The position numbers were made by a program, and so were the translations under genes. Below are positions 1 to 64,000 of a stretch of DNA of 64,000 nt, one piece after another. The DNA comes from Rhodospirillales bacterium (GTDB taxonomy: Bacteria > Pseudomonadota > Alphaproteobacteria > Rhodospirillales > Casp-alpha2). The number at the start of each line of letters is the position of its first letter. Position 1 is the stretch's first letter. The stretch covers positions 186,001 through 250,000 of the forward strand of contig JAEPMA010000004.1 in the NCBI GenBank assembly GCA_017644185.1. The letters run 5' to 3'. Under the pieces are notes generated by a model, which was not told where the DNA came from, made no database searches, and saw nothing but the letters and a program-made list of their open reading frames with translations.

Positions 1-61
1 TTTCGGGTGATTGGCTGACGGTTGCGATCTGCTTGCGGGAAAGAACAAAGGAGAAAAACCA

Positions 62-1270
62 ATGTTCAGAGCTTTGAAATTTTTGATGGCGCTGGCGTGC
101 CTTCCATTGCTTCTTGAACCGGTGCAAGCACAGGACTTGCCACCACAAATTACCTTCGACCTGAAGGTGCAGGAACTTTCCGACCACATCAAGAATGAAC
201 GCTGGACCGACGCCATCTCGACGGTCGAAGATATAAAAACCTTGGATCTGCCCATGCCGCCGTCGTTGTCATTCTTCGAGGCAAAAGCAAATTTGAACGC
301 GGACCGGCCCAACGCAGCCGAACAGGCGTTTCTCGACTACGTGAAAAAAACGGGGAAGTCGGGAAAATATTATACCGAAGCGCTTTCCGGGATCGTCGCC
401 GCCCGCCAATCAGATCGATATCTCACGGTCAAAGAGGGCGAGTTCTTCGACTGTGCCGAATGCCCGGTCATGGTCGAGCTTTCACCTGGCCGTTACCGCA
501 TGGGCGACGTGCCTGGCAAAAATGTCCACGGCTACGAAACGAAGTTCGACCACCCCGTGATTGTTGTCCAGATTCCTTACCGGTTTGCGATCGGGAAGTA
601 CGAAGTGACGAGGGGGCAGTTTCGTTCATTCACAGAAGAAACGGACTACCGCGTAGGGAGATGCTCCAAGGTCTATACCGTAGACAGCAAGGGTGCTCTC
701 ACGGGGAAAGGCTACCATAACCACTGGCGCCGTGCTTACGGCAAGTATGCAAAAGAACAGAATACATGGCCGATCACCTGTATTAATTGGGATGACGCGA
801 AGGCATATGCCGCCTGGCTATCGCAAAAAACCGGGCACGAGTATCGGCTGCCAACCGAAACCGAGTGGGAATACGCCGCCCGCGCAGGCACGGACACGGT
901 TTGGCCCTGTGGGAATGACGATAGCTGTGTCGCCGCGATCTCCCGAACCAAGGCCGTGTCGCGGCGCAACGCCACCCCGGGCATGCACCTGAAGCCGGAG
1001 CCGGTCGGTTCCAAGAAACCCAACGCGTGGGGCATTCACGACATGCCGGGCAGTGTTTGGGAATGGACGTTGGATTGCTTTAAAGGTCGTCTTGACCTGC
1101 TGCCAACTGACGGCCGTGCCGCGACGGGGGACCGGGGTTGCCATCGGACGCTGCGAGGAGGCGCATTTGTTTACGATCCGATCGGTATGCGGACCTCGCG
1201 CCGGGATTCGGCAAAGGCAACCCATAGCGATTCACTGACGGGTTTCCGCGTCGTCCGTGTCTTGCGATAG
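62..1270 (+). CDS. Secreted formylglycine-generating-enzyme (SUMF1/FGE-sulfatase) domain protein
   Basis: A 402-residue protein with a signal peptide (MFRALKFLMALACLPLLLEP, cleavage likely after VQA). A helical stretch at about residues 35-120 looks like a degenerate TPR region. The FGE-sulfatase domain follows at about 140-400, with the usual landmarks KYEVTRGQF, CINWDDAKAYAAWL, RLPTETEWEYAARAG, GSVWEWTLDC, RTLRGGAF and the terminal GFRVVR. Most bacterial proteins of this type are not sulfatase activators; they act as accessory, binding or modifying domains. The export signal and the absence of a sulfatase nearby argue against a classical FGE role. The ATG was chosen because AAAGGAG lies just upstream of it; a longer in-frame start has no such site. 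Exact function unknown. Confidence 0.85.
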   Translation: MFRALKFLMALACLPLLLEPVQAQDLPPQITFDLKVQELSDHIKNERWTDAISTVEDIKTLDLPMPPSLSFFEAKANLNADRPNAAEQAFLDYVKKTGKSGKYYTEALSGIVAARQSDRYLTVKEGEFFDCAECPVMVELSPGRYRMGDVPGKNVHGYETKFDHPVIVVQIPYRFAIGKYEVTRGQFRSFTEETDYRVGRCSKVYTVDSKGALTGKGYHNHWRRAYGKYAKEQNTWPITCINWDDAKAYAAWLSQKTGHEYRLPTETEWEYAARAGTDTVWPCGNDDSCVAAISRTKAVSRRNATPGMHLKPEPVGSKKPNAWGIHDMPGSVWEWTLDCFKGRLDLLPTDGRAATGDRGCHRTLRGGAFVYDPIGMRTSRRDSAKATHSDSLTGFRVVRVLR

Positions 1271-1479
1271 ATTCTGGGAAGGCCGAGGGAGCGGCGTTGG
1301 CGGCTGCGCTGCCCACTCGGCACCCACTTGGTCTCGAGATCGTTCGCCGCGGCGTTCGAAAGGGGCGCTGGGAAGAACGTCGGACCCTGCAACCCTGAGT
1401 TCATCTCATGCGTGCGCCGACGCAGAGCGGGACATATACGGCATGCTACGGGTCGAGCGAAGCGGAGGTGGTTTGAAAA

Positions 1480-1569
1480 TGGCGGAGGGAGAGGGATTCG
1501 AACCCTCGATACGGTTTCCCGCATACACGCTTTCCAAGCGTGCGCCTTCAGCCACTCGGCCACCCCTCC
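1480..1569 (-). tRNA. tRNA-Ser (anticodon GGA)
   Basis: The minus strand folds into a 90-nt class II tRNA with a 7-bp acceptor (GGAGGGG paired with TCCCTCC), discriminator G and an encoded CCA. The D arm is GCCGAGTGGCTGAAGGC-like. The anticodon stem CACGC/GCGTG closes the loop TTGGAAA (anticodon GGA at 1533-1535). A long variable arm typical of serine and a T arm GAGGG-TTCGAAT-CCCTC complete the fold. It reads UCC/UCU codons. Confidence 0.97.
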
Positions 1570-1593
1570 GCAGGAGCTTTTCAGACGGGCGGG

Positions 1594-1622
1594 AAACTAG
1601 CCGAGCAAACCCTTGTCGGCAA
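1594..1622 (-). promoter_or_regulatory. Candidate sigma-70 promoter of tRNA-Ser
   Basis: On the minus strand TTGCCG (-35-like) and TAGTTT (-10-like) are separated by 17 nt and end about 25 nt before the mature tRNA 5' end. The -10 match is only moderate. Confidence 0.4.
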
Positions 1623-1704
1623 GGGGGATTGAACATTCCCTGACAGATCGGGCATAGCTGCGCTACGTTAAGACTTGTTAACCATTTTCGGCGACGATGG
1701 AGCG

Positions 1705-2229
1705 ATGCGAGCATCTTTTTTAATCGGTTGGATCCTATTGCTCGGCGCCTTCGCGGTCGCCGCTGCGGAAACCATTGCCCACGCGTTGCCCGGCGGCACC
1801 GGATGGATGTTGTCGGCGCATGAGTTATGGCAGGCACTGTGGCCGGGTTCTTATCTTCTGGCCGAAGTCCGGCTCAATGCCACTCTTCCGTGGCTGTGGG
1901 ACCCCGTGATGCTGTGGCTTTTGACCCCGCCTGCATGGTTTTTGATGGCGGTGCCGGGTGTCATATTGGCATGGACATGCCGACCCAGCCGCAATCTGAG
2001 TCCGACTGCGGAAGAGGAACTCCGCGAGCACGAAGCGTCTTTGTTTCTTTATGACGATCTCGCCCGCGAAGCCCGCAAATGGGCACGCGATGAAGGCGAT
2101 ACGTCGAACGACGATGACCGCCTGCCGACCCACGAGCTGATCGACCTTTTCGAACGCGAGGAGGATGAAGACGAATTCGATCCGGAAACAGACCCCTTAC
2201 CGGAATTCGTCAAACCGCAGGACCGTTGA
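1705..2229 (+). CDS. Membrane-anchored protein of unknown function
   Basis: A 174-residue protein with hydrophobic segments at about residues 5-25 and 70-95, then a long acidic cytoplasmic tail rich in Asp and Glu (EEDEDEFDPETDPLPEF near the end). I do not recognise the family. The ATG was preferred over an upstream TTG because GGAG sits at the right distance before it. It converges on lepA with an 18-nt gap. The two segments and charged tail suggest an inner-membrane protein; nothing in the sequence points to a substrate. Confidence 0.65.
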   Translation: MRASFLIGWILLLGAFAVAAAETIAHALPGGTGWMLSAHELWQALWPGSYLLAEVRLNATLPWLWDPVMLWLLTPPAWFLMAVPGVILAWTCRPSRNLSPTAEEELREHEASLFLYDDLAREARKWARDEGDTSNDDDRLPTHELIDLFEREEDEDEFDPETDPLPEFVKPQDR

Positions 2230-2247
2230 AGACGGACCCCGCTAAAA

Positions 2248-4050
2248 TCAGTCGCTGCCGGTCTTAAGGGCGGCCAGGAACGCGGACTGCGGGATTTCGA
2301 CATTCCCGATCTGGCGCATGCGTTTCTTGCCCTTCTTCTGTTTTTCCAGAAGCTTTTTCTTACGGGTGATGTCACCCCCGTAACATTTGGCCGTCACGTC
2401 CTTGCGCATCGCACTGACTGTTTCGCGCGCAATCACCTTGCCGCCGATCGCCGCCTGAACCGCGATCTTAAAAAGTTGACGCGGGATCAGATCCTTGAGC
2501 TTCTCACACACTTGACGTCCGCGCGATTCCGCGTGGGAGCGGTGCGCAATGAACGCCAGCGCATCGACCGGTTCCGCATTGACCAGGATCGACACTTTGA
2601 CAAGGTCGCTTTCCTCATAACCGATCAATTCGTAATCGAAGCTGGCGTAGCCGCGCGAAACCGACTTCAGGCGGTCGTAAAAATCGAAAACGACTTCGTT
2701 GAGCGGCAACTTGTAGACAACCATCGCGCGGTTACCGACATAAGTCAGCTCCATTTGGATGCCGCGGCGTTCTTCGCAAAGTGACAGAACCGACCCCAGA
2801 AACTCGTCCGGGACCATAATCGACGCCTTGATCAGCGGCTCTTCGACGTAATCGATTTGCACCGGGTCCGGCATATCGACGGGATTGTGCAGCTCTTTCA
2901 TCGTCCCGTCAGTGCGATAGACCTTATAAACCACGCTCGGACTCGTCGTAATCAGATCGAGGTCGAACTCGCGCTCAAGGCGCTCTTGAACGATTTCTAG
3001 GTGAAGGAGCCCAAGGAAACCACAGCGAAAACCGAACCCGAGGGCGGCCGAACTTTCCGCCTCGTAATGGAAACTGGCATCGTTCAGGTGCAGCTTAGCG
3101 AGGGCATCGCGCAGATCTTCGTATTCCGACGCGTCGGTCGGAAATAATCCGCAGAAAACCACCGGGATCGAGGGCTTGAAGCCCGGTAGCGGCTTCGCCG
3201 TCTGGCGCTTTTCCTCGGTGATCGTGTCGCCGACGGATGTTTCGGCGACCGTCTTGATCGCCGCCGTCATATAACCGACCTCACCGGGACCAAGTTCGTC
3301 GACTTTGGTCGGCTTGGGTGTGAACGCCCCGACCTGGTCCACCTGGTGGATCGCTTCTTCCTGCATCAGGCGCACGCGCATGCCCTTTTTCAGGGTCCCT
3401 TCGTAGACCCGCACCAGCGTCATCACGCCCAGATATGCATCATACCAGCTATCGACCAGCAGTGCCTTCAACGGCGCGGTCGCATCGCCCTTGGGCGGAG
3501 GCATCTTGTTGACGATAGCTTCGAGGACGTCGGGCACACCCATCCCGGTCTTAGCGGAAATCAACAGGGCTTCAGATGCGTCGAGGCCGATCACATCCTC
3601 GATCTGTTCTTTGACCCGTTCCGGCTCTGCCGCCGGCAGGTCGGCCTTGTTCAGAACCGGAATGATTTCGAGGTCGTTCTCGATCGCCAGATAGACGTTG
3701 GCGAGAGTCTGCGCCTCCACCCCCTGGGTCGAATCGACGACAAGAAGGGCGCCTTCGCACGCGGCCAGCGAACGGCTGACTTCGTAGGAAAAGTCGACGT
3801 GGCCGGGCGTATCGATCAGGTTGAGGATATACTCCTCCCCGTCCTTCGCCTTGTACTTCAAGCGCACCGTCTGCGCCTTGATGGTTATGCCGCGTTCGCG
3901 CTCCAGGTCCATGTTGTCCAGGACCTGCTCCTTCATCTCGCGATCGGTCAAACCACCGCACACCTGAATAAGGCGGTCGGCCAGTGTCGACTTCCCGTGG
4001 TCGATGTGCGCGATGATCGCGAAGTTCCGGATGCGTGAGGTATCGGTCAT
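2248..4050 (-). CDS. lepA: Elongation factor 4 (LepA), ribosomal back-translocase GTPase
   Basis: A 600-residue translational GTPase, full length for the family. The G domain opens the protein: G1 AHIDHGKST at residues 14-22, then G3 DTPGHVD and G4 [11 protein letters not shown]-like domains II, III and V follow, and the LepA-specific C-terminal domain includes a basic [19 protein letters not shown] stretch. LepA acts on stalled or mis-translocated ribosomes and in ribosome assembly. The start was set at [10 protein letters not shown], the conserved LepA N-terminus; seven more in-frame residues exist upstream. It stands alone, without the lepB often seen next to it. Confidence 0.97.
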
Positions 4051-4112
4051 GGCGCGGGTATGTATCACCAAGAAAGGGGATTTACCATCCCAATCGGGAG
4101 TTAGGCGGGTGT

Positions 4113-4340
4113 CTATTTGCCGCTGATCTGCAGGCCTTCGAACTCCCGTTGGCGCTCGAGGAGAAGGCGACGGTATTCATCGGCATCGAAGATGTAGTTA
4201 CAGACCATGCAGCCGACGCTGGCACCCGGCGACAAGGGGTCCTCCGCCCCGTCGAGCGTATTCTGCGCCTCGCCGCACTGGGGACATTTTACCGGCAGGA
4301 TATCGGTTCGGGTCAGGGATTCGTCGGATCCGGCGGCCAT
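4113..4340 (-). CDS. Small putative zinc-ribbon protein
   Basis: A 75-residue protein with CPQC near residue 19 and CMVC near residue 44, a spacing that fits a four-cysteine zinc ribbon. A charged helix ([18 protein letters not shown]) follows. Family not recognised. The start chosen lies 4 nt after the stop of the upstream IalB-like gene, implying co-transcription; a longer start overlapping that gene is possible. Zinc binding is inferred from cysteine spacing only. Confidence 0.6.
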
Positions 4341-4344
4341 CGCG

Positions 4345-4863
4345 TCAGTTGTTGACCCCGCAAGCCTTGGATGCGGCGTTGTAAGCCGCCGTGAAGCCAC
4401 TTAACGAAAATGTGTCGGTGGTCAGAGTGCCTCGGCTGGACGTGCCCTTCACGACCATGTCGACGCCACGGATCATGGCTTCGACGAGCGGCCGGTCTTC
4501 GTAAGCAAATGCCAGTTCGCCGTCAGCAAACATCGGGAACGATGCCCCACCGATACGCGCGGTGATTTTGCTGGTTTTCGAATAGCTGTATCCGGCTTCC
4601 AGACTGACGAAACCCGTCATCTTATCGGCCGGGCGATGGGAAACGAGCAGAAATACGTCACCCCGGCGCGTATACTTGCCCTCCGATTTGGTCGGGACCG
4701 TCGCAGCATAACAAACCTTGGAGCCGCCGTCCGTGCGCGCATGCGCTTCCCAGTCGTCGAACTTACCGAGGAAATCAGCCTTGGCCTCACCAGGAACCGC
4801 AAATAGTGCGGCTGTGAGTATCGAAATGGTCAATCCTGCACGGAAAATCTGCATTGCATTCAT
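4345..4863 (-). CDS. Invasion-associated locus B (IalB) family protein
   Basis: About 172 residues with an N-terminal signal sequence ending near GEAKA. The mature part has IalB-family features: DDWEAHAR, KVCYAAT, RRGDVFLLVSHRP, a region around FVSLEAGYSYSK, FADGELAFAYEDRP, and a final segment with FSLSGFTAAYNAASKACG. IalB proteins are periplasmic or envelope proteins common in alphaproteobacteria; the name comes from Bartonella invasion, but free-living bacteria carry them too and their molecular role is unknown. The start is uncertain among three nearby ATGs. It is divergent from the asparaginase gene across a 75-nt gap. Confidence 0.82.
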   Translation of the reverse strand: MNAMQIFRAGLTISILTAALFAVPGEAKADFLGKFDDWEAHARTDGGSKVCYAATVPTKSEGKYTRRGDVFLLVSHRPADKMTGFVSLEAGYSYSKTSKITARIGGASFPMFADGELAFAYEDRPLVEAMIRGVDMVVKGTSSRGTLTTDTFSLSGFTAAYNAASKACGVNN

Positions 4864-4938
4864 AACTACCGTGATATACCGGACGCTCATATGTCCGCAA
4901 GGCCGTATCTCCGGGTCAGAGTCCGTTAGGTTGATTAC

Positions 4939-5931
4939 ATGTCCGATCCCCTGATTTGCGAAGTCGTCCGCGGCACGATGGTCGAAAGCCGCCATCGCGT
5001 GCATGCCATGGTGTGCGATGCAACCGGGCCCGTTCAAACATGGGGCGATCCGGATTTGATGTTCTATCCGCGCTCAGCAATCAAATTCATGCAGAGTCTG
5101 CCGCTGATCGAGAGCGGCGCCGCGGACGCGCACGGCATCTCAACAAAAGAATTGGCGCTGGCGTCGGCGTCCCATTCCGGCACCAGGACTCACGTCGATG
5201 CCGTTGCGGCATGGCTGGCACGTATCGGGCTGAACCCGGATCACCTCGGTTGCGGCCCTCACCTCCCGTATCACGAGGCTTCGGCACACGAATTGATTCA
5301 TGCCGGTTCAGCGCCGACCCGGCTCAATAACAATTGCTCCGGCAAACACACCGGCTTTCTGACCACGGCACTTCATCTTCATGAGCCGGTCGAGGGTTAT
5401 CTGGATTCGGCGCACCCGGTACAGAAAAGGTTGTACGACATCTTGACGCTGCTCGGCGGCCAAGACCTGGCCGATACCGGGCGTGGCGTCGATGGGTGCG
5501 GCATCCCGACCTACGGCATGACGTTGACGGCGTTGGCGACAGCCGCACAAAAATTTGCAGACCCGAATGGCCTTGGCGAAGCGCGCGCCAAGGCGGCACA
5601 ACGGATTCTTGCAGCTGCCATGGCGGAACCCTTCATGATCGCGGGTCCGGGCCGATTCGACACCGATATCATGGGTGCCCTTGCCGGCCGCGTCGCGACC
5701 AAGGGCGGTGCGGAAGGGGTACACATCGCCATCATACCGGAGAAGGGTCTCGGCATTGCCCTCAAAACAGAAGACGGCGAGCGACGCGCCGGCGATGTCG
5801 CAATGTGCAAACTGCTGATCGACGCGGGTGTGATCTCCGGCGATGCGTCGAAGCAGCTTCAAGCACACATCCGTCCCGACGTCACCAATGCCGCTGGCGA
5901 TACAGTCGGGTATCTTCGAATCAAAGAATAG
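4939..5931 (+). CDS. Asparaginase II family protein (L-asparagine amidohydrolase type)
   Basis: A 330-residue cytoplasmic protein of the rhizobial-type asparaginase II family (PF06089), unrelated to the common bacterial type I/II asparaginases. Family landmarks visible: FYPRSAIKFMQSLPLIESGAA, ASASHSGT, NNCSGKHTGFL, GVDGCGIPTYGM and GRFDTDIM. It would release ammonia and aspartate from asparagine; substrate range is not certain from sequence. The ATG follows the intergenic region shared with the divergent ialB-like gene. Length is normal for the family. Confidence 0.88.
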   Translation: MSDPLICEVVRGTMVESRHRVHAMVCDATGPVQTWGDPDLMFYPRSAIKFMQSLPLIESGAADAHGISTKELALASASHSGTRTHVDAVAAWLARIGLNPDHLGCGPHLPYHEASAHELIHAGSAPTRLNNNCSGKHTGFLTTALHLHEPVEGYLDSAHPVQKRLYDILTLLGGQDLADTGRGVDGCGIPTYGMTLTALATAAQKFADPNGLGEARAKAAQRILAAAMAEPFMIAGPGRFDTDIMGALAGRVATKGGAEGVHIAIIPEKGLGIALKTEDGERRAGDVAMCKLLIDAGVISGDASKQLQAHIRPDVTNAAGDTVGYLRIKE

Positions 5932-5943
5932 CCGGGCGGACAG

Positions 5944-6513
5944 TCAATCATTGTAGGCGCGTGGGGTCGGCGCCCTATAATTCTCGACCTCTTTCCTGAA
6001 CTTCGGCCCACCGTGGGTTTGCCGCTTCAGTTCCTCGGTCGGCCCGCCCGGACGTACGGGTCTTGGCGCGAAGCGACCCATCGAAAGCACCCTGTCATAC
6101 ATCACCAGCGCACCGGCGATCCCGACATTGACGCAGAATTTGGTCGGAATCTGGATCACATGATCGCAGCGCGCCAGCATTTCCGGCGACAACTCGCCCC
6201 GTTCGGGGCCAAGCACGTACGCCGCTTGCGGGGGGTGGTGAAAACTCGGCAACTCGATGGAATCGTCGATCAACTCAACCCCCACCAGCTTGCAGGACTT
6301 CGGCAGCATCATCGAATTGATGTCTGGAAAGGCATAGAAGGGTAGATGAGCTAGCGAATCGGATGTATCCGACTTCCCACCACGGCGTCTTGAATAAGCC
6401 GCTTTGACGGTAAACACGAAACTGGCATCGAATGCGTGGGCGGAGCGGAACAGGTTGCCCACATTCATTTCCTTGGAAATTCCCTCGACGCCGATGCCGA
6501 AATAACCGCGCAT
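5944..6513 (-). CDS. SPOUT (TrmH/SpoU) family RNA methyltransferase
   Basis: A 189-residue protein with the three SPOUT motifs: motif 1 NVGNLFRSAHAF, motif 2 YVLGPERGELS, and motif 3 IPTKFCVNVGIAGALVMYDR, which forms the knot that binds S-adenosylmethionine. It would 2'-O-methylate a tRNA or rRNA ribose; the target cannot be told from sequence. The ATG was chosen for the AGGAG six bases upstream; 25 in-frame residues before it look like untranslated leader. It converges on the asparaginase gene and diverges from the quinone reductase. Confidence 0.88.
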   Translation of the reverse strand: MRGYFGIGVEGISKEMNVGNLFRSAHAFDASFVFTVKAAYSRRRGGKSDTSDSLAHLPFYAFPDINSMMLPKSCKLVGVELIDDSIELPSFHHPPQAAYVLGPERGELSPEMLARCDHVIQIPTKFCVNVGIAGALVMYDRVLSMGRFAPRPVRPGGPTEELKRQTHGGPKFRKEVENYRAPTPRAYND

Positions 6514-6625
6514 GAGCAACTCCTGTTTCCGCGTCTTGGGTTGGCGGCGTTTTGCTTTTATTGTCCACTGAGATGTGAACCTAAACATTTCAGACCGGTC
6601 CGGTCATTTCAAGAAGGAGCCGCCC

Positions 6626-7612
6626 ATGCGCGCTGTTGTTTGCGCCAGTTTCGACGACGATGACCAACTGGGTGTTGGAGAACTGCCCTCACCCGACCTG
6701 CCGCAGGGGTATGTTCGGATCGCGGTGCGCGCTGCAGGCGTCAATTTCGCCGACACGTTGATGGTCAAGGGAAAGTATCAGGTCAAACCGCAACTCCCGT
6801 TCGCGCCCGGCCTGGAAGCGGCGGGATTTGTGACTGAGGTCTCGAGTGACGTCGAGGGGATCAATGTCGGTGATCGAGTGATGGCCAGCGTCGAACATGG
6901 CGCGTATGCCGAAGAAGCCGTTGCGAAAGCCTCCAATGTCTACGTCATCCCCGACAAGATGACCTTCGTCGAAGCCGCCGGGTTTCCAATCGTATACGGC
7001 ACGTCCCACATCGGACTTGTGAATAAGCTCAAGGTGCAACCAGGCGAAACGCTGCTGGTTCACGGCGCGGCCGGCGGCGTCGGCCTGACGGCGGTGGAGA
7101 TCGGGAAGGCGTTGGGCGCCCGGGTGATCGCTACGGCGGGCGGCCAGGACAAGCTCGAAATCGCCAAGAAATATGGTGCTGACGATTTAATCGATTACCG
7201 GACCGAGGATATCCGCGAACGCGTCAAGGCGTTGACGGACGGGCGTGGCGCGGATGCCGTTTACGATCCGGTCGGGGGTGCTGCTTTCGATGCCAGCCTG
7301 CGGGCAATCGTCCAAGGCGGGCGGATACTCGTCGTCGGCTTCGCCAGCGGCACGGTACCGCAAATCCCAGCGAACATCCTACTCGTCAAGAACATCACCG
7401 TAATTGGGTATTATTGGGGTGCGCATCGTATTCTCGACCCGGATCTGGTGCACGGTTCGTTCAAAGAACTGTTGCAATGGTATGCGGACGGAAAGTTGAA
7501 GCCCCACGTATCGCATGTGTTCCCGATGGAGGATGTAAAACTGGCGCACGACACCCTCACCAGCCGCAAATCCACCGGGAAAGTTGTAATTCTTACGTCC
7601 GAGACGAAATAA
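6626..7612 (+). CDS. NADPH:quinone oxidoreductase, zinc-free MDR family
   Basis: A 328-residue medium-chain dehydrogenase/reductase of the quinone-reductase branch. It has the N-terminal GroES-like fold (VRAAGVNFADTLMVKGKY, PFAPGLEAAG) and the Rossmann motif LLVHGAAGGVGLTAVEIGK, with no zinc-binding cysteine pattern. Full length for the family. The ATG was set by AAGGAG eight bases upstream. The substrate could be a quinone, an enone or an aldehyde-derived alkene. It sits just ahead of the phosphatase gene with a 48-nt gap. Confidence 0.9.
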   Translation: MRAVVCASFDDDDQLGVGELPSPDLPQGYVRIAVRAAGVNFADTLMVKGKYQVKPQLPFAPGLEAAGFVTEVSSDVEGINVGDRVMASVEHGAYAEEAVAKASNVYVIPDKMTFVEAAGFPIVYGTSHIGLVNKLKVQPGETLLVHGAAGGVGLTAVEIGKALGARVIATAGGQDKLEIAKKYGADDLIDYRTEDIRERVKALTDGRGADAVYDPVGGAAFDASLRAIVQGGRILVVGFASGTVPQIPANILLVKNITVIGYYWGAHRILDPDLVHGSFKELLQWYADGKLKPHVSHVFPMEDVKLAHDTLTSRKSTGKVVILTSETK

Positions 7613-7660
7613 GCCGGCGGTCGAGAACGTAGTGCGCCCGCCGAGACTGACAGGTCACGC

Positions 7661-9727
7661 ATGAAGATCGGAACCAAGCTCGCAATCTGTTTCGTAGCGC
7701 TTGCCGTCTTGCCACTTGGCGCCGCGTCCTTTGTTTATCTGCGCGCGACCCAGCAGTTCGGCAACGACATGGCCGAGCGTGGCAAGGAGCTATTGGAAGA
7801 GCGGGTTCATCGTGATCTTCGCCGGGCCACGGAACTTGGCGCGGTCACGATCGAGGAAACGCGGGATACGGTCGCGCGGGAAATTCGCTTTCTTGCCGGG
7901 GACATCGCGGCGCGGTTGAGCGTATCAAACGAGAATATCGCGGACGGCGACAGGCAGAACGGATTCATACTCGACAATGAGGCTTCACCCGAAGCGAACA
8001 CGGATGGCGCGTGGCAGATCGACATGCAGCACTTAAGCGTCCACGTCGCACCGGATGCCCGCCGCGATCAGATAGCAGGAGCACTTAAGCGCCTAACGGG
8101 TTTCAACGACGTCGCGCGAACGATCTATCTTCGGAATCGTGGCGCCATCGATACCCTCACGGTCGCGTTCGAAAGCGGCCTGACGGTTTCATACCCAGGT
8201 CGCGCCGTTCGCTTCACGAGTGACCCCCGAGAGCAGGACTGGTACCTGACGACACTCGAAGCGCTTGAAACCGCATGGTTCGATGGCGCCAATGATGAGG
8301 CCGGACGGATATCCGTGAGCGCGCCCCTACAGCATGCCGACGGGCGGTTGGTGGGCGCGGCGCGCATCTCGATTCGTTTAGACGCCCTTCTGACGCGCTC
8401 CGTCGACGGCACCCGTCTTCCGCCGGGCGCGGATGCTCACCTGATTTCGGTGCCCAACGACGATCCGGAACTCGCCCCCCATGAAATCGGCAGGTTCTCC
8501 GCCGATAACGGGCAGTGGAACATTGTCGAGCGCCCGCAGCCGCTGTTGCTCAACGGTGACGACAGTTGGCTCAAGGTCGTCAGTGACATGCGCTCTGGCG
8601 TGCCCGGGCTCGAGTATGTCGATCGCGGCGGCAGCAAGGAGATATGGTCGTTTGGGCCCGCCGGCCGTACTGAGGATTCCGCATACCATATCGCCGTCAG
8701 TGTCCCCGCCGACATCATCACCGTGGTCAGCGACCGTGTCGAAGAGGTGGTGCGTACGTCGTACAAAGAGCAATTGCGCGCCGCGATCGTCTTTACGCTG
8801 ATCGCGGGGACCATCGCCGCCGCACTCGCGATCTTCGGCGCCAAGACCCTAACCAGTCCAATCCGCCGTTTACACGAAGCCGCATCGAAACTGGCCCGAG
8901 GTGATTTTTCCATCCGCATTGAGCATGTCGGCCGAGACGAAATCGGCGATCTCGCACGCGGATTCAACCGCATGGTACCGGCACTGGAAGAACAATTAAG
9001 GGTGAAACGTGATTTGTACGTTGCCCAGGAAATCCAGCAGCACCTCATTCCCACCGCGCCACCCGAACTCAAGGGGCACGATATCGCGGGACGCACGATT
9101 TATTGTGACGAGACCGGTGGAGACTATCAGGACTATGTCCCGCTCGATAACAACAAATACGCAGTCGTGGTCGGCGACGTCACCGGGCACGGCGTCGGCG
9201 CCGCTTTGCTGATGGTATCGGCGCGCGCACTGATGCGGGCCAACCTCGCTCACCACCAGAACCCCGATGACTTGCTCGCTGCTATTAACAGGCAATTGAG
9301 CGAAGACAGTTCCGGCGGCCGTTCGCTGACGCTGTTTTACCTTCAGATCAAGGCTTCCAGCCGGGATATCGAATGGATTTCAGCCGGTCATGAAACGGCC
9401 CTGGTTTTCGACCCGAATAAGGACACGTTCACGATGTTGGAGGGAGAAGACATTCCTCTGGGCGTGGATGAGGACTGGACCTTCACGTCACGCACCGAAT
9501 CGCTCCCGGAAGGCGCCGTCATGGTCATTTATACGGATGGCGTACGCGAAGCTCGGAATGGCGCGGGCCATGAATACGGGCTGGACAGGCTTAAAGACGT
9601 GATCAAGCGCGCCCACATCGAAGGCAGCGATGGACTCGTCGAGGCGATTCTCAAGGATTTGGCTTTGTTTCGGGAGGGCACGTCGGCGATCGACGATATC
9701 TCGGTCGTCGCGATCAGGCCGGTCTGA
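7661..9727 (+). CDS. Membrane sensor with HAMP and SpoIIE/PP2C-type serine phosphatase output
   Basis: 688 residues. A first membrane segment (about 7-27), a large extracytoplasmic sensor region (about 30-365, dCache-like by size and topology), a second membrane segment (about 367-390), a HAMP linker (SPIRRLHEAASKLARGDFSI) and a SpoIIE-type PP2C domain (about 455-688). Metal-binding aspartates lie in VVVGDVTGHGVGAALLM, VIYTDGVREARN and IDDISVVAI. Such RsbU-like proteins usually dephosphorylate an anti-sigma-factor antagonist. No antagonist or anti-sigma partner is next to it, so the target is unknown. Its 3' end overlaps the convergent PAS gene by 14 nt. Confidence 0.93.
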   Translation: MKIGTKLAICFVALAVLPLGAASFVYLRATQQFGNDMAERGKELLEERVHRDLRRATELGAVTIEETRDTVAREIRFLAGDIAARLSVSNENIADGDRQNGFILDNEASPEANTDGAWQIDMQHLSVHVAPDARRDQIAGALKRLTGFNDVARTIYLRNRGAIDTLTVAFESGLTVSYPGRAVRFTSDPREQDWYLTTLEALETAWFDGANDEAGRISVSAPLQHADGRLVGAARISIRLDALLTRSVDGTRLPPGADAHLISVPNDDPELAPHEIGRFSADNGQWNIVERPQPLLLNGDDSWLKVVSDMRSGVPGLEYVDRGGSKEIWSFGPAGRTEDSAYHIAVSVPADIITVVSDRVEEVVRTSYKEQLRAAIVFTLIAGTIAAALAIFGAKTLTSPIRRLHEAASKLARGDFSIRIEHVGRDEIGDLARGFNRMVPALEEQLRVKRDLYVAQEIQQHLIPTAPPELKGHDIAGRTIYCDETGGDYQDYVPLDNNKYAVVVGDVTGHGVGAALLMVSARALMRANLAHHQNPDDLLAAINRQLSEDSSGGRSLTLFYLQIKASSRDIEWISAGHETALVFDPNKDTFTMLEGEDIPLGVDEDWTFTSRTESLPEGAVMVIYTDGVREARNGAGHEYGLDRLKDVIKRAHIEGSDGLVEAILKDLALFREGTSAIDDISVVAIRPV

Positions 9728-10232
9728 CGGACGTTCTATCGATCTCGTAACTGTTGGCGGTCACCGCACCGTCGACATTCATTCCATCGTTCGACAACGG
9801 CAATCGGAGCGTCACCGTAACCAACCGGAGCCCCCTCACCGACTCCCACGTCGTTCTATGCACCATCGGGGTTTTGCGCTCGATCAAGATCGGGAACAAA
9901 CGCGCATTCACAAATCCGTACCCTTCGATTTTATCGGCATAGTACGTCTTGCCTGTTAGTTCTCGGCCAGAAACCTCGGCCATCGCGCCACCGAAGAACC
10001 GGTAATAAAAATCCAGCGGCGGCCCCAGGAAATCGATCATCGCCATGTAAGGAATCAGTCTCGGTGGCAGTTCCTCCAGGCGAAAGGATCGGCGGGGCGG
10101 CGCAAAGTTGCCGCCACGCTGTTCGTCCCAATAGCGATAAGCCGCCATGATCGGTAGATAGGCAATATCGTCGAGCGCGATCTCGTCGCTGCCAACGACC
10201 CGGTCGAAAACGTCGGCGCTCCGCCCGAACAT
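9714..10232 (-). CDS. PAS-domain protein, PF07310-like
   Basis: A 172-residue protein matching the alphaproteobacterial single-PAS family typified by the opening YLPIMAAYRYWDEQRGG, then LPPRLIPYMAMIDF, FYYRFFGGAMAEVSGRELTGK and TVTLRLPLSND. No output domain is fused. Members are thought to sense small ligands but are largely uncharacterised. The ATG was set by a strong GGGAGG six bases upstream; an earlier TTG lies within that site. It overlaps the end of the convergent phosphatase gene by 14 nt. Confidence 0.8.
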   Translation of the reverse strand: MFGRSADVFDRVVGSDEIALDDIAYLPIMAAYRYWDEQRGGNFAPPRRSFRLEELPPRLIPYMAMIDFLGPPLDFYYRFFGGAMAEVSGRELTGKTYYADKIEGYGFVNARLFPILIERKTPMVHRTTWESVRGLRLVTVTLRLPLSNDGMNVDGAVTANSYEIDRTSVRPA

Positions 10233-10394
10233 GTTCGCCTCCCGGGGCAACGCGGCCGCAGCATCGCTGTCGGCTTTGCCCTACCTCACACTCTAGGCTG
10301 TGTTTTGCCCGCTAATCAATCCAGGTGCCGCAGGCCGCTTCCAAATTCCGCGCTTCTGGGCTATCAAAAGGGATCAATCATTGGGAGGCTCCAC

Positions 10395-10574
10395 ATGTTC
10401 ACATCGCTCCGTCACGCAGGCGTTCTTGCCTTGGCCATTATCGCTTTCAGCGCACTGACCGCTTGCTCGCCTGAGGTGGGCTCGAAGGAATGGTGCGAGG
10501 AGCTCAAAGAAAAGCCGAAAGGCGACTGGACGGCGAACGAAGCCGCCGACTTCGCCAAACACTGTGTACTTTAA
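10395..10574 (+). CDS. DUF3012 small lipoprotein
   Basis: A 59-residue lipoprotein. The signal peptide ends in a lipobox (LTAC), and the mature part, SPEVGSKEWCEELKEKPKG onward to the terminal HCVL, matches the DUF3012 consensus almost throughout, including both cysteines outside the lipobox. Function unknown. GGGAGG lies seven bases before the ATG; the longer frame upstream is leader. It converges on the DinB gene with a 6-nt gap. Confidence 0.85.
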   Translation: MFTSLRHAGVLALAIIAFSALTACSPEVGSKEWCEELKEKPKGDWTANEAADFAKHCVL

Positions 10575-10580
10575 GCCGCG

Positions 10581-11090
10581 TTACGCAGTTTTTCCGGCTT
10601 CCCGGTCACGCATGAAATAGATGAGGTCGAGCGGCGGCGGATCGCTCGGTACCTGCGTTAACAGCGCGTGAACCTGCCCTCGATGGTGGGTCGCGTGATT
10701 GAACATGTGCGCCAGCACGATGCGCCGCTTGTCGGTGCCATCAACGCCGGCGTACGTGGTGTATGAAAATTCGCCCTCGATGTCTTCCGGTGACAATCCG
10801 TCGACGAAGTCGATGATGATGTCATTCTCTGCGTCGCGTTCATTTATGAAGGTCGCACGATCCTCACAAACGATCTCGTTCAAGGCCTCTGCCGGGTAAG
10901 GATTCTCAATCATCCGCCCACGCCACAAACGATCGACCAGAAGCAGATGGTTAACGGCGCCGTGAATGGACCCGAAGAAGGCCTCACGTGGTTTTATGTA
11001 ATCAGCTTCGTCGATGCTCGAAATCGCGTCACTGACGCGGTCGTTGGCCCATTTGTTGTATCTAGCCATCAACCTCAGATGCTCAAGCAT
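10581..11090 (-). CDS. DinB-family putative metal-dependent enzyme
   Basis: A 169-residue four-helix DinB-fold protein. The likely metal ligands are the His of SIHGAVNHLL and the two in HMFNHATHHRGQVHALL, the usual three-histidine pattern. Members include thiol-dependent (bacillithiol, mycothiol) transferases; in proteobacteria the cofactor is unclear. The start is at MLEHLRLMARYNKWAND, a typical DinB N-terminus, with GGAG upstream. No neighbour suggests a substrate. Confidence 0.85.
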   Translation of the reverse strand: MLEHLRLMARYNKWANDRVSDAISSIDEADYIKPREAFFGSIHGAVNHLLLVDRLWRGRMIENPYPAEALNEIVCEDRATFINERDAENDIIIDFVDGLSPEDIEGEFSYTTYAGVDGTDKRRIVLAHMFNHATHHRGQVHALLTQVPSDPPPLDLIYFMRDREAGKTA

Positions 11091-11204
11091 GGTCGTCTCC
11101 GATGATTGCCCCAGTGATTCGCATATGCTGATCCGCCGCACGGGAAAAGAAAAGGGCGATCCCATTCACCGGGGCCGCCCTTTCCACTCAGACGAATTCA
11201 GGGC

Positions 11205-11444
11205 TCACGCCTGCCAGAACGGCTTCGCGCTCTCGCGGGCGGCGTCTTCAGGTGTCATGCCCATGTCGTCCAGGATGCGGACGTCGAGCCGAGCCAGATG
11301 CTGGCGATGACGCAAACGGGTTTCCCATACATTCAGAACATCCAGCGCCTTTTCCGGCATGACGAAAACGGCGATCGCCAGCGTTTTGAGGACGTTGCGG
11401 CCAAACCCCAGGGCGAAGGGAAAGGTTTTAAAGATGCTGTTCAT
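11205..11444 (-). CDS. DUF1127 small protein
   Basis: A 79-residue protein with a hydrophobic N-terminal half and the DUF1127 signature RLDVRILDDMGMTPEDAARE followed by KPFW. DUF1127 proteins are widespread in alphaproteobacteria; some bind RNA or help in phosphate or small-RNA metabolism, but this member is longer and its role is open. GGAG precedes the ATG. It is divergent from the LysR gene across an unusually AT-rich spacer. Confidence 0.85.
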   Translation of the reverse strand: MNSIFKTFPFALGFGRNVLKTLAIAVFVMPEKALDVLNVWETRLRHRQHLARLDVRILDDMGMTPEDAARESAKPFWQA

Positions 11445-11676
11445 GGGTCTTCTCCGTTCAAAGCGGCGACGGCCAATTCCGTTCGTCCGCGACGTGAAAG
11501 TGATATCCGCATCGACCCCATCGGACAAACGACATTAATTCATTTTTAGATTAGTTTTTCTTATTTGAATGTTATGGATACAATTATAAAATATAGCAAC
11601 TTCAATGGATTAAAAATTCACATGCGCTAGCTGCATATTTGATAAGAAAACTTTTCTTCATGAAAAAATCAGATTT
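11445..11676. promoter_or_regulatory. AT-rich divergent intergenic region
   Basis: A 232-nt gap between the DUF1127 and LysR genes. From about 11540 to 11676 it is strikingly AT-rich against its surroundings, with several A and T runs. It probably holds both promoters and a LysR operator; T-N11-A candidates exist but none stands out. Confidence 0.4.
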
Positions 11677-12609
11677 ATGAAACGCCACCTACCCTCCCTC
11701 AATGCATTGCGTGCATTCGAATCGGCCGCGCGCCACCTGAGTTTCACCCGGGCTGCGGATGAACTGAGCGTGACGCAGGCCGCGATCTCGCATCAGGTAA
11801 AGGCTTTGGAAGACCAGATCGGCATCATGCTGTTTCAGCGCCGCAACCGTCAGCTGATCCTGACGGACGCCGGGCAGACACTGCTACCCGATCTGATCGA
11901 TGCGTTCGATGCCATGGACAGGGCATTGGCCCGCGTCAAACGGCGCGACCAGGCCGGGATTCTGACCGTCGCCACCATGGACAGTCTTGCCGGTACGTGG
12001 CTGATGCCGAGGCTGGTGCGGTTCAGAAGCGAAAATCCAGACATCGATGTTCGTCTCGCAACATCCGATATCTCTGTCGACTACGAACGCCACGGCATCG
12101 ACATCGGCATTCGTTACGGACGCGGCAACTGGCCGGGGTTGGTTGCCGAAGAACTGATGCGCGAAGACATCTTTCCAGTCTGCGCGCCCGCATTGATCGA
12201 GGATGGGGCGGGCCTGAAGGTGCCGGCGGACCTGAGGCACTATCCGCTTATCCACGATGACATGGAAGAAGACTGGTCGATGTGGTTGAAGGCGGCCGGA
12301 CTGACGGATATCGATCCCGGGCGCGGCACCGGCTACACGCATTCCAATCTTGTGATCCAGGCCGCCATCGCCGGTGATGGGGTGGCACTGGGGCGTGGGC
12401 TGCTGGTCGCCGATTCCATCGCAGCCGGTAAGCTGGTGGCGCCGTTTGATCTGGCGCTGACCGCCAATTACCGTTACTACGTCGCGTCGACGGAAACCAA
12501 TCACGACCGGCCCAAAGTCCGGGTCTTCAGGGACTGGCTGTTCCGCGAAGCACGCGAGACGGCGTCCAGGCTGGCTGAAGGGCAGGGTGCCCGGGAGGGA
12601 GGAGCATGA
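11677..12609 (+). CDS. LysR-family transcriptional regulator, GcvA-like
   Basis: 310 residues. The N-terminal winged helix-turn-helix (LNALRAFESAARHLSFTRAA, then SVTQAAISHQVKALE) matches the GcvA/AmpR branch closely. The effector-binding domain follows from about residue 90. The inducer and target cannot be read from sequence; regulators of this type often control the divergent gene, here the DUF1127 gene. Its stop overlaps the start of a 63-residue gene by ATGA, implying translational coupling. Confidence 0.9.
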   Translation: MKRHLPSLNALRAFESAARHLSFTRAADELSVTQAAISHQVKALEDQIGIMLFQRRNRQLILTDAGQTLLPDLIDAFDAMDRALARVKRRDQAGILTVATMDSLAGTWLMPRLVRFRSENPDIDVRLATSDISVDYERHGIDIGIRYGRGNWPGLVAEELMREDIFPVCAPALIEDGAGLKVPADLRHYPLIHDDMEEDWSMWLKAAGLTDIDPGRGTGYTHSNLVIQAAIAGDGVALGRGLLVADSIAAGKLVAPFDLALTANYRYYVASTETNHDRPKVRVFRDWLFREARETASRLAEGQGAREGGA

Positions 12610-12797
12610 GCAACCCGTTCATCATGGCGATCCGCCAGAATCCGCAACAGTTCTTGGGAGAACTGGAGACTAGTGAGATCAAAGCGATTACCGAAGCCTG
12701 CGTCGTTCAGCTGGAAGCGCGCGCCAAATCTGGTGACGGTGCGGCACCCGGCGCCCTGCAGGCGCTTTACCGGGCACTCGCCAACGTCGAGATCTAG
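12606..12797 (+). CDS. Small hypothetical protein coupled to the LysR regulator
   Basis: A 63-residue, mostly helical soluble protein ([18 protein letters not shown] then a C-terminal [13 protein letters not shown]). I do not recognise it. Support for being real: its ATG overlaps the LysR stop by 4 nt, GGGAGGAGC precedes it, and its stop overlaps the convergent acetoacetyl-CoA synthetase stop exactly (CTAG). Confidence 0.6.
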
Positions 12798-14743
12798 CTC
12801 TTCAGTTCTTCCAAATCCCGGAAAAGCTCGAGCGCTTCCGGGTTGGCCAACGCCTCTTTGTTTTTGACGCCCCTGCCGTGAACGATATCGCGGACCGCCA
12901 ATTCGGTGATCTTGCCGGACTTGGTGCGGGGGATATCGGTGACCTGAACCACCTTGGCGGGGACATGACGTGGCGTGCAGTTGTTCCTGACCTGGGTGCG
13001 GATTCTTTGGATCAGATCGTCGTCGAGTTTGCCATTTTTCAGAACGACAAAGAGAACAACGCGAACATCGTTGTCCCATTCCTGACCGATGACGATGCTC
13101 TCCTGAATTTCCTCGAGCTTCTCGACCTGGCGATAGATCTCCGCCGTGCCGATGCGCACGCCACCCGGATTGAGTGTCGCGTCGGAGCGGCCATAAATCA
13201 CGATCCCGTCATGCTCGGTCAGCATCACGTAATCACCGTGCGTCCAGATATTCGGAAACACGTCGAAATATGCCGCTTTGAAACGTTCATCGCCCGGATC
13301 ATTCAGAAAGCCCAGCGGCACCGTCGGAAACGGCTTGGTGCATACCAGCTCACCCTTCTCGCCCCGGACCGGCTTACCTTCATCGTCGAACACGTCGACC
13401 GCCATACCGAGGAAGCGCATCTGGATCTCACCCCGCCAAACCGGCGACGTCGCATCGCCACCGCAGAAGCAGCCCATGATGTCGGTTCCACCCGAGAAAG
13501 ACACCAGATGGATATCCGGCTTCACAGCGTCATATACATAGTCGAACCCTTCAGGGGCCAGCGGCGATCCCGTCGAGCACAACATACGCACCGATGAAAG
13601 ATCGTGCGTGTCGCGCGGGCGGAGGTTTGCCTTGTTGAGGGCATCGATGAACTTCGCTGACGTGCCGAACAGCGTCATCTTCTCCGCATCGGCGAAATCA
13701 AAGAGCGCATTGCCGGACGGATAGAACGGCGAGCCGTCATAGAGGAGAAGCGTTGCACCCCAGGCAATGTTCGTCGCCAACCAGTTCCACATCATCCACC
13801 CGCACGTGGTGAAGAAGAAAACCCGGTCACCCTTGCGAATGTCGCAATGGATGGGTTGTTCCGACGCGTGTTTCAACAACGTTCCGCCCTGACTGTGCAC
13901 GATGCACTTGGGCGCGCCGGTGGTGCCACTGGAGAACATGATGTAGAGCGGGTGCTCGAACGGAAGTTGCCTAAACGCAATCTCTCCCGGGGTTAGCCCC
14001 TCGGCCGCGTCAGCGTACGTCACCGCGTTATCGATATTTCCCCCGTCGGCATCTTCGTCGCCATAGGGAAGCAGAACGACCTTTTCGAGGCTGGGTAATT
14101 GCTTCGCGATCGACGCCGTTTTATCGCGGACATCGTGGCGTTTGCCGTTGTACCAGTAGCCATCCGTACAGAACATCACCTTGGGTTCGATTTGCCCGAA
14201 CCGGTCGAGCACGCCCTGTTCGCCGAAATCAGGCGAGCATGAAGACCACACGGCGCCAAGTGCATTGGTCGCCGCCATGGCTATCACCGTTTCCGGCATA
14301 TTGGGCAGGTATCCACAGACCCGATCACCCTCCCCGACACCGAGCTTCTCGAGTATCTGCACCAGGATCGAAACCTGATTATACACCTCATCGAAACTGA
14401 GCCGCCGCGACACCTTGCCTTCGCCGTTGAACACCATGGCTTCGCCATCGCCCCGATTGCGGAGCAGGTTTTCGGCAAAATTCAGCCGCGCATCCGGGAA
14501 CCATTTCGCACCCGGCATCTTGTCCCCGTCAGCGAGCACGCGCTCGCCCCGCGTCTCGGCAATAACGCCGGCATCGTCCCAGACCGAAGTCCAGAACTTC
14601 TCAAGTTCACTCACCGAAAACTTCCAAAGCGCCCGGCTGTTTGGGAGTTCAACACCCCAATCCGCTTCGACCTTCTTGCGGAACCTTGTCATTTCCGAGC
14701 CGTCGATCTGTGCCTGGCTCGGTTGCCATAGTGGTGTGCTCAA
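12794..14743 (-). CDS. aacS: Acetoacetyl-CoA synthetase
   Basis: A 649-residue ANL-superfamily enzyme, full length for AacS, which makes acetoacetyl-CoA from acetoacetate, ATP and CoA. Visible are the adenylation motif [13 protein letters not shown], the hinge region [20 protein letters not shown], and the C-terminal catalytic lysine in [16 protein letters not shown]. The long N-terminal domain ([17 protein letters not shown]) is AacS-like rather than acetyl-CoA-synthetase-like. It serves ketone-body or polyhydroxybutyrate turnover. An SDR resembling a 3-hydroxyacyl-CoA dehydrogenase lies nearby on the other strand, a plausible metabolic link. Confidence 0.94.
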
Positions 14744-14772
14744 ACTCTTCCTCCCAATCGCGCGCCGTGATT

Positions 14773-15120
14773 TCAGTCCGGCGCTTGTTCGTCCACCCGC
14801 CCCAGAAAGTCGCGGGCACGGTCGCGGTGCAATTCAGTGACATGACCCGCGACCGAACGCCAGGCGGCCCAGAATACGGCAGCATCGTCGGTGAAGCCGA
14901 GACCGGCGATGAAATCGGGTACCATATCCGTCGGGATCACGAAATAGGCAAGCGCCGCCATTAACGTGACGCGAACCCGGTTCGGCGTCACCGGGTCCGT
15001 CGCGCAATAGTATGCGGCGACAGCCTCATCCGTGAACGGAATCCGCCCAAGCGTCTTCTTCGCCTTGTCGACAAAACCGTCTGCGACGATTTTTTCATTT
15101 TCTTCTGGGGTTCGGCTCAC
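14773..15120 (-). CDS. DUF1232 (YkvA-like) membrane protein
   Basis: 115 residues with the DUF1232 core: [20 protein letters not shown] followed by [20 protein letters not shown], where the IPxDxxPDxIPxxGxxDD-like motif is recognisable. Probably a small integral membrane protein of unknown role. It begins with GTG, and the divergent SDR starts 62 nt away. A 29-nt gap separates it from aacS on the same strand, so they may be co-transcribed. Confidence 0.82.
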
Positions 15121-15181
15121 GTTGTCGCCCGCTCATTCTCTTGATAAACAGATAACGGCTCGGCATCGGAAGGATAAAGTC

Positions 15182-15943
15182 ATGGACGTCAAAGGTCACG
15201 CAGCGATCGTCACAGGTGCGGCGTCCGGCCTCGGTGCCGCAACGGCGAGAGCGCTGGCCGACAAGGGTGCGAAAGTCGCCCTTCTCGATCTTAACGCCGA
15301 AGACGCCGGCAACATCGCCGATGAGATCGGGGGTGTCGCCATCGGCTGCGATGTAACATCGTCCGAGAGTGCGGAAGAGGCGGTTCAGGCAGCGCGCGAC
15401 AAACACGGCCCCGCCCGCATACTCGTCAGTTGCGCCGGGATAGCGCCACCGAAAAGGATCGTCGGCCGTGATGGCGCGCAACCGCTCGAGACCTTCGCCG
15501 CCATAATCAACGTCAACCTGATCGGGACCTTCAACGTCATGCGCCTTGTAGCCGCCGACATGACGGCGCTGGAGCCTTTGGAAACGGGCGAACGCGGCGT
15601 CATCATCAACACCGCCTCTATCGCGGCCATGGATGGCCAGATCGGCCAGGCTGCCTACGCGGCATCGAAGGGGGGGATCGCGTCGATGACACTCCCCGCC
15701 GCGCGCGAGTTGGCGAGAAGCGGCGTTCGTGTGTTGGCGATCGCCCCCGGGATTTTCGGCACACCGATGCTGTTCGGCCTGTCCGAGGAAGTGCAGAAAG
15801 CGCTCGGCGAAAGTGTGCCGTTCCCGTCGCGTCTCGGCGATCCGTCGGAATATGCCGCACTGGCCCTTCATATGATCGACAACGTCATGCTGAATGGCGA
15901 AGTGGTGCGTCTTGACGGCGCACTTAGAATGGAACCGCAATGA
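15182..15943 (+). CDS. Short-chain dehydrogenase, type II 3-hydroxyacyl-CoA dehydrogenase-like
   Basis: 253 residues with the SDR cofactor motif TGAASGLG at about 13-20, the acidic residue LLDLN favouring NAD(H), the NNAG-equivalent VSCAGIA, and catalytic Ser (NTASIAAMDG) and YAASK. The pattern FGTPMLFGLSEEVQKALG after the catalytic site is typical of the HSD17B10 / 3-hydroxy-2-methylbutyryl-CoA dehydrogenase branch. It would oxidise short hydroxyacyl-CoA in isoleucine or fatty-acid breakdown. The start has GGAAGGATAA upstream; 50 further in-frame codons are not used. Its stop overlaps the protease start (ATGA). Confidence 0.9.
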   Translation: MDVKGHAAIVTGAASGLGAATARALADKGAKVALLDLNAEDAGNIADEIGGVAIGCDVTSSESAEEAVQAARDKHGPARILVSCAGIAPPKRIVGRDGAQPLETFAAIINVNLIGTFNVMRLVAADMTALEPLETGERGVIINTASIAAMDGQIGQAAYAASKGGIASMTLPAARELARSGVRVLAIAPGIFGTPMLFGLSEEVQKALGESVPFPSRLGDPSEYAALALHMIDNVMLNGEVVRLDGALRMEPQ

Positions 15944-16752
15944 ACCTGACCGCGCGCATCCTCATCCTTGCAATCGCGCTTTTGATGATGGCAGCGGGCG
16001 CAAGCGCACAATCAGCGGACGACAAATACAAATACAAACCCAACAGCGTCTTCGGCGCCGGGGATGTCAGGGTCAAGGCGGATTCCCGTGTCTACCCTTG
16101 GACGGCGGTCGGCCGCTTCAATAAAGCGGGGCGCGGGCACTGCACAGCGACCGTCGTCGCGCCCCGGATCATCGCCACGTCGGCACACTGTGTCGCCAAC
16201 CGGTATTCTGGCGGCCTGATGCCACCAGAAGACCTGCATTTCGTCGCCGGGTGGGACCGGGGCGAGTACATCTTCCATTCCGTCGCATCGGAAATTCACA
16301 CCGCACCCGGGTATGACCCGAACCGGAAAGCGACCGTGTCGGCGGTGGTTCATGACTGGGCCTTAATCGTGCTGGAGAAAGATCCGAGCCCGGTCACCGG
16401 AATTTTGAAGCCTGCACTCTACACGGAGAAAATTTTCTGGGAGCTTCGCAAGAAACAGACCGTCTTCACGCAGGCTGGCTATTCGGGCGATCGCGGTCAG
16501 GTACTGACGGCGGATCCAAACTGTAAAATGTGGGGCTTCACAAAAGGCTTGCTGGTCGCAGAGCACGGCTGCCAGGCCGTGCCTGGAGATAGCGGCTCGC
16601 CGATCATCTTTTCCGACGGCAAGGAATACCGACTTGCTGCGGTTCATGCCGCGCACACGAAGAATCGTGTCGGCGGAAAAGGCTTCGCCGTGCCGACCGT
16701 GTCTTTCATGAAAGCGCTGGACGAACTCTCCAAAAAGCTCGGCACGAATTAA
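15940..16752 (+). CDS. Secreted trypsin-like serine protease (S1 family)
   Basis: 270 residues with a signal peptide (cleavage near ASAQS). The chymotrypsin-fold catalytic triad is complete: His in IATSAHCVA, Asp in HDWALIVLE and Ser in [11 protein letters not shown]. Paired cysteines lie around the His and Ser, as in this family. There is no PDZ domain, so it is not a DegP-type protease. It is translationally coupled to the SDR gene upstream, an odd functional pairing. Its TAA overlaps the convergent dehydratase stop. Confidence 0.88.
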
Positions 16753-17045
16753 TCGGTGCCGAACGCCTTGTTCATGAACTTGGCGAGTTTCACATCGAGT
16801 TCGGTCAGCCCGCCCGCGTCGTGCGTTGCGAGCGTGACTTCGACCGTCGAGTAGACGTTGAACCACTCCGGGTGGTGATCCATTTTCTCGGCTTGCATCG
16901 CGACCCGGCTCATAAATCCAAAAGCCTCGTTGAAGTTCTTGAACTTGAACGTGCGGGTGATCGCATCGCGACCGTCTACGTCGGCCCATCCATGCAGATC
17001 GGCAAGCGCACCGGCGCGGGCCTCCGCATCCAGTTTCTCGGCCAT
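16749..17045 (-). CDS. phhB: Pterin-4a-carbinolamine dehydratase
   Basis: A 98-residue PCD/DCoH-fold enzyme. The catalytic signature is in plain view: [20 protein letters not shown] followed by [11 protein letters not shown], with three histidines for the dehydration of 4a-hydroxytetrahydrobiopterin. It normally recycles the pterin cofactor of phenylalanine hydroxylase, which is not in the window. The start follows a perfect AGGAGG; an earlier in-frame ATG has no such site. Confidence 0.93.
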
Positions 17046-17108
17046 TTTTACCTCCTCTGGCTCTCCCATGAGGGTGGGGAGTACCAAGGGCGACGTCAAG
17101 TCACCCCG

Positions 17109-18065
17109 TTATTCGCGGCGGCGCGCGCGGATTTCGCGCAGTGTCTCTGAGGCGACGACCGCCGTCTTACCATCAGTCTGAACGGCACGTTCCGCCATCT
17201 CTTCGGCAAGGCCAAATTCGTTCCGCATCATGAGCACATGCGCGAGGTTATTCATCGCGGTGCCATTTCCGGGGTCGCGGCGCAACGCTTCTCGAAGGGT
17301 ATTCTCGGCATCCGCAAGGCGCTTGCGCTCAGTCAGAAGGTTCGCCTTGAAAATCAATGGCGAGGCACTCGTCGGCCATTCCCTTGCCGCCGTATCATAG
17401 GCGAGCAGGGCGTCATCGATACCGCCGGCACGCTCGACCCCGAAGGATTCACCGAGCCAATCCGCAAGCACCGCTCCATCGGGCACTGGGCCGCTTGGCG
17501 CGGCAATCGTCACGCCCCAGAACTTGGCCCGCCGCCATGTATGCTCGAACGTCTCCATCGGCATCACCAGTCGTTTCGTCGTGCCGGAACGAAGCGTGAC
17601 GGTGCGCTCGCCAATGTCGTAGCCGACAACGACCGCATAATGCCATTGCGGGGCCATCTCGAGCCCCAGGTTTTGAAGCACCAGTATTGGGCGGCCTTTC
17701 GAGACCAACGACAGCGCGACCCTCATATCGCGAACCGGCAGCGCCAGACGGCCTTCCCGGCGGGCACCGGACTTGATCTCGGTTTGAAGCGTCCCCTTTC
17801 GGCCGGGCGTGTAGACACTCCCCGCCAGTTCTGCCGGTGTCACATCGCGACCACTGTGATTCAGAACCGTCGCCAGCGCCGCAGGCCCGCAATGATACTT
17901 GGTCTGGGCGTGGAACGGCACCTCGGTCAATTCGGCTGAAGCCGGCATGCCGCGCGGCGGCGACGCCGTGAGGTTGTCGGTTACCGGCGTCGCCGCGCAA
18001 CCACCAAGCCCCAGCAGCGCCACCAGCGCGACGAGGATACGGCTTTTGAAGGAAGACCGTTTCAT
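17109..18065 (-). CDS. PA2778-family lipoprotein: C39-like cysteine peptidase with TPR repeats
   Basis: 318 residues. An N-terminal lipobox (LLGLGGC) is followed by a papain-like C39 domain with catalytic Cys in KYHCGPAALATVLNH and His in WHYAVVVGYD. A TPR array at about 200-310 includes NNLAHVLMMRNEFGLAEEMA. This matches the PA2778 family, usually found with a PA2779-type membrane peptide exactly as here, 14 nt upstream on the same strand. C39 enzymes cleave leader peptides at double-Gly sites, but here the domain would lie outside the cytoplasm, so its substrate is unknown. Confidence 0.87.
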   Translation of the reverse strand: MKRSSFKSRILVALVALLGLGGCAATPVTDNLTASPPRGMPASAELTEVPFHAQTKYHCGPAALATVLNHSGRDVTPAELAGSVYTPGRKGTLQTEIKSGARREGRLALPVRDMRVALSLVSKGRPILVLQNLGLEMAPQWHYAVVVGYDIGERTVTLRSGTTKRLVMPMETFEHTWRRAKFWGVTIAAPSGPVPDGAVLADWLGESFGVERAGGIDDALLAYDTAAREWPTSASPLIFKANLLTERKRLADAENTLREALRRDPGNGTAMNNLAHVLMMRNEFGLAEEMAERAVQTDGKTAVVASETLREIRARRRE

Positions 18066-18079
18066 CGTTCAATCCCCCG

Positions 18080-18505
18080 TCACGACGGGTTGGCCGAACC
18101 TTTGTTGGTGAAACCGAAGACGCTCGTAAAGCCAAGCATATCGGTGATCAAAAGCACCAGGAAGATGAGCACACCCGCTCCGATAAGGGCAGTGAGAACG
18201 CCCTGACCGGCAGGCGAGCTTTTAATTTCTTCGGCAAGCTGGGCAACTTCGGCATCATTGAGGGCATCAACACGCTGCTTGGCTTCATCCGGGCTGACGC
18301 CTAGCTCTTCAAACTTCTTCTGGACGTCGCCGCGCTCCATAAACGTTTTCACGAACGCCCGGTCACTCATGACCTGCTGTTCGCTCGCCATCTGATCGTT
18401 ACCGACGAGGGCGGCACTAACCGGGGCCAAGGGCGTCAGAGAAATGGTAAACGCCGTAATGACCGCGATCGCGACCGATTTAAGCCTGATCTTATTCAGA
18501 AACAT
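18080..18505 (-). CDS. PA2779-family membrane-anchored protein
   Basis: 141 residues: a signal or anchor sequence (about 8-32), a charged helical middle with DRAFVKTFMERGDVQKKFEE and VSPDEAKQRVDALNDAEV, and a C-terminal membrane segment GVLTALIGAGVLIFLVLLI. This is the standard PA2779 layout and it heads a two-gene operon with the C39-type lipoprotein. The pair is conserved in many proteobacteria but uncharacterised; the peptide is a reasonable candidate substrate or partner of the peptidase. Confidence 0.85.
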   Translation of the reverse strand: MFLNKIRLKSVAIAVITAFTISLTPLAPVSAALVGNDQMASEQQVMSDRAFVKTFMERGDVQKKFEELGVSPDEAKQRVDALNDAEVAQLAEEIKSSPAGQGVLTALIGAGVLIFLVLLITDMLGFTSVFGFTNKGSANPS

Positions 18506-18611
18506 CTTCGCTTACTCCTTTTATCTGTTCATCCCGAACAAACCCGAAAACAGCTTGAACTGGCGCCAGGTCCGCCGGATGCGGAGCAGAAGCTAACAAA
18601 CCAATCGGAGA

Positions 18612-18640
18612 GCGGGTGTGAGCATCCCGTGACTTCTTTT
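18612..18640 (+). promoter_or_regulatory. Candidate OmpR-type direct repeat before the lipoprotein/two-component operon
   Basis: TGTGAG at 18617 and CGTGAC at 18628 lie exactly 11 nt apart, one helical turn, the usual layout for winged-helix response regulators. A similar and better pair occurs at 21486-21503. Confidence 0.3.
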
Positions 18641-18748
18641 GACGAGTATTGCCACAGCGTGACGACGATCACTCGACGCTCACCGCGATTGGTCTTATGT
18701 TGGCGCATGCCTTTAAGGGCCCAACAAGATTGTCCGCCGGCAACCGCC

Positions 18749-19213
18749 ATGCCTACGTCTCACCGATTACGCTTCGTTCTCTCGGGACTGGTCTGCGCCG
18801 GTTTTATCTCCGGCTGCACGATGACGTCTGGGGATCCCACACCAACAATCAGCGATGTCCCCGTTCGCTATGGGAAGGTAAAACCGGCAACCGGCGAGAT
18901 CGTCGTTATTCCACCCAAGAAACCCGGCGCCCCCGAAAGGACGGCCAAGCAGCCGGCACCATCAAACCTGATCGGTCAGAGCGTCGCGGAGATCGAACAA
19001 ACGTTCGGGCGGCCCTTGCGCATCCGCGATGAAAAACCGGCATTGGTCTATCTGTACGGCAGCGGCGGATGCACACTCAGTATCGTCTTTTTCATGGATA
19101 TCGAGCGCAACCAGTTCCGGGCCCTTTCCTACGATGTTCGTGCGGCCGGCGGCAAAACCGAAAGCCCGGAAGCGTGTCTCGGCGCCATTCAAAACGCAAA
19201 GGCCAAGTCATGA
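18749..19213 (+). CDS. Lipoprotein with SmpA-like C-terminal region
   Basis: About 154 residues with a lipoprotein signal ending FISGC. The C-terminal part (LIGQSVAEIEQTFGRPLRIR then PALVYLYGSGGCTLSIVFFM) resembles outer-membrane lipoprotein domains of the SmpA/BamE type, where a beta sheet is made from repeats of this form. The start is uncertain; an earlier ATG is possible. Its TGA overlaps the response-regulator ATG, so the lipoprotein is co-translated with the two-component pair and may report envelope state to it. Confidence 0.7.
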   Translation: MPTSHRLRFVLSGLVCAGFISGCTMTSGDPTPTISDVPVRYGKVKPATGEIVVIPPKKPGAPERTAKQPAPSNLIGQSVAEIEQTFGRPLRIRDEKPALVYLYGSGGCTLSIVFFMDIERNQFRALSYDVRAAGGKTESPEACLGAIQNAKAKS

Positions 19214-19956
19214 GCGTCGATGCATCGATTTATACCGTCGCTATCGTCGACGACGACGATCTGTTTCGGGAATCGCTCGGCGGCAACCTGGAGAACGAAG
19301 GATTCTCGGTTCTGCATTTCGATAACGGCGCGGATGCGTTAGCAGCTTTTAACAACGATACGGCCGTTGATCTTGTGTTGTTGGATTGGAAGATGCCCGA
19401 GATGAACGGCATTGAGGTACTCCGGCAGTTGCGCGCCGAAGACCACGCCGTACCTGTCATCTTCCTGACTGTATTGTCGGATCAGATTTACGAGGAAGCG
19501 GCCCTGTTGGGCGGCGCCATCGATTTCGTCGAGAAGTCACGCAGCTTCGCAATACTTTTTAAACGGATTGAACTGGCGCTCAGTGGCAGCTCCGACACGG
19601 GAACCCGACCCAAGGCCGCAGATGCGCAGATCCGCATAGGCGATCTGGACCTGAATGCGGATGGGAAGTACGCACGCTGGCAAGGACAGGAAGTCGACCT
19701 AACCATAGGCGAATTCGATATCGTCGAAGCGCTCGCCCGCCGCGCCGGCGATAACCTGTCTTATCGCGATATCTATGACATCGTGCGCGGCCAGGGATTC
19801 GTCGCGGGACAGGGCGAAGACGGTTATCGTCAGAACGTGCGGACGTTCATCAAACGCGTCCGGCGAAAGTTCCGAGATGTCGACCCGTCTTTCGACGCCA
19901 TCGAAAACTATCCCGGCTTCGGTTACCGCTGGGGCGGTGAACGTGGCCAAGACTGA
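19210..19956 (+). CDS. OmpR-family response regulator, ChvI-like
   Basis: 248 residues. The receiver domain has the acidic pocket DDDD at 14-17, phospho-acceptor Asp59 in VLLDWKMPEMNG and the conserved Lys in FVEKS. The winged-helix DNA-binding domain (about 135-245) has LTIGEFDIVEALARRAGDNL, RTFIKRVRRKF and NYPGFGYRW. The sequence and the pairing with an HAFKAP-type kinase are ChvI-like; ChvI controls envelope and acid responses in rhizobia. Orthology is inferred, not proven. Confidence 0.88.
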   Translation: MSVDASIYTVAIVDDDDLFRESLGGNLENEGFSVLHFDNGADALAAFNNDTAVDLVLLDWKMPEMNGIEVLRQLRAEDHAVPVIFLTVLSDQIYEEAALLGGAIDFVEKSRSFAILFKRIELALSGSSDTGTRPKAADAQIRIGDLDLNADGKYARWQGQEVDLTIGEFDIVEALARRAGDNLSYRDIYDIVRGQGFVAGQGEDGYRQNVRTFIKRVRRKFRDVDPSFDAIENYPGFGYRWGGERGQD

Positions 19957-21460
19957 AACCACGGCCACTAGAAATCGCCTGCCCCGCGGCTCCCTTCTTT
20001 CGCGGTTCGTCATCCTGCTCGTGATTTTTCTGATCGTGCCACTGGCGTTGTATACCCGGTTCCAGGCGGCTGACGCCGAGAAGAACGATCTGCTGGTCGA
20101 AGTCATCAAAAAGCAGGGTGCGTTGATCGCCGCAGCGCTGGCGCCATCCGTCCAGGCACAGGGGCAAGCGGATATTCTCGCCGTCACCAGACACCTGAAG
20201 GAACTGGGCGAACAGGCGCAGGCGAATGTGAAACTTCTTCTGAAACCTGAAGACGACAATGCGGGCGGCTTTTTCTTTGTCGCCGCGTGGCCCCCGGTCG
20301 AGGCATCGCTGCTCGAGCGAGAACGGCGCGCCCTCGTCGATACGGGTGTTCTTCAGGACGTGAAGCGAAGCTGCGCGCCTGACAATCGGGAAACCGCCCG
20401 CTACACGAACGCACAGGGCCAGCAGGAGTTGATTGCGTCACTTGATGCCGTCAGAACCAAGGATGGATGCTGGATCGTCATCACATCCTACAGCGAGGGA
20501 GGATTGTTCGATTCGACGCTCGCGCGGCGTTACTGGTCGAGCCCTGAAGTGTTGATTGCCACCGGGGTTTATCTTTTGTTGGCTGCGGTCACCGTGTGGC
20601 TGTTTATCGATGTCTGGATCAATCTCAAGCTCTTCGAACGCTCCGCAACCGATCATATGCGCGGCCGGGGAGGTGCGAGGATCTTCCAGCGGCGCAACCG
20701 ATTCCGGGAATTGGACCGAATCGCATCCACGTTCGACAATATGGTCGCGGCATTGGAAAGATCCGCGGAAACCATCCGAAGGTCGGCGGAAGAAAATGCG
20801 CACGCCTTCAAAGCCCCGATTGCCGTGATGCGCCAGTCTCTTGATCCACTGAAGCGCACCGTCAGCGATTTACCCACCGCGCAACAACGCCCCGTCGAAA
20901 TCATTGACGCCTCCCTGGACAAACTGGACTCACTGGTCAGCGCCGCCCGGGCCCTCGATATCGCGACGGCTGACAGCCTCGAGAGTGCCGCCTCGCCGGT
21001 CCCGTTGGGGCCTTTGCTCGATGGCCTTGCGGAAGAATATGAAGCACCGGCGGATGCCAAGCGGGCGCGAATCGAAGTTTTAAATTCCAAAGGCATACAA
21101 GCGCTCGCAGATATTGAATTGCTGGAAACGGCGCTGGAGAACGTTATCGAGAACGCGATCAGCTTCGCACCGGTCGACAGCACCGTCACGATCACAGCCG
21201 GCAAAGCAAACGGCCGGGTGCGGATCACCGTTTCCGATAACGGCCCAGGCATTCCCGACGATAAATTGGATATGGTGTTCGAACGTTACGTGTCGATCCG
21301 CGATCGGGATAGCGCCAGCGAGCGTGACAGGGCATCGCATTTCGGCATCGGTTTGTTCGTGGTCCGGCGCAACGTCGAGTTGATGGGCGGGACGATCATC
21401 CTTCGGAATCGCGCCGAAGGTGGCCTGGATGTCATCATCGACCTTCCCACGCCAATCTAA
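19937..21460 (+). CDS. Sensor histidine kinase, ChvG-like
   Basis: About 507 residues, starting at one of two GTG codons inside the end of the regulator gene (19937 or 19943). It has a membrane segment at about residues 17-37, a periplasmic domain, a second membrane segment at about 200-222, a HAMP-like linker, then His289 in ENAHAFKAPIAVM. The ATPase domain shows N-box ENVIENAISFAP, G1 VSDNGPGIPDD and G2 HFGIGLFVVRR. HAFK(T/A)P is characteristic of ChvG/ExoS homologues. The overlap gives translational coupling with the regulator. Confidence 0.88.
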   Translation: MNVAKTETTATRNRLPRGSLLSRFVILLVIFLIVPLALYTRFQAADAEKNDLLVEVIKKQGALIAAALAPSVQAQGQADILAVTRHLKELGEQAQANVKLLLKPEDDNAGGFFFVAAWPPVEASLLERERRALVDTGVLQDVKRSCAPDNRETARYTNAQGQQELIASLDAVRTKDGCWIVITSYSEGGLFDSTLARRYWSSPEVLIATGVYLLLAAVTVWLFIDVWINLKLFERSATDHMRGRGGARIFQRRNRFRELDRIASTFDNMVAALERSAETIRRSAEENAHAFKAPIAVMRQSLDPLKRTVSDLPTAQQRPVEIIDASLDKLDSLVSAARALDIATADSLESAASPVPLGPLLDGLAEEYEAPADAKRARIEVLNSKGIQALADIELLETALENVIENAISFAPVDSTVTITAGKANGRVRITVSDNGPGIPDDKLDMVFERYVSIRDRDSASERDRASHFGIGLFVVRRNVELMGGTIILRNRAEGGLDVIIDLPTPI

Positions 21461-21485
21461 CCACCTAATAATAAACAATTTTTCA

Positions 21486-21503
21486 CTGTGACATTGCTGT
21501 GAC
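21486..21503 (+). promoter_or_regulatory. CTGTGAC direct repeat, candidate regulator-binding site
   Basis: Two copies of CTGTGAC start at 21486 and 21497, an exact 11-nt period, directly after the kinase gene and ahead of the next transcript. Such tandem half-sites are typical for OmpR/PhoB-type regulators; the adjacent ChvI-like protein is the obvious candidate. Confidence 0.4.
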
Positions 21504-21624
21504 GCCGTTTGCGGCGATGTCCCTTCTTTGTCGCAACACCGGTGCCCGGGGTTGCTCTACCGTCTTCGCATGTCCCGAACACAGGCGACCGAGCCGAGCG
21601 GGACCGGATCAACCGGAGACAGTC

Positions 21625-22083
21625 ATGAAAGAGCTGAAACCGCAGGAATGGAGCCCCACCGATGCCAAATGGAAACACATCTGCATCCTCGCCGTTGGAG
21701 TGGCCGTCGCAACGCTATTGGCGTTCCGCCCGGCATACCCAGACACGAACGGGATGGTCGGCGTGTACAGTGGTCTTTTCAGCCACGGAACAAAAGGCCG
21801 CGCCAACGTCCTCGCCAGTCCCGAACTGGCTGAAGTACTCGAAAGCGTATCCGATGGTGATGTGAAAAAGATCACCATTCCATCACCACAACCCAATGCC
21901 GATGTCGTGACATACCGGGTGCAACCTAAGAGCACGTTCCAGGTGGGCGAGCGCGATTGCCGGACATTGACGATCCGCGCCGCACACGAATCGTCCGTCA
22001 GTGAAACCTTCCGAATTGCCTGCAAGCGTAAAGACGGCGCATGGCAAGTGGGCACCACACCACCGGCAGGCAACGAATCGTAA
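21625..22083 (+). CDS. Membrane-anchored protein with surface-antigen-like C-terminal region
   Basis: 152 residues with one N-terminal membrane segment (ICILAVGVAVATLLAF). The last third (VGERDCRTLTIRA then SETFRIACKRKDGAWQV) has the CR...ACR.DGxWQ pattern of the C-terminal region of 17-kDa surface-antigen-type proteins. The glycine zipper of those proteins is missing. The ATG follows GGAGACAGTC. Function unknown; the context is envelope-related, next to the two-component pair. Confidence 0.68.
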   Translation: MKELKPQEWSPTDAKWKHICILAVGVAVATLLAFRPAYPDTNGMVGVYSGLFSHGTKGRANVLASPELAEVLESVSDGDVKKITIPSPQPNADVVTYRVQPKSTFQVGERDCRTLTIRAAHESSVSETFRIACKRKDGAWQVGTTPPAGNES

Positions 22084-22123
22084 GGCGCAATCAGAACCAA
22101 GACTACCGTTGGAGGGAGTTAAA

Positions 22124-22561
22124 GTGAGAAATACCTCGATCATACTGATCGCCGTAGCGGCACTCAGCCTGCAGGGGTGCGCAGGCGTCGGGTTAACGAT
22201 GCTTGGCGTGGGCGCTGGAACCGCGACCAGCGCCGGCGTCAATCATACGCTGAGCGGCATCGCCTATAAAACATTCACCGCCGAACTCGAAGACGTTCGC
22301 AGCGCCACCAAGACCGCGCTCGCAAACATGGCCATGGAACTCAAAACCGATGAGAGAACCAAGACCGGCTACAAGATCGAAGCCAAGGCGCGCGAGCGCA
22401 CGGCGGAAATCGAACTCGAGGCGCTTACACGCGCAACCACCCGGATGCGCGTGACCGTCATCGAGTCCGACGGCTTCTTCCGCGATAGCGCAACGTCCAC
22501 GGAAATCATCATCCAGACCGCGCAGAGCGTTGACGCCCAATTCGCTGAACAACGCAAATGA
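22124..22561 (+). CDS. DUF3568-like lipoprotein
   Basis: 145 residues from a GTG start preceded by GGAGGGAG. Lipobox LSLQGC, a short glycine-rich segment (GVGLTMLGVGAGTATSAG), and a domain with TLSGIAYKTFTAELEDVRSA, resembling DUF3568 family lipoproteins. The second half alternates charged strands (TGYKIEAKARERTAEIELE). Likely outer-membrane or periplasmic; role unknown. It lies 40 nt after the preceding gene on the same strand. Confidence 0.75.
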   Translation: MRNTSIILIAVAALSLQGCAGVGLTMLGVGAGTATSAGVNHTLSGIAYKTFTAELEDVRSATKTALANMAMELKTDERTKTGYKIEAKARERTAEIELEALTRATTRMRVTVIESDGFFRDSATSTEIIIQTAQSVDAQFAEQRK

Positions 22562-22608
22562 TCTTTGAACTGTCCGAACCCTGAAGCCAACGCTAAAGGA
22601 GGCATTCC

Positions 22609-23637
22609 ATGAAACGCATTCACACCATATCGACCGCAGCCGTACTGGCACTTTTGATGGCACCCGCACTCGCCCAGGCACAACAGGCAGCAAACGACGG
22701 CGAAGACCCCGTGATTACGGACGGCTCCGGCGGGTCCTCTGCCGGCCTCACGGAAGACGGTGCCGGTGGCGACAGCCCGGATACGACAAGCAGCGATGGC
22801 GACACCTCGGGCGGGGCGGACACCGCTTCGAACGAAGGAGCCTATGACGCACTCTCTCCGGGCGGACAGAAGATCGCCAAAGCTTTGGCCGACCAGCAGC
22901 CGGAACCCGTCGATGGCGGTGATGCCGATACCGCAGAAGATACGGGTACGTCGGCAACCGCCGATGGCGCCGGAACGGCAACCACGGAACCGCTCTCCCT
23001 CGATGACATTGCCGCCGCGAGACAGGACGGTCAGGGATGGGGACAAGTGTTCAAGGACATGCAGGCGGACGGTTTGACCACGGAAAAGAACCTTGGCCAG
23101 GTCGTCGCCAAGAGTAATCGCCGGCAAGTCGCGGCGACGGACCCCGGTACGACGGAGACGGACGTGAGCGGTTCGACCGCGACGGAACCCACCACCGCTG
23201 CGTCCACGTCTTCCGCCGTGAGCTCCCAGTCCCGGGCCCGTCGGCCGGTTGTCATCTCGCTCGGCAATGGCGGCACAATGACCATCGGCGGTGGAAACGG
23301 CAAAGCATATGGCCGCACCTCGACGCAGGTTAATAGCGCGACCACACCAGGGAACAAACCCAACAACGCTGGCGTGACGGCGTCGGGTAATCGTGGCGGC
23401 GGGAAAGCGGCGTTCGTCACCGGCAACGGCGGTAGTGGCAACAACCACGCAAACGGCAACGCCTATGGGCATTCCAATGCAGGCTCTACCGCCGACAACT
23501 CCGCGAATGCGGGTATCGTTTCCGCGGCAGGCGGCAATGCAGGCGCACAGGCATCGCAGGCCGGCGTCACCGCGGCTGGCGGCAACGGCAACGCTGGTGG
23601 CAATGGCCACGGGAAGGCCAAAGGCCACAACAAGTAA
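22609..23637 (+). CDS. Secreted Gly/Asn/Ala-rich low-complexity protein
   Basis: 342 residues with a clear signal peptide (cleaved near AQAQQ). The mature protein begins with an acidic Gly/Ser/Asp/Thr-rich stretch, holds one ordered-looking segment (SPGGQKIAKALADQQ and ARQDGQGWGQVFKDMQADGL), and ends in a long Gly/Asn-rich tail with repeated NGNA/GNGG-like units and KAKGHNK. AAAGGAGG precedes the ATG. The tail is reminiscent of secreted matrix or ice/metal-binding proteins, but that is only composition. Followed by a strong terminator. Confidence 0.8.
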   Translation: MKRIHTISTAAVLALLMAPALAQAQQAANDGEDPVITDGSGGSSAGLTEDGAGGDSPDTTSSDGDTSGGADTASNEGAYDALSPGGQKIAKALADQQPEPVDGGDADTAEDTGTSATADGAGTATTEPLSLDDIAAARQDGQGWGQVFKDMQADGLTTEKNLGQVVAKSNRRQVAATDPGTTETDVSGSTATEPTTAASTSSAVSSQSRARRPVVISLGNGGTMTIGGGNGKAYGRTSTQVNSATTPGNKPNNAGVTASGNRGGGKAAFVTGNGGSGNNHANGNAYGHSNAGSTADNSANAGIVSAAGGNAGAQASQAGVTAAGGNGNAGGNGHGKAKGHNK

Positions 23638-23671
23638 TTGAGTTTCTCCATCCCCTGTCCTGGGATATCTC

Positions 23672-23701
23672 GGGGTGGCGCATGCGCCACCCCATTTTTT
23701 T
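23672..23701 (+). terminator. Rho-independent terminator
   Basis: A perfect palindromic stem GGGGTGGCGCATGCGCCACCCC is followed by A and seven T residues. It ends the transcript of the Gly/Asn-rich protein and may serve the convergent membrane-protein gene in reverse. Confidence 0.92.
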
Positions 23702-23761
23702 CGAGGGTTCCGTCAAAGGGGGAAAACCACCACGCCGGATGGCCGAGGAAACGGACATGGA

Positions 23762-25252
23762 TCAGGTGTCCGATTGAAGCTCCGTTGTCGAGACGTCATT
23801 CAACATGACGACAATTCGCAGCACGACGTAAAACGCCAGCGTGGGGATGACGTGCGACATTATTCGTGTCAGTGCGCCTGTCATGCCCCAATGGGGATGC
23901 CCCTCAAGATGAACATCCGCCAACAACACGGTGATCAGAAATGACACCACCGGCACCAGCACGACCCACAACCACGGGAGCTGGCCTCTCATCACCAGTG
24001 ACAAAAGCAAAAGCAGCCCGGCCGCGATCGAGAACCCAACGCCCCCCATACTCGGGTCTGCGATTATCGCGGCAATGTCCTTGGCAGACGCCGCGTAGAT
24101 ATCTGAGAAGACCACGACATGGATGGCCAGAAGGACGGCCAAGGTTATGGCCATCAACGCAGGCAGAAAAGTCACGAGACCATTGACGATCCCCGTGATC
24201 AGACCGTGTCTCGACGCAGCGGCGAGAAGTACGAGTAGCCCTCCCGCCACAGCGTCCAAAGCTCCAGTATAAAGGATGTTCTTCGAGACGTAGCCACGAT
24301 CAATCATGCCATCGTAGTAGGTTGTGGCCACAAGCAAACAGAAGTACGCCGCCGCCCACATGATGAAGACGAGGCCCACACCCCACAATCTTTGACGAAG
24401 TGGGATAGATGTAATCGCCAACGCAACGACGAGGACCGGCAGCCCCGCAAGCCCCGATTCCAATCGGAACATGACCATCGGCGCCGCGAACATCAAACCC
24501 GCCGCAAACCACCTGCGGCTACCTTCAACTGCAGCAAAGTAAAATGCACCGCACGCACCAAGCATATGAAGGGCATAAACAGAATGCGTTTTCACTTGTA
24601 GCGCCGTATTGACGAAATACCCGCTGGAGAGAAATGCCCCTGCTCCCAGAACACCGATCAGTATACGCGTTCCGCGACCACGCAGACCACCGGACATAGC
24701 CGCACGCACCGTGAATATGACGAACAGCGCCATCGTGCAGAGCATCATCAAAGGGGAGAGGGAAACGGCATAATACTCGCCTGACAGGCGGACAAAAGCC
24801 GACACAAATGCAAGATAAAGAGGATCCGCCCCCAATTGGGTGCGGCGCATATTGTCCGATATGACCCCGTGATCGATCAGGTCGTCCGCCATATATAGCG
24901 TCCAAACCATATCACTGTTGAAGACCGACCATTCAAAAGCCGCAAAAATCCCGGCAAACGCCGCTATAACCAGCGCGCCGCCGGCGGCAAAAATCAGTTC
25001 ACGGCGGGTGACACCAACTTTAGTGCTCACATTCACAAGCATGCCGATCAACAGCGCCAACATAGCGCTATGCGCTGGATCAAATGACTTGAGGGAGAGC
25101 AGGAGCAGCATGCTCGAAAGCACCCAGAGCGCGACGCCGATCGGGAGCGCTGCCGCCGCAATGAAATCGCATCCGGTCTCCGGTGCTAATGGGCGGAGGA
25201 ATATCCACCCAAATCCGAAAGCCGCCAGGGCGCCGAGGATTTCAATCTCCAC
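23762..25252 (-). CDS. Polytopic integral membrane protein, unknown family
   Basis: About 496 residues with roughly twelve hydrophobic segments and short loops, running almost to the C-terminus. A soluble-looking loop with FNSDMVWTLYMADDLIDHG and LGADPLYLAF between early segments resembles the acidic first loop of GT-C-type glycosyltransferases, but I do not see a decisive motif. The start is taken as a GTG overlapping the upstream gene by 11 nt with AAGGGGGTCACCG ahead; a much longer frame upstream overlaps that gene wholly. It is paired with the single-pass protein upstream. Confidence 0.65.
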   Translation of the reverse strand: MEIEILGALAAFGFGWIFLRPLAPETGCDFIAAAALPIGVALWVLSSMLLLLSLKSFDPAHSAMLALLIGMLVNVSTKVGVTRRELIFAAGGALVIAAFAGIFAAFEWSVFNSDMVWTLYMADDLIDHGVISDNMRRTQLGADPLYLAFVSAFVRLSGEYYAVSLSPLMMLCTMALFVIFTVRAAMSGGLRGRGTRILIGVLGAGAFLSSGYFVNTALQVKTHSVYALHMLGACGAFYFAAVEGSRRWFAAGLMFAAPMVMFRLESGLAGLPVLVVALAITSIPLRQRLWGVGLVFIMWAAAYFCLLVATTYYDGMIDRGYVSKNILYTGALDAVAGGLLVLLAAASRHGLITGIVNGLVTFLPALMAITLAVLLAIHVVVFSDIYAASAKDIAAIIADPSMGGVGFSIAAGLLLLLSLVMRGQLPWLWVVLVPVVSFLITVLLADVHLEGHPHWGMTGALTRIMSHVIPTLAFYVVLRIVVMLNDVSTTELQSDT

Positions 25253-25826
25253 CGGTGACCCCCTTGTATCTTTCAGGCACCATCGAAGCGGATACATAGA
25301 AACGGGTACCGTCGACACCTTGCAGTACCAGAACGCTTGCCGGCAAACGATCCAAACCTTGAGGTGCAACGACGACAACTGCGGGCAAATGTTCGGTGGC
25401 GGGCAGTACTTCGACTGCTTCTTGACGTAGTTTAAGAGCTTCATCCGACGCGAGCATGGGATCGTAAATGGAAACTGTCTCTGATTCAAAGCCGGCGAAG
25501 GTACGCCGGCCGAATTGCTTAGCTAACTGGCCGTATCCACCAAAGCTGACCGCGTTTTCGTCGTACCCAATCAATTCGGCACCATCGAAATGCCGCCGAA
25601 GTGCTTCATATAACCGGAAATCGTATTGATGATTCTGTGACGACTCGACGAATGACATATAACCCGCACGATGAGTGGCATGCGGAGGCGTCTGGAAGGA
25701 AGCTGCGCCGGGACGTTCAATGACAAATCCCACGACATTGTATGCGAGCAGAAGACCGACAATGCCGACGACCGCGATCGTGACCCAGCGGGTTTCGGAG
25801 GACCGTGTTGACTCCTGGTTTCTCAT
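25242..25826 (-). CDS. Single-pass membrane protein of unknown function
   Basis: 194 residues. One membrane segment at about 15-36 (WVTIAVVGIVGLLLAYNVVG) is followed by a soluble, presumably periplasmic domain with YDFRLYEALRRHFDGAELIG, FGRRTFAGFE and VVVVAPQGLDRLPASVLVLQ. I do not recognise the family. The overlap with the polytopic protein gene suggests a two-protein membrane complex. The ATG is preferred over the TTG just before it. Confidence 0.6.
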   Translation of the reverse strand: MRNQESTRSSETRWVTIAVVGIVGLLLAYNVVGFVIERPGAASFQTPPHATHRAGYMSFVESSQNHQYDFRLYEALRRHFDGAELIGYDENAVSFGGYGQLAKQFGRRTFAGFESETVSIYDPMLASDEALKLRQEAVEVLPATEHLPAVVVVAPQGLDRLPASVLVLQGVDGTRFYVSASMVPERYKGVTGGD

Positions 25827-26008
25827 CAAAATGCCGATCGTTTGGCGCCCATACGAACCGGTCTGGTCACGACGGACGTACTGCGCGCTTCAATTCAAGC
25901 GGGAGACCATGAAACCGAAAAGGTGGAAATGGTCAAGTTTTCGTTCCAAAGCCGTATCACCCACCGAAGACAGCGGTCAGGACGAACACGGATCGAAGAA
26001 GGGGGAAA

Positions 26009-26084
<76 letters not shown>

Positions 26085-26130
26085 GCACCAGGTTCGTCGA
26101 TGAGTTGAAATGCCCGACCGACGGGCGCGG

Positions 26131-26159
26131 AATATCGGCCCCACACCCTTTTCTGTCAA
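26131..26159 (-). promoter_or_regulatory. Strong sigma-70 promoter for tRNA-Ala
   Basis: On the minus strand a perfect TTGACA (26154-26159) is separated by 17 nt from GATATT (26131-26136). The -10 ends about 46 nt before the mature tRNA. Confidence 0.7.
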
Positions 26160-26312
26160 GTCGATATCGGCATCCCGGCCTTCTCAACGCGGGATTATCG
26201 GCATCGGCGGGCGCTTGCGCCGACGCATCCCGGCAATTACTTTATTCGACGTTTTACATCATCGCCCCAAGCCGGGGGCATGCACGCGGACACGCCAACG
26301 GAGAGCACGCAC

Positions 26313-26612
26313 ATGGACGTTATCGCCGGCCCGGCATTGGGTCTTATCTACCATCTGATCGGGCTTTACACGTGGGTCGTGATCATCGCCGTCATCATGA
26401 GCTGGCTGATCGCGTTCAACGTCATCAATCTGTCGAACCAGTTCGTGCGGATGATTTACGATGTCGTCACGCGCTTGACCGAGCCCCTGCTGGCACCGAT
26501 CAGGCGGTTCATGCCGGATTTAGGCGGGGTCGATATCTCGCCCGTGTTGCTGATCCTGCTTCTTTGGTTTGCCAAGGATGTCATCGCACGGCTCGCAATG
26601 CGCATTGGTTGA
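26313..26612 (+). CDS. YggT-family membrane protein
   Basis: 99 residues with two hydrophobic segments (about 6-33 and 77-93) and the YggT core SWLIAFNVINLSNQFVRMIY then LTEPLLAPIRRFMPDLGGVD and ISPVLLILLLWF. YggT proteins are linked to osmotic shock and cell-division membrane organisation in various bacteria. GGAGAG precedes the ATG chosen. The next gene, DUF167, overlaps its end, an arrangement seen in many alphaproteobacteria. Confidence 0.9.
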   Translation: MDVIAGPALGLIYHLIGLYTWVVIIAVIMSWLIAFNVINLSNQFVRMIYDVVTRLTEPLLAPIRRFMPDLGGVDISPVLLILLLWFAKDVIARLAMRIG

Positions 26613-26949
26613 CGTTCCAGAACCATTTCAGTTGATCGATGACGGCCTCGACGTCCGGCTCCGGGTCACGCCCAAGGCGTCTCATGACGCAATTGGCCAT
26701 CTCGTCGCCGACGGGCAAGGAAATGGCGCGATCAAGATTGCCGTCACCGCCGTTCCCGAGAAAGGTAACGCCAACACCGCCGTCATCAAACTTCTGGCGA
26801 AGGCATGGCGGTTACGTAAGAGCGACATGGAAATCGTGCAGGGCGTGACGGACCGCAATAAAATACTTCGAATCTCCGGCGACGGCCGGGAAATTCTGGC
26901 GAAGCTTCGGACGTTCGTATACCGGGCATCCGGGCCGGGAGGGGAATAA
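26578..26949 (+). CDS. DUF167 (YggU) family protein
   Basis: About 123 residues with the YggU core: LDVRLRVTPKASHDAIGHLV, IKIAVTAVPEKGNANTAVIK and LLAKAWRLRKSDMEIVQG. Family members are about 100 residues; the true start may be a TTG at 26605, because the N-terminal residues here overlap yggT by 35 nt and carry no family signal. Function unknown. The pairing with yggT and folD downstream (3-nt gap) suggests one operon. Confidence 0.85.
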   Translation: MSSHGSQCALVDVPEPFQLIDDGLDVRLRVTPKASHDAIGHLVADGQGNGAIKIAVTAVPEKGNANTAVIKLLAKAWRLRKSDMEIVQGVTDRNKILRISGDGREILAKLRTFVYRASGPGGE

Positions 26950-26952
26950 GAG

Positions 26953-27852
26953 ATGAGCGATGCCAAGATTATCGACGGCAAGGCGTTTGCTGCAGGATTG
27001 CGGGAGCGAGTGGCCGCCGAGGTCGCGCGTCTCCTTGAGGATCACGGCATCAAGCCTTGCCTCACCGTCATTCTGGTCGGCGAAGACCCAGCGAGTCAGG
27101 TTTACGTCCGCAACAAAGGCACGCAAACCGAAGAAGCGGGCATGACGTCCGTAACGCATCGGCTTGACGCATCGACACCTGAAGACGAGCTGTTGACGCT
27201 GATCGAGAGCCTCAACAACGATCCCGGGTGCAATGGCATTCTGGTGCAGCTGCCGCTACCCGACCATATCGACGAGAGCAAGGTTCTCGCTGCAATCGAC
27301 CCCGACAAGGATGTGGACGGGTTTCACGTCATCAACGTCGGTCGGCTCTGGACGGGACAAGAGGCCCTCGTCCCCTGCACCCCATACGGCTGCCTGTTGA
27401 TGCTGAGAGATCACTTCGGCGGCAATCTCTCCGGCAAGCGCGCCCTGGTGCTTGGCCGCTCCAATATCGTCGGCAAACCAATGGCGGCATTGTTGCTGGG
27501 CGAAAGCTGCACGGTTTCCATCGCGCATTCGCGCACCCAAGATCTCGCCGAACGCTGCCGGGAGGCGGATATCCTCGTTGCCGCCGTCGGCCGGCCCGAA
27601 ATGGTTCAGGGCGACTGGGTCAAACCGGGTGCCGTGGTCATCGATGTGGGTATCAATCGCGTGCCCGCGCCCGAGAAAGGCGAAGGGAAAACCAAGCTTG
27701 TCGGCGATGTGGATTTTACGGCGGCCGCTATGAACGCGTCCGCGATCACACCGGTGCCTGGTGGGGTTGGGCCGATGACGATCGCCTGTCTTCTTCGCAA
27801 CACCGTTGTCGCCGCATGCCGCCAGAACGGCATCGACGCACCCAATATCTGA
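26953..27852 (+). CDS. folD: Bifunctional methylenetetrahydrofolate dehydrogenase / methenyltetrahydrofolate cyclohydrolase
   Basis: 299 residues, standard for FolD, which interconverts 5,10-methylene- and 10-formyl-tetrahydrofolate with NADP. Signatures: [14 protein letters not shown] with the catalytic lysine region, [20 protein letters not shown], the Rossmann motif [17 protein letters not shown], and the terminal [17 protein letters not shown] leader places the ATG. Directly downstream lies the riboswitch region. Confidence 0.97.
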
Positions 27853-27867
27853 ACCTTTCCCTGCGCC

Positions 27868-27895
27868 TTTACGGACGCATCTAAAGGTCTATACT
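27868..27895 (+). promoter_or_regulatory. Candidate promoter for the riboswitch transcript
   Basis: TATACT at 27890-27895 with TTTACG 16 nt upstream. Transcription would start near 27901, at the 5' strand of the riboswitch closing stem. Confidence 0.45.
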
Positions 27896-27900
27896 TTTCC

Positions 27901-28032
27901 CGCCCATCCAAGTGCGGCTTGGGTTCCGCTGACGTCTATCAGGTCTGGACCGAGCGCCGTTATGAGCCGATCACGGCAGACACCCGAGGACTAAAAACCT
28001 AGAGGGGTTGGAGGGGCGTGCTGGCGCACGCC
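27901..28032 (+). ncRNA. ykkC-class riboswitch with terminator-type expression platform
   Basis: The segment carries the two sequence hallmarks of ykkC RNAs: GGGTTCCG at 27921-27928 and CTGGACCGAG at 27945-27954 (family consensus GGGUUCCG and CUGGUCCGAG). Further on come ACGG (27973) and GGACTAAAAACC followed by AGAG, like the third helix region. A closing stem pairs 27901-27911 with 28008-28018 (one A-G mismatch). Hairpin CTGA-CGTCTA-TCAG caps the first arm. A second hairpin, GGCGTGC-TGGC-GCACGCC at 28015-28032, shares bases 28015-28018 with the closing stem and is followed by TTT, so the two are mutually exclusive. Ligand binding would favour the closing stem and read-through. Whether the ligand is guanidine or a subtype-2 ligand (ppGpp, PRPP, nucleotide diphosphates) cannot be settled by eye. 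Confidence 0.75.
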
Positions 28033-28060
28033 TTTGAACCACTGACCCTCAGGGATCGTC

Positions 28061-28918
28061 ATGACCTTAACCGCATTCCTTCTCGTTCTCGCCGCAGCAT
28101 TCTGTCACGCGACATGGAACTTCTTCGTCAAACGTCTGAATGGCGGTGCCGAACTGGCGTGGCTGCTCGCCATCGTTTCCAGCGTCATATACATGCCGGT
28201 AACCTTGTACGTGATCGTCGTCGACAGACCGGCAATCGGGTGGCTCGAGATCGGGTTCATCGTCGGCAGCGCGGCAATCCATCTGGGTTACTTCCTGTTG
28301 CTGCAGGCTGGATATCGAAACGGCGATCTGTCTTTGGTCTACCCGACCGCCCGCGCCACGGGGCCTTTGCTCTCGGTAACTCTGGCCATCGTGCTCCTTG
28401 GCGAAAACGTCTCGCTTCAGCTTGCAATAGGCGCGGCCATTATCATCTTCGGCGTCGTCAGCCTGACAGGGGGATTCTCAAAACGCCCCGACAACTTCCG
28501 CACATCGCTAATGTTCGGGATTGGCTCCGGCACGTTTATTGGCTGCTACACGGTCTGGGACGCATACGCGGTTTCCACCGTGATGATTTCACCGCTGATC
28601 CTGGAGATCACGGGCATGGTCTGCCGGGCGGCAATGCTGACGCCTGTCGGCATCCGTCGGTTGGAGATCGTCAAGACGTTCTGGAAAGAACAAAAGCTGG
28701 GTATTCTGGTGATCGCTACGGTCAGTCCGCTCGCCTATCTGCTCGTCTTATACGCCATGACTTTCACGCCCGTGGTTTACGTCGCGCCGCTACGCGAGAG
28801 CAGCGTCTTACTGACCGTTCTGATGGGGAGCATCCTACTCAAGGAAGGCGACCTGAAACGCCGCCTCGGATGGGCGCTCGTCATCCTGATCGGCGTCACC
28901 CTTTTGGCGACGGGGTGA
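28061..28918 (+). CDS. EamA/DMT-superfamily transporter under riboswitch control
   Basis: 285 residues, ten predicted membrane segments, two EamA halves; the first contains FCHATWNFFVKRL and VYPTARATGPLLS, the second SPLAYLLVLYAMTFTPVVYVAPLRESSVLLTVLMGSILL with the end-of-domain ILIGVTLLATG. DMT exporters move amino acids, nucleosides, polyamines or cations. The ykkC-class riboswitch directly upstream points to guanidine-type waste export or to an amino-acid-linked role, depending on subtype. It ends one base before the convergent MFS gene. Confidence 0.88.
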   Translation: MTLTAFLLVLAAAFCHATWNFFVKRLNGGAELAWLLAIVSSVIYMPVTLYVIVVDRPAIGWLEIGFIVGSAAIHLGYFLLLQAGYRNGDLSLVYPTARATGPLLSVTLAIVLLGENVSLQLAIGAAIIIFGVVSLTGGFSKRPDNFRTSLMFGIGSGTFIGCYTVWDAYAVSTVMISPLILEITGMVCRAAMLTPVGIRRLEIVKTFWKEQKLGILVIATVSPLAYLLVLYAMTFTPVVYVAPLRESSVLLTVLMGSILLKEGDLKRRLGWALVILIGVTLLATG

Positions 28919-30142
28919 CTACTTCCGCCCGCCGGCGAGTTTCGCGCTGGCCGGGTCCCGGCGCAACATCCACATCGCGATGACACCTAACGCCGGGCCC
29001 ATGGCCAGCGGCGCCATCGCCCATCGCCATCCATAAACATCGGCAAATACCGGTAGCGCATGGATGGTGATCAGCGTGAGCGAGAAGCCGATGGACGTCT
29101 GCACGGTCAGCATGGTGCCGACATAGCGGGGGTCGGCGAGTTCGATCACACACGAAGAGAACTGCGCAGAATCGGTGACCACCGTCGAACCCCAGATCAA
29201 GCAGATCAGCACCATGAGCGCCGGCACGCCGCCGTAAAAGAAACCAACCGTCGCGGCGCACGTGCCGCTGATCGCCAACGCACCCATAGTGAGCGTGGTC
29301 CGCCCCATCCGGTCGGCAAAGACGCCACCCAGCATCGACCCGACGCCCCCTGACGCAATCACCAGGAACGTCGCCGCCCCCGCCCAGAAAACCGGGTTGC
29401 GCATGCCGCTCTCGGTAAAACTCGCAGCCAAATAGAATCCGATCCATCCCCACATGGCGTAGAGTTCCCACATGTGGCCGAGGTAACCGAAATTTGCGAG
29501 CCGAAGCGGTTTGTTCCGCCATGCCTCCAATATCGCATGCGGATTGAACGGTGCGGCCGGCGCTAGACCAGGCCCGGGCCGACACTGGAGGATCAACAGC
29601 GCCGACAGTCCTGCCGCCATCGACGCCGCGGTCAGTGTGAAACGCCAGTCCACCCCACCCGCGACGTTAAACAGGTGTGGCAGGGCGGAGCCCAGCGTCA
29701 ACGCACCAACGAGAAGACCGACCAGAAACCCAGTGTCGCCACGCGACCACGAGGACGCCAGCTTCATCCCAACGGGGTAGATGCCGGCCATACACATCCC
29801 GGTGATGAATCTGAACACAATTACGAGGAACGAACTCGGATCGATCCCGAGAATGGCGGCGTTCACCGCCGCTGCCACTAATGCGGAGATCGCAAAAAGA
29901 CGCGTCGGCTGCATGCGATCCGACAACGTCAGCAAAGCGCTCAATAGGGTTCCGACGACAAAACCGATCGAAACCGCACTTGTATATAGAGAGGCCTGCC
30001 CGTCGGAGATACCCGCTTCCAATTTCAATGCGGGGACAACGGCACTAGCGGAAAACCACAGCGACAAGGCCGAAACTTCCGCCAATGCCAGCAGCATTAA
30101 CGAACGTCGCTTTTCGGCATGGTCGAATTCATCGTCAGCCAT
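28919..30142 (-). CDS. MFS transporter
   Basis: 407 residues with about twelve hydrophobic segments. The MFS loop motif between segments 2 and 3 appears as [14 protein letters not shown], and the repeat in the second half as [15 protein letters not shown]- and C-termini are cytoplasmic and charged. The substrate is not evident; the sequence resembles the CynX/NimT-like and sugar-phosphate-like branches only weakly. It converges with the EamA gene with no spacer and diverges from rlmN. Confidence 0.87.
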
Positions 30143-30234
30143 CGGATGGCTTTAGAGCAATTACGGGGACGCGCCAAGGCTGTGTCTTCTCCGCCCCCTT
30201 GGCGTCGGCGCGGATTAGGTGTAAACCCCGCGCC

Positions 30235-31341
30235 ATGATGAGCACGGATACCGACGAACGCATCGATCTGGTGGGGCTGACCCGCGAGGAACTCGTGGGG
30301 GAACTGGCGCGCCTGGGCGAAAAGCCGTTCCGCGCCAAGCAACTCTGGCACTGGATCTATCATCAAGGTGAAACCGATTTCGCCGAGATGACCACGTTGT
30401 CGAAGGACTTCCGCGCCAAGCTCGCGGAAACCCATAAAGTTTCCCGTCCGGGCGTCGCCACGGAACAGACTTCCATCGACGGCACCCGCAAGTGGTTGTT
30501 TCGGCTCGCCGACGGCAAGGAAGTAGAGACCGTGCACATTCCCGAGGAGGATCGGGGTGCGGTTTGCGTCTCAAGCCAGGTTGGGTGCACCCTCGCCTGC
30601 AAGTTCTGCCATACGGGCACCCAGCCGATGGTGCGCAACCTGACGCCAGGAGAGATCGTCGGACAATTCATGGCGGCACGAGACAGTTATGGTGAGTGGC
30701 CTTCGCCCAGCGACGGAAGCCGAAATCTCTCGAACATCGTGATGATGGGTATGGGCGAGCCCCTTTTTAATTATGAGAACGTTGCCAAGGCGCTGACCAT
30801 CGTGATGGATGGCGACGGCATTGCTTTGTCGAAGCGCCGCATTACGTTGTCGACGTCCGGGATCGTGCCCGAGATCGAGCGGTGCGGCGCTGAACTGGGC
30901 GTCAATCTCGCCATCAGCCTTCATGCGGTTCGTGACGACCTGCGTGACGAACTGGTCCCTATTAATAAAAAATGGCCGATCGCCGAGTTGCTGGATGCGT
31001 GCCGGCGCTATCCGACGTCTTCCAATGCGCGGCGCATCACGTTCGAGTACGTCATGCTGAAGGATGTCAACGATTCCGACGCGGATGCACATGAGCTCGT
31101 TCGGCTGCTAAAGGGTATTCCGGCCAAGATCAACCTGATCCCGTTCAATCCCTGGCCGGGCGCCGTTTATGAATGCTCGTCCAACAACCGCATTCACCGG
31201 TTCGCCGAAATCGTCAACGACGCGGGATATTCGTCGCCGGTCCGCACACCGCGCGGGCGTGACATCATGGCCGCGTGCGGCCAGCTGAAATCCGCGTCCG
31301 AACGGGCGCGAAAATTCTCCGAACGCGCGCAAACTGCTTGA
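30235..31341 (+). CDS. rlmN: 23S rRNA (A2503)/tRNA(A37) C2-methyltransferase
   Basis: A 368-residue radical-SAM enzyme. The 4Fe-4S motif is CTLACKFC within [18 protein letters not shown]; the SAM-binding [12 protein letters not shown] and the C-terminal catalytic cysteine in [10 protein letters not shown] are present, so both active-site cysteines are intact. The N-terminal HhH-like domain contains [20 protein letters not shown]. It methylates C2 of A2503 in 23S rRNA. Two adjacent ATGs open the gene; the first is used here. Confidence 0.97.
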
Positions 31342-31404
31342 GCTGCACTTTTTGGTACTGAATTTGCTTCTCTTCCCCTGACGACCAGAGGAGGAGCAAC
31401 CGTC

Positions 31405-31884
31405 ATGTTCGACAAAACTCAACCCGCCGCGGCGCACGCCGCTCAGTTTCCGGATGCGATGCCCGGCAAAACCAATAAACCGGAGTTGGACAAGGAACCG
31501 GCGTGGAAGAGCGCGTTCAGACAGACCCTGGAGGAAATCCGGGACAAGGGCTTCAGCGCGTACGCGGAAGAAATCAACGAGAAGAAGCTCGAAGAGCTTC
31601 GCGAAAAAATCCTTGCGGCAATGGGACTTAGCGAGGAAGACCTTGAAAACATGGGACCCGAGCAACGCGGCAAGATCGAGAAGATGATCGCTCTCGAAAT
31701 TCAAAAGCGGCTTGCCGCCGAGGATGCTTTAGAGGGTGGCAAAAACGGCATCGATGCGGCGGCGGACGGGCTAGCCGAACAGGTTAGGTCTGCACCGAAC
31801 GGCCTTGGGGCCGGGGTCCTTTTGATGCAGGCGGTCGATCCTCAACCGGGGCAGAAGACCGACAAAGACGAGACGACTGGGTAA
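31405..31884 (+). CDS. Helical hypothetical protein with a GLSxxDLxxMGxEQR motif
   Basis: 159 residues, soluble and charged. A central helical stretch, AYAEEINEKKLEELREKIL, leads into MGLSEEDLENMGPEQRGKI at about 73-91. The C-terminal third is Gly/Ala-rich. The motif recurs in the 84-residue protein two genes downstream (G53 to I74 there). AGGAGGAG precedes the ATG. I do not recognise either family. A DUF427 gene lies between the two related genes. Confidence 0.7.
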   Translation: MFDKTQPAAAHAAQFPDAMPGKTNKPELDKEPAWKSAFRQTLEEIRDKGFSAYAEEINEKKLEELREKILAAMGLSEEDLENMGPEQRGKIEKMIALEIQKRLAAEDALEGGKNGIDAAADGLAEQVRSAPNGLGAGVLLMQAVDPQPGQKTDKDETTG

Positions 31885-31988
31885 TTCCTGCCGCTTGCCC
31901 GGCATAAAAGAACACGGATTCTTTGCGAAATCGGGGAATCCGGCGTATGTCTATGGGTGGTGTTGTTTCAGAATGACGTAGGCGGGAC

Positions 31989-32345
31989 TTGAACTTTCAA
32001 CCTTCCCCTTCCGACGCAATTAGCGTGTCCTTCAGCCGTGAACCGGTGACGGTGCGTCTTGGAGATACCGTATTGGTGGAAAGCGATGCCGCGGTCATCC
32101 TGCATGAACCGGGATATCCTGACCGGTACTATTTCCCTCGCCTCGATGTGAAGATGAATTTCCTCAAACCGTCAGACAAATCGACCGTTTGTCCCCACAA
32201 GGGAAAGGCGGAATACTTCGATATTGAGATTAAGGGCAGCCACCGAAGCAACCTCGCATGGTCCTATCCGGCAGCGAAGCTGAATGTTGCGGAAATCAGC
32301 GGGTACATCGCGTTTTACGATGACCCCGAGATCAGCATTTCCTGA
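31989..32345 (+). CDS. DUF427 protein
   Basis: 118 residues from a TTG start. The DUF427 core is plain: VTVRLGDTVLVESDAAVILHE, YYFPRLDVKMNFL, STVCPHKGKAEYFDIEI, LAWSYPAAKLNVAEISGYIAFY and the final DPEI. The domain forms a small beta-tent fold; function is unknown, though the strictly conserved CPxKG.A.Y motif suggests a ligand or catalytic site. No ATG is available at the family N-terminus, so the TTG is favoured over a GTG at 32025. Confidence 0.85.
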   Translation: MNFQPSPSDAISVSFSREPVTVRLGDTVLVESDAAVILHEPGYPDRYYFPRLDVKMNFLKPSDKSTVCPHKGKAEYFDIEIKGSHRSNLAWSYPAAKLNVAEISGYIAFYDDPEISIS

Positions 32346-32422
32346 ATTTTCCCCTTAAGCTTTTCTAAAGGACATGACGTGTCCAATGGTTTCATCGTTC
32401 ACGCGAAGGGGAACCGACACCG
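32346..32422 (+). repeat. Short intergenic spacer with an inverted repeat
   Basis: GGACA-TGACG-TGTCC, a small hairpin with no T-run, lies about 50 nt before the next gene. It could be an operator or an RNA structure. Confidence 0.3.
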
Positions 32423-32677
32423 ATGCTCCTGGATCCGACGACTTTCGAAATGCTGGCCGAACGTTTAAGCGGTGACTCGGATGCGGTGAAGGCCGCCACG
32501 ACGGGGATGCCGCGGCTTCCCGATGACGATACGATGCAGCCGATCCCGCCGGAACGAACCCAGGTCTTGCTGTCTTTTGGATTGACGGACCGCGATCTCG
32601 ATTTCATGGGCGACGAACAACGCGCCCTTGTCGATGAGGTTATCGACCGGGTTCTTGCCTTTCAGTCTCTCGCCTGA
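32423..32677 (+). CDS. Small hypothetical protein sharing a motif with the 31405-31884 product
   Basis: 84 residues. The C-terminal half reads TQVLLSFGLTDRDLDFMGDE then QRALVDEVIDRVLAFQ. Aligned with the 159-residue protein upstream, 10 of 22 positions are identical (G-L, D-L, M-G, E-Q-R and I among them) and most others conservative. The N-terminal part differs. GAAGGGGAACCGACACCG precedes the ATG. Probably a helical protein-interaction element; function unknown. Confidence 0.68.
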   Translation: MLLDPTTFEMLAERLSGDSDAVKAATTGMPRLPDDDTMQPIPPERTQVLLSFGLTDRDLDFMGDEQRALVDEVIDRVLAFQSLA

Positions 32678-32767
32678 TCAGCCGACACCCCGATCCCGCT
32701 TTACGAAGCGTGACGGATCAATATACTGCGCCCGCTTTTCCAACATCGGACCCGAGAGCGCACGCGC

Positions 32768-33973
32768 ATGTCTAATGAAGTCAAGAAAGTCGTCCTCGCC
32801 TATTCCGGCGGCCTCGACACCTCCGTCATTCTGAAATGGCTCAAGGATACCTACAACTGCGAGGTCGTGACCTTCACCGCCGACCTTGGACAGGGCGAGG
32901 AAGTCGAGCCGGCGCGCAAAAAAGCCGAGATGCTTGGCATCAAGGAAATCTACATCGAGGATCTAAGGGAAGAGTTCGTACGGGATTACGTGTTTCCGAT
33001 GTTCCGTTCAGGCGCGATCTACGAAGGGACGTACCTCCTCGGCACCTCCATCGCGCGCCCGTTGATCGCCAAACGCCAGATCGAGATTGCACGTGAAACC
33101 GGCGCCGACGCCGTTTCCCACGGCGCGACGGGCAAGGGGAACGATCAGGTTCGCTTCGAGCTCGGTTATTATGCGCTGGAACCCAATATCAAGATTATCG
33201 CGCCTTGGCGCGAATGGGATTTGACCAGCCGCACCAAGCTGATCGAATACGCGGAAAAGAACCAGATCCCGGTCCCCAAGGACAAACGCGGCGAGGCCCC
33301 GTTCAGCCAGGACGCCAACCTTCTCCATATCTCGTCGGAAGGTAAGATTCTCGAAGACCCCTGGGTGGAACCGGACTATGACCTGATCCTGTCACGTATG
33401 GTGACCCCAATGGCGGCACCTGACACCCCGGAAGAGATCACGATCGATTTCGAGAAGGGTGACCCGGTTGCGATCAACGGTGAGAAGATGAGCCCCGCGA
33501 CATTGCTGGCCAAGCTCAACGAACTGGGCGGGCGGAACGGCGTCGGTTGCATCGACATCGTCGAGAATCGCTTCATCGGTATGAAATCCCGGGGTGTCTA
33601 CGAAACGCCGGGGGGCACGGTCCTGTTCCATGCACATCGCGCGATGGAGAGTATCACCCTCGAAAAAGGCGCCATGCACACCAAGGACGAGCTGATGCCG
33701 CGTTACGCCGAATTGCTGTATAATGGGTTTTGGTTCGCGCCGGAACGGGAGATGCTGCAGGCCGCCATCGACAAGGCATCCGAACGCGTTACCGGGACCG
33801 TGCGCCTGAAGCTCTATAAAGGCAATGTGATCGTGACCGGCCGCAAGTCGCCGCATTCGCTATACGACGAAGCGATGGTGACATTCGAAGAGGACGATGT
33901 CTACGATCAGCGCGATGCGGCGGGCTTTATCCGCCTTAACGCCTTGCGGTTGCGCCTGCTCGGCAGAAAGTAA
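32768..33973 (+). CDS. argG: Argininosuccinate synthase
   Basis: 401 residues, normal for the short form of ArgG, which joins citrulline and aspartate with ATP in arginine synthesis. The ATP-binding loop [15 protein letters not shown] opens the protein; [15 protein letters not shown] and the binding segment around EFVRDYVFP and [12 protein letters not shown] follow. No arginine repressor site was seen in the 90 nt upstream. No other arg gene is adjacent. Confidence 0.97.
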
Positions 33974-34068
33974 CCCTTTTCGGGCTGTTTCATCCGGATT
34001 AGTCATCCAAACAGCAGGAAACACGGCACCGCCAGCGATATGAGTTGACCGTTGAACCTAATTTTTGC

Positions 34069-34085
34069 ATGGTTATGTTAACCAT
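34069..34085 (+). repeat. Perfect inverted repeat in the promoter of a small membrane protein gene
   Basis: ATGGTTA-TGT-TAACCAT lies 20 nt before the start codon. The size and position fit an operator for a dimeric regulator; no T-run follows. Confidence 0.4.
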
Positions 34086-34105
34086 ATAAAGAAGGGGGCG
34101 CGGAA

Positions 34106-34315
34106 ATGGCTGCTCTGAAAGTTGTGCTCTATTTTCTGTCGGGGTTCTGTGTCATCGCAGGCGCAATCTGCGTCGGGATTTTCTTCCATAACGGCTCGAT
34201 ACAAGCCCTCGGCAGCGGGGCGATGCTTGGATGCATCGGTGTCGCCGGCCTTCTTCTCTCGATCTTTTTCGATCCGATCGTGCGCGCTTTCAAGGATGAG
34301 CGCGCCCGCAGCTAG
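34106..34315 (+). CDS. Small two-span membrane protein
   Basis: 69 residues with hydrophobic segments at about 5-25 and 36-56, a positively charged C-terminus (FKDERARS), and small residues along both helices. Family not recognised. GAAGGGGGCG lies before the ATG and a palindrome sits just upstream. Its TAG overlaps the stop of the convergent ATPase gene. Confidence 0.62.
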   Translation: MAALKVVLYFLSGFCVIAGAICVGIFFHNGSIQALGSGAMLGCIGVAGLLLSIFFDPIVRAFKDERARS

Positions 34316-35748
34316 TCGTGAAACGACCGTAGCGTCGGATCCCGCTCAATCCAGTAGGTATATAGCGCTACCGGCGCCAGCGTCAGTTCGACGCCTTTCA
34401 TCGTTGCGTTGCGTGCGACGCTGCCGGTCAGCACGTAGGTCGTCGCCGCCGGATTGTTCTCACGCACGAAATTGACCATTTGGTCCGGGCGCGTATCGGT
34501 CCGCACATACGCATTCGCCCAATCCAGATCATAGACATGGTCCGGCTTGCCAGTCTTCGGATGGAGGGTCAGCAAATCGACCGAGCCGCCGCGCCAACTT
34601 GCGTAGTAAAGGTTCTCGATCGCCGCCGAGCCGAGCCACTGGGAAACCAGCGCCGTTTCCGCCAAACGCTGGAAGAACTGGTCGGAAGGCGGGACCGGCG
34701 CGAATAGCGCGGCATAAAGAGACGGGCTGGTGAGATAGACCTTGAAGAACACCTGGCGCTGAAAAGTCTTGGCGTCCCGGTCGACCCTATTTATCCGTCG
34801 GATCAGAAACGCCTGTTCCAGGTAGTCCAGATATTTCCGAAGCGTATTCTTGGCGATCCCGGTCGCTTTCGCCAGGTCGTCCATTGACACCTCGCGAGCC
34901 GTGTTGAACGCGAGCAGTCCGAACAACCGGTTCAGTTCCTGCGGATCGTTGACGCCCGCCAGCGATGCGAGATCCTTGTGCAGCACCCGGTCGGCGACCC
35001 CATCTCTGATGAACGCCGGGGCGGGGACCCCGTCCTTGCCGCTCAGGATGCCTTCCAAAAACCCGCCGAAATTGACATATCTGTGGAACTCCTGATTGAG
35101 CGCCGGCAACCCGTTCGGTGCCAGCGTCATGGCCCCGCCATGACCGTCGCTGCCATGCCCCCCGAACAGTTTTTCCTCGGTCCCCCGGAAGCGCAGGAAT
35201 TCGAGGAATGTCAAAGGCGGCAGGACGAACACTTCCATCTTACCGTCCATGACACTCGTGCCGCTGACGATGGATGGTGCCGCCGATGAGACCGCGCCAA
35301 CGATCTTGGCGCGCGGGCGCATTTCCGACAGCCGCAATAATTGCTTTTCCCAATCCCGGGCGTACTGGACCTCATCAAAGAAGACATAAATCTCTGCATC
35401 GGGTCCATGCCGATATCGGCGGCAGAACATCTCGAACAGGATCGCGAGATCGGCCGCCGTGTAGCTCGGCGTGGTCAGGGAGCAATAAAGGATATTGGTC
35501 GATTTGACGCCTTGTTCGACGAGTTGCGCCACCATTTGGCGCATCATCACCGTCTTGCCCGCACGGAGAGGGCCGGCCAGGACGTTCACCCGGCCTGTTC
35601 CGGACATCATGACCCGGTCGTAGAACGCCGGAAAGAACGCGCGTTTCGGCGGATTCTTGAAAGCGACACGGGTTGAGTCCTTGAACTCCCACCAGGGATT
35701 ATCAAAGGCAAGCCGATGAAAAAGGTCGTTGTCGGTGATGGTATGCAT
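34312..35748 (-). CDS. AAA+ ATPase with C-terminal DUF4143 domain
   Basis: 478 residues. Walker A GPLRAGKTVMMRQ and Walker B IYVFFDEVQYARDW with a sensor-like AVSSAAPSIVSGTSVMDGK lie in the first half. A winged-helix region with DDLAKATGIAKNTLRKYLDYLEQAFLIRRI links to the DUF4143 part, which has ASWRGGSVDLL, reminiscent of a nuclease-like core. Such proteins are widespread, often horizontally moved, and unassigned; some accompany stress or defence loci. This copy stands alone. The 159 nt upstream are more AT-rich than the surroundings. Confidence 0.85.
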   Translation of the reverse strand: MHTITDNDLFHRLAFDNPWWEFKDSTRVAFKNPPKRAFFPAFYDRVMMSGTGRVNVLAGPLRAGKTVMMRQMVAQLVEQGVKSTNILYCSLTTPSYTAADLAILFEMFCRRYRHGPDAEIYVFFDEVQYARDWEKQLLRLSEMRPRAKIVGAVSSAAPSIVSGTSVMDGKMEVFVLPPLTFLEFLRFRGTEEKLFGGHGSDGHGGAMTLAPNGLPALNQEFHRYVNFGGFLEGILSGKDGVPAPAFIRDGVADRVLHKDLASLAGVNDPQELNRLFGLLAFNTAREVSMDDLAKATGIAKNTLRKYLDYLEQAFLIRRINRVDRDAKTFQRQVFFKVYLTSPSLYAALFAPVPPSDQFFQRLAETALVSQWLGSAAIENLYYASWRGGSVDLLTLHPKTGKPDHVYDLDWANAYVRTDTRPDQMVNFVRENNPAATTYVLTGSVARNATMKGVELTLAPVALYTYWIERDPTLRSFHD

Positions 35749-35907
35749 GGGTCCCCGTTTTCATACCTGCCGACGGCTACACTCTGAGCCCGCGTTGGTC
35801 CGGGACCCCTGTCACGCAAAGATGCTCAATTACGTGATCTTATTATATTAGATCGAAGAATTGACCTTATTATACGAGCCTGTCAAGTGCTTATCACTTA
35901 AGGGTTT

Positions 35908-36507
35908 TCACGCAATTAGCTGATGAACCATCCGGCGTAGCTCCGGGACCAAATCCGCCTCGAACCAGGGATTCTTGCGCGCCCATCCGGTCGTTCTCCA
36001 GCTCGGATGGGGTGTCGGGATAATGGCCGGTGCATATTCGCGCCACGCCCGCACCGTTTCGGTCATGGTCCGCCTGCGTGCGTCCCTAAGACAGAACGCT
36101 TGCGCATGCATACCGACCAACAAGGTCAATTCGACGCTCTTAAGATGGCTGCGCAACGGCGCATGCCAGGTTGGGGCGCATTCCGGACGGGGCGGCAAGT
36201 CGCCCCCTTTCGGATCACGGCCAGGATAACAGAAGCCCGTTGGCATGATGGCGATCTTCGACGTGTCATAGAAAGCTTCCCTGTCCAACGCCAACCACTC
36301 TCTTAACCGGTCGCCGGACGGATCGTTCCAGGGAATGCCGGTTTCGTGAACCTTGGTTCCAGGTGCCTGGCCGATAACCAGGATACGTGCCGTAGTGCTG
36401 ATTCTGACGACAGGACGGGGCCCAAGCGGCAGGTGGTCCTTGCAAATCTCACAAGCCCGTACCCGGGCAAGCAACCCCTCCAAACTTTCCCGCTCTTGTG
36501 CCATCAT
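35908..36507 (-). CDS. Uracil-DNA glycosylase superfamily protein
   Basis: 199 residues with the UDG-fold motif I GQAPGTKVHETGIPWNDPSG, the linking ACEICKDHLPLG N-terminus and motif III TPHPSWRTTGWARKNPWFEA. The N-terminal CxxC does not match the full four-cysteine set of family 4 or 5 UDGs, so no iron-sulfur cluster is assured. The PGTKVHETG and NPWFE features place it in a proteobacterial subfamily whose DNA substrate is unproven. Two adjacent ATGs open the gene. It is divergent from the Bax-like gene. Confidence 0.8.
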   Translation of the reverse strand: MMAQERESLEGLLARVRACEICKDHLPLGPRPVVRISTTARILVIGQAPGTKVHETGIPWNDPSGDRLREWLALDREAFYDTSKIAIMPTGFCYPGRDPKGGDLPPRPECAPTWHAPLRSHLKSVELTLLVGMHAQAFCLRDARRRTMTETVRAWREYAPAIIPTPHPSWRTTGWARKNPWFEADLVPELRRMVHQLIA

Positions 36508-36557
36508 AATCTCTTACCACATGTAGGATGGTGAGAGTTCCCGCAATTTGAGGGGAA

Positions 36558-37418
36558 ATGAGCACATCTGCGGACCATAATCCGATTAAACGCGTCATCG
36601 CGGTAGCCGCGATGCTCGCGCTGCTGACCGTGGTTGCGCTGCTGTATGCATGCACGAGCGATCAGACGGCCGAGTTGGAGAGCCCCGAGGAAGTGGCGGC
36701 CCTGCCCCCGCTGGTGGCCGAGGAAATCCATCGCGACCTCGGATACCCGTTGGACAGCGTAGCCACGAACAAAGCCGTCCCAGGTCTGTTCATCGATTCG
36801 TTGGACCTGAACCTCAATCGGATTCGCAACGTGGAAGACAAGAAGACGACGTTCTTCCGCATCATGTTGCCGCACGTCGCGCGCGAGAATGACCGCATCC
36901 GCGCCGAGCGCGCTAAAATCGAGGACGCGCCGAACGACGTTCCGGCGTCGTTGTACGAAAAGTACGATGTGGAACCCGGAGACGTGAAAGAGCTGCTGCG
37001 TCGTGTCGACGTCATTCCGGCATCGCTCGTCCTCGCCCAAGCAGCCCTGGAGAGCGGATGGGGCACGTCCCGCTTCGCCCGTAAGGGCAACAATTTCTTT
37101 GGGATGCGCACATACAACGAGGACGTAAAGGGACTCGACCCCAAAGAGGCAGAAGGCTTCAAGGTTATAAAGTTCAAGAACATCGGCGCCAGCGTTCGCT
37201 CCTACATGAAAAATCTCAACACCCACGACGCCTACAAGAGCTTCCGCCAACACCGCGTCGACCAGCGTGCGGCCGGCGGCACACCGAAGGGCCGTGGCCT
37301 GACGAACTACCTGACGGCGTATTCGGAAATACCCGAGAAATACGGTGCCCGCCTTCGCGGCATGATGGACCGCAACAATCTGGATCGCTTCGACGGCGTC
37401 CGTGTCGCCGACAATTAA
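36558..37418 (+). CDS. Bax-like glucosaminidase-domain protein
   Basis: 286 residues with a signal or anchor segment at about 12-32 and a glucosaminidase domain (PF01832) from about 120. The catalytic glutamate is in AQAALESGWGTSRFARKGNN, followed by the FFGMRTYNEDVKG loop. The N-terminal extension with KKTTFFRIMLPHVARENDRI is the Bax family signature. It would cleave peptidoglycan N-acetylglucosaminyl bonds in the periplasm. GAGGGGAA precedes the ATG. It runs tail-to-tail into cobB with no spacer. Confidence 0.88.
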   Translation: MSTSADHNPIKRVIAVAAMLALLTVVALLYACTSDQTAELESPEEVAALPPLVAEEIHRDLGYPLDSVATNKAVPGLFIDSLDLNLNRIRNVEDKKTTFFRIMLPHVARENDRIRAERAKIEDAPNDVPASLYEKYDVEPGDVKELLRRVDVIPASLVLAQAALESGWGTSRFARKGNNFFGMRTYNEDVKGLDPKEAEGFKVIKFKNIGASVRSYMKNLNTHDAYKSFRQHRVDQRAAGGTPKGRGLTNYLTAYSEIPEKYGARLRGMMDRNNLDRFDGVRVADN

Positions 37419-38144
37419 TTAAACGGCCCTCAACAGTTCCTCGACATAGCGCGGCACCAATTCACCAGCAGGCCCATACCGCGTCTCGGCAAACGATGTC
37501 GCCCCGACGGACGGCTCGAGGTTCAGCTCGACCGAATGGCCTCGCCCATAATGTCGGACGACTTCGACGAAACCCGCTGCCGGGTAAACGTTTCCGGACG
37601 TCCCGATCGACAGGAATAGTCCGGCCTGTGCCAATACCTGTTCGATCTCGTCCATCAGCAACGGCATTTCACCGAACCACACCACGTGCGGCCGCAACCC
37701 GCCGGCCTGTCCGCATGCCGCGCACTCGAACTCGACGGAAAGATCGTGCCGGCAGTCGTCGATATGCCCGCATCCCGCACACCGCGACTTCAGCAGCTCC
37801 CCATGCATATGAATAACATTCACCGAGCCCGCGCGTTCATGAAGGTCGTCTATGTTCTGGGTGACAATCAGCACCCCGCCCGGCCAATCCCGCTCTAATC
37901 GCACAAGTGCGGCGTGTGCTGGATTCGGTTGCACATTCGCGTTCAGCAACCCCTGCCTTCTCGCGTTATAGAATTCATGCACCCGCACCGGGTCGCGCGC
38001 AAACGCCTCCGGGGTTGCGACGTCTTCGATCCGGACCCTCGACCAAATCCCGTCCTTGTCGCGAAATGTGTCTAGACCGGATTCCTTGGAGATGCCGGCG
38101 CCAGTCAGAACAACGATTTGGGAAGACGGGTCGATCTTGGCCAT
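37419..38144 (-). CDS. cobB: NAD-dependent protein deacylase (sirtuin)
   Basis: 241 residues, class III-like sirtuin. NAD-binding signatures LTGAGISKESGLDTFRDKDG and TQNIDDLHERAGS, the catalytic histidine in HMHGEL, and a four-cysteine zinc knot (CAGC and CAAC, with further cysteines around them) are all present. It removes acetyl, and in this class often succinyl or malonyl, groups from lysines. Convergent with the Bax-like gene and divergent from the LMW-PTP gene. The label is by family; the acyl specificity is not determined. Confidence 0.92.
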   Translation of the reverse strand: MAKIDPSSQIVVLTGAGISKESGLDTFRDKDGIWSRVRIEDVATPEAFARDPVRVHEFYNARRQGLLNANVQPNPAHAALVRLERDWPGGVLIVTQNIDDLHERAGSVNVIHMHGELLKSRCAGCGHIDDCRHDLSVEFECAACGQAGGLRPHVVWFGEMPLLMDEIEQVLAQAGLFLSIGTSGNVYPAAGFVEVVRHYGRGHSVELNLEPSVGATSFAETRYGPAGELVPRYVEELLRAV

Positions 38145-38232
38145 TGCGGATACCTCTCACTTGTGGCTCTTCCGGTGAACGGTCATGATAATCGTGTCGA
38201 TAACGTTTCCAAGAGACCGGAGTAAATTTCCA

Positions 38233-38718
38233 ATGGTGCGTGTGCTGTTCGTTTGCCTCGGCAACATATGCCGGTCTCCGACGGCTGAAGGCGTGTTCCG
38301 CGATTTGGTGCGCCGCGAGGGTCTGGCCGAACGTATTAGGACGGACTCGTGTGGCACAAGCGGCTGGCATATCGGCGATCCTCCGGATAGCCGCGCCTGT
38401 GCCGAGGCCGAGCGACGGGGCATCGATCTTTCAGACCTTCGCGCGCGACAGATTAGAGAGAGCGACTTTAACGAGTTCGACTATATTCTCGGCATGGATG
38501 ACCAAAACATCACCAACCTCCAATCTATGTGCCCAACCAACCATAAAGATCGCATCAAACTGTTCCTGAGCTACGCACCCGACGTCGGGCGCCATGACGT
38601 GCCGGATCCGTACTACGGGGGGCCTGACGGTTTTCGGGACGTTTTCGATATGATCGACCAGGCGTCACACGGTCTTCTTAGCGACATCCGAACAAGGCAT
38701 CCGAATGTCGTCGATTGA
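38233..38718 (+). CDS. Low-molecular-weight protein-tyrosine-phosphatase-fold enzyme
   Basis: 161 residues. The P-loop VCLGNICRSPTAEG (C-x5-R) and the general-acid loop VPDPYYGGPDGF are intact, so it should be an active phosphatase. Some members act on tyrosine phosphate, others dephosphorylate ribulosamine-5-phosphate adducts. The next gene, overlapping by 14 nt, is a fructosamine-kinase homologue, which favours the second role. The ATG chosen gives the usual family N-terminus; a start 16 codons earlier is possible. Confidence 0.92.
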   Translation: MVRVLFVCLGNICRSPTAEGVFRDLVRREGLAERIRTDSCGTSGWHIGDPPDSRACAEAERRGIDLSDLRARQIRESDFNEFDYILGMDDQNITNLQSMCPTNHKDRIKLFLSYAPDVGRHDVPDPYYGGPDGFRDVFDMIDQASHGLLSDIRTRHPNVVD

Positions 38719-39553
38719 GCTTGAAGCACGCATCGCCGTCGCACTCGACAGTCCGGTCAGCTGCCTTCAACCGATGGGCGATGGATGCGTCGCAGACGTT
38801 CGGCATGGCCAACTGGATGACGGACGCCGAATCGTCGTCAAATGGGGTAGCCGTTCGCTGGCGTTGGAAGGCCGCATGCTGGAGCGTCTTCGCAAGGCCG
38901 GCATGCCCGTACCGGAAGTCTATCACACAGAAGATGATCTACTGGTTATGTCCTGGATCGAACACGGAGGCCAGATCGACCGGGATGCGGAAGAGCATGC
39001 CGCTGATCTGATCGCCCATCTTCACAACCAAACCGCCGCAAGCTTCGGATATGAGGAAGACACCGTCATCGGGGGCTTGCAGCAACCCAATCCAGAAACA
39101 TCAAGCTGGCTGGAGTTTTTCCGTGACCAACGCCTGCTCTATATGGCGGGCGAAGCGTTAAAGGCTGAACGGCTCTCCCCAGAGACGTATGACCGCATCG
39201 AGACATTGGCGGGGCGGCTCGATACCTGGCTCGACGGAGATATCAAACCGTCCCTCATTCATGGTGATCTATGGGGAGGCAACGTTCTTGCACTTCCAGG
39301 CCGTATTGTCGGCTTTATCGACCCGGCCATTTACTATGCGGATGCAGAGATCGAGTTGGCGTTCTCGACGTTGTTTAACACGTTCGGTGAACGGTTTTTT
39401 TCGCGGTACGAAGAATATCGGCCACTCCGGCCCGACTTCTTCAAGGAACGCTGCGAGCTTTACAATCTATACCCGCTTCTGGTGCACGTCCGCCTGTTCG
39501 GCGGCGAATACGTCAACACTGTCGAGGGGACGCTCTCGAGGTTCGGATGCTGA
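38705..39553 (+). CDS. Fructosamine/ketosamine-3-kinase family protein
   Basis: 282 residues with an aminoglycoside-phosphotransferase-like fold: RIVVKWGSRSLALEGRMLER (ATP lysine region), HGDLWGGNVLALP as the catalytic loop and FIDPAIYYADAEIELAF as the metal-binding DPA segment, all as in FN3K. It would phosphorylate sugar adducts on protein amines so that they fall off. Its start overlaps the phosphatase gene by 14 nt and its end overlaps the HAD gene by 7 nt. Confidence 0.9.
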   Translation: MSSIELEARIAVALDSPVSCLQPMGDGCVADVRHGQLDDGRRIVVKWGSRSLALEGRMLERLRKAGMPVPEVYHTEDDLLVMSWIEHGGQIDRDAEEHAADLIAHLHNQTAASFGYEEDTVIGGLQQPNPETSSWLEFFRDQRLLYMAGEALKAERLSPETYDRIETLAGRLDTWLDGDIKPSLIHGDLWGGNVLALPGRIVGFIDPAIYYADAEIELAFSTLFNTFGERFFSRYEEYRPLRPDFFKERCELYNLYPLLVHVRLFGGEYVNTVEGTLSRFGC

Positions 39554-40191
39554 TCATCTTCGACTGCGACGGGGTTCTCGTCGACAGCGAGATCATCGCC
39601 AACAGGGTGCTCGCGGCACTCCTCAGCCGACATGGGTATCCCATCACCGCACACGAATGCCGTGCCAAGTTCCTCGGCCGCACCATCCCCGGGGTCATCA
39701 AAATGGTTGCCGATGACGGCGTTGAACTTCCGGACAATTTCGAAACGATGCTTCGTGAAAAGGACATCGAGGCGTTCGGCGCCGAACTCAAGCCGACACC
39801 GGGCATGCGCGCGGCGTTGGAACAACTTACGCATCTTCCGAAGTGCGTGGCGTCATCGGGCAGCCCGGAAAAGATCAGGCGCAATCTGGACACCACCGGC
39901 TTGCTCCGCTTCCTGGACCCGCATTTATTCTCCGCCCAAGACGTCAAACACCCCAAGCCGGCGCCGGACCTTTTTCTGATGGCGGCGGCGCGCTTGAGCG
40001 TAGCGGTGGACCGATGCACGGTCATAGAGGACACACCACTTGGGGTTGAGGGTGCCAAACGCGCCGGCATGCGAGCATTTGGGTATATCGGCGCATCGCA
40101 CCGTGTCCCAGCCGACGAAAAGTTACTGCGGGATGCCGGCGCAGACCTTGTCTTTAACGACATGGCGCAGCTGCCGCGTCTGCTCAGTTAG
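39547..40191 (+). CDS. HAD-superfamily hydrolase, beta-phosphoglucomutase/phosphatase type
   Basis: 214 residues: motif I DCDGVLVDSE, cap with GRTIPGVIKMVADDG, motif II VASSGSP, motif III KHPKPAPDLFLMAAARL and motif IV VIEDTPLGVEGAKRAGM. Likely a small sugar-phosphate phosphatase. It is the last gene of a three-gene overlapping operon with the phosphatase and ketosamine kinase, so its substrate may be a sugar phosphate released by deglycation. Its stop overlaps the stop of convergent thpR. Confidence 0.9.
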   Translation: MLIIFDCDGVLVDSEIIANRVLAALLSRHGYPITAHECRAKFLGRTIPGVIKMVADDGVELPDNFETMLREKDIEAFGAELKPTPGMRAALEQLTHLPKCVASSGSPEKIRRNLDTTGLLRFLDPHLFSAQDVKHPKPAPDLFLMAAARLSVAVDRCTVIEDTPLGVEGAKRAGMRAFGYIGASHRVPADEKLLRDAGADLVFNDMAQLPRLLS

Positions 40192-40727
40192 ATTTCCGCC
40201 AGATCGTAGTCGACCAACGGCTCATACATTGCGCCCTCGCGGGCGAGGTGTGAGCGGTAAAGCGTAAATTTCTCGACCGTGAACGGCGGGATAGCGATCG
40301 TGTCATGGCTTTCAATCCACTGACCGACGTCCGTCGCGCGCGCCTGTTTCAGTCGCGCCAGGGTGATGTGCGGCTTGTATTTCCGCGTCTCCCTCTCAAA
40401 CCCGGCCTTGACCGCGGCGCTTTCCACTCGTCCGTGAAGATAACCGAGCGTGGTGTTGCCCTCGATGCCTGCCCAGATCGATTTGATTTGAGAGCCCCGT
40501 TCGAAGTATCCGAATTCATCGCACTTCAAATCGAACGGCGGGATGTTGATCTCTGATAGTTCCTGATCCAGGTCCTGCGCCTGCGCGCGGTCCGTCTCAC
40601 CACAGAAGAAGAGGGTGATATGCATTCCCTCCGGGCGGACCCAACGCGCGCCGCGCACGCCGGAAGAAACCCGCACAAGGGCATCGCGGATATACTCGGG
40701 CACGGGAATGGCGACAAACAGTCTCAT
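40188..40727 (-). CDS. thpR: RNA 2',3'-cyclic phosphodiesterase (2H family)
   Basis: 179 residues with the two catalytic H-x-T motifs: HITLFFCGE at about 35 and HITLARLK at about 125, and the N-terminal MRLFVAIPVP typical of ThpR/LigT. It hydrolyses 2',3'-cyclic phosphates to 2'-phosphomonoesters in RNA ends. The aldo/keto reductase gene lies 6 nt upstream on the same strand, so they may be transcribed together. Confidence 0.92.
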   Translation of the reverse strand: MRLFVAIPVPEYIRDALVRVSSGVRGARWVRPEGMHITLFFCGETDRAQAQDLDQELSEINIPPFDLKCDEFGYFERGSQIKSIWAGIEGNTTLGYLHGRVESAAVKAGFERETRKYKPHITLARLKQARATDVGQWIESHDTIAIPPFTVEKFTLYRSHLAREGAMYEPLVDYDLAEI

Positions 40728-40733
40728 ATCGGG

Positions 40734-41774
40734 TCACGGTGCGGGGTTTGGAATATCGTTGTGTATCTCTTCGATGCCCGCAAGCACCTCGGCGCTCAAC
40801 GTCAGATCGTCGGCGCTCAAGTTAATCGCAAGCTGGTCTTCCGTCGTGGCGCCGATGATGTTCGACGACAAGAACGGCCGCGTATTGACAAACGCAATCG
40901 CCATCGCCGCCGGTTCCAGGCCATGTTCGCGGGCGAGGCGCACGTATCTCTCCGTTGCCTCGATTCCGCGGGGTTTAAAATTTCGCGTGAAACCCGGGAA
41001 CAATTTCAGCCGGCTGCCTTCGGGCAAGGCGCCATTCAGATACTTGCCCGTCAGGGCACCGAACCCGAGGGGGGAATAGGCGAACAAACCGACGTCCTCT
41101 CGCAAGGCGATTTCCGAGAGCCCCACCTCAAAGGTACGGTTTAGCAAGCTGTAGGGGTTTTGGATGGCACAGATTCGCGCCGGCTTCTCTCCAGCCGCTT
41201 CCAGATGTTTGAGCACACCCCAAGGCGTTTCATTCGAAACACCGAAGGCGCGAATCTTGCCCGCATCAATCTGCGTCTGCATGGCGTCGACCACCTCATC
41301 GATCGGCGTCCAATCGACGTCCGAAGCATCACCTGTATACCCGAGTTTGCCGAAATAGTTGGCGGCACGCTCCGGCCAATGGGTCTGATAGAGGTCGATA
41401 TAATCGGTCCCCAATCGCTTAAGACTATTATCGACCGCGGCCGCGATCTGGTCTTTGGTGAACTTCAGACTCCCGCCCCTGATATGTTCGAAACGCCCAC
41501 CGGGTCCGGTAATCTTGGTGGCGATCACGACATTTTCCCGGTTCCTACGCGCCTTGACCCAGTTTCCGAGAAACCGCTCGCTCAGTCCTTGCGTCTTCGG
41601 GTCGGCGGGAAAGGCGTACATTTCGGCGCTGTCGAAAAAATTGACGCCCCGGTCCCAGCACATATCCAGCAAGCGAAAAGCTTCCGCTTCGGTATTCTGG
41701 CAGCCGAACGTCATGGTGCCCATGCAGATTCGACTAACACGAATGCCGGTTCTGCCGAGTTCGTTGAATTGCAT
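40734..41774 (-). CDS. Tas-like aldo/keto reductase
   Basis: 346 residues. AKR signatures: GTMTFGCQNTEAEAF, NFFDSAEMYAFPADPKTQGL (Asp and Tyr of the catalytic tetrad), VIATKITGPGG (Lys) and LYQTHWPERAANYFG (His). The long insertion after the Tyr and the overall order match E. coli Tas and other Kv-beta-like NADP reductases. Substrate unknown. The start at MQFNELGRTG is set by AAAGG upstream; 24 in-frame codons before it are leader. Confidence 0.92.
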   Translation of the reverse strand: MQFNELGRTGIRVSRICMGTMTFGCQNTEAEAFRLLDMCWDRGVNFFDSAEMYAFPADPKTQGLSERFLGNWVKARRNRENVVIATKITGPGGRFEHIRGGSLKFTKDQIAAAVDNSLKRLGTDYIDLYQTHWPERAANYFGKLGYTGDASDVDWTPIDEVVDAMQTQIDAGKIRAFGVSNETPWGVLKHLEAAGEKPARICAIQNPYSLLNRTFEVGLSEIALREDVGLFAYSPLGFGALTGKYLNGALPEGSRLKLFPGFTRNFKPRGIEATERYVRLAREHGLEPAAMAIAFVNTRPFLSSNIIGATTEDQLAINLSADDLTLSAEVLAGIEEIHNDIPNPAP

Positions 41775-41864
41775 GAGCGAACCTTTCGGGGAGATGCAAG
41801 AAGTCGATGCCCTGCCAATTTGGAGACCCTGGCAAAGGCCTGTCAAGAAGTCCCGGGCGAACCC

Positions 41865-42983
41865 TCACCCGAACGTCAGCAACACGCCCGTGTAACCATA
41901 AAGCCGGTCGTTCGAAATCTCACCACCGGCATAGAACCCAATCACCGGCAGCCCCTCAAGGCCTTCTGAGATCATCTCGGCCTCGGCCGATTCGCTGCCG
42001 AACATGCCGGGGCCGCGCGCGACGCAAGAGATGTAGACGGCCCCCCTCGCATCACCGGGCATACGTTTCTTGACGTCGTCGAGCATGCGTTTCAGATCCT
42101 TTTGCGCGCTCATCGGATCGCGGCGCACGAACATGATGCGGTCACCTGGGGCGATCTCGGTGGCGACCCCCAACAATCCGTTCTGCGGATCAATGGCCAT
42201 GAGATTGCGCACCATGTAATCCGCACCATCGTCGGCGCCGGAAACGGGAAACGCCACATGAACGTATCCGGCGACCCGTTGGAGGTCATGCGCCAACATC
42301 TCGCCAATATCCTCCTTAAACACATCAAGCGCCGGGCGCCCGTCGATCTCGGAGATTATATTGCCCTCACCCGCTGTGATCTCGTGACCCGGTCCGAGCG
42401 GGCTGCAGCCCTGCGTCAGCCCAACGGTGACTGGCACATCCGGCGAGAACAGCACGCCCGAAACACCACCACCGCCCATGTCCGCGGCCAATTGGTGCTG
42501 CGTCGAACGCGAGCAGGTCAGGCCCCCGACAAGATATGCGCCTGAACGTCTGGCGAGGGTCTCGATCAGTTCGGCCAGAGCAGGTGTCGTGCCGTCCGCA
42601 TGAACGAGGCCGCATATAGGATTGACCGTTTCCGCCCAACGCATCAACTCGTCCGGCCAACGGTCGGGGATCGGGGTCCTGGCAATAAGCCGGTACGCAT
42701 CCGATCCGATATCGATCACCATCGCCGCTGCCGCCGGACGATCAAATGCGGATTTCTCATTGGCGACGACACCAAGACCAAGCGTGCCGACCCAGGTTTG
42801 AATTCTCGTTGCCGTTTTCAAACCGTCGACGATTTTCGGAAAATCGTCCGCGAATGCGTCGGTCAGATACAGTACGCCGAGCCCACCGCCGGGCGACGAT
42901 GCCAAACTCAAACCGTCTGCAAGTTCCAGCACCAGATCAGCCGGATCCAATGCTTCCGAGTAGGCGACCGGGAATGCGGTCAT
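41865..42983 (-). CDS. FIST N/C domain sensory protein
   Basis: 372 residues with an N-terminal FIST domain (about 30-220; GLVHADGTTPALAELIETLA, GVSGVLFSPDVPVTVGLTQG) and a FIST_C domain (about 225-365; YISCVARGPGMFGSESAEAE and PVIGFYAGGEISNDRLYGYT). FIST domains are thought to bind amino acids or other small ligands. No kinase, cyclase or chemoreceptor is fused. It begins exactly at the end of the arylesterase gene, so the two are probably co-transcribed. Confidence 0.88.
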   Translation of the reverse strand: MTAFPVAYSEALDPADLVLELADGLSLASSPGGGLGVLYLTDAFADDFPKIVDGLKTATRIQTWVGTLGLGVVANEKSAFDRPAAAAMVIDIGSDAYRLIARTPIPDRWPDELMRWAETVNPICGLVHADGTTPALAELIETLARRSGAYLVGGLTCSRSTQHQLAADMGGGGVSGVLFSPDVPVTVGLTQGCSPLGPGHEITAGEGNIISEIDGRPALDVFKEDIGEMLAHDLQRVAGYVHVAFPVSGADDGADYMVRNLMAIDPQNGLLGVATEIAPGDRIMFVRRDPMSAQKDLKRMLDDVKKRMPGDARGAVYISCVARGPGMFGSESAEAEMISEGLEGLPVIGFYAGGEISNDRLYGYTGVLLTFG

Positions 42984-43646
42984 TCAACCCCGTCCTTTCG
43001 CGTGCAGAATACGTTCGAGCAACACCTCGACCTTGGGCATGATCCGCTCGACAATGACATCCACGCCCTCGGGCGTTGGATGGATGCCGTCATCCTGATT
43101 GAGCGACGGCGTCCCGGCGACACCATCGAGAAAGAACGGATAGAAAACAACATCGAACACGTCAGCAAGCCGCCTGTACATGGCTTCGAACTCGCGCGCG
43201 TAGTCCTCGCCCATATTCGGCGGCGCCTTCATTCCAGCGAGAAGCGTCGGAATATTCTTGTCGTTGAGCAATTTCAGCATCGCCGCCAGATTTTCATAAG
43301 CGCTCTCTGGGTCAAGGCCGCGAAGCGCATCGTTGGCGCCGAGTTCCAAAATCACCCCGCCCGGATTATCACCGAGCGCCCACCCCAATCGCGCACGCCC
43401 ACCCGCCGTGGTATCGCCGGATACACCGGCGTTTTCGACCCGGACATTGTGTCCTTTGTCGCGAAGCGCCGCCTGTAGCTTCGCAGGGAAAGCGTCTTCT
43501 GCAGGCAGTCCGTAGCCTGCCGAGAGACTGTCTCCAACAACGACAAGGCTAAGATCCTCGGCCGCCTTGAGTGCCACGCCGGGTATGACCGTGAGGCCGG
43601 TGCACAGGAGCACTGTTGCAATTATTCGTCTGAGCCACATATCCAT
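42984..43646 (-). CDS. Secreted GDSL-family arylesterase (TesA-like)
   Basis: About 220 residues with a signal peptide (cleavage near VALKAAE) and the SGNH blocks: I VVVGDSLSAGYGL, II AGVSGDTTAGG, III LELGANDALRG, V DGIHPTPEG (Asp and His of the triad). This is the TesA/arylesterase lysophospholipase group acting in the periplasm. The start is uncertain among several ATGs. It is divergent from an ABC ATPase and FtsX-like permease gene pair, a neighbourhood that is conserved in many proteobacteria. Confidence 0.92.
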   Translation of the reverse strand: MDMWLRRIIATVLLCTGLTVIPGVALKAAEDLSLVVVGDSLSAGYGLPAEDAFPAKLQAALRDKGHNVRVENAGVSGDTTAGGRARLGWALGDNPGGVILELGANDALRGLDPESAYENLAAMLKLLNDKNIPTLLAGMKAPPNMGEDYAREFEAMYRRLADVFDVVFYPFFLDGVAGTPSLNQDDGIHPTPEGVDVIVERIMPKVEVLLERILHAKGRG

Positions 43647-43720
43647 TGGGTGCCTGAGTTTCGGAATGATGGCCATCCGTAACATATAGGTACGATCACC
43701 GACAATTGAACGAATGCCGC

Positions 43721-44419
43721 ATGCCAGATTCGCTTATTTCTCTAACCCACGCCGAACTGACACTGCCGAGTGACGCAGGTCCTGTCGAAATCCTTCGCGG
43801 CATTGACCTCGACGTCAACATCGGCGAGACCGTGGGCATCGTCGGTCCATCCGGGTCCGGCAAGACATCCCTGCTCATGATTATCGCCGGACTTGAGCGC
43901 GCCACGGCGGGCGAGATCACGATGAACGGGACTCCGTATCGCAATCTCAGCGAAGACGCTTTGGCGAAACTGCGCGGCGAGAAGATCGGGATTGTTTTTC
44001 AGGACTTCCATCTGATCCCGAATATGACCGCACTGGAGAATGTCGCGTTGCCACTCGAACTTGCGGACGTGGCCGATCCGTTCAAGCGCGCCGGCGAAGC
44101 CCTCGACGAAGTCGGTCTTTCACATCGACACACACACTATCCGGGTCAATTATCGGGTGGCGAACAGCAACGCGTGGCGCTCGCCCGTGCCCTCGGGCCG
44201 AAGCCGACCTTGATCCTCGCCGACGAACCAACCGGGAACCTTGACGGGGAAACCGGTGAGAAAATCATGGATTTGATGTTTTCCGTCCATCAGCGACACG
44301 GAACGACGCTGATCCTGGTCACCCATGAGGAGAGACTTGCAGCCAAATGCGCCCGGCGTGTCGCCATGGCCGACGGCAACATCGTCAGCGACGTTACACA
44401 ATCCCAGGCGGCGGACTGA
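43721..44419 (+). CDS. ABC transporter ATP-binding protein (YbbA/LolD-like)
   Basis: 232 residues. Walker [13 protein letters not shown]-loop VFQDFHLIP, signature [15 protein letters not shown], Walker [14 protein letters not shown] and the switch His in LVTHEERLA. The GNLDGETG D-loop is typical of the MacB/LolD mechanotransmission class. It partners with the 842-residue permease 3 nt downstream and is divergent from a TesA-type arylesterase, matching the ybbA-ybbP-tesA arrangement of E. coli. Confidence 0.93.
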
Positions 44420-44422
44420 GGC

Positions 44423-46951
44423 ATGAGTTTAGCGCCATATCGTCTGGCATGGCGGATCGCCCGGCGCGAGTTGCGCGGCGGGCTCTCCGGGTTTCGGGTT
44501 TTCATGCTGTGTCTCGCACTTGGCGTTGCGGCGATTACTGCGGTTGGATGGACATCATCAGCGATCGTCGGCGGCCTCGCGGCCGATGCCAGAAAGTTAC
44601 TGGGCGGCGACATGGAACTTCGCCTCGTCCACCGCGAAGCTTCGCAAGAGCAGCTCGCTTATCTGGAAAAGAACAGCCGCCAACTTTCCCACACCGTTCG
44701 CCTGCGGGCCATGGCATCGGCACGTGACAATGCGGCGCGCACCCTGATCGAACTTAAATCCGTCGACGACGCCTATCCGCTCGTCGGGAAAATGGCGCTG
44801 ACGCCCACGCTTTCCCGCGACGACATGTTTCGAGCAAACGGCACACGTCCCGGGGCTGTCGTCGACGCCAATCTTTTGGACAAGTTGGGGATCGGCGTCG
44901 GCGACCCGCTCAAGATCGGCAAGGCCGTGTTCACGGTCAACGCGGTGATCGATTCAGAGCCCGACCGGGTCACCAGCGTCATCAATTATGGCCCCAGGGT
45001 AATGATATCCGAATCCGACCTGGCGGCGACTGGACTGGTGCAGCCGGGCAGCCTCATCCGTTATTATTACAGAGTACTTTTCCAACCAGGCACCACGCCG
45101 GTGGCGTGGCGTGACGACCTCAATCAGACGTTTCCCGACGCAGGCTGGCGGGTTCGTGCGGCGAACGAAGCGGCGCCGGGCGTCAGACGGTTCATCGAGC
45201 GCTTGACCCTTTTCATGAGTTTTGTCGGCTACACGGTCTTGTTGGTCGGCGGCGTCGGCATCACACGGGCGGTCAATGCCTATCTGGAAGGTAAAAGCCG
45301 TACGATTGCGACGCTCAAATGCATGGGCGCCGAAGCCGGTCTGATCGTCCGGGTGTATTTGATGCAGGTGTTGGTCCTGACCGGCATTGCGGTTCTTCTG
45401 GGGCTGATCGCCGGCATTGCCCTCCCCCTGGCGGCACTGGTCACCATCACCGACCTTTTGCCCGTTCAGCCGGTCATCTCTTTACACCCACAATCGCTTG
45501 TCACTGCTGCCGCGTTCGGTGTTCTGACATCGGTCACCGCGGCGTTATGGCCACTCGGCCGCGCCCGCGAAGTGCCGGCACGCGATCTGTTCCGGGCCCA
45601 GGCGGCGCCGCTATCCGTCTCGCCGCGGCGGGTGTATCTGCTCTGGATCGGCGTAGGGCTCAGCCTCTTAATCGGACTCGTCTTTCTGACGACCGCGGAG
45701 AAATGGTTCGCGCTTTGGTTCGTCCTCGGCGCCATGATCACGGTCGGGTTGCTTCGCATCGCCGGATCTCTCGTGATCCGGTTCAGCAAACGACTGCATC
45801 CGACGAACGCAATTCTCAGGCTGGTGATTGCCAACATGCACAGACCGGGATCGGCGACCCAGGGTGTCGTCCTTTCGCTCGGCCTGGGTCTCGCCGTGCT
45901 GGTCGCTGTCGTTCAGATCGAAGGCAATATCACCCGTCAAATCGACGAACGTCTTCCCGAGCAAGCCCCCGCTTATTTCTTCATCGATATTCAACCTCAA
46001 CAAGTCGACGCCTTCGACCGCCTCGTCAATGGCATCGCCGGGACCAGCGATCTGAGGCGCGAACCCGTCGTTCGAGGGCGGATTGTCGAAATCAATGGCA
46101 AGCCGGTCAACGAGGTCAACGTCGCGCCGGAAAGCCAATGGGCCGTCCGCGGGGACCGGGCGTTGACGTCGACCGCAGAAATGAAGTCCGATACGGAACT
46201 GGTCGCCGGCGATTGGTGGCCGGCGGACTACAGCGGCCCAGCCCTGATCTCCCTCGACGACGGGCTCGCAAAAGGTTTCGGCGTCGGGGTCGGGGACACA
46301 ATCACGCTCAATATTCTGGGACGACGCATTACGGCAACGATCGCGTCGCTGCGTGAGATCGACTGGCAATCGCTCAGGTTCGATTTCGCGGTGGTGCTCT
46401 CGCCCGGCGTGTTGGAAGGTGCCCCGCATACGCACATCGCCGCAGTCCACGCCACCGAAGCGGCTGAAGCCCCATTGGAAAAAGCCGTCACTGACACCTT
46501 CGACAACGTCTCCGCGATCCATGTGCGCGAGGCGCTTGCCGCCGCGCGTGACCTGATGGAGGGGATCGGCATCGCCATCCGTGCGGTCGCCGGCCTGACC
46601 GTCGTCGCCGGGGCCATCGTTCTGGCCGGCGCCCTCGCCGCGGGACAACAGCGACGGCGCTTTGATGCCGTCGTTTTCAAGGTCTTAGGCGCGACTCGCA
46701 AACGGATCGCTTTGACGTTCGTTCTCGAGTACGGAGCGCTCGGGTTGGTAACCGCAATCTGCGCCTTCGGGGTCGGCACATTAGCCGCCTGGGCGGTCGC
46801 CGAGTTCCTGATGCATCTGCAATGGGCGTGGTTGCCAGGGGAGGCCGCGACGACACTCGCACTGGCACTTTTGGCGACTATTTTACTCGGACTTGCGGGG
46901 TCATGGCGGATTCTTGGCCTCAAGACCGCCCCCTACCTCAGAAATGACTGA
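44423..46951 (+). CDS. FtsX-like ABC permease (YbbP-like)
   Basis: 842 residues: a first membrane segment (about 24-46), a large extracytoplasmic domain, three central segments (about 255-375), a second hydrophobic block (about 400-455), a second large periplasmic domain, and a final three-segment FtsX domain (about 705-835). The duplicated FtsX layout of roughly ten spans is the YbbP type. Complexes of this class do not import solutes; they pull on lipids, lipoproteins or exported peptides. The neighbouring esterase suggests a lipid-linked substrate. Confidence 0.9.
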   Translation: MSLAPYRLAWRIARRELRGGLSGFRVFMLCLALGVAAITAVGWTSSAIVGGLAADARKLLGGDMELRLVHREASQEQLAYLEKNSRQLSHTVRLRAMASARDNAARTLIELKSVDDAYPLVGKMALTPTLSRDDMFRANGTRPGAVVDANLLDKLGIGVGDPLKIGKAVFTVNAVIDSEPDRVTSVINYGPRVMISESDLAATGLVQPGSLIRYYYRVLFQPGTTPVAWRDDLNQTFPDAGWRVRAANEAAPGVRRFIERLTLFMSFVGYTVLLVGGVGITRAVNAYLEGKSRTIATLKCMGAEAGLIVRVYLMQVLVLTGIAVLLGLIAGIALPLAALVTITDLLPVQPVISLHPQSLVTAAAFGVLTSVTAALWPLGRAREVPARDLFRAQAAPLSVSPRRVYLLWIGVGLSLLIGLVFLTTAEKWFALWFVLGAMITVGLLRIAGSLVIRFSKRLHPTNAILRLVIANMHRPGSATQGVVLSLGLGLAVLVAVVQIEGNITRQIDERLPEQAPAYFFIDIQPQQVDAFDRLVNGIAGTSDLRREPVVRGRIVEINGKPVNEVNVAPESQWAVRGDRALTSTAEMKSDTELVAGDWWPADYSGPALISLDDGLAKGFGVGVGDTITLNILGRRITATIASLREIDWQSLRFDFAVVLSPGVLEGAPHTHIAAVHATEAAEAPLEKAVTDTFDNVSAIHVREALAAARDLMEGIGIAIRAVAGLTVVAGAIVLAGALAAGQQRRRFDAVVFKVLGATRKRIALTFVLEYGALGLVTAICAFGVGTLAAWAVAEFLMHLQWAWLPGEAATTLALALLATILLGLAGSWRILGLKTAPYLRND

Positions 46952-47012
46952 AATTAAACGGTTTCTGTCACCCCCTCTAACATGAATTTTTCGTAAGGTT
47001 CTTGGGTTGCAG

Positions 47013-47042
47013 TTGCAAATTGCGCTCCGAGTACCCTATTTT
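47013..47042 (+). promoter_or_regulatory. Candidate promoter of the Bax-inhibitor family gene
   Basis: TTGCAA at 47013-47018 and TATTTT at 47037-47042 with an 18-nt spacer, about 40 nt before the start codon. Moderate match only. Confidence 0.35.
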
Positions 47043-47079
47043 ACTGCAGTATCAACGTCTTGAATCATAGGAGATTCAA

Positions 47080-47814
47080 ATGGCTCTCGGACCTAACAAC
47101 CGTTTCGGTGCCCGCGCCGGGCGGATGACTCATTCGCAGGCTTATGACGCATCGATCGATATGGGTCTGCGTAAATATATGCTGGGCGTCTACAACTACA
47201 TGACGCTCGGCGTGGCCATCACCGGGCTGATGGCCTACGTCGTGTCGACGCAACCGGCCGTGATGCAGGCCATCTTCGGCACCGGTCTTGCCTGGGTCGT
47301 TATGCTGGCCCCCCTCGCCTTCATCCTGGTGCTGAACTTCGGCATCCACAAACTGAGCGCGTCGGCCACACAACTGATGTTCTGGGCGTTCGCCTCGGTC
47401 ATGGGTGTATCGCTGTCGACGATCTTCGTCGCCTACACTGACGCGTCGATTGCCCGCGTATTCTTCATCAGTGCCGGTGCGTTTGCCGGTCTCAGCCTTT
47501 ACGGCTACACCACGAAACGTGACCTGACGGGCTGGGGCTCGTTCCTGGTGATGGGCCTCATCGGTATCATCATCGCCAGCATCGTCAACATCTTCCTGGC
47601 CAGCTCGGCGCTGATGTTCGCGATCTCGGTGGTCGGCGTGCTGGTGTTCGCCGGTCTGACCGCCTACGACACGCAGCGGATCAAGTCGATCTACTATGAA
47701 GGCGACAGCTCGGAAGTCATGACCAAGAAAAGCGTCATGGGCGCGCTGACCCTTTACCTGGACTTCATCAACCTGTTCCTGATGTTGCTGCACCTGTTCG
47801 GCAATCGCGAATAA
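47080..47814 (+). CDS. Bax inhibitor-1 / YccA family membrane protein
   Basis: 244 residues with seven predicted membrane segments from about residue 40 onward. Family landmarks: YMTLGVAITGLMAYVVS near the first span, SVMGVSLSTIFVAY, FISAGAFAGLSLYGYTTKRD, and the C-terminal GLTAYDTQRIKSIYYEG that forms the conserved di-aspartyl/Tyr site. These proteins act as pH-dependent ion leak channels or FtsH modulators. AGGAG precedes the ATG; a strong terminator follows. Confidence 0.95.
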   Translation: MALGPNNRFGARAGRMTHSQAYDASIDMGLRKYMLGVYNYMTLGVAITGLMAYVVSTQPAVMQAIFGTGLAWVVMLAPLAFILVLNFGIHKLSASATQLMFWAFASVMGVSLSTIFVAYTDASIARVFFISAGAFAGLSLYGYTTKRDLTGWGSFLVMGLIGIIIASIVNIFLASSALMFAISVVGVLVFAGLTAYDTQRIKSIYYEGDSSEVMTKKSVMGALTLYLDFINLFLMLLHLFGNRE

Positions 47815-47841
47815 CTAGGTCAAGCAACCCGAAATACAGAA

Positions 47842-47873
47842 CCCCCGGCGCTTCCGCCGGGGGTTTTCGTTTT
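47842..47873 (+). terminator. Rho-independent terminator after the Bax-inhibitor family gene
   Basis: CCCCCGGCG-CTTC-CGCCGGGGG stem-loop followed by TTTTCGTTTT. It lies 28 nt past the stop codon. Confidence 0.9.
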
Positions 47874-47927
47874 GCAGATGCATCGATTTGCTCATCCGAT
47901 GGCAACAGCGCCTTCCACCAATGCCTG

Positions 47928-49358
47928 CTATTTAACCGCTTCCCCAGTTCCGCCTCCAGCTGGATGCCAAGTAAAGCGAATGCAAGTTCCTCTGCCATCA
48001 CCTTCACCAATGATGGATATCGTGCCGTTATTGCCTTGAACAAGGCGCTTGGTAATGGCGAGACCCATGCCACTCCCCTCAATGACGTCACGCGGTTTAA
48101 GCGTCTGGAACATCTCAAATACGCGTTCACGGTATTTCGGCGGGATACCCGGACCGTCATCGCAAATGATGAACGCATGGCCATTGAACAATTCCTCAGA
48201 GGTGATTTCGATCCTGCCGCTTTCACTGTCATGGTGTTTCACGGCATTGCTGATCAGATTAAAGAAAACGTGTGCCAAAGGTGTTCTTGGTGAACAGATA
48301 ACCGGCATATCTTCTGCGACCACCATATTAAAGCCGGGGGGGAGTTGGAGATCCTCTTTCATATCTCTCAACATTTCACCGACGTCGACGGTCTCGAAGG
48401 CAATTTCCGCGCGCCCGGCGCGGGAATATGCGAGCAAATCGTCGAGTAATGACTCCAATCTCGTGATCCGACGCCTCATCATATGGATGTGTTCTCGTGA
48501 TTCATCCGTTAACGCCGCACCAGCATCCTCTTCAAGCCAGGTCGCAAGATTGTCGATCCCGCGCAATGGCGCCTTGAAGTCGTGCGACGCGACATAGACG
48601 AAACTGTCCAGGTCGGCACGTTCCTGTTCCATTTTACGAACTGCGTCCGCCAGTCGAATGCGCGCTTGTTCGACGGCCTGGAATACCCGCCCGATGTCGC
48701 CGTCCGCATCGAATTGGACGGGGTTGGTGAGTTCTCCCTCGCCAACCCTGACGATTTCCGTCGACAGCCGCTCGACATTTGCCGTGATTACCCTGAGAAC
48801 TCGAAGATAAAGGATGACCATCAAAACAATGCCGGACAGCAAAACGCCGGTTACGACCACCGTTCCCCACAACGCGAACGATTCCTGGCGTTCCCGATAG
48901 ATCGAAGATATCCGGTCTTTAAGCGCCGACAGAGCCAGTATCTGGTTCAGCAGCCTCGACAGGGCGGCGCGTTTCGCCGCCGCGGCCCGCGCCGGTTCGG
49001 GTATCGCACTTTCGATCCGCGTCAGTTTGCCAAACACAGAGCCCAGGGTCGTGAGCCGCGTTTTTAGTTCGGGCAGGAGACGCGCCGATTCCGGATTCCT
49101 GACCCTCGCATTGTCCAGAAAAGAGCCCAAGCTTTCATGTCGATCCTGCCATTGCTTCAAGGCTCTCGGGGTCCCAGTCGCGAGGTACTCCGTTGTCAAA
49201 TACTGAAGGTCGTTAAGGCCGTTACTCAGCTCCTCGGCAAGGCGGCTTTCCCGGTCCAGGCTCAGATACATTTGCAGGACCGCAAACACAACAACGGTAA
49301 TCACCAGCACGGTGACGATTCCGCTGACCATGACTTTCTTGACCTGACGACGCATCAT
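47928..49358 (-). CDS. Membrane sensor histidine kinase paired with a periplasmic binding protein
   Basis: 476 residues. Two membrane segments (about 9-31 and 163-186) flank an all-helical periplasmic domain of about 130 residues, CHASE3-like by its layout. HAMP region, dimerisation domain with His259 in VYVASHDFKAPLRGID, then ATPase motifs: N-box NLISNAVKHHD, G1 CDDGPGIPPKY and G2 GSGMGLAITKRL. The gene begins 7 nt after an NMT1-type periplasmic binding protein gene, suggesting that the binding protein loads the sensor. No response regulator is in this operon; a single-domain one lies 3 kb away on the other strand. Confidence 0.92.
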   Translation of the reverse strand: MMRRQVKKVMVSGIVTVLVITVVVFAVLQMYLSLDRESRLAEELSNGLNDLQYLTTEYLATGTPRALKQWQDRHESLGSFLDNARVRNPESARLLPELKTRLTTLGSVFGKLTRIESAIPEPARAAAAKRAALSRLLNQILALSALKDRISSIYRERQESFALWGTVVVTGVLLSGIVLMVILYLRVLRVITANVERLSTEIVRVGEGELTNPVQFDADGDIGRVFQAVEQARIRLADAVRKMEQERADLDSFVYVASHDFKAPLRGIDNLATWLEEDAGAALTDESREHIHMMRRRITRLESLLDDLLAYSRAGRAEIAFETVDVGEMLRDMKEDLQLPPGFNMVVAEDMPVICSPRTPLAHVFFNLISNAVKHHDSESGRIEITSEELFNGHAFIICDDGPGIPPKYRERVFEMFQTLKPRDVIEGSGMGLAITKRLVQGNNGTISIIGEGDGRGTCIRFTWHPAGGGTGEAVK

Positions 49359-49365
49359 GGCGGGA

Positions 49366-50364
49366 TTACTTGATCAACTTGACGGCGCCGGGAGCGACCG
49401 ACGATAACGGCCCTGCATCAACGGCGTCCAGAAAATCAGGCACACGGGTGCCGCTTGCATGCCCTTTCTCGATCAGCCATTGCGCCTCCTGCTCCATCAG
49501 GCTGATAAGATTCTGCAAGATTGTGACCTCTAATACGTACTTGTTCCACGTCTCCCGGACGAACACCGGATCAAGCCGGAAGCGCGTAGAGATGATCTCC
49601 TGTGCCTCCGCCGGGTTTTTTGCCGCGAAACTTTCCGCATCCAGCAAAGCCTCTAGCACGGCGCGGGTCTCGCTTTGGTGGGTCTCGATCCAGTTACCCA
49701 TCCCCGCGAGAACAAAGTGGTAATAATAACTGTCCTGCTCCGGCAGCATGAAGAAATTGTCGCCCAGGATCTGCTTGGACTTGTAGACAAAAGGCTCCCA
49801 TACCATCGCCGCGTCGATGGAACCTTTTGCGATCTCGTTGACGATATCCGGTGCACGCAGATTGACGATTGTCGAATCGGTTTCGGCGAGGCCGTTGATC
49901 GCTAGGATCTCACCCAGAAAGAACTCACCAACACCACGCCTCGTCACGCCGATCCGTTTGCCGACGAGATCCCCGATATGTTCAATATCACGGTCCTTAC
50001 GGGCGAACAGGTTCGCCGAATTCACCCGTGCGATCGAAGCGATCAATTTCAAGCCGCGATGCGACATCAGATTTGACACAAACGCGAATTCGGAACTATT
50101 GCCGAAGTGAAGCTCGCCTGCCGCAAGGGCACGCGAGGCACTTACCCCGGATGAAAATTCGAGCAGCTTGACGTCGACACCACGGGCTTCGAAAAAACCC
50201 TTCTTTTCGGCGATCCACATCAAATGCCCTGTAGGAGTAGAGCCGATGATTACCTCTTCGGCGCATGCCCGGGATGTCAGCACATTCAACGCTGCCAGTG
50301 CCAAAACGAATACCGGAATTATTCCGGATAACCTGGACGGCACCGAACGAAGAACAAACGACAT
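49366..50364 (-). CDS. Orphan NMT1/SsuA-type periplasmic substrate-binding protein
   Basis: 332 residues with a signal peptide ending near SRACA. The mature protein, IIGSTPTGHLMWIAEKKGFF then VDVKLLEFSSGVSASRALAA, is the standard first lobe of SsuA/TauA/ThiY-like binding proteins; ANLFARKDRDIEHIGDLVGK and KRIGVTRRGVGEFFLGEIL continue the pattern. No permease or ATPase gene is nearby; the next gene is a sensor kinase. The start is chosen for GGGAGG 11 bases upstream; earlier ATGs exist. Ligand class could be a sulfonate, nitrate, pyrimidine or aromatic acid. Confidence 0.88.
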   Translation of the reverse strand: MSFVLRSVPSRLSGIIPVFVLALAALNVLTSRACAEEVIIGSTPTGHLMWIAEKKGFFEARGVDVKLLEFSSGVSASRALAAGELHFGNSSEFAFVSNLMSHRGLKLIASIARVNSANLFARKDRDIEHIGDLVGKRIGVTRRGVGEFFLGEILAINGLAETDSTIVNLRAPDIVNEIAKGSIDAAMVWEPFVYKSKQILGDNFFMLPEQDSYYYHFVLAGMGNWIETHQSETRAVLEALLDAESFAAKNPAEAQEIISTRFRLDPVFVRETWNKYVLEVTILQNLISLMEQEAQWLIEKGHASGTRVPDFLDAVDAGPLSSVAPGAVKLIK

Positions 50365-50733
50365 GCTTGTTGAGCCTCCCGGAAGATCTGGCACTATTTT
50401 AGGCATCGTACTTACCCGGCTCGAGATCGTCGACACCCGTCGACCGAGGGCGTCCCAATCCGTCCGAACAGACCTTGTTATATAGCGGGCAATGCAGGCA
50501 AACGAGTTTCTTCGCTACATACTTTACATTTTTAAATCGAAGAATTGTTCACGAATCACGGGTATACTCTATCAACGGCAACCATTGATCTTGAATGATA
50601 AAATGGCTGTGTCGTGGCGTGTTTGTCAGGAAAACCCCTTGATCCAAAGGCAACATCCGGGAACAATCCAGGCGCAGTATGCACTTCCGTACATTGAAAA
50701 CTGAACCAACCCGCGGTTTGTCGAGGTTATTTC
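50365..50733. promoter_or_regulatory. Divergent regulatory region of the signalling island
   Basis: A 369-nt gap between two divergent operons. It contains TACATACTTTACATTT at 50516-50531, a close copy of a sequence before the 51610 gene. Small open frames inside (for example 50492-50704) have no coding character I would trust. No tRNA or known RNA was seen. Confidence 0.5.
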
Positions 50734-51465
50734 ATGGCGTCAAATGACGGCCCCGAAAAGAACGGATTTACACGTCGTCACGAGAACGATGTACTTCGCG
50801 ATTTCGCACACGAAATCCGTACACCGCTCAACGGGATGCTTGGCTATTCACAAATGATAGAGATCGCCCTGAATGAGGGCGCAGACGCCGAGAAGATCGG
50901 GGCGTGCAACGAAAACTTCAAGACGGCGACTTTGCGCCTGCTGCAAATATGCGAACGCGTTTTGGACGAAGCGGTTTCCGGCGAGGCCGTCATCGCACGC
51001 GAGCCCGTGGACGGGCACGAATTGGCGACTTCAGTTGTCGACACCTTCAAGGCTCTCGCCATGCAACGCGGGATCGAGCTAACGTGTGACTTCCCTTCCG
51101 ATTTCCCTCAGTTGCACACCGACCCACTCTTGCTCGGCCAGGCGCTGTCCAATCTGGTCAGCAACGCCATCAAGTTCACACCCAAAGGAGGGAGCGTGAA
51201 GGTACGCGGCGAACGCAGCAACGATGACAAAGCGTTGATTTTCGTGGTGCAGGATACCGGTGACGGCATTCCCGCAGACTTACTGTTACGGATGCGGCGT
51301 GGAGAGTACGTCTCTACGGCACACTACCACGACCATAAAGGGTGGGGGCGTGGCCTTCGAATCGCCGATGGTCTGTGCAAGAATATTGGCGCGTCGCTCA
51401 GCTTCGAGCCCGCAAGGACTGGCGGCACGGTCGCGATGATCACAATCCCACTCGACAATCCTTGA
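50734..51465 (+). CDS. Soluble histidine kinase lacking a sensor domain
   Basis: 243 residues made only of a dimerisation domain and an ATPase domain. Phospho-acceptor His26 in LRDFAHEIRTPLNGMLGYSQ, N-box NLVSNAIKFTPKGG, G1 VQDTGDGIPADL and a G2-like GWGRGLRIADGL. No membrane segment and no PAS or GAF domain. It must take its signal from another protein. The two following genes, coiled-coil and receiver-only, are natural partners. Alternative: a phosphatase-dominant or decoy kinase. Confidence 0.9.
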   Translation: MASNDGPEKNGFTRRHENDVLRDFAHEIRTPLNGMLGYSQMIEIALNEGADAEKIGACNENFKTATLRLLQICERVLDEAVSGEAVIAREPVDGHELATSVVDTFKALAMQRGIELTCDFPSDFPQLHTDPLLLGQALSNLVSNAIKFTPKGGSVKVRGERSNDDKALIFVVQDTGDGIPADLLLRMRRGEYVSTAHYHDHKGWGRGLRIADGLCKNIGASLSFEPARTGGTVAMITIPLDNP

Positions 51466-51494
51466 TGAGCCCTACTGGCCCGGGTCGACCACCG

Positions 51495-51513
51495 TTTACA
51501 TAACTTTACATTT
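51495..51513 (+). promoter_or_regulatory. TTTACAT direct repeat shared with the 50.5-kb promoter
   Basis: Two TTTACAT copies start 10 nt apart (51495 and 51505) within a stretch that, apart from one base, repeats the sequence at 50516-50531. Both lie upstream of genes of the same signalling island. Confidence 0.35.
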
Positions 51514-51567
51514 CTTTTTCCGCGGAAAATCCGTGGCTTACACAATCCATTGATACTCCCAGCAGCG

Positions 51568-51586
51568 ATCGGTCGCCCCGACCGAT
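51568..51586 (+). repeat. Perfect inverted repeat before the coiled-coil gene
   Basis: ATCGGTCG-CCC-CGACCGAT, 23 nt before the start codon, without a T-run. Candidate operator or leader hairpin. Confidence 0.4.
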
Positions 51587-51609
51587 GACGTTGTACGGAT
51601 ACGCTGTTG

Positions 51610-52041
51610 ATGGCGAGTGAGAAACATACCGAACTGGAATTGCTGCAATCGGCACTTGAGTTGATCGAGTTGCAGAACGAAGAGTTGGCTCGGCTCCGCA
51701 ACCTTCTGACCGAAGGCGGCGAACTGAACCGGCGTCAACTCAACGAAGTCAAACAGGCAAGTGACAGAACAGGCGAAATGAGCCGTTTGCTCACGGATTC
51801 CGACGAAGGTATCGATGCGGCGTTGAAGGTGCTCGATGCCATGAAGCAGAACCTTTCACGAATTGACACCGCCGCCACGACAGCCATCCAAAAGTTCTCC
51901 GAGATCGGATTCTCAGGCCACATCACTGGCGAGATCAAGGCGCTTTCGAATGCCGTTACCGACGCGAACGACGTCCCATTCATCGAGGCCCATGAACGCT
52001 ATCTCAGAGACCTGAAGAACAGAATTAACGGAAAACTTTAA
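51610..52041 (+). CDS. Coiled-coil protein of the kinase/receiver module
   Basis: 143 residues, nearly all helical, with two heptad-rich stretches: ELELLQSALELIELQNEELA near the start and a second around DAALKVLDAMKQNLSRID. No His-box typical of an Hpt domain and no membrane segment. Family not recognised. The layout (long helical hairpin, short C-terminal helix) recalls scaffold or phosphatase proteins of chemotaxis-type systems, but no CheZ motif is visible. It is 12 nt ahead of the response regulator gene. Confidence 0.75.
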   Translation: MASEKHTELELLQSALELIELQNEELARLRNLLTEGGELNRRQLNEVKQASDRTGEMSRLLTDSDEGIDAALKVLDAMKQNLSRIDTAATTAIQKFSEIGFSGHITGEIKALSNAVTDANDVPFIEAHERYLRDLKNRINGKL

Positions 52042-52053
52042 GAGGCAGCATCA

Positions 52054-52590
52054 ATGGTAAAAGCGTTACCAGATCTGGATATCTCGTCACTCAATGTACT
52101 TATCATCGAAGACAACAAGTACATGCAGCTCATCCTGACCGAGATTCTCCGTGCCTTCCGGGTCCGAAATATCCGCACCGCGGTTGATGGCGCCGATGCA
52201 CTTGATGAGCTCAAAACTTTCGCCGCCGATATCGTGCTGTGTGACTGGGAAATGATGCCGATCACAGGGATCGAATTCACGAGCATGGTGCGGACGATGA
52301 GCGACGTCGCTAATCCTTACGTCTCGATCATTCTCATCACCGGCCACACCGAAGCGGAAAAGGTTCGCTACGCCCGTGATCAGGGCGTGACCGAGTTTCT
52401 CGCTAAACCCGTGTCCGCGGCTAAATTGTATGAGCGGATATGTTCCGTGATCATGAACCCCCGGCAGTTCATCAAAACGAAGAAATACAACGGTCCTGAC
52501 CGCAGACGCGGCTCCAAACTCGTAACCGAAGCGCGGCGCCGCTCGAACGATACACCGGTAGAAGACGACAGCGAACAATTGAGCGCCTAG
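52054..52590 (+). CDS. Single-domain response regulator with a GPDRRR tail
   Basis: 178 residues. The receiver has Asp20, phospho-acceptor Asp64 in VLCDWEMMPITGIEF, the Thr/Ser switch in ILITGHTE and Lys118 in EFLAKPV. After it comes the segment NPRQFIKTKKYNGPDRRRGS, characteristic of an alphaproteobacterial CheY-like family, and a disordered charged end. No DNA-binding or enzymatic output. It probably acts by protein contact or as a phosphate relay or sink. Confidence 0.9.
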   Translation: MVKALPDLDISSLNVLIIEDNKYMQLILTEILRAFRVRNIRTAVDGADALDELKTFAADIVLCDWEMMPITGIEFTSMVRTMSDVANPYVSIILITGHTEAEKVRYARDQGVTEFLAKPVSAAKLYERICSVIMNPRQFIKTKKYNGPDRRRGSKLVTEARRRSNDTPVEDDSEQLSA

Positions 52591-52608
52591 CCGGTTGAGC
52601 CACCCCGA

Positions 52609-52866
52609 TTATTTAATGCAGCCCCAGACATCTTCGGGGCTGATATCGGCCATCGGTTTATCGATCTTCCAGGTTCGGCGCTCATCCCCACCCCCCATCA
52701 CGGCGATAACCGTTTCCACGTCCGGACAGCCGTCCTCGTGGCAATGCAGCTCCGAGACCATCACCGTTGCGCTTTCAGGCACACGCAGATATTCGCGTGC
52801 CAACGCTTTGATACGCTGTGCGTCACCTGTCGCCTTTGGGCGCGAGAGACCGAGTATGTCGTCCAT
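52609..52866 (-). CDS. Small Cys-containing protein at the end of the cyanate/metallochaperone operon
   Basis: 85 residues. The second half reads VMVSELHCHEDGCPDVETVI, with cysteines spaced C-x4-C, then RRTWKIDKPMADISPEDVWG. I recall this pattern from small proteins next to CobW-type GTPases, but I cannot name the family. The C-x4-C with a preceding His could bind a metal. GAAGGAG precedes the ATG. It lies 16 nt after the WD40 gene on the same strand. Confidence 0.68.
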   Translation of the reverse strand: MDDILGLSRPKATGDAQRIKALAREYLRVPESATVMVSELHCHEDGCPDVETVIAVMGGGDERRTWKIDKPMADISPEDVWGCIK

Positions 52867-52882
52867 GCCTAGTCTCCTTCGC

Positions 52883-53953
52883 TCAGGCGAGCGCCTCCTT
52901 GATCCGCATGACGGCAAGCGCCCCCTGCTCGTCGGCGGCGACCAGGATGCGGCCGTCCGGGCTCCAGGCCAGCCCGGCGATCGCCGCACCTCCCCCAGGT
53001 CGCGCGATCATTGCCGTTTCCTGTTCGATGTTACCGATCATCACCGTGCCGTCGCTGTAGCCGCCGGCGACCACCTTGTCGGACGGATGCGCCGCGACGT
53101 GCATGACGATCCCGTTGTAGACATAACCGAACTCCAGCGGTGGCTTGCCGGACGGGCCGTTGCCGCTGCAATCCCACGAGGTCACCGTGTCTGCGCCGCT
53201 CGCCGCCACGTAACGGCCGTCCGCTGTCCACGAAAGGCTGCGGATCTTCGACGGATAACCGCTCATTCGCATGCCCTTTTTGTCATCCCAGCGCCAGCAA
53301 TGCATTTCGCGGTCCTGCATCGCCGTCACGATGAAGGTGCCGCAGGGACTCCAGCCGATGGCCGTATGCGAGCCATGCCATTCAAGGCGCACCGGATCCG
53401 CACCGCTGCCCGACGTATCCCAAACGCTGACGCCACCATAATGCGCGACCGCGATCCATTTGCCGTCCGGCGAGAACGAAATCCCCGAGAGGGTGCTGGG
53501 ATGGTCGTCGCGGCGCATCACCTCCGCACCGGACGCATCGATGACCGTCAAGGTGCGGCGTGCCGCGAACGCGCGGCGTGCCGCGTCGTGATGAACCGCC
53601 ACATGCTCGACCCAGGCGTCGGGGACGCGGGAGATCACGTCAACGTCCTTACCGGCGATCCGACACAACTCGCCTTTATCGGTGCCGACCAGAACGCCTG
53701 TTCCACCGACGTCGGTCGCGGCCGCGAGCGGCGTTGCGGAAAGTGACGCGACGCTTGAAACCAGCGCCCCATCCAATGTCAGCGACAGTGATTTGACCGC
53801 ACCGTCACCGAACCCGGCGACCGCCCGTCCGGCCGTGGGCTCGATGACCAGGAACGTCGGGTGAACGCCGATGGGCTTGGTTTCGGACAGCCCGATGGAC
53901 GACGAAACCCTGCGGGCGCCGGCGTCCGGGTTGCTCATTGCCTGTGCGCTCAT
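52883..53953 (-). CDS. WD40-repeat protein
   Basis: 356 residues with at least six WD-like blades; clear ones are [60 protein letters not shown] and [20 protein letters not shown]. No signal peptide is evident. Likely a cytoplasmic beta-propeller scaffold. Its ATG overlaps the stop of the G3E GTPase gene, so the two are translationally coupled and probably interact. Function unknown. Confidence 0.87.
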
Positions 53954-54918
53954 GCCGCCACCGTACAGGCCTGGAAGGCTTCGTTCAGTTCTCCTTCATC
54001 GAGATTCCGGCCGATAAACACCAGTTTGCTCGATCGGTTTCCCGGTGCCCACGGTGCGCCCCAGGCGCTGTCCATGACCATGTGCACGCCCTGAAAGACG
54101 TAGCGGTTTTCCTGACCTTCGAGATTGAGGATTCCCTTGGTCCTGAGCACATCGACGCCGCGCTCCATGATGAAGCCGCGAATCCACTGCGAGAACTTCT
54201 CGGGCTCGATCGGCTGATCGGTGGTCAGAGAAATACTTATGATGTCCTCGTCGTGCTCGTGGTCGTCCTCTTCGTCCAGAAGCCCCGGTTCGATCTCGAG
54301 AATGCGGGTCAGGTCGAAGGCGTGACGCTCCATCACGTCTTCCAGCGGCGCGCCGCTTTTGACCGTTTCGATCACCTTGGCGAATTTGTTGAGGGCGTGA
54401 ATTTTCGATTTCACGTGGCTCAACGTATCGGCATCCACGAGGTCGGTCTTGTTCAACAGAATGATGTCGGCGAACGCGACCTGCTCGGCCAGTTCGTGTT
54501 CCTCATCGACGGCGCTGAGGAAGTGCTTGGCATCGACCACCGTCACCACGGCATCAAGCGCCACCTTGCTCTGGACGTCTTCGTCGACGAAGAACGTCTG
54601 CACGACCGGGGCCGGATCGGCGAGGCCGGTGGTTTCGATGATCATGCCGTCGAACTCGTCAGCGCGCTTCATCAGGGTCGAGATGATGCGGATCAGGTCG
54701 CCGCGGACCGTACAGCAGATGCACCCGTTGTTCATTTCAAAGATCTCTTCGTCGGCGTCGACGACAAGCTCGTTATCGATCCCTTCCTCGCCGAATTCGT
54801 TGACGATGACGGCGTATTTCTTGCCGTGGCGTTCCGTCAGGATCCGATTGAGCAGTGTCGTCTTGCCGGCCCCGAGATACCCCGTGATCAGTGTGACCGG
54901 GACTTTTGGGCTGTCCAT
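53950..54918 (-). CDS. G3E-family GTPase (CobW/COG0523 metallochaperone)
   Basis: 322 residues. Walker [16 protein letters not shown], the switch Glu in [13 protein letters not shown], the metal-binding CICC in [13 protein letters not shown], Walker B-like [13 protein letters not shown] and the guanine motif LLNKTDLVD. The middle has a His/Asp/Glu-rich stretch ([11 protein letters not shown]), a likely metal-binding loop. COG0523 proteins deliver Zn, Co or Ni to client enzymes. Lying next to a HupE-type permease and cyanase, it may serve a metalloenzyme of nitrogen metabolism. Confidence 0.92.
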
Positions 54919-54993
54919 GATAAGAAACCTCCGCTGGCGTTTGTTGTCAGAATGACCGCCGGACGCCCGATGCGCCCGGCGGCTCCGGGATCA

Positions 54994-55662
54994 TTACAGA
55001 AGGACGCTGAACGCAATGCCTTCGATGTTTTCGAGCGTCAGGAACATGCCGACACCGGCGACGACCGCCCCTGCCAGCCGGGCTTCGACGGCGGAAGATT
55101 CAACCGCCCGGAACAGCTTCGTGACGGCCCAACCGGACGCGACGGCAATGCCGTACTGCAGGACGCCAAGCCCGATCAGGTAACCGACCAGCACCTCGCC
55201 ACCCATCGCCGCTTCTTGAGCGGCGATCGTGTCGCCGAACGCGGACCCGTGAAACAGACCGAACACGGCGAACAAGGCAACGGTCGGCACCAGGCCGAGT
55301 GCACGCCCGGACAGCACCAGACCGCCGACCGCGAGCAGCGACAGACCGATGATGATTTCCTTCGCCGGCAGACCGACACCAAGCGACATCATCAAACACC
55401 CCAGCAGCATGGCGACGATGTAACCGGCGGGCGCCAGATAGCGATGGCCGGTGTAAAGGGCCGCAATCCCGACGGCGAGCACGAAGAACAAATGATCAAA
55501 ACCAAGCAGCGGATGCCCGATGCCGGACAGCAAACCGTGGTTGAACGTTTCCATCGGCGCGCCGCCCAGCGGGTGGTGCGCCAGCGCGGGTCCGGCGATC
55601 ACGGATGCGATGCCGGCGACGACGGGTACGGATGCGAATTTGCGGAAGCTCAGCGTTTTCAT
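54994..55662 (-). CDS. HupE/UreJ family metal permease
   Basis: 222 residues with a cleavable signal (cleaved near PALAHH, leaving an N-terminal HH) and about six membrane segments. The family signature HPLLGFDHLFFVLAVG and the second motif GLFHGSAFGD supply the histidines and aspartate that bind nickel or cobalt. Members sit in hydrogenase and urease operons. Here it lies between cyanase and the G3E GTPase, all on one strand. Confidence 0.92.
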   Translation of the reverse strand: MKTLSFRKFASVPVVAGIASVIAGPALAHHPLGGAPMETFNHGLLSGIGHPLLGFDHLFFVLAVGIAALYTGHRYLAPAGYIVAMLLGCLMMSLGVGLPAKEIIIGLSLLAVGGLVLSGRALGLVPTVALFAVFGLFHGSAFGDTIAAQEAAMGGEVLVGYLIGLGVLQYGIAVASGWAVTKLFRAVESSAVEARLAGAVVAGVGMFLTLENIEGIAFSVLL

Positions 55663-55693
55663 TTTCGATACCTCTCTGTCTATCTGTTTTTCG

Positions 55694-56146
55694 TTAGTAC
55701 GATTTATAGGGAAGGAACTTGCCGGTCATCATGACCTGGACACGGTCGCCCTTTGGATCTTCGATTCGCGTGACGCTCATGTCGTAATCGATGGCGCTCA
55801 TAATGCCGTCGCCGAATTCTTCTTCGATCAGCGACTTGAAGGTGCTCCCGTAGACCATGACGATCTCGTAGAACCGATAGATCAACGGGTCGGTCGGAAT
55901 CTGCGTCGGCAGCGAACCGCGATACGGCACCGTCATCAGCAGCGCGGTCTCATCCGGCGAGAAGTTCAGGCCCATCACGTTGCCCGCCTTCTCGACCTCT
56001 TCCTTGGTCAGGGACAGCTGGCCGAGCATGGCCGCGCACGTCCACTCCTTGGACTTGCCGATGGCATCGCCAACGTCCTCCCACTTGAATCCCGTCATCA
56101 TCTTGTGTGCGACGATTTTTTCGGTGAGTTCGGCTCGTGTCATCAT
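55694..56146 (-). CDS. cynS: Cyanase (cyanate hydratase/lyase)
   Basis: 150 residues, normal length. The C-terminal catalytic core is intact: DPLIYRFYEIVMVYGSTFK carries the active-site Arg and Glu, and FGDGIMSAIDYDM the active-site Ser. The N-terminal helix-turn-helix-like region with KWEDVGDAIGKSKEWTCAAM is typical. Cyanase turns cyanate and bicarbonate into ammonia and CO2, giving nitrogen and removing a toxic compound. AAAGGAG precedes the start. It follows the ABC transporter by 31 nt. Confidence 0.97.
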   Translation of the reverse strand: MMTRAELTEKIVAHKMMTGFKWEDVGDAIGKSKEWTCAAMLGQLSLTKEEVEKAGNVMGLNFSPDETALLMTVPYRGSLPTQIPTDPLIYRFYEIVMVYGSTFKSLIEEEFGDGIMSAIDYDMSVTRIEDPKGDRVQVMMTGKFLPYKSY

Positions 56147-56177
56147 CTGGTATATCTCCTTTGCGAAATGGTCTGAA

Positions 56178-57092
56178 TCAGGCGCGCGCCCGGACCTCGC
56201 CCGGGCTTTCGGCCGTCGGCCCGACGACCGGCGGATGTCTGGGGTCGTAATCCGGCGAAGACAGTTCCTCCTGGAAACTGGCCGAACGATTGACTAGGAA
56301 TTCGATCAGGTGGTTGCGCACCGGGTAATAGTTTTCGTGGGTATGCATGTTGTTCCGGGTGCGGTCGCGCGGCAGCGTGTTCTCGACGATCTCGCAAATG
56401 CGCGCCTCGGGTCCGTTGGTCATGAGGATAATCTTGTCGGCGAGCAGGATCGCTTCGTCGATGTCGTGGGTGATCATGAAGACCGTCTGTTCCGTCTCCG
56501 AACAGATCGATAACAACTCATCCTGGAGGGAGCCCCGCGTCAGCGCGTCGAGCGCGCTGAACGGCTCGTCGAGCAGCATGATCTTGGGCTCGATCGCCAT
56601 GGCGCGGGCGATGCCGACACGCTGTTTCATCCCGCCCGACAACTGCGACGGCTTCTTGTTTTCGGACCCGGTCAGATGCACCAGGTTGATGAATTTCTGG
56701 CAGTGCTTCTGAATGTCTGCCTTGCCCATCTTCGGCCACTTCGATTTCACCGCGAAGGCGGTGTTGCCCATCACCGTCATCCAAGGCATCAGCGCGTGGC
56801 TTTGGAAGACGACCGCGCGGTCGAGGCTGGTACCGACCACCTCTTCGCCGCCGACGATGACCGTGCCGTCGCTGGCGGTGGCGAGACCGGCAAGAATATT
56901 CAACAGCGTCGTCTTGCCGCACCCGGAATGCCCGATCAGGCAGACGAATTCGCCCGGATTGATGGTGAACCAGATATCGCTGAAGACCGTCAGTTCGTCG
57001 TCGCCATCCGGCGCGGGGAACCGTTGTGCGAGCGCTTCGACTTTAATGCGTGCCGAGGCGCTGGATGGGTTTTCGGTGGGGCTGTCGCTCAT
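56178..57092 (-). CDS. NrtD/CynD-type ABC transporter ATP-binding protein
   Basis: 304 residues. Walker [13 protein letters not shown]-loop [11 protein letters not shown], signature [15 protein letters not shown], Walker [13 protein letters not shown] and switch His ITHDIDEA. The segments [20 protein letters not shown] and [15 protein letters not shown] are close to nitrate/cyanate-type ATPases, and the C-terminal extension with [23 protein letters not shown] is the NrtD/CynD hallmark. It energises uptake with the permease 15 nt upstream. Confidence 0.92.
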
Positions 57093-57107
57093 GCCTGAAT
57101 TCCGTTT

Positions 57108-57947
57108 CTATTCGCTGTAGGTGACGAGTTTCGTCAGGTAGGAGAGGCAGAGATCGAGCACCATGCCGATCATGCCGATGAAGAAGATCGCGGCGATCAC
57201 GTTGGTGATCGACAGGTTGTTCCACTCGTTCCAGACGAAGTAGCCGATGCCGGTACCGCCGACGAGCATCTCGGCGGCGACGATCACCAGCCAGGCGATG
57301 CCGACCGAGATACGCATCCCGGTCATGATCGTGGGGGCGGCGGCGGGCAGGATGACCTGGAACGCGGTCCTGAAGTTGCCGACCTCGAGCGTCTTGGCGA
57401 CGTTCAGCCATTCCTTGCGGACACTGGCGACGCCGAACGCCGTGTTGGTCAGCATCGGCCAGACCGAACAGATAAAGATCACGAACACCGACGAGATGAT
57501 CGAGTCCTTGATCGTGTAGAGCGCCAGCGGCATCCATGCCAGCGGCGAGACCGGCTTCATGATCTGTATGAATGGATCGAGCGCGCGATAGAAAAGCGGC
57601 GACATGCCGATCAGAAAGCCGAGCGGCACGGCGACCGCGACGGCGAGACCGAACCCGACAAGCACGCGGAGGATCGAGTATCCTAGCTGAATACCGATGC
57701 CCTTGTCGTTTGGACCGGCATCGTAGAAGGGATCCATGATGTGATCCCAGATCTGCGCGCCCACCTCGAGGGGCCCCGGCATGGCCGAGGCCCCCTTGGC
57801 GGTTGCCCCCATCAAGGCGGCGTATTCGGGGTCCATGTTCGCCGCCGACCCCGTGCCCTTGCCGAGGGACACCTCCCAAAGCATCGCAAACGCGAAGAAC
57901 AGTACAACTGAGAGAATGACGGCGCGGGTTCGGAGTGGCAGCGACAT
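57108..57947 (-). CDS. NrtB/CynB-type ABC transporter permease
   Basis: 279 residues with six or seven membrane segments: one at about 8-27 and a block from about 90 to 270. The EAA-like coupling loop appears around EWLNVAKTLEVGNFRTAFQV with ILPAAAPTIMTGMRISVGIA, as in NrtB. It forms the channel for the substrate delivered by the large binding protein encoded 11 nt upstream. The order binding protein, permease, ATPase, cyanase is that of known cyanate uptake operons. Confidence 0.92.
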   Translation of the reverse strand: MSLPLRTRAVILSVVLFFAFAMLWEVSLGKGTGSAANMDPEYAALMGATAKGASAMPGPLEVGAQIWDHIMDPFYDAGPNDKGIGIQLGYSILRVLVGFGLAVAVAVPLGFLIGMSPLFYRALDPFIQIMKPVSPLAWMPLALYTIKDSIISSVFVIFICSVWPMLTNTAFGVASVRKEWLNVAKTLEVGNFRTAFQVILPAAAPTIMTGMRISVGIAWLVIVAAEMLVGGTGIGYFVWNEWNNLSITNVIAAIFFIGMIGMVLDLCLSYLTKLVTYSE

Positions 57948-57958
57948 GAACTTACCTC

Positions 57959-59590
57959 TTACGTTCTTTTGATGGCGAAGCTGTCGACGTACGCGTCCGC
58001 CGCCATGGGATCGAACTCCTTACCCATGATGGTGTACTTCTCGTACGTCTCTTTCGGCGGGGTGGCATAGGGACCCTTGAGGTCCATCTCGGCCATCAGC
58101 TTGGCGGCTTCGGTCGCAAGATAGACCTCCTCCGCGACGGCCTTGTAGTCGATGTCACCCTTGACGTAGCCCCAGCGCTTCATTTGCGACAGGATCCAGA
58201 CCGCCATCGAATGCCACGGGAACGGGTCGAAATCGATCCGGTCCGGGACCTTCTTGACGTTGCCGAGACCGTCCGCAAACGTGCCGACGAGCACCTGCTC
58301 CAGAACCGTCACCGGCTGGTTCAGATAGTTCTTCGGTGCGATCGCAGCCGAGATTTCCTTTCGGTTCGACTTGATCGACGCGTAATCAGTCGCATCCAGG
58401 ATCGACTTCCAAAGCGCCATGAACGTATTGGGATTTTCCTCGATGAACGCTTTCGACGCGGCGAATGCGCAGCACGGGTGTTTCTCCCAAATGTCCTTGG
58501 TCAGCTTGTGGATGAAACCGACGCCGTCGTAGACCGCCCGCTGGTTGAACGGATCCGGCGACAGATAACCGTCGACGTTGTCCGCCCTGAGGTTGGCGAC
58601 CATTTCCGGCGGCGGCAGCACGCGGATCTGGATATCCTGATCCGGATCGAGCCCGTGTTCCGCCACGTAATAGCGCAGCAGGAAGTTGTGCATCGAATAT
58701 TCGAAGGGCACCGCGAACTTGAAGCCCTTCCACATCTTCGGATCGTTCTTGTCCTCGTGTTTCTTCGAGAGAACGATCGCCTGGCCGTTGATGTTCTCGA
58801 CCGCGGGCATGGTCCAGGGGTTCGGGTTCGAACCCGCACCGAGCGAGATCGCGAGCGGCATCGGTGTCAGCATGTGGGCCGCGTCGTATTCGCCCGAAAG
58901 CGATTTGTCGCGGCTCACGGCCCAACCGGCCGTCTTGATCACGTCGACGTCCAGCCCGTACTTCTTATAGAAGCCGAGTGGGTGCGCCATGATGATCGGC
59001 GTTGCACAGGTGATCGGCACGAACCCGACGTTCAGCTTGGTCTTTTCAAGCTTACCGCCGGCCTGCGCCATTTCGACCGCCATCGCCTTCGCTTCTTCCA
59101 GCGGGAAGATCGACGCGATCGCCGCCGACGCGGCACCCGCACCGACCGCCTTCAGGAAGGCACGGCGATGCATGTCGGTACCGAACATGCCGCGCATGAC
59201 GGCGGATTCGACGGCACGCGCCATCGTCCCTTCGAGATCCGAAGGATCCGGTTCCGCTTCCAGGGCTTCCATGTCGCGCTGATGCTTCTGCACCGCACGC
59301 ATCTGGTCGCCGCGACCGGCGGCCTCGGCACCCTGACGCAACGAAACGCATGCGGGCTCCGGGCAATCGGCGTCGAAGCAGTTGGCCGGATTGTGGGCCA
59401 TCTGCGGCGTTGGGCCGGCATCGATACGGTCAATGCCGTCTGCAACGTCTTCGCACTGGAAACGCGACGCATCTTTACCCTGGGCCTGCGCCATGGCCAT
59501 GTTGTGCTCGACGATAGAACGGTGCTGCCCGCACGGACAGCCGTTCCACAAGAGCTTGTCGGGATCGAACGGGTCTGCAAATGCTCCCAT
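57959..59590 (-). CDS. NrtA/CynA-type binding protein with Cys-rich N-terminal extension and internal Tat-like signal
   Basis: 543 residues. Residues 141-163 (HRRAFLKAVGAGAASAAIAS and on) look like a Tat-type signal, but 140 residues precede it, including Cys18, 20, 46, 71, 76 and 81 (CPCGQH, CFDADCPEPAC). The binding domain (about 180-540) has LNVGFVPITCATPIIMAHPL and the NrtA-like LPPPEMVANLRADNVDGYLS with the CCAFAASK segment. The start has GGAGTGAATCTA before it; a start just before the Tat-like part has no ribosome site. A Cys-rich head is known in alphaproteobacterial NrtA-type proteins, role unknown. Ligand is nitrate or cyanate; cyanase next door favours cyanate. Confidence 0.88.
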   Translation of the reverse strand: MGAFADPFDPDKLLWNGCPCGQHRSIVEHNMAMAQAQGKDASRFQCEDVADGIDRIDAGPTPQMAHNPANCFDADCPEPACVSLRQGAEAAGRGDQMRAVQKHQRDMEALEAEPDPSDLEGTMARAVESAVMRGMFGTDMHRRAFLKAVGAGAASAAIASIFPLEEAKAMAVEMAQAGGKLEKTKLNVGFVPITCATPIIMAHPLGFYKKYGLDVDVIKTAGWAVSRDKSLSGEYDAAHMLTPMPLAISLGAGSNPNPWTMPAVENINGQAIVLSKKHEDKNDPKMWKGFKFAVPFEYSMHNFLLRYYVAEHGLDPDQDIQIRVLPPPEMVANLRADNVDGYLSPDPFNQRAVYDGVGFIHKLTKDIWEKHPCCAFAASKAFIEENPNTFMALWKSILDATDYASIKSNRKEISAAIAPKNYLNQPVTVLEQVLVGTFADGLGNVKKVPDRIDFDPFPWHSMAVWILSQMKRWGYVKGDIDYKAVAEEVYLATEAAKLMAEMDLKGPYATPPKETYEKYTIMGKEFDPMAADAYVDSFAIKRT

Positions 59591-59606
59591 TAGATTCACT
59601 CCAAAT

Positions 59607-59641
59607 AAAAAACGCCCGACACAGATCCCGCACATGCGGGC
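59607..59641 (-). terminator. Conditional terminator of the ANTAR-controlled leader
   Basis: On the minus strand GCCCG (59637-59641) can pair with CGGGC (59614-59618), directly followed by G and six T residues at 59607-59612. A competing hairpin CCCGC-ATGT-GCGGG (59627-59640) uses the same GC-rich strand. The stem is short, so this is a candidate only. Confidence 0.45.
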
Positions 59642-59668
59642 CTGCATTCGGACGTCCTGGTCCTTTGC

Positions 59669-59757
59669 GGGGGCCATCTTTGTCCCCCTGGTGAACCCGG
59701 CAACGCCGTTGCTGCCCGGTTCGGTTCTCTTGCGGTCCAGCGCCATTGCCGGTCCGC
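59669..59757 (-). promoter_or_regulatory. ANTAR-type RNA target: two A1/G4 hexaloop hairpins
   Basis: Reading the minus strand, hairpin P1 (59757 to 59732) has ten stem positions (GCGGACCGGC with GCTGGACCGC, one A-A mismatch and one G-T pair) around loop AATGGC. Hairpin P2 (59688 to 59669) has seven (GGGGGAC with GGCCCCC, one A-G mismatch) around loop AAAGAT. Both six-base loops have A at position 1 and G at position 4, the defining signature of ANTAR-binding RNAs. A third hairpin (59722 to 59693) lies between. The gene upstream encodes an ANTAR protein and the gene downstream is the transporter. Confidence 0.72.
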
Positions 59758-59810
59758 AGATTCTGATGCCGCGAGCGCCGCCCTAATGGCGCGCTCCAGC
59801 GGCGAAACTT

Positions 59811-60416
59811 TTATAGCTGCATCACTTCCGCAGCTTCGTTTACCATTTCTGCGACTTCGATCAGACGCACGCCCCGCTGCATCGCGCGTTTGCGGAGTAG
59901 GGCGTAGGCTTCATCTTCGTCGATTTTTCGTTCGCGCATGATGATGCCCTTGGCGCGCTCGATCAGCTTACGCTCCCGCAGGGCATTGCGCGCTTCATCC
60001 AATTCTTCGCGCAAACCGCGCGTATTCGAAAAATTGGCTTTCGCCAGATCGATCGCGGAGCGCATCCGGTTGCCGTTCACCCCAACCACCACGCAGGCGT
60101 TGATGCCGGCGGCCACGGCGGCGTACATCGCATCGGACGAGCCGTCTTCGGTAATCAGAATTGTCGGTCGGCGCGTTTCGTCCGGCAATGCGCGCAACGT
60201 TGCCAAAAGCGCATCGTCGGCCTTGCTCGCGTAAATCATCATCGTGTCTGCCTGCGAGCGCGCCAGCGTGTCGGGGAGGTCGCCCAGATCCTGCACCTCG
60301 TCGGTGACCCCATAGCCCTGCTCGACAAGAAGTCGCCGGGTCGCCGCACGACGTTCCGGATCCTGATCGAAGATCAGAACGCTGGTCCCCACAGGCGTCA
60401 TCAAGCGAATTTGCAT
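59811..60416 (-). CDS. ANTAR-domain RNA-binding response regulator (NasT-like)
   Basis: 201 residues. A receiver-like N-terminal domain (about 8-125) with VLIFDQDPERRAATRRLLVE but without a clear phospho-acceptor in the usual place (the segment reads DTMMIYASKADD). A coiled linker, then ANTAR (about 140-200): LRERKLIERAKGIIMRERKI with DEDEAYALLRKRAMQRG. ANTAR proteins bind twin hexaloop RNAs and prevent termination. A sigma-54 promoter lies upstream, a twin-hexaloop leader downstream. The longer frame starts with TTG; ATG is used here. Confidence 0.9.
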   Translation of the reverse strand: MQIRLMTPVGTSVLIFDQDPERRAATRRLLVEQGYGVTDEVQDLGDLPDTLARSQADTMMIYASKADDALLATLRALPDETRRPTILITEDGSSDAMYAAVAAGINACVVVGVNGNRMRSAIDLAKANFSNTRGLREELDEARNALRERKLIERAKGIIMRERKIDEDEAYALLRKRAMQRGVRLIEVAEMVNEAAEVMQL

Positions 60417-60500
60417 CGGCGAACGTCTGCCCCTCTTGTCAAACAATTCTCGACCGCTATCACGGTCCGCGCTCAACCGCCGGCATCCACCGGCGCCTCA

Positions 60501-60547
60501 GCCCGTCATGGGGCAATCATCCTCTCTGGGTCGTCCGCCGTTGGACG
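60501..60547 (-). promoter_or_regulatory. Possible second ANTAR-type hairpin pair in the regulator's own leader
   Basis: CGTCC-AACGGC-GGACG (60547 to 60532) is a perfect 5-bp stem with an A1/G4 hexaloop. About 17 nt later GCCC-CATGAC-GGGC (60514 to 60501) has a six-base loop with G4 but C at position 1. Only the first fits the rule; no T-run follows. Autoregulation is possible. Confidence 0.35.
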
Positions 60548-60584
60548 GAGAGGGGCAGGATTTCTCCTGCAGGTAATCTTCTAT

Positions 60585-60602
60585 CAGCAAACCCTGTGCC
60601 AA
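60585..60602 (-). promoter_or_regulatory. Sigma-54 (RpoN) promoter
   Basis: On the minus strand TTGGCACAGGGTTTGCTG matches the -24/-12 consensus: GG at 60600-60599 and GC at 60588-60587, ten nt between them. Transcription would start near 60575, about 160 nt before the ANTAR regulator start. The upstream sequence is AT-rich, as expected for activator looping; no clear NtrC site was found by eye. Confidence 0.8.
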
Positions 60603-60729
60603 CTGGCCGGGACTCTCTAATTTATTGGTTTTATTTGATTCTTGAGTCCAAAGGGGATGCCGCAACCAACAAAGTCTGACTAAAATATAATCAATTTTAT
60701 TTTCTTGATTAAATTATATGCTATTTAAA

Positions 60730-61308
60730 TCAAATACCGAGTTCGCTGGCGGCCAGAATGCTTTCCGCCACCTCGACCATTTTCTTGCCCTTGTCACGCG
60801 CCATCCGCCGGATGGCATTGTAGGCGTCCGCCTCGGGCATCTGCCGGCGCTGCATCAGAAGCGATTTGGCGCGCTCGATGGTTTTCCGGTCGGCAAGCTC
60901 CACTTCCGCTTCGTTTGCCCGCTTTTCCAGCTCACTGAACGCTTCGAACCGCGAAATCGCCAGCTCCACCACCGGCTTGATCCGTTCGCGCTTGAGCCCG
61001 TCGACGACATAGGCGCTGACACCGGCGCGGATTGCGGCGGTGGTTCTTTCCCGGTCGCTTTCGTCGACGAACATCGCGATCGGGCGCTTCACCTCTTTCG
61101 AGACGCGGAACATCTGCTCGATAGTGTCGCGGTTCGGGTTCTCAAGATCGATGAGGATGACGTCAGGGCCGATCTGGGCAATGCGGCTCACCAGATCGTG
61201 CATCTCGACCATATGATGGACATCGTCATAGCCTGCATCGCGCAACCCCTCCAGGAGCACTTGCGCACGTTCCGGACTTTCGTCGATGACCAGAATTCTT
61301 GAAGGCAC
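60730..61308 (-). CDS. Second ANTAR-domain response regulator
   Basis: About 192 residues from a GTG start (a second GTG six codons earlier is possible). The receiver has ILVIDESPERAQVLLEGLRD and an acceptor region DVILIDLENPNRDTIEQMF with Asp in the right place. A helical linker FSELEKRANEAEVELADRK leads to the ANTAR part TIERAKSLLMQRRQMPEADA then YNAIRRMARDKGKKMVEVAE. Unlike the next regulator it keeps an acidic phospho-site. The two ANTAR genes in tandem may differ in input: one phosphorylation, one ligand or partner. Confidence 0.88.
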   Translation of the reverse strand: MPSRILVIDESPERAQVLLEGLRDAGYDDVHHMVEMHDLVSRIAQIGPDVILIDLENPNRDTIEQMFRVSKEVKRPIAMFVDESDRERTTAAIRAGVSAYVVDGLKRERIKPVVELAISRFEAFSELEKRANEAEVELADRKTIERAKSLLMQRRQMPEADAYNAIRRMARDKGKKMVEVAESILAASELGI

Positions 61309-61661
61309 GCCCGTTACCTCGACCACGTGAAACGCTACCCCGCAATCACTAAAGCGGTGAGTTTCGGACGTTGCTCCCTGTCCCGGCCCCCCGGGTTATT
61401 CTTATTCGTTGGATTAATGCTATCGCCAGTTCCAAACCCTTTCAAGATGCATAAATGACGATCATTCGGATTGAAGGATCCAAAAGACAATCAACCGACC
61501 ATCAAAGTGGCTTCCAGGTCGTGGCAGGGGGCTTTCAAGCAACGCAAAAAAGCGCATCCATGTGACGCTTCGCACTTGCAGCGGCGCAACAGAATAGGCG
61601 CATCACCGACGGCCCCTGTTCGCATCGCCCGCCGGACACCCGGCGGCGCAAATGACCGCGC
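61309..61661. other. Intergenic region without recognised gene
   Basis: 353 nt between the ANTAR gene and tonB, both on the minus strand. I see no tRNA, no convincing small gene and no strong terminator; a GC-rich imperfect hairpin lies near 61629-61645. It presumably carries the promoter of the ANTAR gene. Confidence 0.5.
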
Positions 61662-62570
61662 TCAGTACAGTTGGAACTGCACCGGCACCGAGAGGGTCAA
61701 CTCACCTTGGGCAAAATCATCGGGAAGCGGCGGCAAAGGCGTCGCGCGCTCAATCATCTTAATCACTTCCTCATCGAGAGCCTTATAACCGGTGCCCCTC
61801 TGAATGCGGGCCGCCAGCACCTCCCCGCCGCGGTTCATCGTGAACGTCAGCACCGCAGTGCCCTCTTGGCGACGACGCCGCGCCGATGACGGATATTCCT
61901 TGTGTTGTTCCAACCATGCCTGCAACCGGGCGAAGTAACTGTCCGCCGACCCAGGGCGGCCACCGGAAGAAGCGTTGTCGCCACTCCCGACATTCGCGGA
62001 TTTCTTCGTCCCCGACTTACCGGCTGATCCGGCCACAGCGGGCGCCTGGGTGGATGGTTGCGCCTGGGGCGGCGCCGTAGACGCGACTTCCTTCGGGGCC
62101 ACGGGCTCAGGCTTGGACTCCGGCTCGGCGACTTCGACCGGTTTCGCCGTTTCCGGCTGCACTTCCTTAGGCGGCGTTGGTTTTGTCGGGACCTTCGCCG
62201 CTTCCGTCTTCGGCTTTACTTCGGCGACAGGCACAGTTTCTGCGTTTGGCGGCTCGACCGCTTCGACCTCGATAGGCTCAGGTGGCTCAATCGCGTCCAG
62301 TGGCTCCATAACCTCGGCGGTTTCCACGGGCGGGGGCTCCACGGGCTCGACCACGTCTTTTTCTGGCGCGTCCACCGTCTTCGCTTCAGGCGGCGCCACC
62401 GCCGTCGCACCCGGCGCACCGCCCGCCATACCGAACGAAATCTCCATCCCCCCGACACCCAGATTGGCAGCGCCACTTTCCTTCGGTTCCCAAAGCAACA
62501 GGATCAGTGATCCGTGCGCCAGAACCGCGACAAGGAACGCCACCAGCCAGTGTTTGCGGCGAATGCTCAT
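61662..62570 (-). CDS. TonB-family energy transducer
   Basis: 302 residues. An N-terminal membrane segment (WLVAFLVAVLAHGSLILLLW), a long Pro/Glu/Val/Lys-rich periplasm-spanning region (about 65-165), then a Gly/Ser linker and the TonB C-terminal domain from about 210: YFARLQAWLEQHKEYPSSAR, GTAVLTFTMNRGGEVLAARI and ALDEEVIKMIERATPLPPLP. Together with ExbB and two ExbD proteins upstream it would transmit proton-motive force to outer-membrane receptors. Its start overlaps the second exbD by 4 nt. Confidence 0.93.
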   Translation of the reverse strand: MSIRRKHWLVAFLVAVLAHGSLILLLWEPKESGAANLGVGGMEISFGMAGGAPGATAVAPPEAKTVDAPEKDVVEPVEPPPVETAEVMEPLDAIEPPEPIEVEAVEPPNAETVPVAEVKPKTEAAKVPTKPTPPKEVQPETAKPVEVAEPESKPEPVAPKEVASTAPPQAQPSTQAPAVAGSAGKSGTKKSANVGSGDNASSGGRPGSADSYFARLQAWLEQHKEYPSSARRRRQEGTAVLTFTMNRGGEVLAARIQRGTGYKALDEEVIKMIERATPLPPLPDDFAQGELTLSVPVQFQLY

Positions 62571-62983
62571 GGCGCTTGCCTCGCCGACGTTAAAAGCTTC
62601 ACCTTTTCCGCACCGGCTGCCTTCAGCACGTCCAGAACCCGGATCACCTGGGCAGCATCCACAGCCCCATCGGCCTTTACATGTACGATCTTACCTGCAC
62701 CGTCCCGAAGCGCGCCCCCCAGTCGCGCACCCAGATCGCCAAAGGCAACTTCCTCACCCCTCAACAACAAACGACCGTCCTTCGCAATTAACACCTGCAC
62801 CAGATGCTCGCCGGGATCCTTGTCGCTCTCGGACAGGGGAGGATCGATCTGCACCGGATCGGTTTTCGAAAGCTGTCCCGCCACCATGAAGAAAATCAAC
62901 AACAGAAAAACCACGTTGATCAGTGGCATTACACGCTGATCGTCGTCCGGTCGGCGGCGGCTCGGTTGGTCGAAAAACATCAT
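62567..62983 (-). CDS. ExbD/TolR-family protein (second copy)
   Basis: 138 residues: one membrane segment VMPLINVVFLLLIFFMVAGQ and a periplasmic domain with EHLVQVLIAKDGRLLLRGEE and ADGAVDAAQVIRVLDVLKAA. The proton-relay position normally an Asp in ExbD (LIDVVF) is Asn here (LINVVF), a notable change. It overlaps both neighbours by 4 nt. It may form a heteromeric ExbD stator subunit with the first copy. Confidence 0.9.
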   Translation of the reverse strand: MMFFDQPSRRRPDDDQRVMPLINVVFLLLIFFMVAGQLSKTDPVQIDPPLSESDKDPGEHLVQVLIAKDGRLLLRGEEVAFGDLGARLGGALRDGAGKIVHVKADGAVDAAQVIRVLDVLKAAGAEKVKLLTSARQAP

Positions 62984-63360
62984 CGCCCCTCCGGCGATGC
63001 GACGAAGGACACCTCTTTGCCACCCGCTGCCGCGATCCGATCAATCAACGCAACGGCCCGTTGGAGCGGCACACCCGGTGCCGGCTTTATTAAAACCTTC
63101 TGGGCCGGATCAGCAAGGAAGCGCTGACGCAACGTCTGCAACACATCGTCTTCGCTCATAGTCCGTCCGGAAAGCCTGAGATCATCACCCCGAAGCTCAA
63201 CCAACATGGCGCCCGCCATCTTCCCAGTGCCGCCGGCTTTGGCGACGCCCAGCTCAAGCGTCCGCCAATCCATGAACGATGATGCCAGCATGAAGAAAAC
63301 CAATAGGATGAACACCACGTCGATCAATGGCGTCATAGAGATGATGGCGCGGCGGCGCAT
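62980..63360 (-). CDS. ExbD/TolR-family protein (first copy)
   Basis: About 126 residues with the intact proton-channel motif MTPLIDVVFILLVFFMLASS and a periplasmic domain containing GAMLVELRGDDLRLSGRTMS then VLIKPAPGVPLQRAVALIDR. The start at MRRRAIISMTPLIDVVF lies 4 nt after the ExbB-like stop; a longer form with 34 more residues would overlap it. Its stop overlaps the second ExbD start. Confidence 0.88.
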   Translation of the reverse strand: MRRRAIISMTPLIDVVFILLVFFMLASSFMDWRTLELGVAKAGGTGKMAGAMLVELRGDDLRLSGRTMSEDDVLQTLRQRFLADPAQKVLIKPAPGVPLQRAVALIDRIAAAGGKEVSFVASPEGR

Positions 63361-63364
63361 ATTT

Positions 63365-64000
63365 TCAATCCGCCCCGATGCGTCCGGCGCCGCGCCCGGT
63401 GTCACCGTAAACATTTGCCGGAAGTCGCGACAGATCCTCCGTAAATACGTGCTGGATGGCATCGGCCATGGCGATCTGTGTGCGCTCAGCCACCCGTTCG
63501 AGCCAGTTGAACACAGCCACGGTCGGGATCGCGACGGCCAGGCCCACGGCCGTCGTCAGCAGAGCCTCCCAAATACCACCTGACAAGACCGATGGGTTAA
63601 CCTGATTGCCGGCCGCCTCCATCTGCTGAAACGCCGTGATCATGCCGAGCACTGTCCCGAACAGACCGAGGAGCGGCGCCAAACTGGCGATAACCTCCAA
63701 TGGTCGAAGATAAGATCTCATTGCCTCCACGCGGCGTTTTCCATACCGCACCGCTTCGGCGCGAATAGTGTCCCGCTCCAGATCACCTCGGATATGTCCG
63801 CGCAAGGCGACAGCGAGCGTCTGAGCGACCGGGTTCTTATCGCCCTGTACACAGGCCAACGCCTCCAGTGGTTTCCCAAGCCGCTTGAGTTTCACGGCGC
63901 GCTCGACATTGATCAGACGCGTTGCCCGCACCGACCAGAACTGCCACAGCTTGAGGACCGTGATCGCCATCGCCACGATCGACATCACGACCAGCACGGC
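63365..64000 (-). CDS. ExbB/TolQ/MotA-type proton-channel protein, 5' end outside the window
   Basis: At least 211 residues are visible. First membrane segment LVVMSIVAMAITVLKLWQFW; the long cytoplasmic loop; then LEVIASLAPLLGLFGTVLGM and EALLTTAVGLAVAIPTVAVF, the two conserved spans of ExbB/TolQ. The frame stays open to the last base of the window and a few N-terminal residues are probably missing. It forms the channel that ExbD and TonB use. Confidence 0.92.
   Translation of the reverse strand, partial: AVLVVMSIVAMAITVLKLWQFWSVRATRLINVERAVKLKRLGKPLEALACVQGDKNPVAQTLAVALRGHIRGDLERDTIRAEAVRYGKRRVEAMRSYLRPLEVIASLAPLLGLFGTVLGMITAFQQMEAAGNQVNPSVLSGGIWEALLTTAVGLAVAIPTVAVFNWLERVAERTQIAMADAIQHVFTEDLSRLPANVYGDTGRGAGRIGAD

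Follow-up and report, generated by a model that had tools for sequence, protein, structure and literature searches.

ANTAR-target RNAs are known from the leaders of eut, nasF and amiE (Ramesh 2012; Walshe 2022), where two hexaloop hairpins stand in tandem, with C-G closing pairs, a G at loop position 4 (G4) and short linkers, and the second hairpin (P2) overlaps the terminator, so that the two are mutually exclusive (PMC3369931, PMC3369936); these and the other papers are cited here from their accessible portions. Linkers measure 5-12 nt in eut leaders and 2-25 nt in an actinobacterial survey (PMC3369931, PMC8164766). Structural work on EutV, in the sections available, has a single ANTAR dimer visiting two tightly spaced hexaloops in turn, with G4 stacking on Tyr164 and A1 making no contact; lengthening the linker by 20 nt abolished antitermination (PMC8934654). 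In the NasS-NasT system of Paracoccus, an ANTAR gene lies upstream of nasA, whose expression is under nitrogen control and whose leader carries hairpins and a terminator (PMC3795266, PMC5424462), the former described in the accessible text as "a series of regulatory hairpins", data not shown (PMC3795266). AmiR, of the AmiC-AmiR system, is an ANTAR regulator with a pseudo-receiver (PMC3369936). The portions of the ANTAR and NasT literature that were searched speak of dual hairpins, of hairpins HI and HII, or of a hairpin series, and three- or four-hairpin arrays may already have been described elsewhere.

The locus studied here follows this architecture and lengthens it. On the minus strand of the window (the whole stretch of 64,000 nucleotides that was analysed), a 220-nt leader runs from the stop codon of an ANTAR gene, ANTARb (59811), to the ATG of the first transporter gene (59590) and contains four hexaloop hairpins, H1 to H4 (Table 1), where known leaders have two. 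Tandem hexaloops, C-G closing pairs, G4, short linkers, a last hairpin exclusive with the terminator and an ANTAR protein in the genome are all shared with ANTAR-target RNA, whereas loop position 1 is not always A, the target is a cyanate operon and the regulator lacks the phospho-aspartate. That the leader is a longer form of the known two-hairpin ANTAR switch, placed before a cyanate operon, is well supported by sequence comparison.

The initial annotation had described twin hairpins with loops AATGGC and AAAGAT, separated by an unusually long linker of 43 nt that itself folds as a hairpin. Both hairpins are present (H1 and H3), each stem holds the single purine mismatch that was reported (A-A and A-G), and the terminator-like stem, a strong one, does stand with its T6 run before the ribosome site, being followed by GGAG and then the ATG. 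The intervening segment also folds, but it measures 42 nt and is itself a hexaloop hairpin with A1 and G4 (H2). Because H2 and the overlooked H4 bring the number of hairpins to four, joined by ordinary linkers of 8 nt (H1-H2), 4 nt (H2-H3) and 5 nt (H3-H4) that agree with the short linkers of ANTAR-target RNA, the long-linker dual hairpin gives way to a four-hairpin chain. G4 is found in all four loops and A1 in three, H4 having C1. RNAfold pairs A1 with U6 in the AAAGAT loop of H3, which is accordingly drawn as a tetraloop and may have four bases in the free RNA. The leader terminator was missing from the output of a simple scan for terminators, probably because of bulges in its stem. A further strong hairpin, lacking a hexaloop, lies at 59767-59800 between the ANTARb stop and H1, and a GC-rich counterpart was judged by eye to occur in relatives of genus g13.

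Table 1. Features of the leader, the cyn operon and the ANTAR genes, with positions in the window.
Feature	Position	Strand	Sequence or assignment	Evidence
ANTARa	60730..61326	(-)	NasT lineage; D54 kept; Arg at EutV M172	Pfam ANTAR + Response_reg
Sigma54-type promoter element	60586..60601	(-)	TGGCACAGGGTTTGCT	exact motif match
ANTARb-leader hairpin, A1/G4	60532..60547	(-)	CGTCC[AACGGC]GGACG	matches in L035, L036, L037, L006, L008
ANTARb-leader hairpin, C1/G4	60501..60514	(-)	GCCC[CATGAC]GGGC	hairpin scan
ANTARb	59811..60416	(-)	pseudo-receiver, D54 replaced by Tyr	Pfam ANTAR 3.7e-19
H1 hairpin	59731..59758	(-)	TGCGGACCGGC[AATGGC]GCTGGACCGCA	hairpin scan, alignment, shuffles
H2 hairpin, A1/G4	59693..59722	(-)	GAACCGGGCAGC[AACGGC]GTTGCCGGGTTC	hairpin scan, alignment, shuffles
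H3 hairpin	59669..59688	(-)	GGGGGAC[AAAGAT]GGCCCCC	hairpin scan, alignment
H4 hairpin, C1/G4	59650..59663	(-)	GGAC[CAGGAC]GTCC; P2-like candidate antiterminator	
Intrinsic terminator + T6 run	59607..59657	(-)	predicted to be mutually exclusive with H4	folding, RNAalifold
Substrate-binding protein (NMT1_2), first operon gene	57959..59590	(-)		PF13379 1.2e-83; TAT_signal_seq
ABC permease (ntrB-like)	57108..57947	(-)		profile matches
ABC ATPase (ntrCD-like)	56178..57092	(-)		profile matches
Cyanase CynS	55694..56146	(-)		NF002773 3.4e-60, PF02560
HupE/UreJ protein	54994..55662	(-)	same direction	profile match
CobW-type GTPase	53950..54918	(-)		profile matches
WD40-repeat protein	52883..53953	(-)		profile match

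The proposed link to a cyanase operon is borne out by the genes directly downstream, which encode the transporter and CynS. In the NMT1_2 binding protein, an N-terminal extension of about 140 residues, rich in Cys, precedes an internal twin-arginine signal. The HupE/UreJ, CobW and WD40 genes (52883-55662) join cyanase in several relatives, a hint that metal handling may be one aspect of the operon. Elsewhere in the window, a histidine kinase lies beside a secreted-looking NMT1-like binding protein (47928-50436), a possible sensor pair; as nothing links the kinase to the switch, it was discarded as its sensor. We also rejected, as almost certainly wrong, the reading of the leader as a coding N-terminal extension of the transporter protein in a frame open to 59746: the frame is open for 195 nt upstream in the window and for 831 nt in L036, but it meets an in-frame stop within 153 nt in 7 of 9 relatives, the exceptions being L036 and L041 (contig ends).

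The leader was aligned with those of eight relatives (L036, L035, L037, L008, L006, L043, L041 and L038), which were found through searches with the transporter protein and with ANTARb. Across these nine leaders, G4 is invariant in 36 of 36 loops; G4 was a condition of the hairpin scan, but the invariance is that of the alignment columns. A2 of H1-H3 does not vary either, nor does the closing C-G pair in H1, H2 and H4. Position 1 is A in 18, G in 12 and C in 6 of the 36 loops: all four loops of L043, L041 and L038 have A1, as do H1-H3 of the window and of L036, whereas G1 occurs in H1-H3 of L035, L037, L008 and L006 (one genus), and C1 in the H4 loop of six leaders. Hence, where A1 and G4 had both been expected to persist, with A1 as a defining base, only G4 has done so. 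The limited retention of A1 counts against the switch reading, because A1 mutations impair EutV induction in the portion of the study available (PMC3369931). The genus with G1 loops has four ANTAR proteins, and insulation of cyn from other ANTAR proteins by G1 was considered as an explanation; the idea was dropped as unsupported, since genome G086 has three ANTAR proteins yet A1 in H1-H3, and since the ANTARb leader still has A1 in the G1 genus. Positions 1 and 6 are able to pair in 11 of the 36 loops, that of H3 in the window included, and RNAfold closes this pair in H3 of the window and in H1 and H3 of L037, while positions 1 and 5 are able to pair in none (0/36).

Compensatory stem changes, which the initial annotation had proposed as a check, were found. 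In six leaders, both partners differ in 6 stem pairs, where shuffles average 1.7 and 0 of 500 reach that number, although four of the six come from one genus and the shuffle control ignores relatedness; 89.2% of cells are paired, compared with 24-52% with slid partners. With each of the two alignments, RNAalifold recovered H1-H3 as well as the terminator. The four pairs of the H4 stem do not vary in the alignment, so that H4 provides no covariation evidence, and its G4 is also paired within the terminator.

At least four hairpins were found by scan in the window, L036, L037, L043, L006, L007 and L008, and three in L035, L041, L009 and L044 (the last with doubtful loops); in L035 and L041, H1 becomes visible at looser scan settings only. 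The four-hairpin case is weakest for L038, where the scan yields two hairpins and does not chain H1 and H2, H1 being seen singly and H2, with a double mismatch, in the alignment only. L041 and L043 have additional linkers of 15-22 nt. A universal number of four is contradicted by L039, L045, L051 and L123, where a cyn-type ANTAR gene lies near but the cyn leader has one or two such hairpins only; in the L044 cyn leader, likewise near such a gene, the chain is unclear. These ANTAR-linked leaders with fewer hairpins, together with the possible 1-6 pairs, slightly lower our confidence in the switch. The shorter leaders also bear on whether H3-H4 alone works, as an ordinary dual hexaloop with H1 and H2 as idle relics of a duplication. 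Such a pair would have its canonical 5-nt linker and its terminator overlap, two hairpins suffice in published leaders, as far as the accessible text describes them (PMC3369931), and in g13 leaders GGACGATGACG around the loop is common to H1 and H3, as after duplication. We nonetheless judge it unlikely that H1 and H2 are idle, because their stems change with compensation but their A2 and G4 stay the same in 9 of 9 leaders, and because arrays of three hairpins are found repeatedly before nitrate genes at other loci.

Folding predictions point to a switch between H4 and the terminator. When the RNA was cut at the end of H4, the four hairpins were predicted in 4 of 4 leaders (window, L043, L041 and L037; L043 with one extra small hairpin), and in the full-length RNA the terminator displaced H4 in all four. 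Because the 3′ half of H4 is also the 5′ arm of the terminator, the two structures are mutually exclusive in these predicted folds, which supports the overlap expected of an ANTAR-type leader. With its conserved array of G4 hexaloops, the leader is of the ANTAR type, as had been suggested, and we consider it likely that the segment which separates ANTARb from the cyn operon works as a switch by transcription antitermination, with ANTARb probably binding its hairpins. In the mechanism that we propose, a sigma54 promoter, presumably active under nitrogen limitation, would transcribe ANTARb first, and polymerase would next reach the terminator. With enough competent ANTARb, dimers would grip the hairpins through flipped G4 bases and keep H4 folded, thereby blocking the terminator and allowing the cyn genes to be read. 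By analogy, H3-H4 with its 5-nt linker fits the EutV model and would be the canonical P1-P2 pair, leaving H1-H2 as a surplus pair with an 8-nt linker that would most likely raise the local protein concentration or steepen the response. What the sequences show is the anatomy of the leader, its conservation in eight relatives, the mutually exclusive folds (as predictions) and the residues of the proteins; binding, dimer number, read-through and promoter use are what we infer in this scheme.

Chance is a poor explanation of the array. The 220-nt leader folds more stably than 200 of 200 dinucleotide shuffles (z -5.45). When its sequence was shuffled 20,000 times with dinucleotides preserved and linkers of up to 10 nt were allowed, four or more G4 hexaloop hairpins formed a chain in 2 shuffles, and three or more hairpins with both A1 and G4 in 0 of 20,000. 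The longest chain in the real leader comprises five hairpins when G4 is required, the fifth being the tip of the terminator itself, and 0, 1 or 2 when the G is required elsewhere. Both strands of the 64-kb window hold three chains of at least two A2/G4 hexaloop hairpins; two directly precede ANTARb and cyn, and the third lies at 1794-1843 on the plus strand. In a scan of leaders with G4 required, at least three hairpins were found in 11 of 85 real rows, some leaders being entered twice from two collections (L007/L037, L009/L035), against 9 of 850 mononucleotide-shuffled rows.

Sixty-three cyn loci with no ANTAR gene detected (L052-L114; 1.26 Mb of strand) yielded 0 arrays of at least three hairpins and 19 pairs, whereas 39 loci around ANTAR genes, with the former set amounting to 4.6 times their DNA, yielded 5 chains of three and 16 pairs. 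We therefore find it very improbable that the terminator simply attenuates transcription or closes the ANTARb transcript, with hairpins that ANTAR proteins do not bind and cyn read from another promoter. The lack of covariation in H4 would agree with such an arrangement, as would the one sigma70-like site found in 59400-61800, a number equal to chance, which lies upstream of ANTARa; the absence of long arrays from cyn loci with no detected ANTAR gene, the invariant G4 of four loops and the mutual exclusion of H4 and terminator argue against it.

Upstream of ANTARb lies a perfect sigma54-type element (Table 1). The 4.16-Mb genome contains five exact matches, and six to the reversed pattern that served as control; because this count is not enriched, weight rests on the place and recurrence of the element. 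By a relaxed pattern run without a chance control, 8 of 11 relatives have a similar site ahead of their ANTAR gene (L035, L036, L037, L006, L008, L039, L044 and L123), and none was seen in L038, L045 and L051. A promoter survey, in the part available, predicts sigma54 control of genes for cyanate lyase and ANTAR proteins (PMC12316311). Two further hexaloop hairpins stand between the sigma54-type element and ANTARb. A counterpart of the first was not seen in the 6 of 11 relatives other than those named in Table 1, and the CATGAC loop of the second was found in 5 of 11 (L035, L036, L037, L006 and L008). No U run was seen after these hairpins. Autoregulation of ANTARb is possible.

The genome (99.87% complete) encodes two ANTAR proteins, both at this locus. 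ANTARb matches EutV, Rv1626 and NasR, and in a comparison of residues, from which two partial rows were dropped, it retains R142, K143, K149, E160, Y164, R168, M172 and R177, including all three EutV contact residues E160, Y164 and M172. At the positions of N173 and R175 it carries Q and G; the accessible EutV data record loss of binding in the triple mutant N173A/R175A/R177A (PMC8934654). In the set of ANTARb and 11 cyn-type relatives, M172 is present in 12 of 12 cases, and no member (0 of 12) has the receiver aspartate. Conversely, ANTARa and its orthologs have the aspartate in 6 of 6 and Arg for M172 in 6 of 6, a replacement found in 0 of 52 other ANTARs; the ANTAR proteins compared outside these two sets, 40 in number, all have M172 (40/40). 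Judged by M172, ANTARa may be unable to bind RNA, given that M172A abolished RNA binding by EutV in the same available text (PMC8934654), and its phosphorylation is doubtful because receiver Lys104 is missing. A tree with several long branches places ANTARa among the NasT proteins, whereas ANTARb belongs to a different group with 20 members, made up of cyn-linked ANTARs and eight others (100/99). The locus thus departs from NasS-NasT in that ANTARb lies outside the NasT group, cyanase replaces nitrate reductase and no NasS was found: the two PF13379 proteins of the genome, the transporter's own and one with a secreted-looking N-terminus, are not NasS-like by eye, a search that misses any NasS outside that family. 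Likewise, no AmiC-like partner was identified here, although ANTARb shares the pseudo-receiver of AmiR.

The paired losses in the two proteins suggest, from their residues, a division of labour. One form of it, an ANTARa-ANTARb heterodimer, or an RNA-blind ANTARa that restrains ANTARb until a signal arrives and so replaces NasS, we consider possible but doubtful. The losses are complementary, M172 being a residue that EutV needs for RNA binding, and the two genes lie no more than about 5 kb apart in the window, g13 and G086; but the g13 genomes G033 and G035 have unrelated genes between them, the missing Lys104 makes phosphorylation of ANTARa questionable, and genomes G020, G065, G005 and G099 (completeness 86, 88, 96 and 99%) have one ANTAR protein each. 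As G020 and G065 have four-hairpin leaders, the G065 ANTAR gene being on another contig, these four genomes make ANTARa seem dispensable for the basic switch, and it looks like an addition in three genera. In genus g13, an extra ANTAR gene lies just past the cyn WD40 gene (L156:7776-8387; L032, L033 and L034); it belongs to a distinct clade, and a sigma54-type site of its own stands close by.

To follow the array beyond the window, a model, R1, was built from H2-H4 of 11 leaders, since an alignment of all four hairpins (A3) misaligned L043. At E 0.01, R1 found matches in 13 of the 385 genomes searched for the class and in 20 of the 317 searched for the order, counts that include the leaders of the window and of other training loci. 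L169 and L170, outside the training set, have three-hairpin arrays and a U run before NMT1_2 genes, and matches in L188, L189 and L191 precede reductases of the nitrite-reductase type. Among nine genes that follow R1 matches, 5 belong to NMT1_2 and 3 to the nitrite-reductase type; the ninth (L166) has no Pfam match at 1e-10. Inspection, which covered matches other than L196-L198, revealed no array at ten (L171, L176-L179, L190 and L192-L195), two hairpins at L175 and L187 and an implausible pair at L199; the chain of four seen at L172 has doubtful first loops. The A2 count of the nas-type loops proves nothing, because A2 was required in collecting them, and some three-hairpin chains (L139, L147) contain odd loops. 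Arrays of more than two hairpins thus recur in ANTAR-type leaders, with clear fours so far only at cyn, and because three-hairpin arrays stand before nitrate genes elsewhere, four is an extension and not a new class.

The leader did not reach membership of an Rfam family. A covariance-model search gave 14.6 bits against the narK RNA RF03032, for a gathering score of 43.2 that was reached by 0 of 13 related loci; L170, L185 and L169 scored 31-32 bits. The RF03032 consensus contains a hairpin with the same AACGGC hexaloop, and narK would have two hexaloops against four in this leader. Its consensus opens with a sigma54-like GGCACAGCTCTTGCT and ends with a possible second hexaloop, CGAC[AAAGAC]GTCG, that is unmarked in the structure line. 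This suggests that narK RNA is a promoter plus an ANTAR dual hexaloop, a target of NasT, which fits the NasT hairpin predicted before narK in Bradyrhizobium, where the accessible text also reports increased narK expression in a nasT mutant (PMC6759348).

The premise that ANTAR antitermination is centred on nitrate proved too narrow, as ammonium, urea, nitrogenase and glutamate genes are already listed in the part of the earlier survey available (Ramesh 2012, PMC3369931), the main text of which contains no word starting with 'cyan'. No paper joining cyanase and antitermination was found in the literature searched, most subscription papers lying outside its scope, and the two papers examined among those that mention both ANTAR and cyanate do not join these subjects in the portions covered. 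On a broader reading, speculative and in our view rather unlikely, alphaproteobacterial multi-site arrays (three hairpins for nitrate, four for cyanate) would be read by several dimers, a NasT-derived protein lacking the RNA-plug methionine would act in the cyanate system of three genera as a switch, at the protein level, for the receiver-dead but RNA-competent ANTARb, and position 1 (A, G or C) would be a variable code and no fixed requirement. Natural arrays of three and four hairpins offer a test of the one-dimer model, namely whether more dimers are recruited and whether the response is steeper, and natural G1 and C1 loops a test of the proposal that A1 merely prevents cross-loop pairing. 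If the switch reading is true, cyanate use in these bacteria would be placed under antitermination by a four-hairpin leader.
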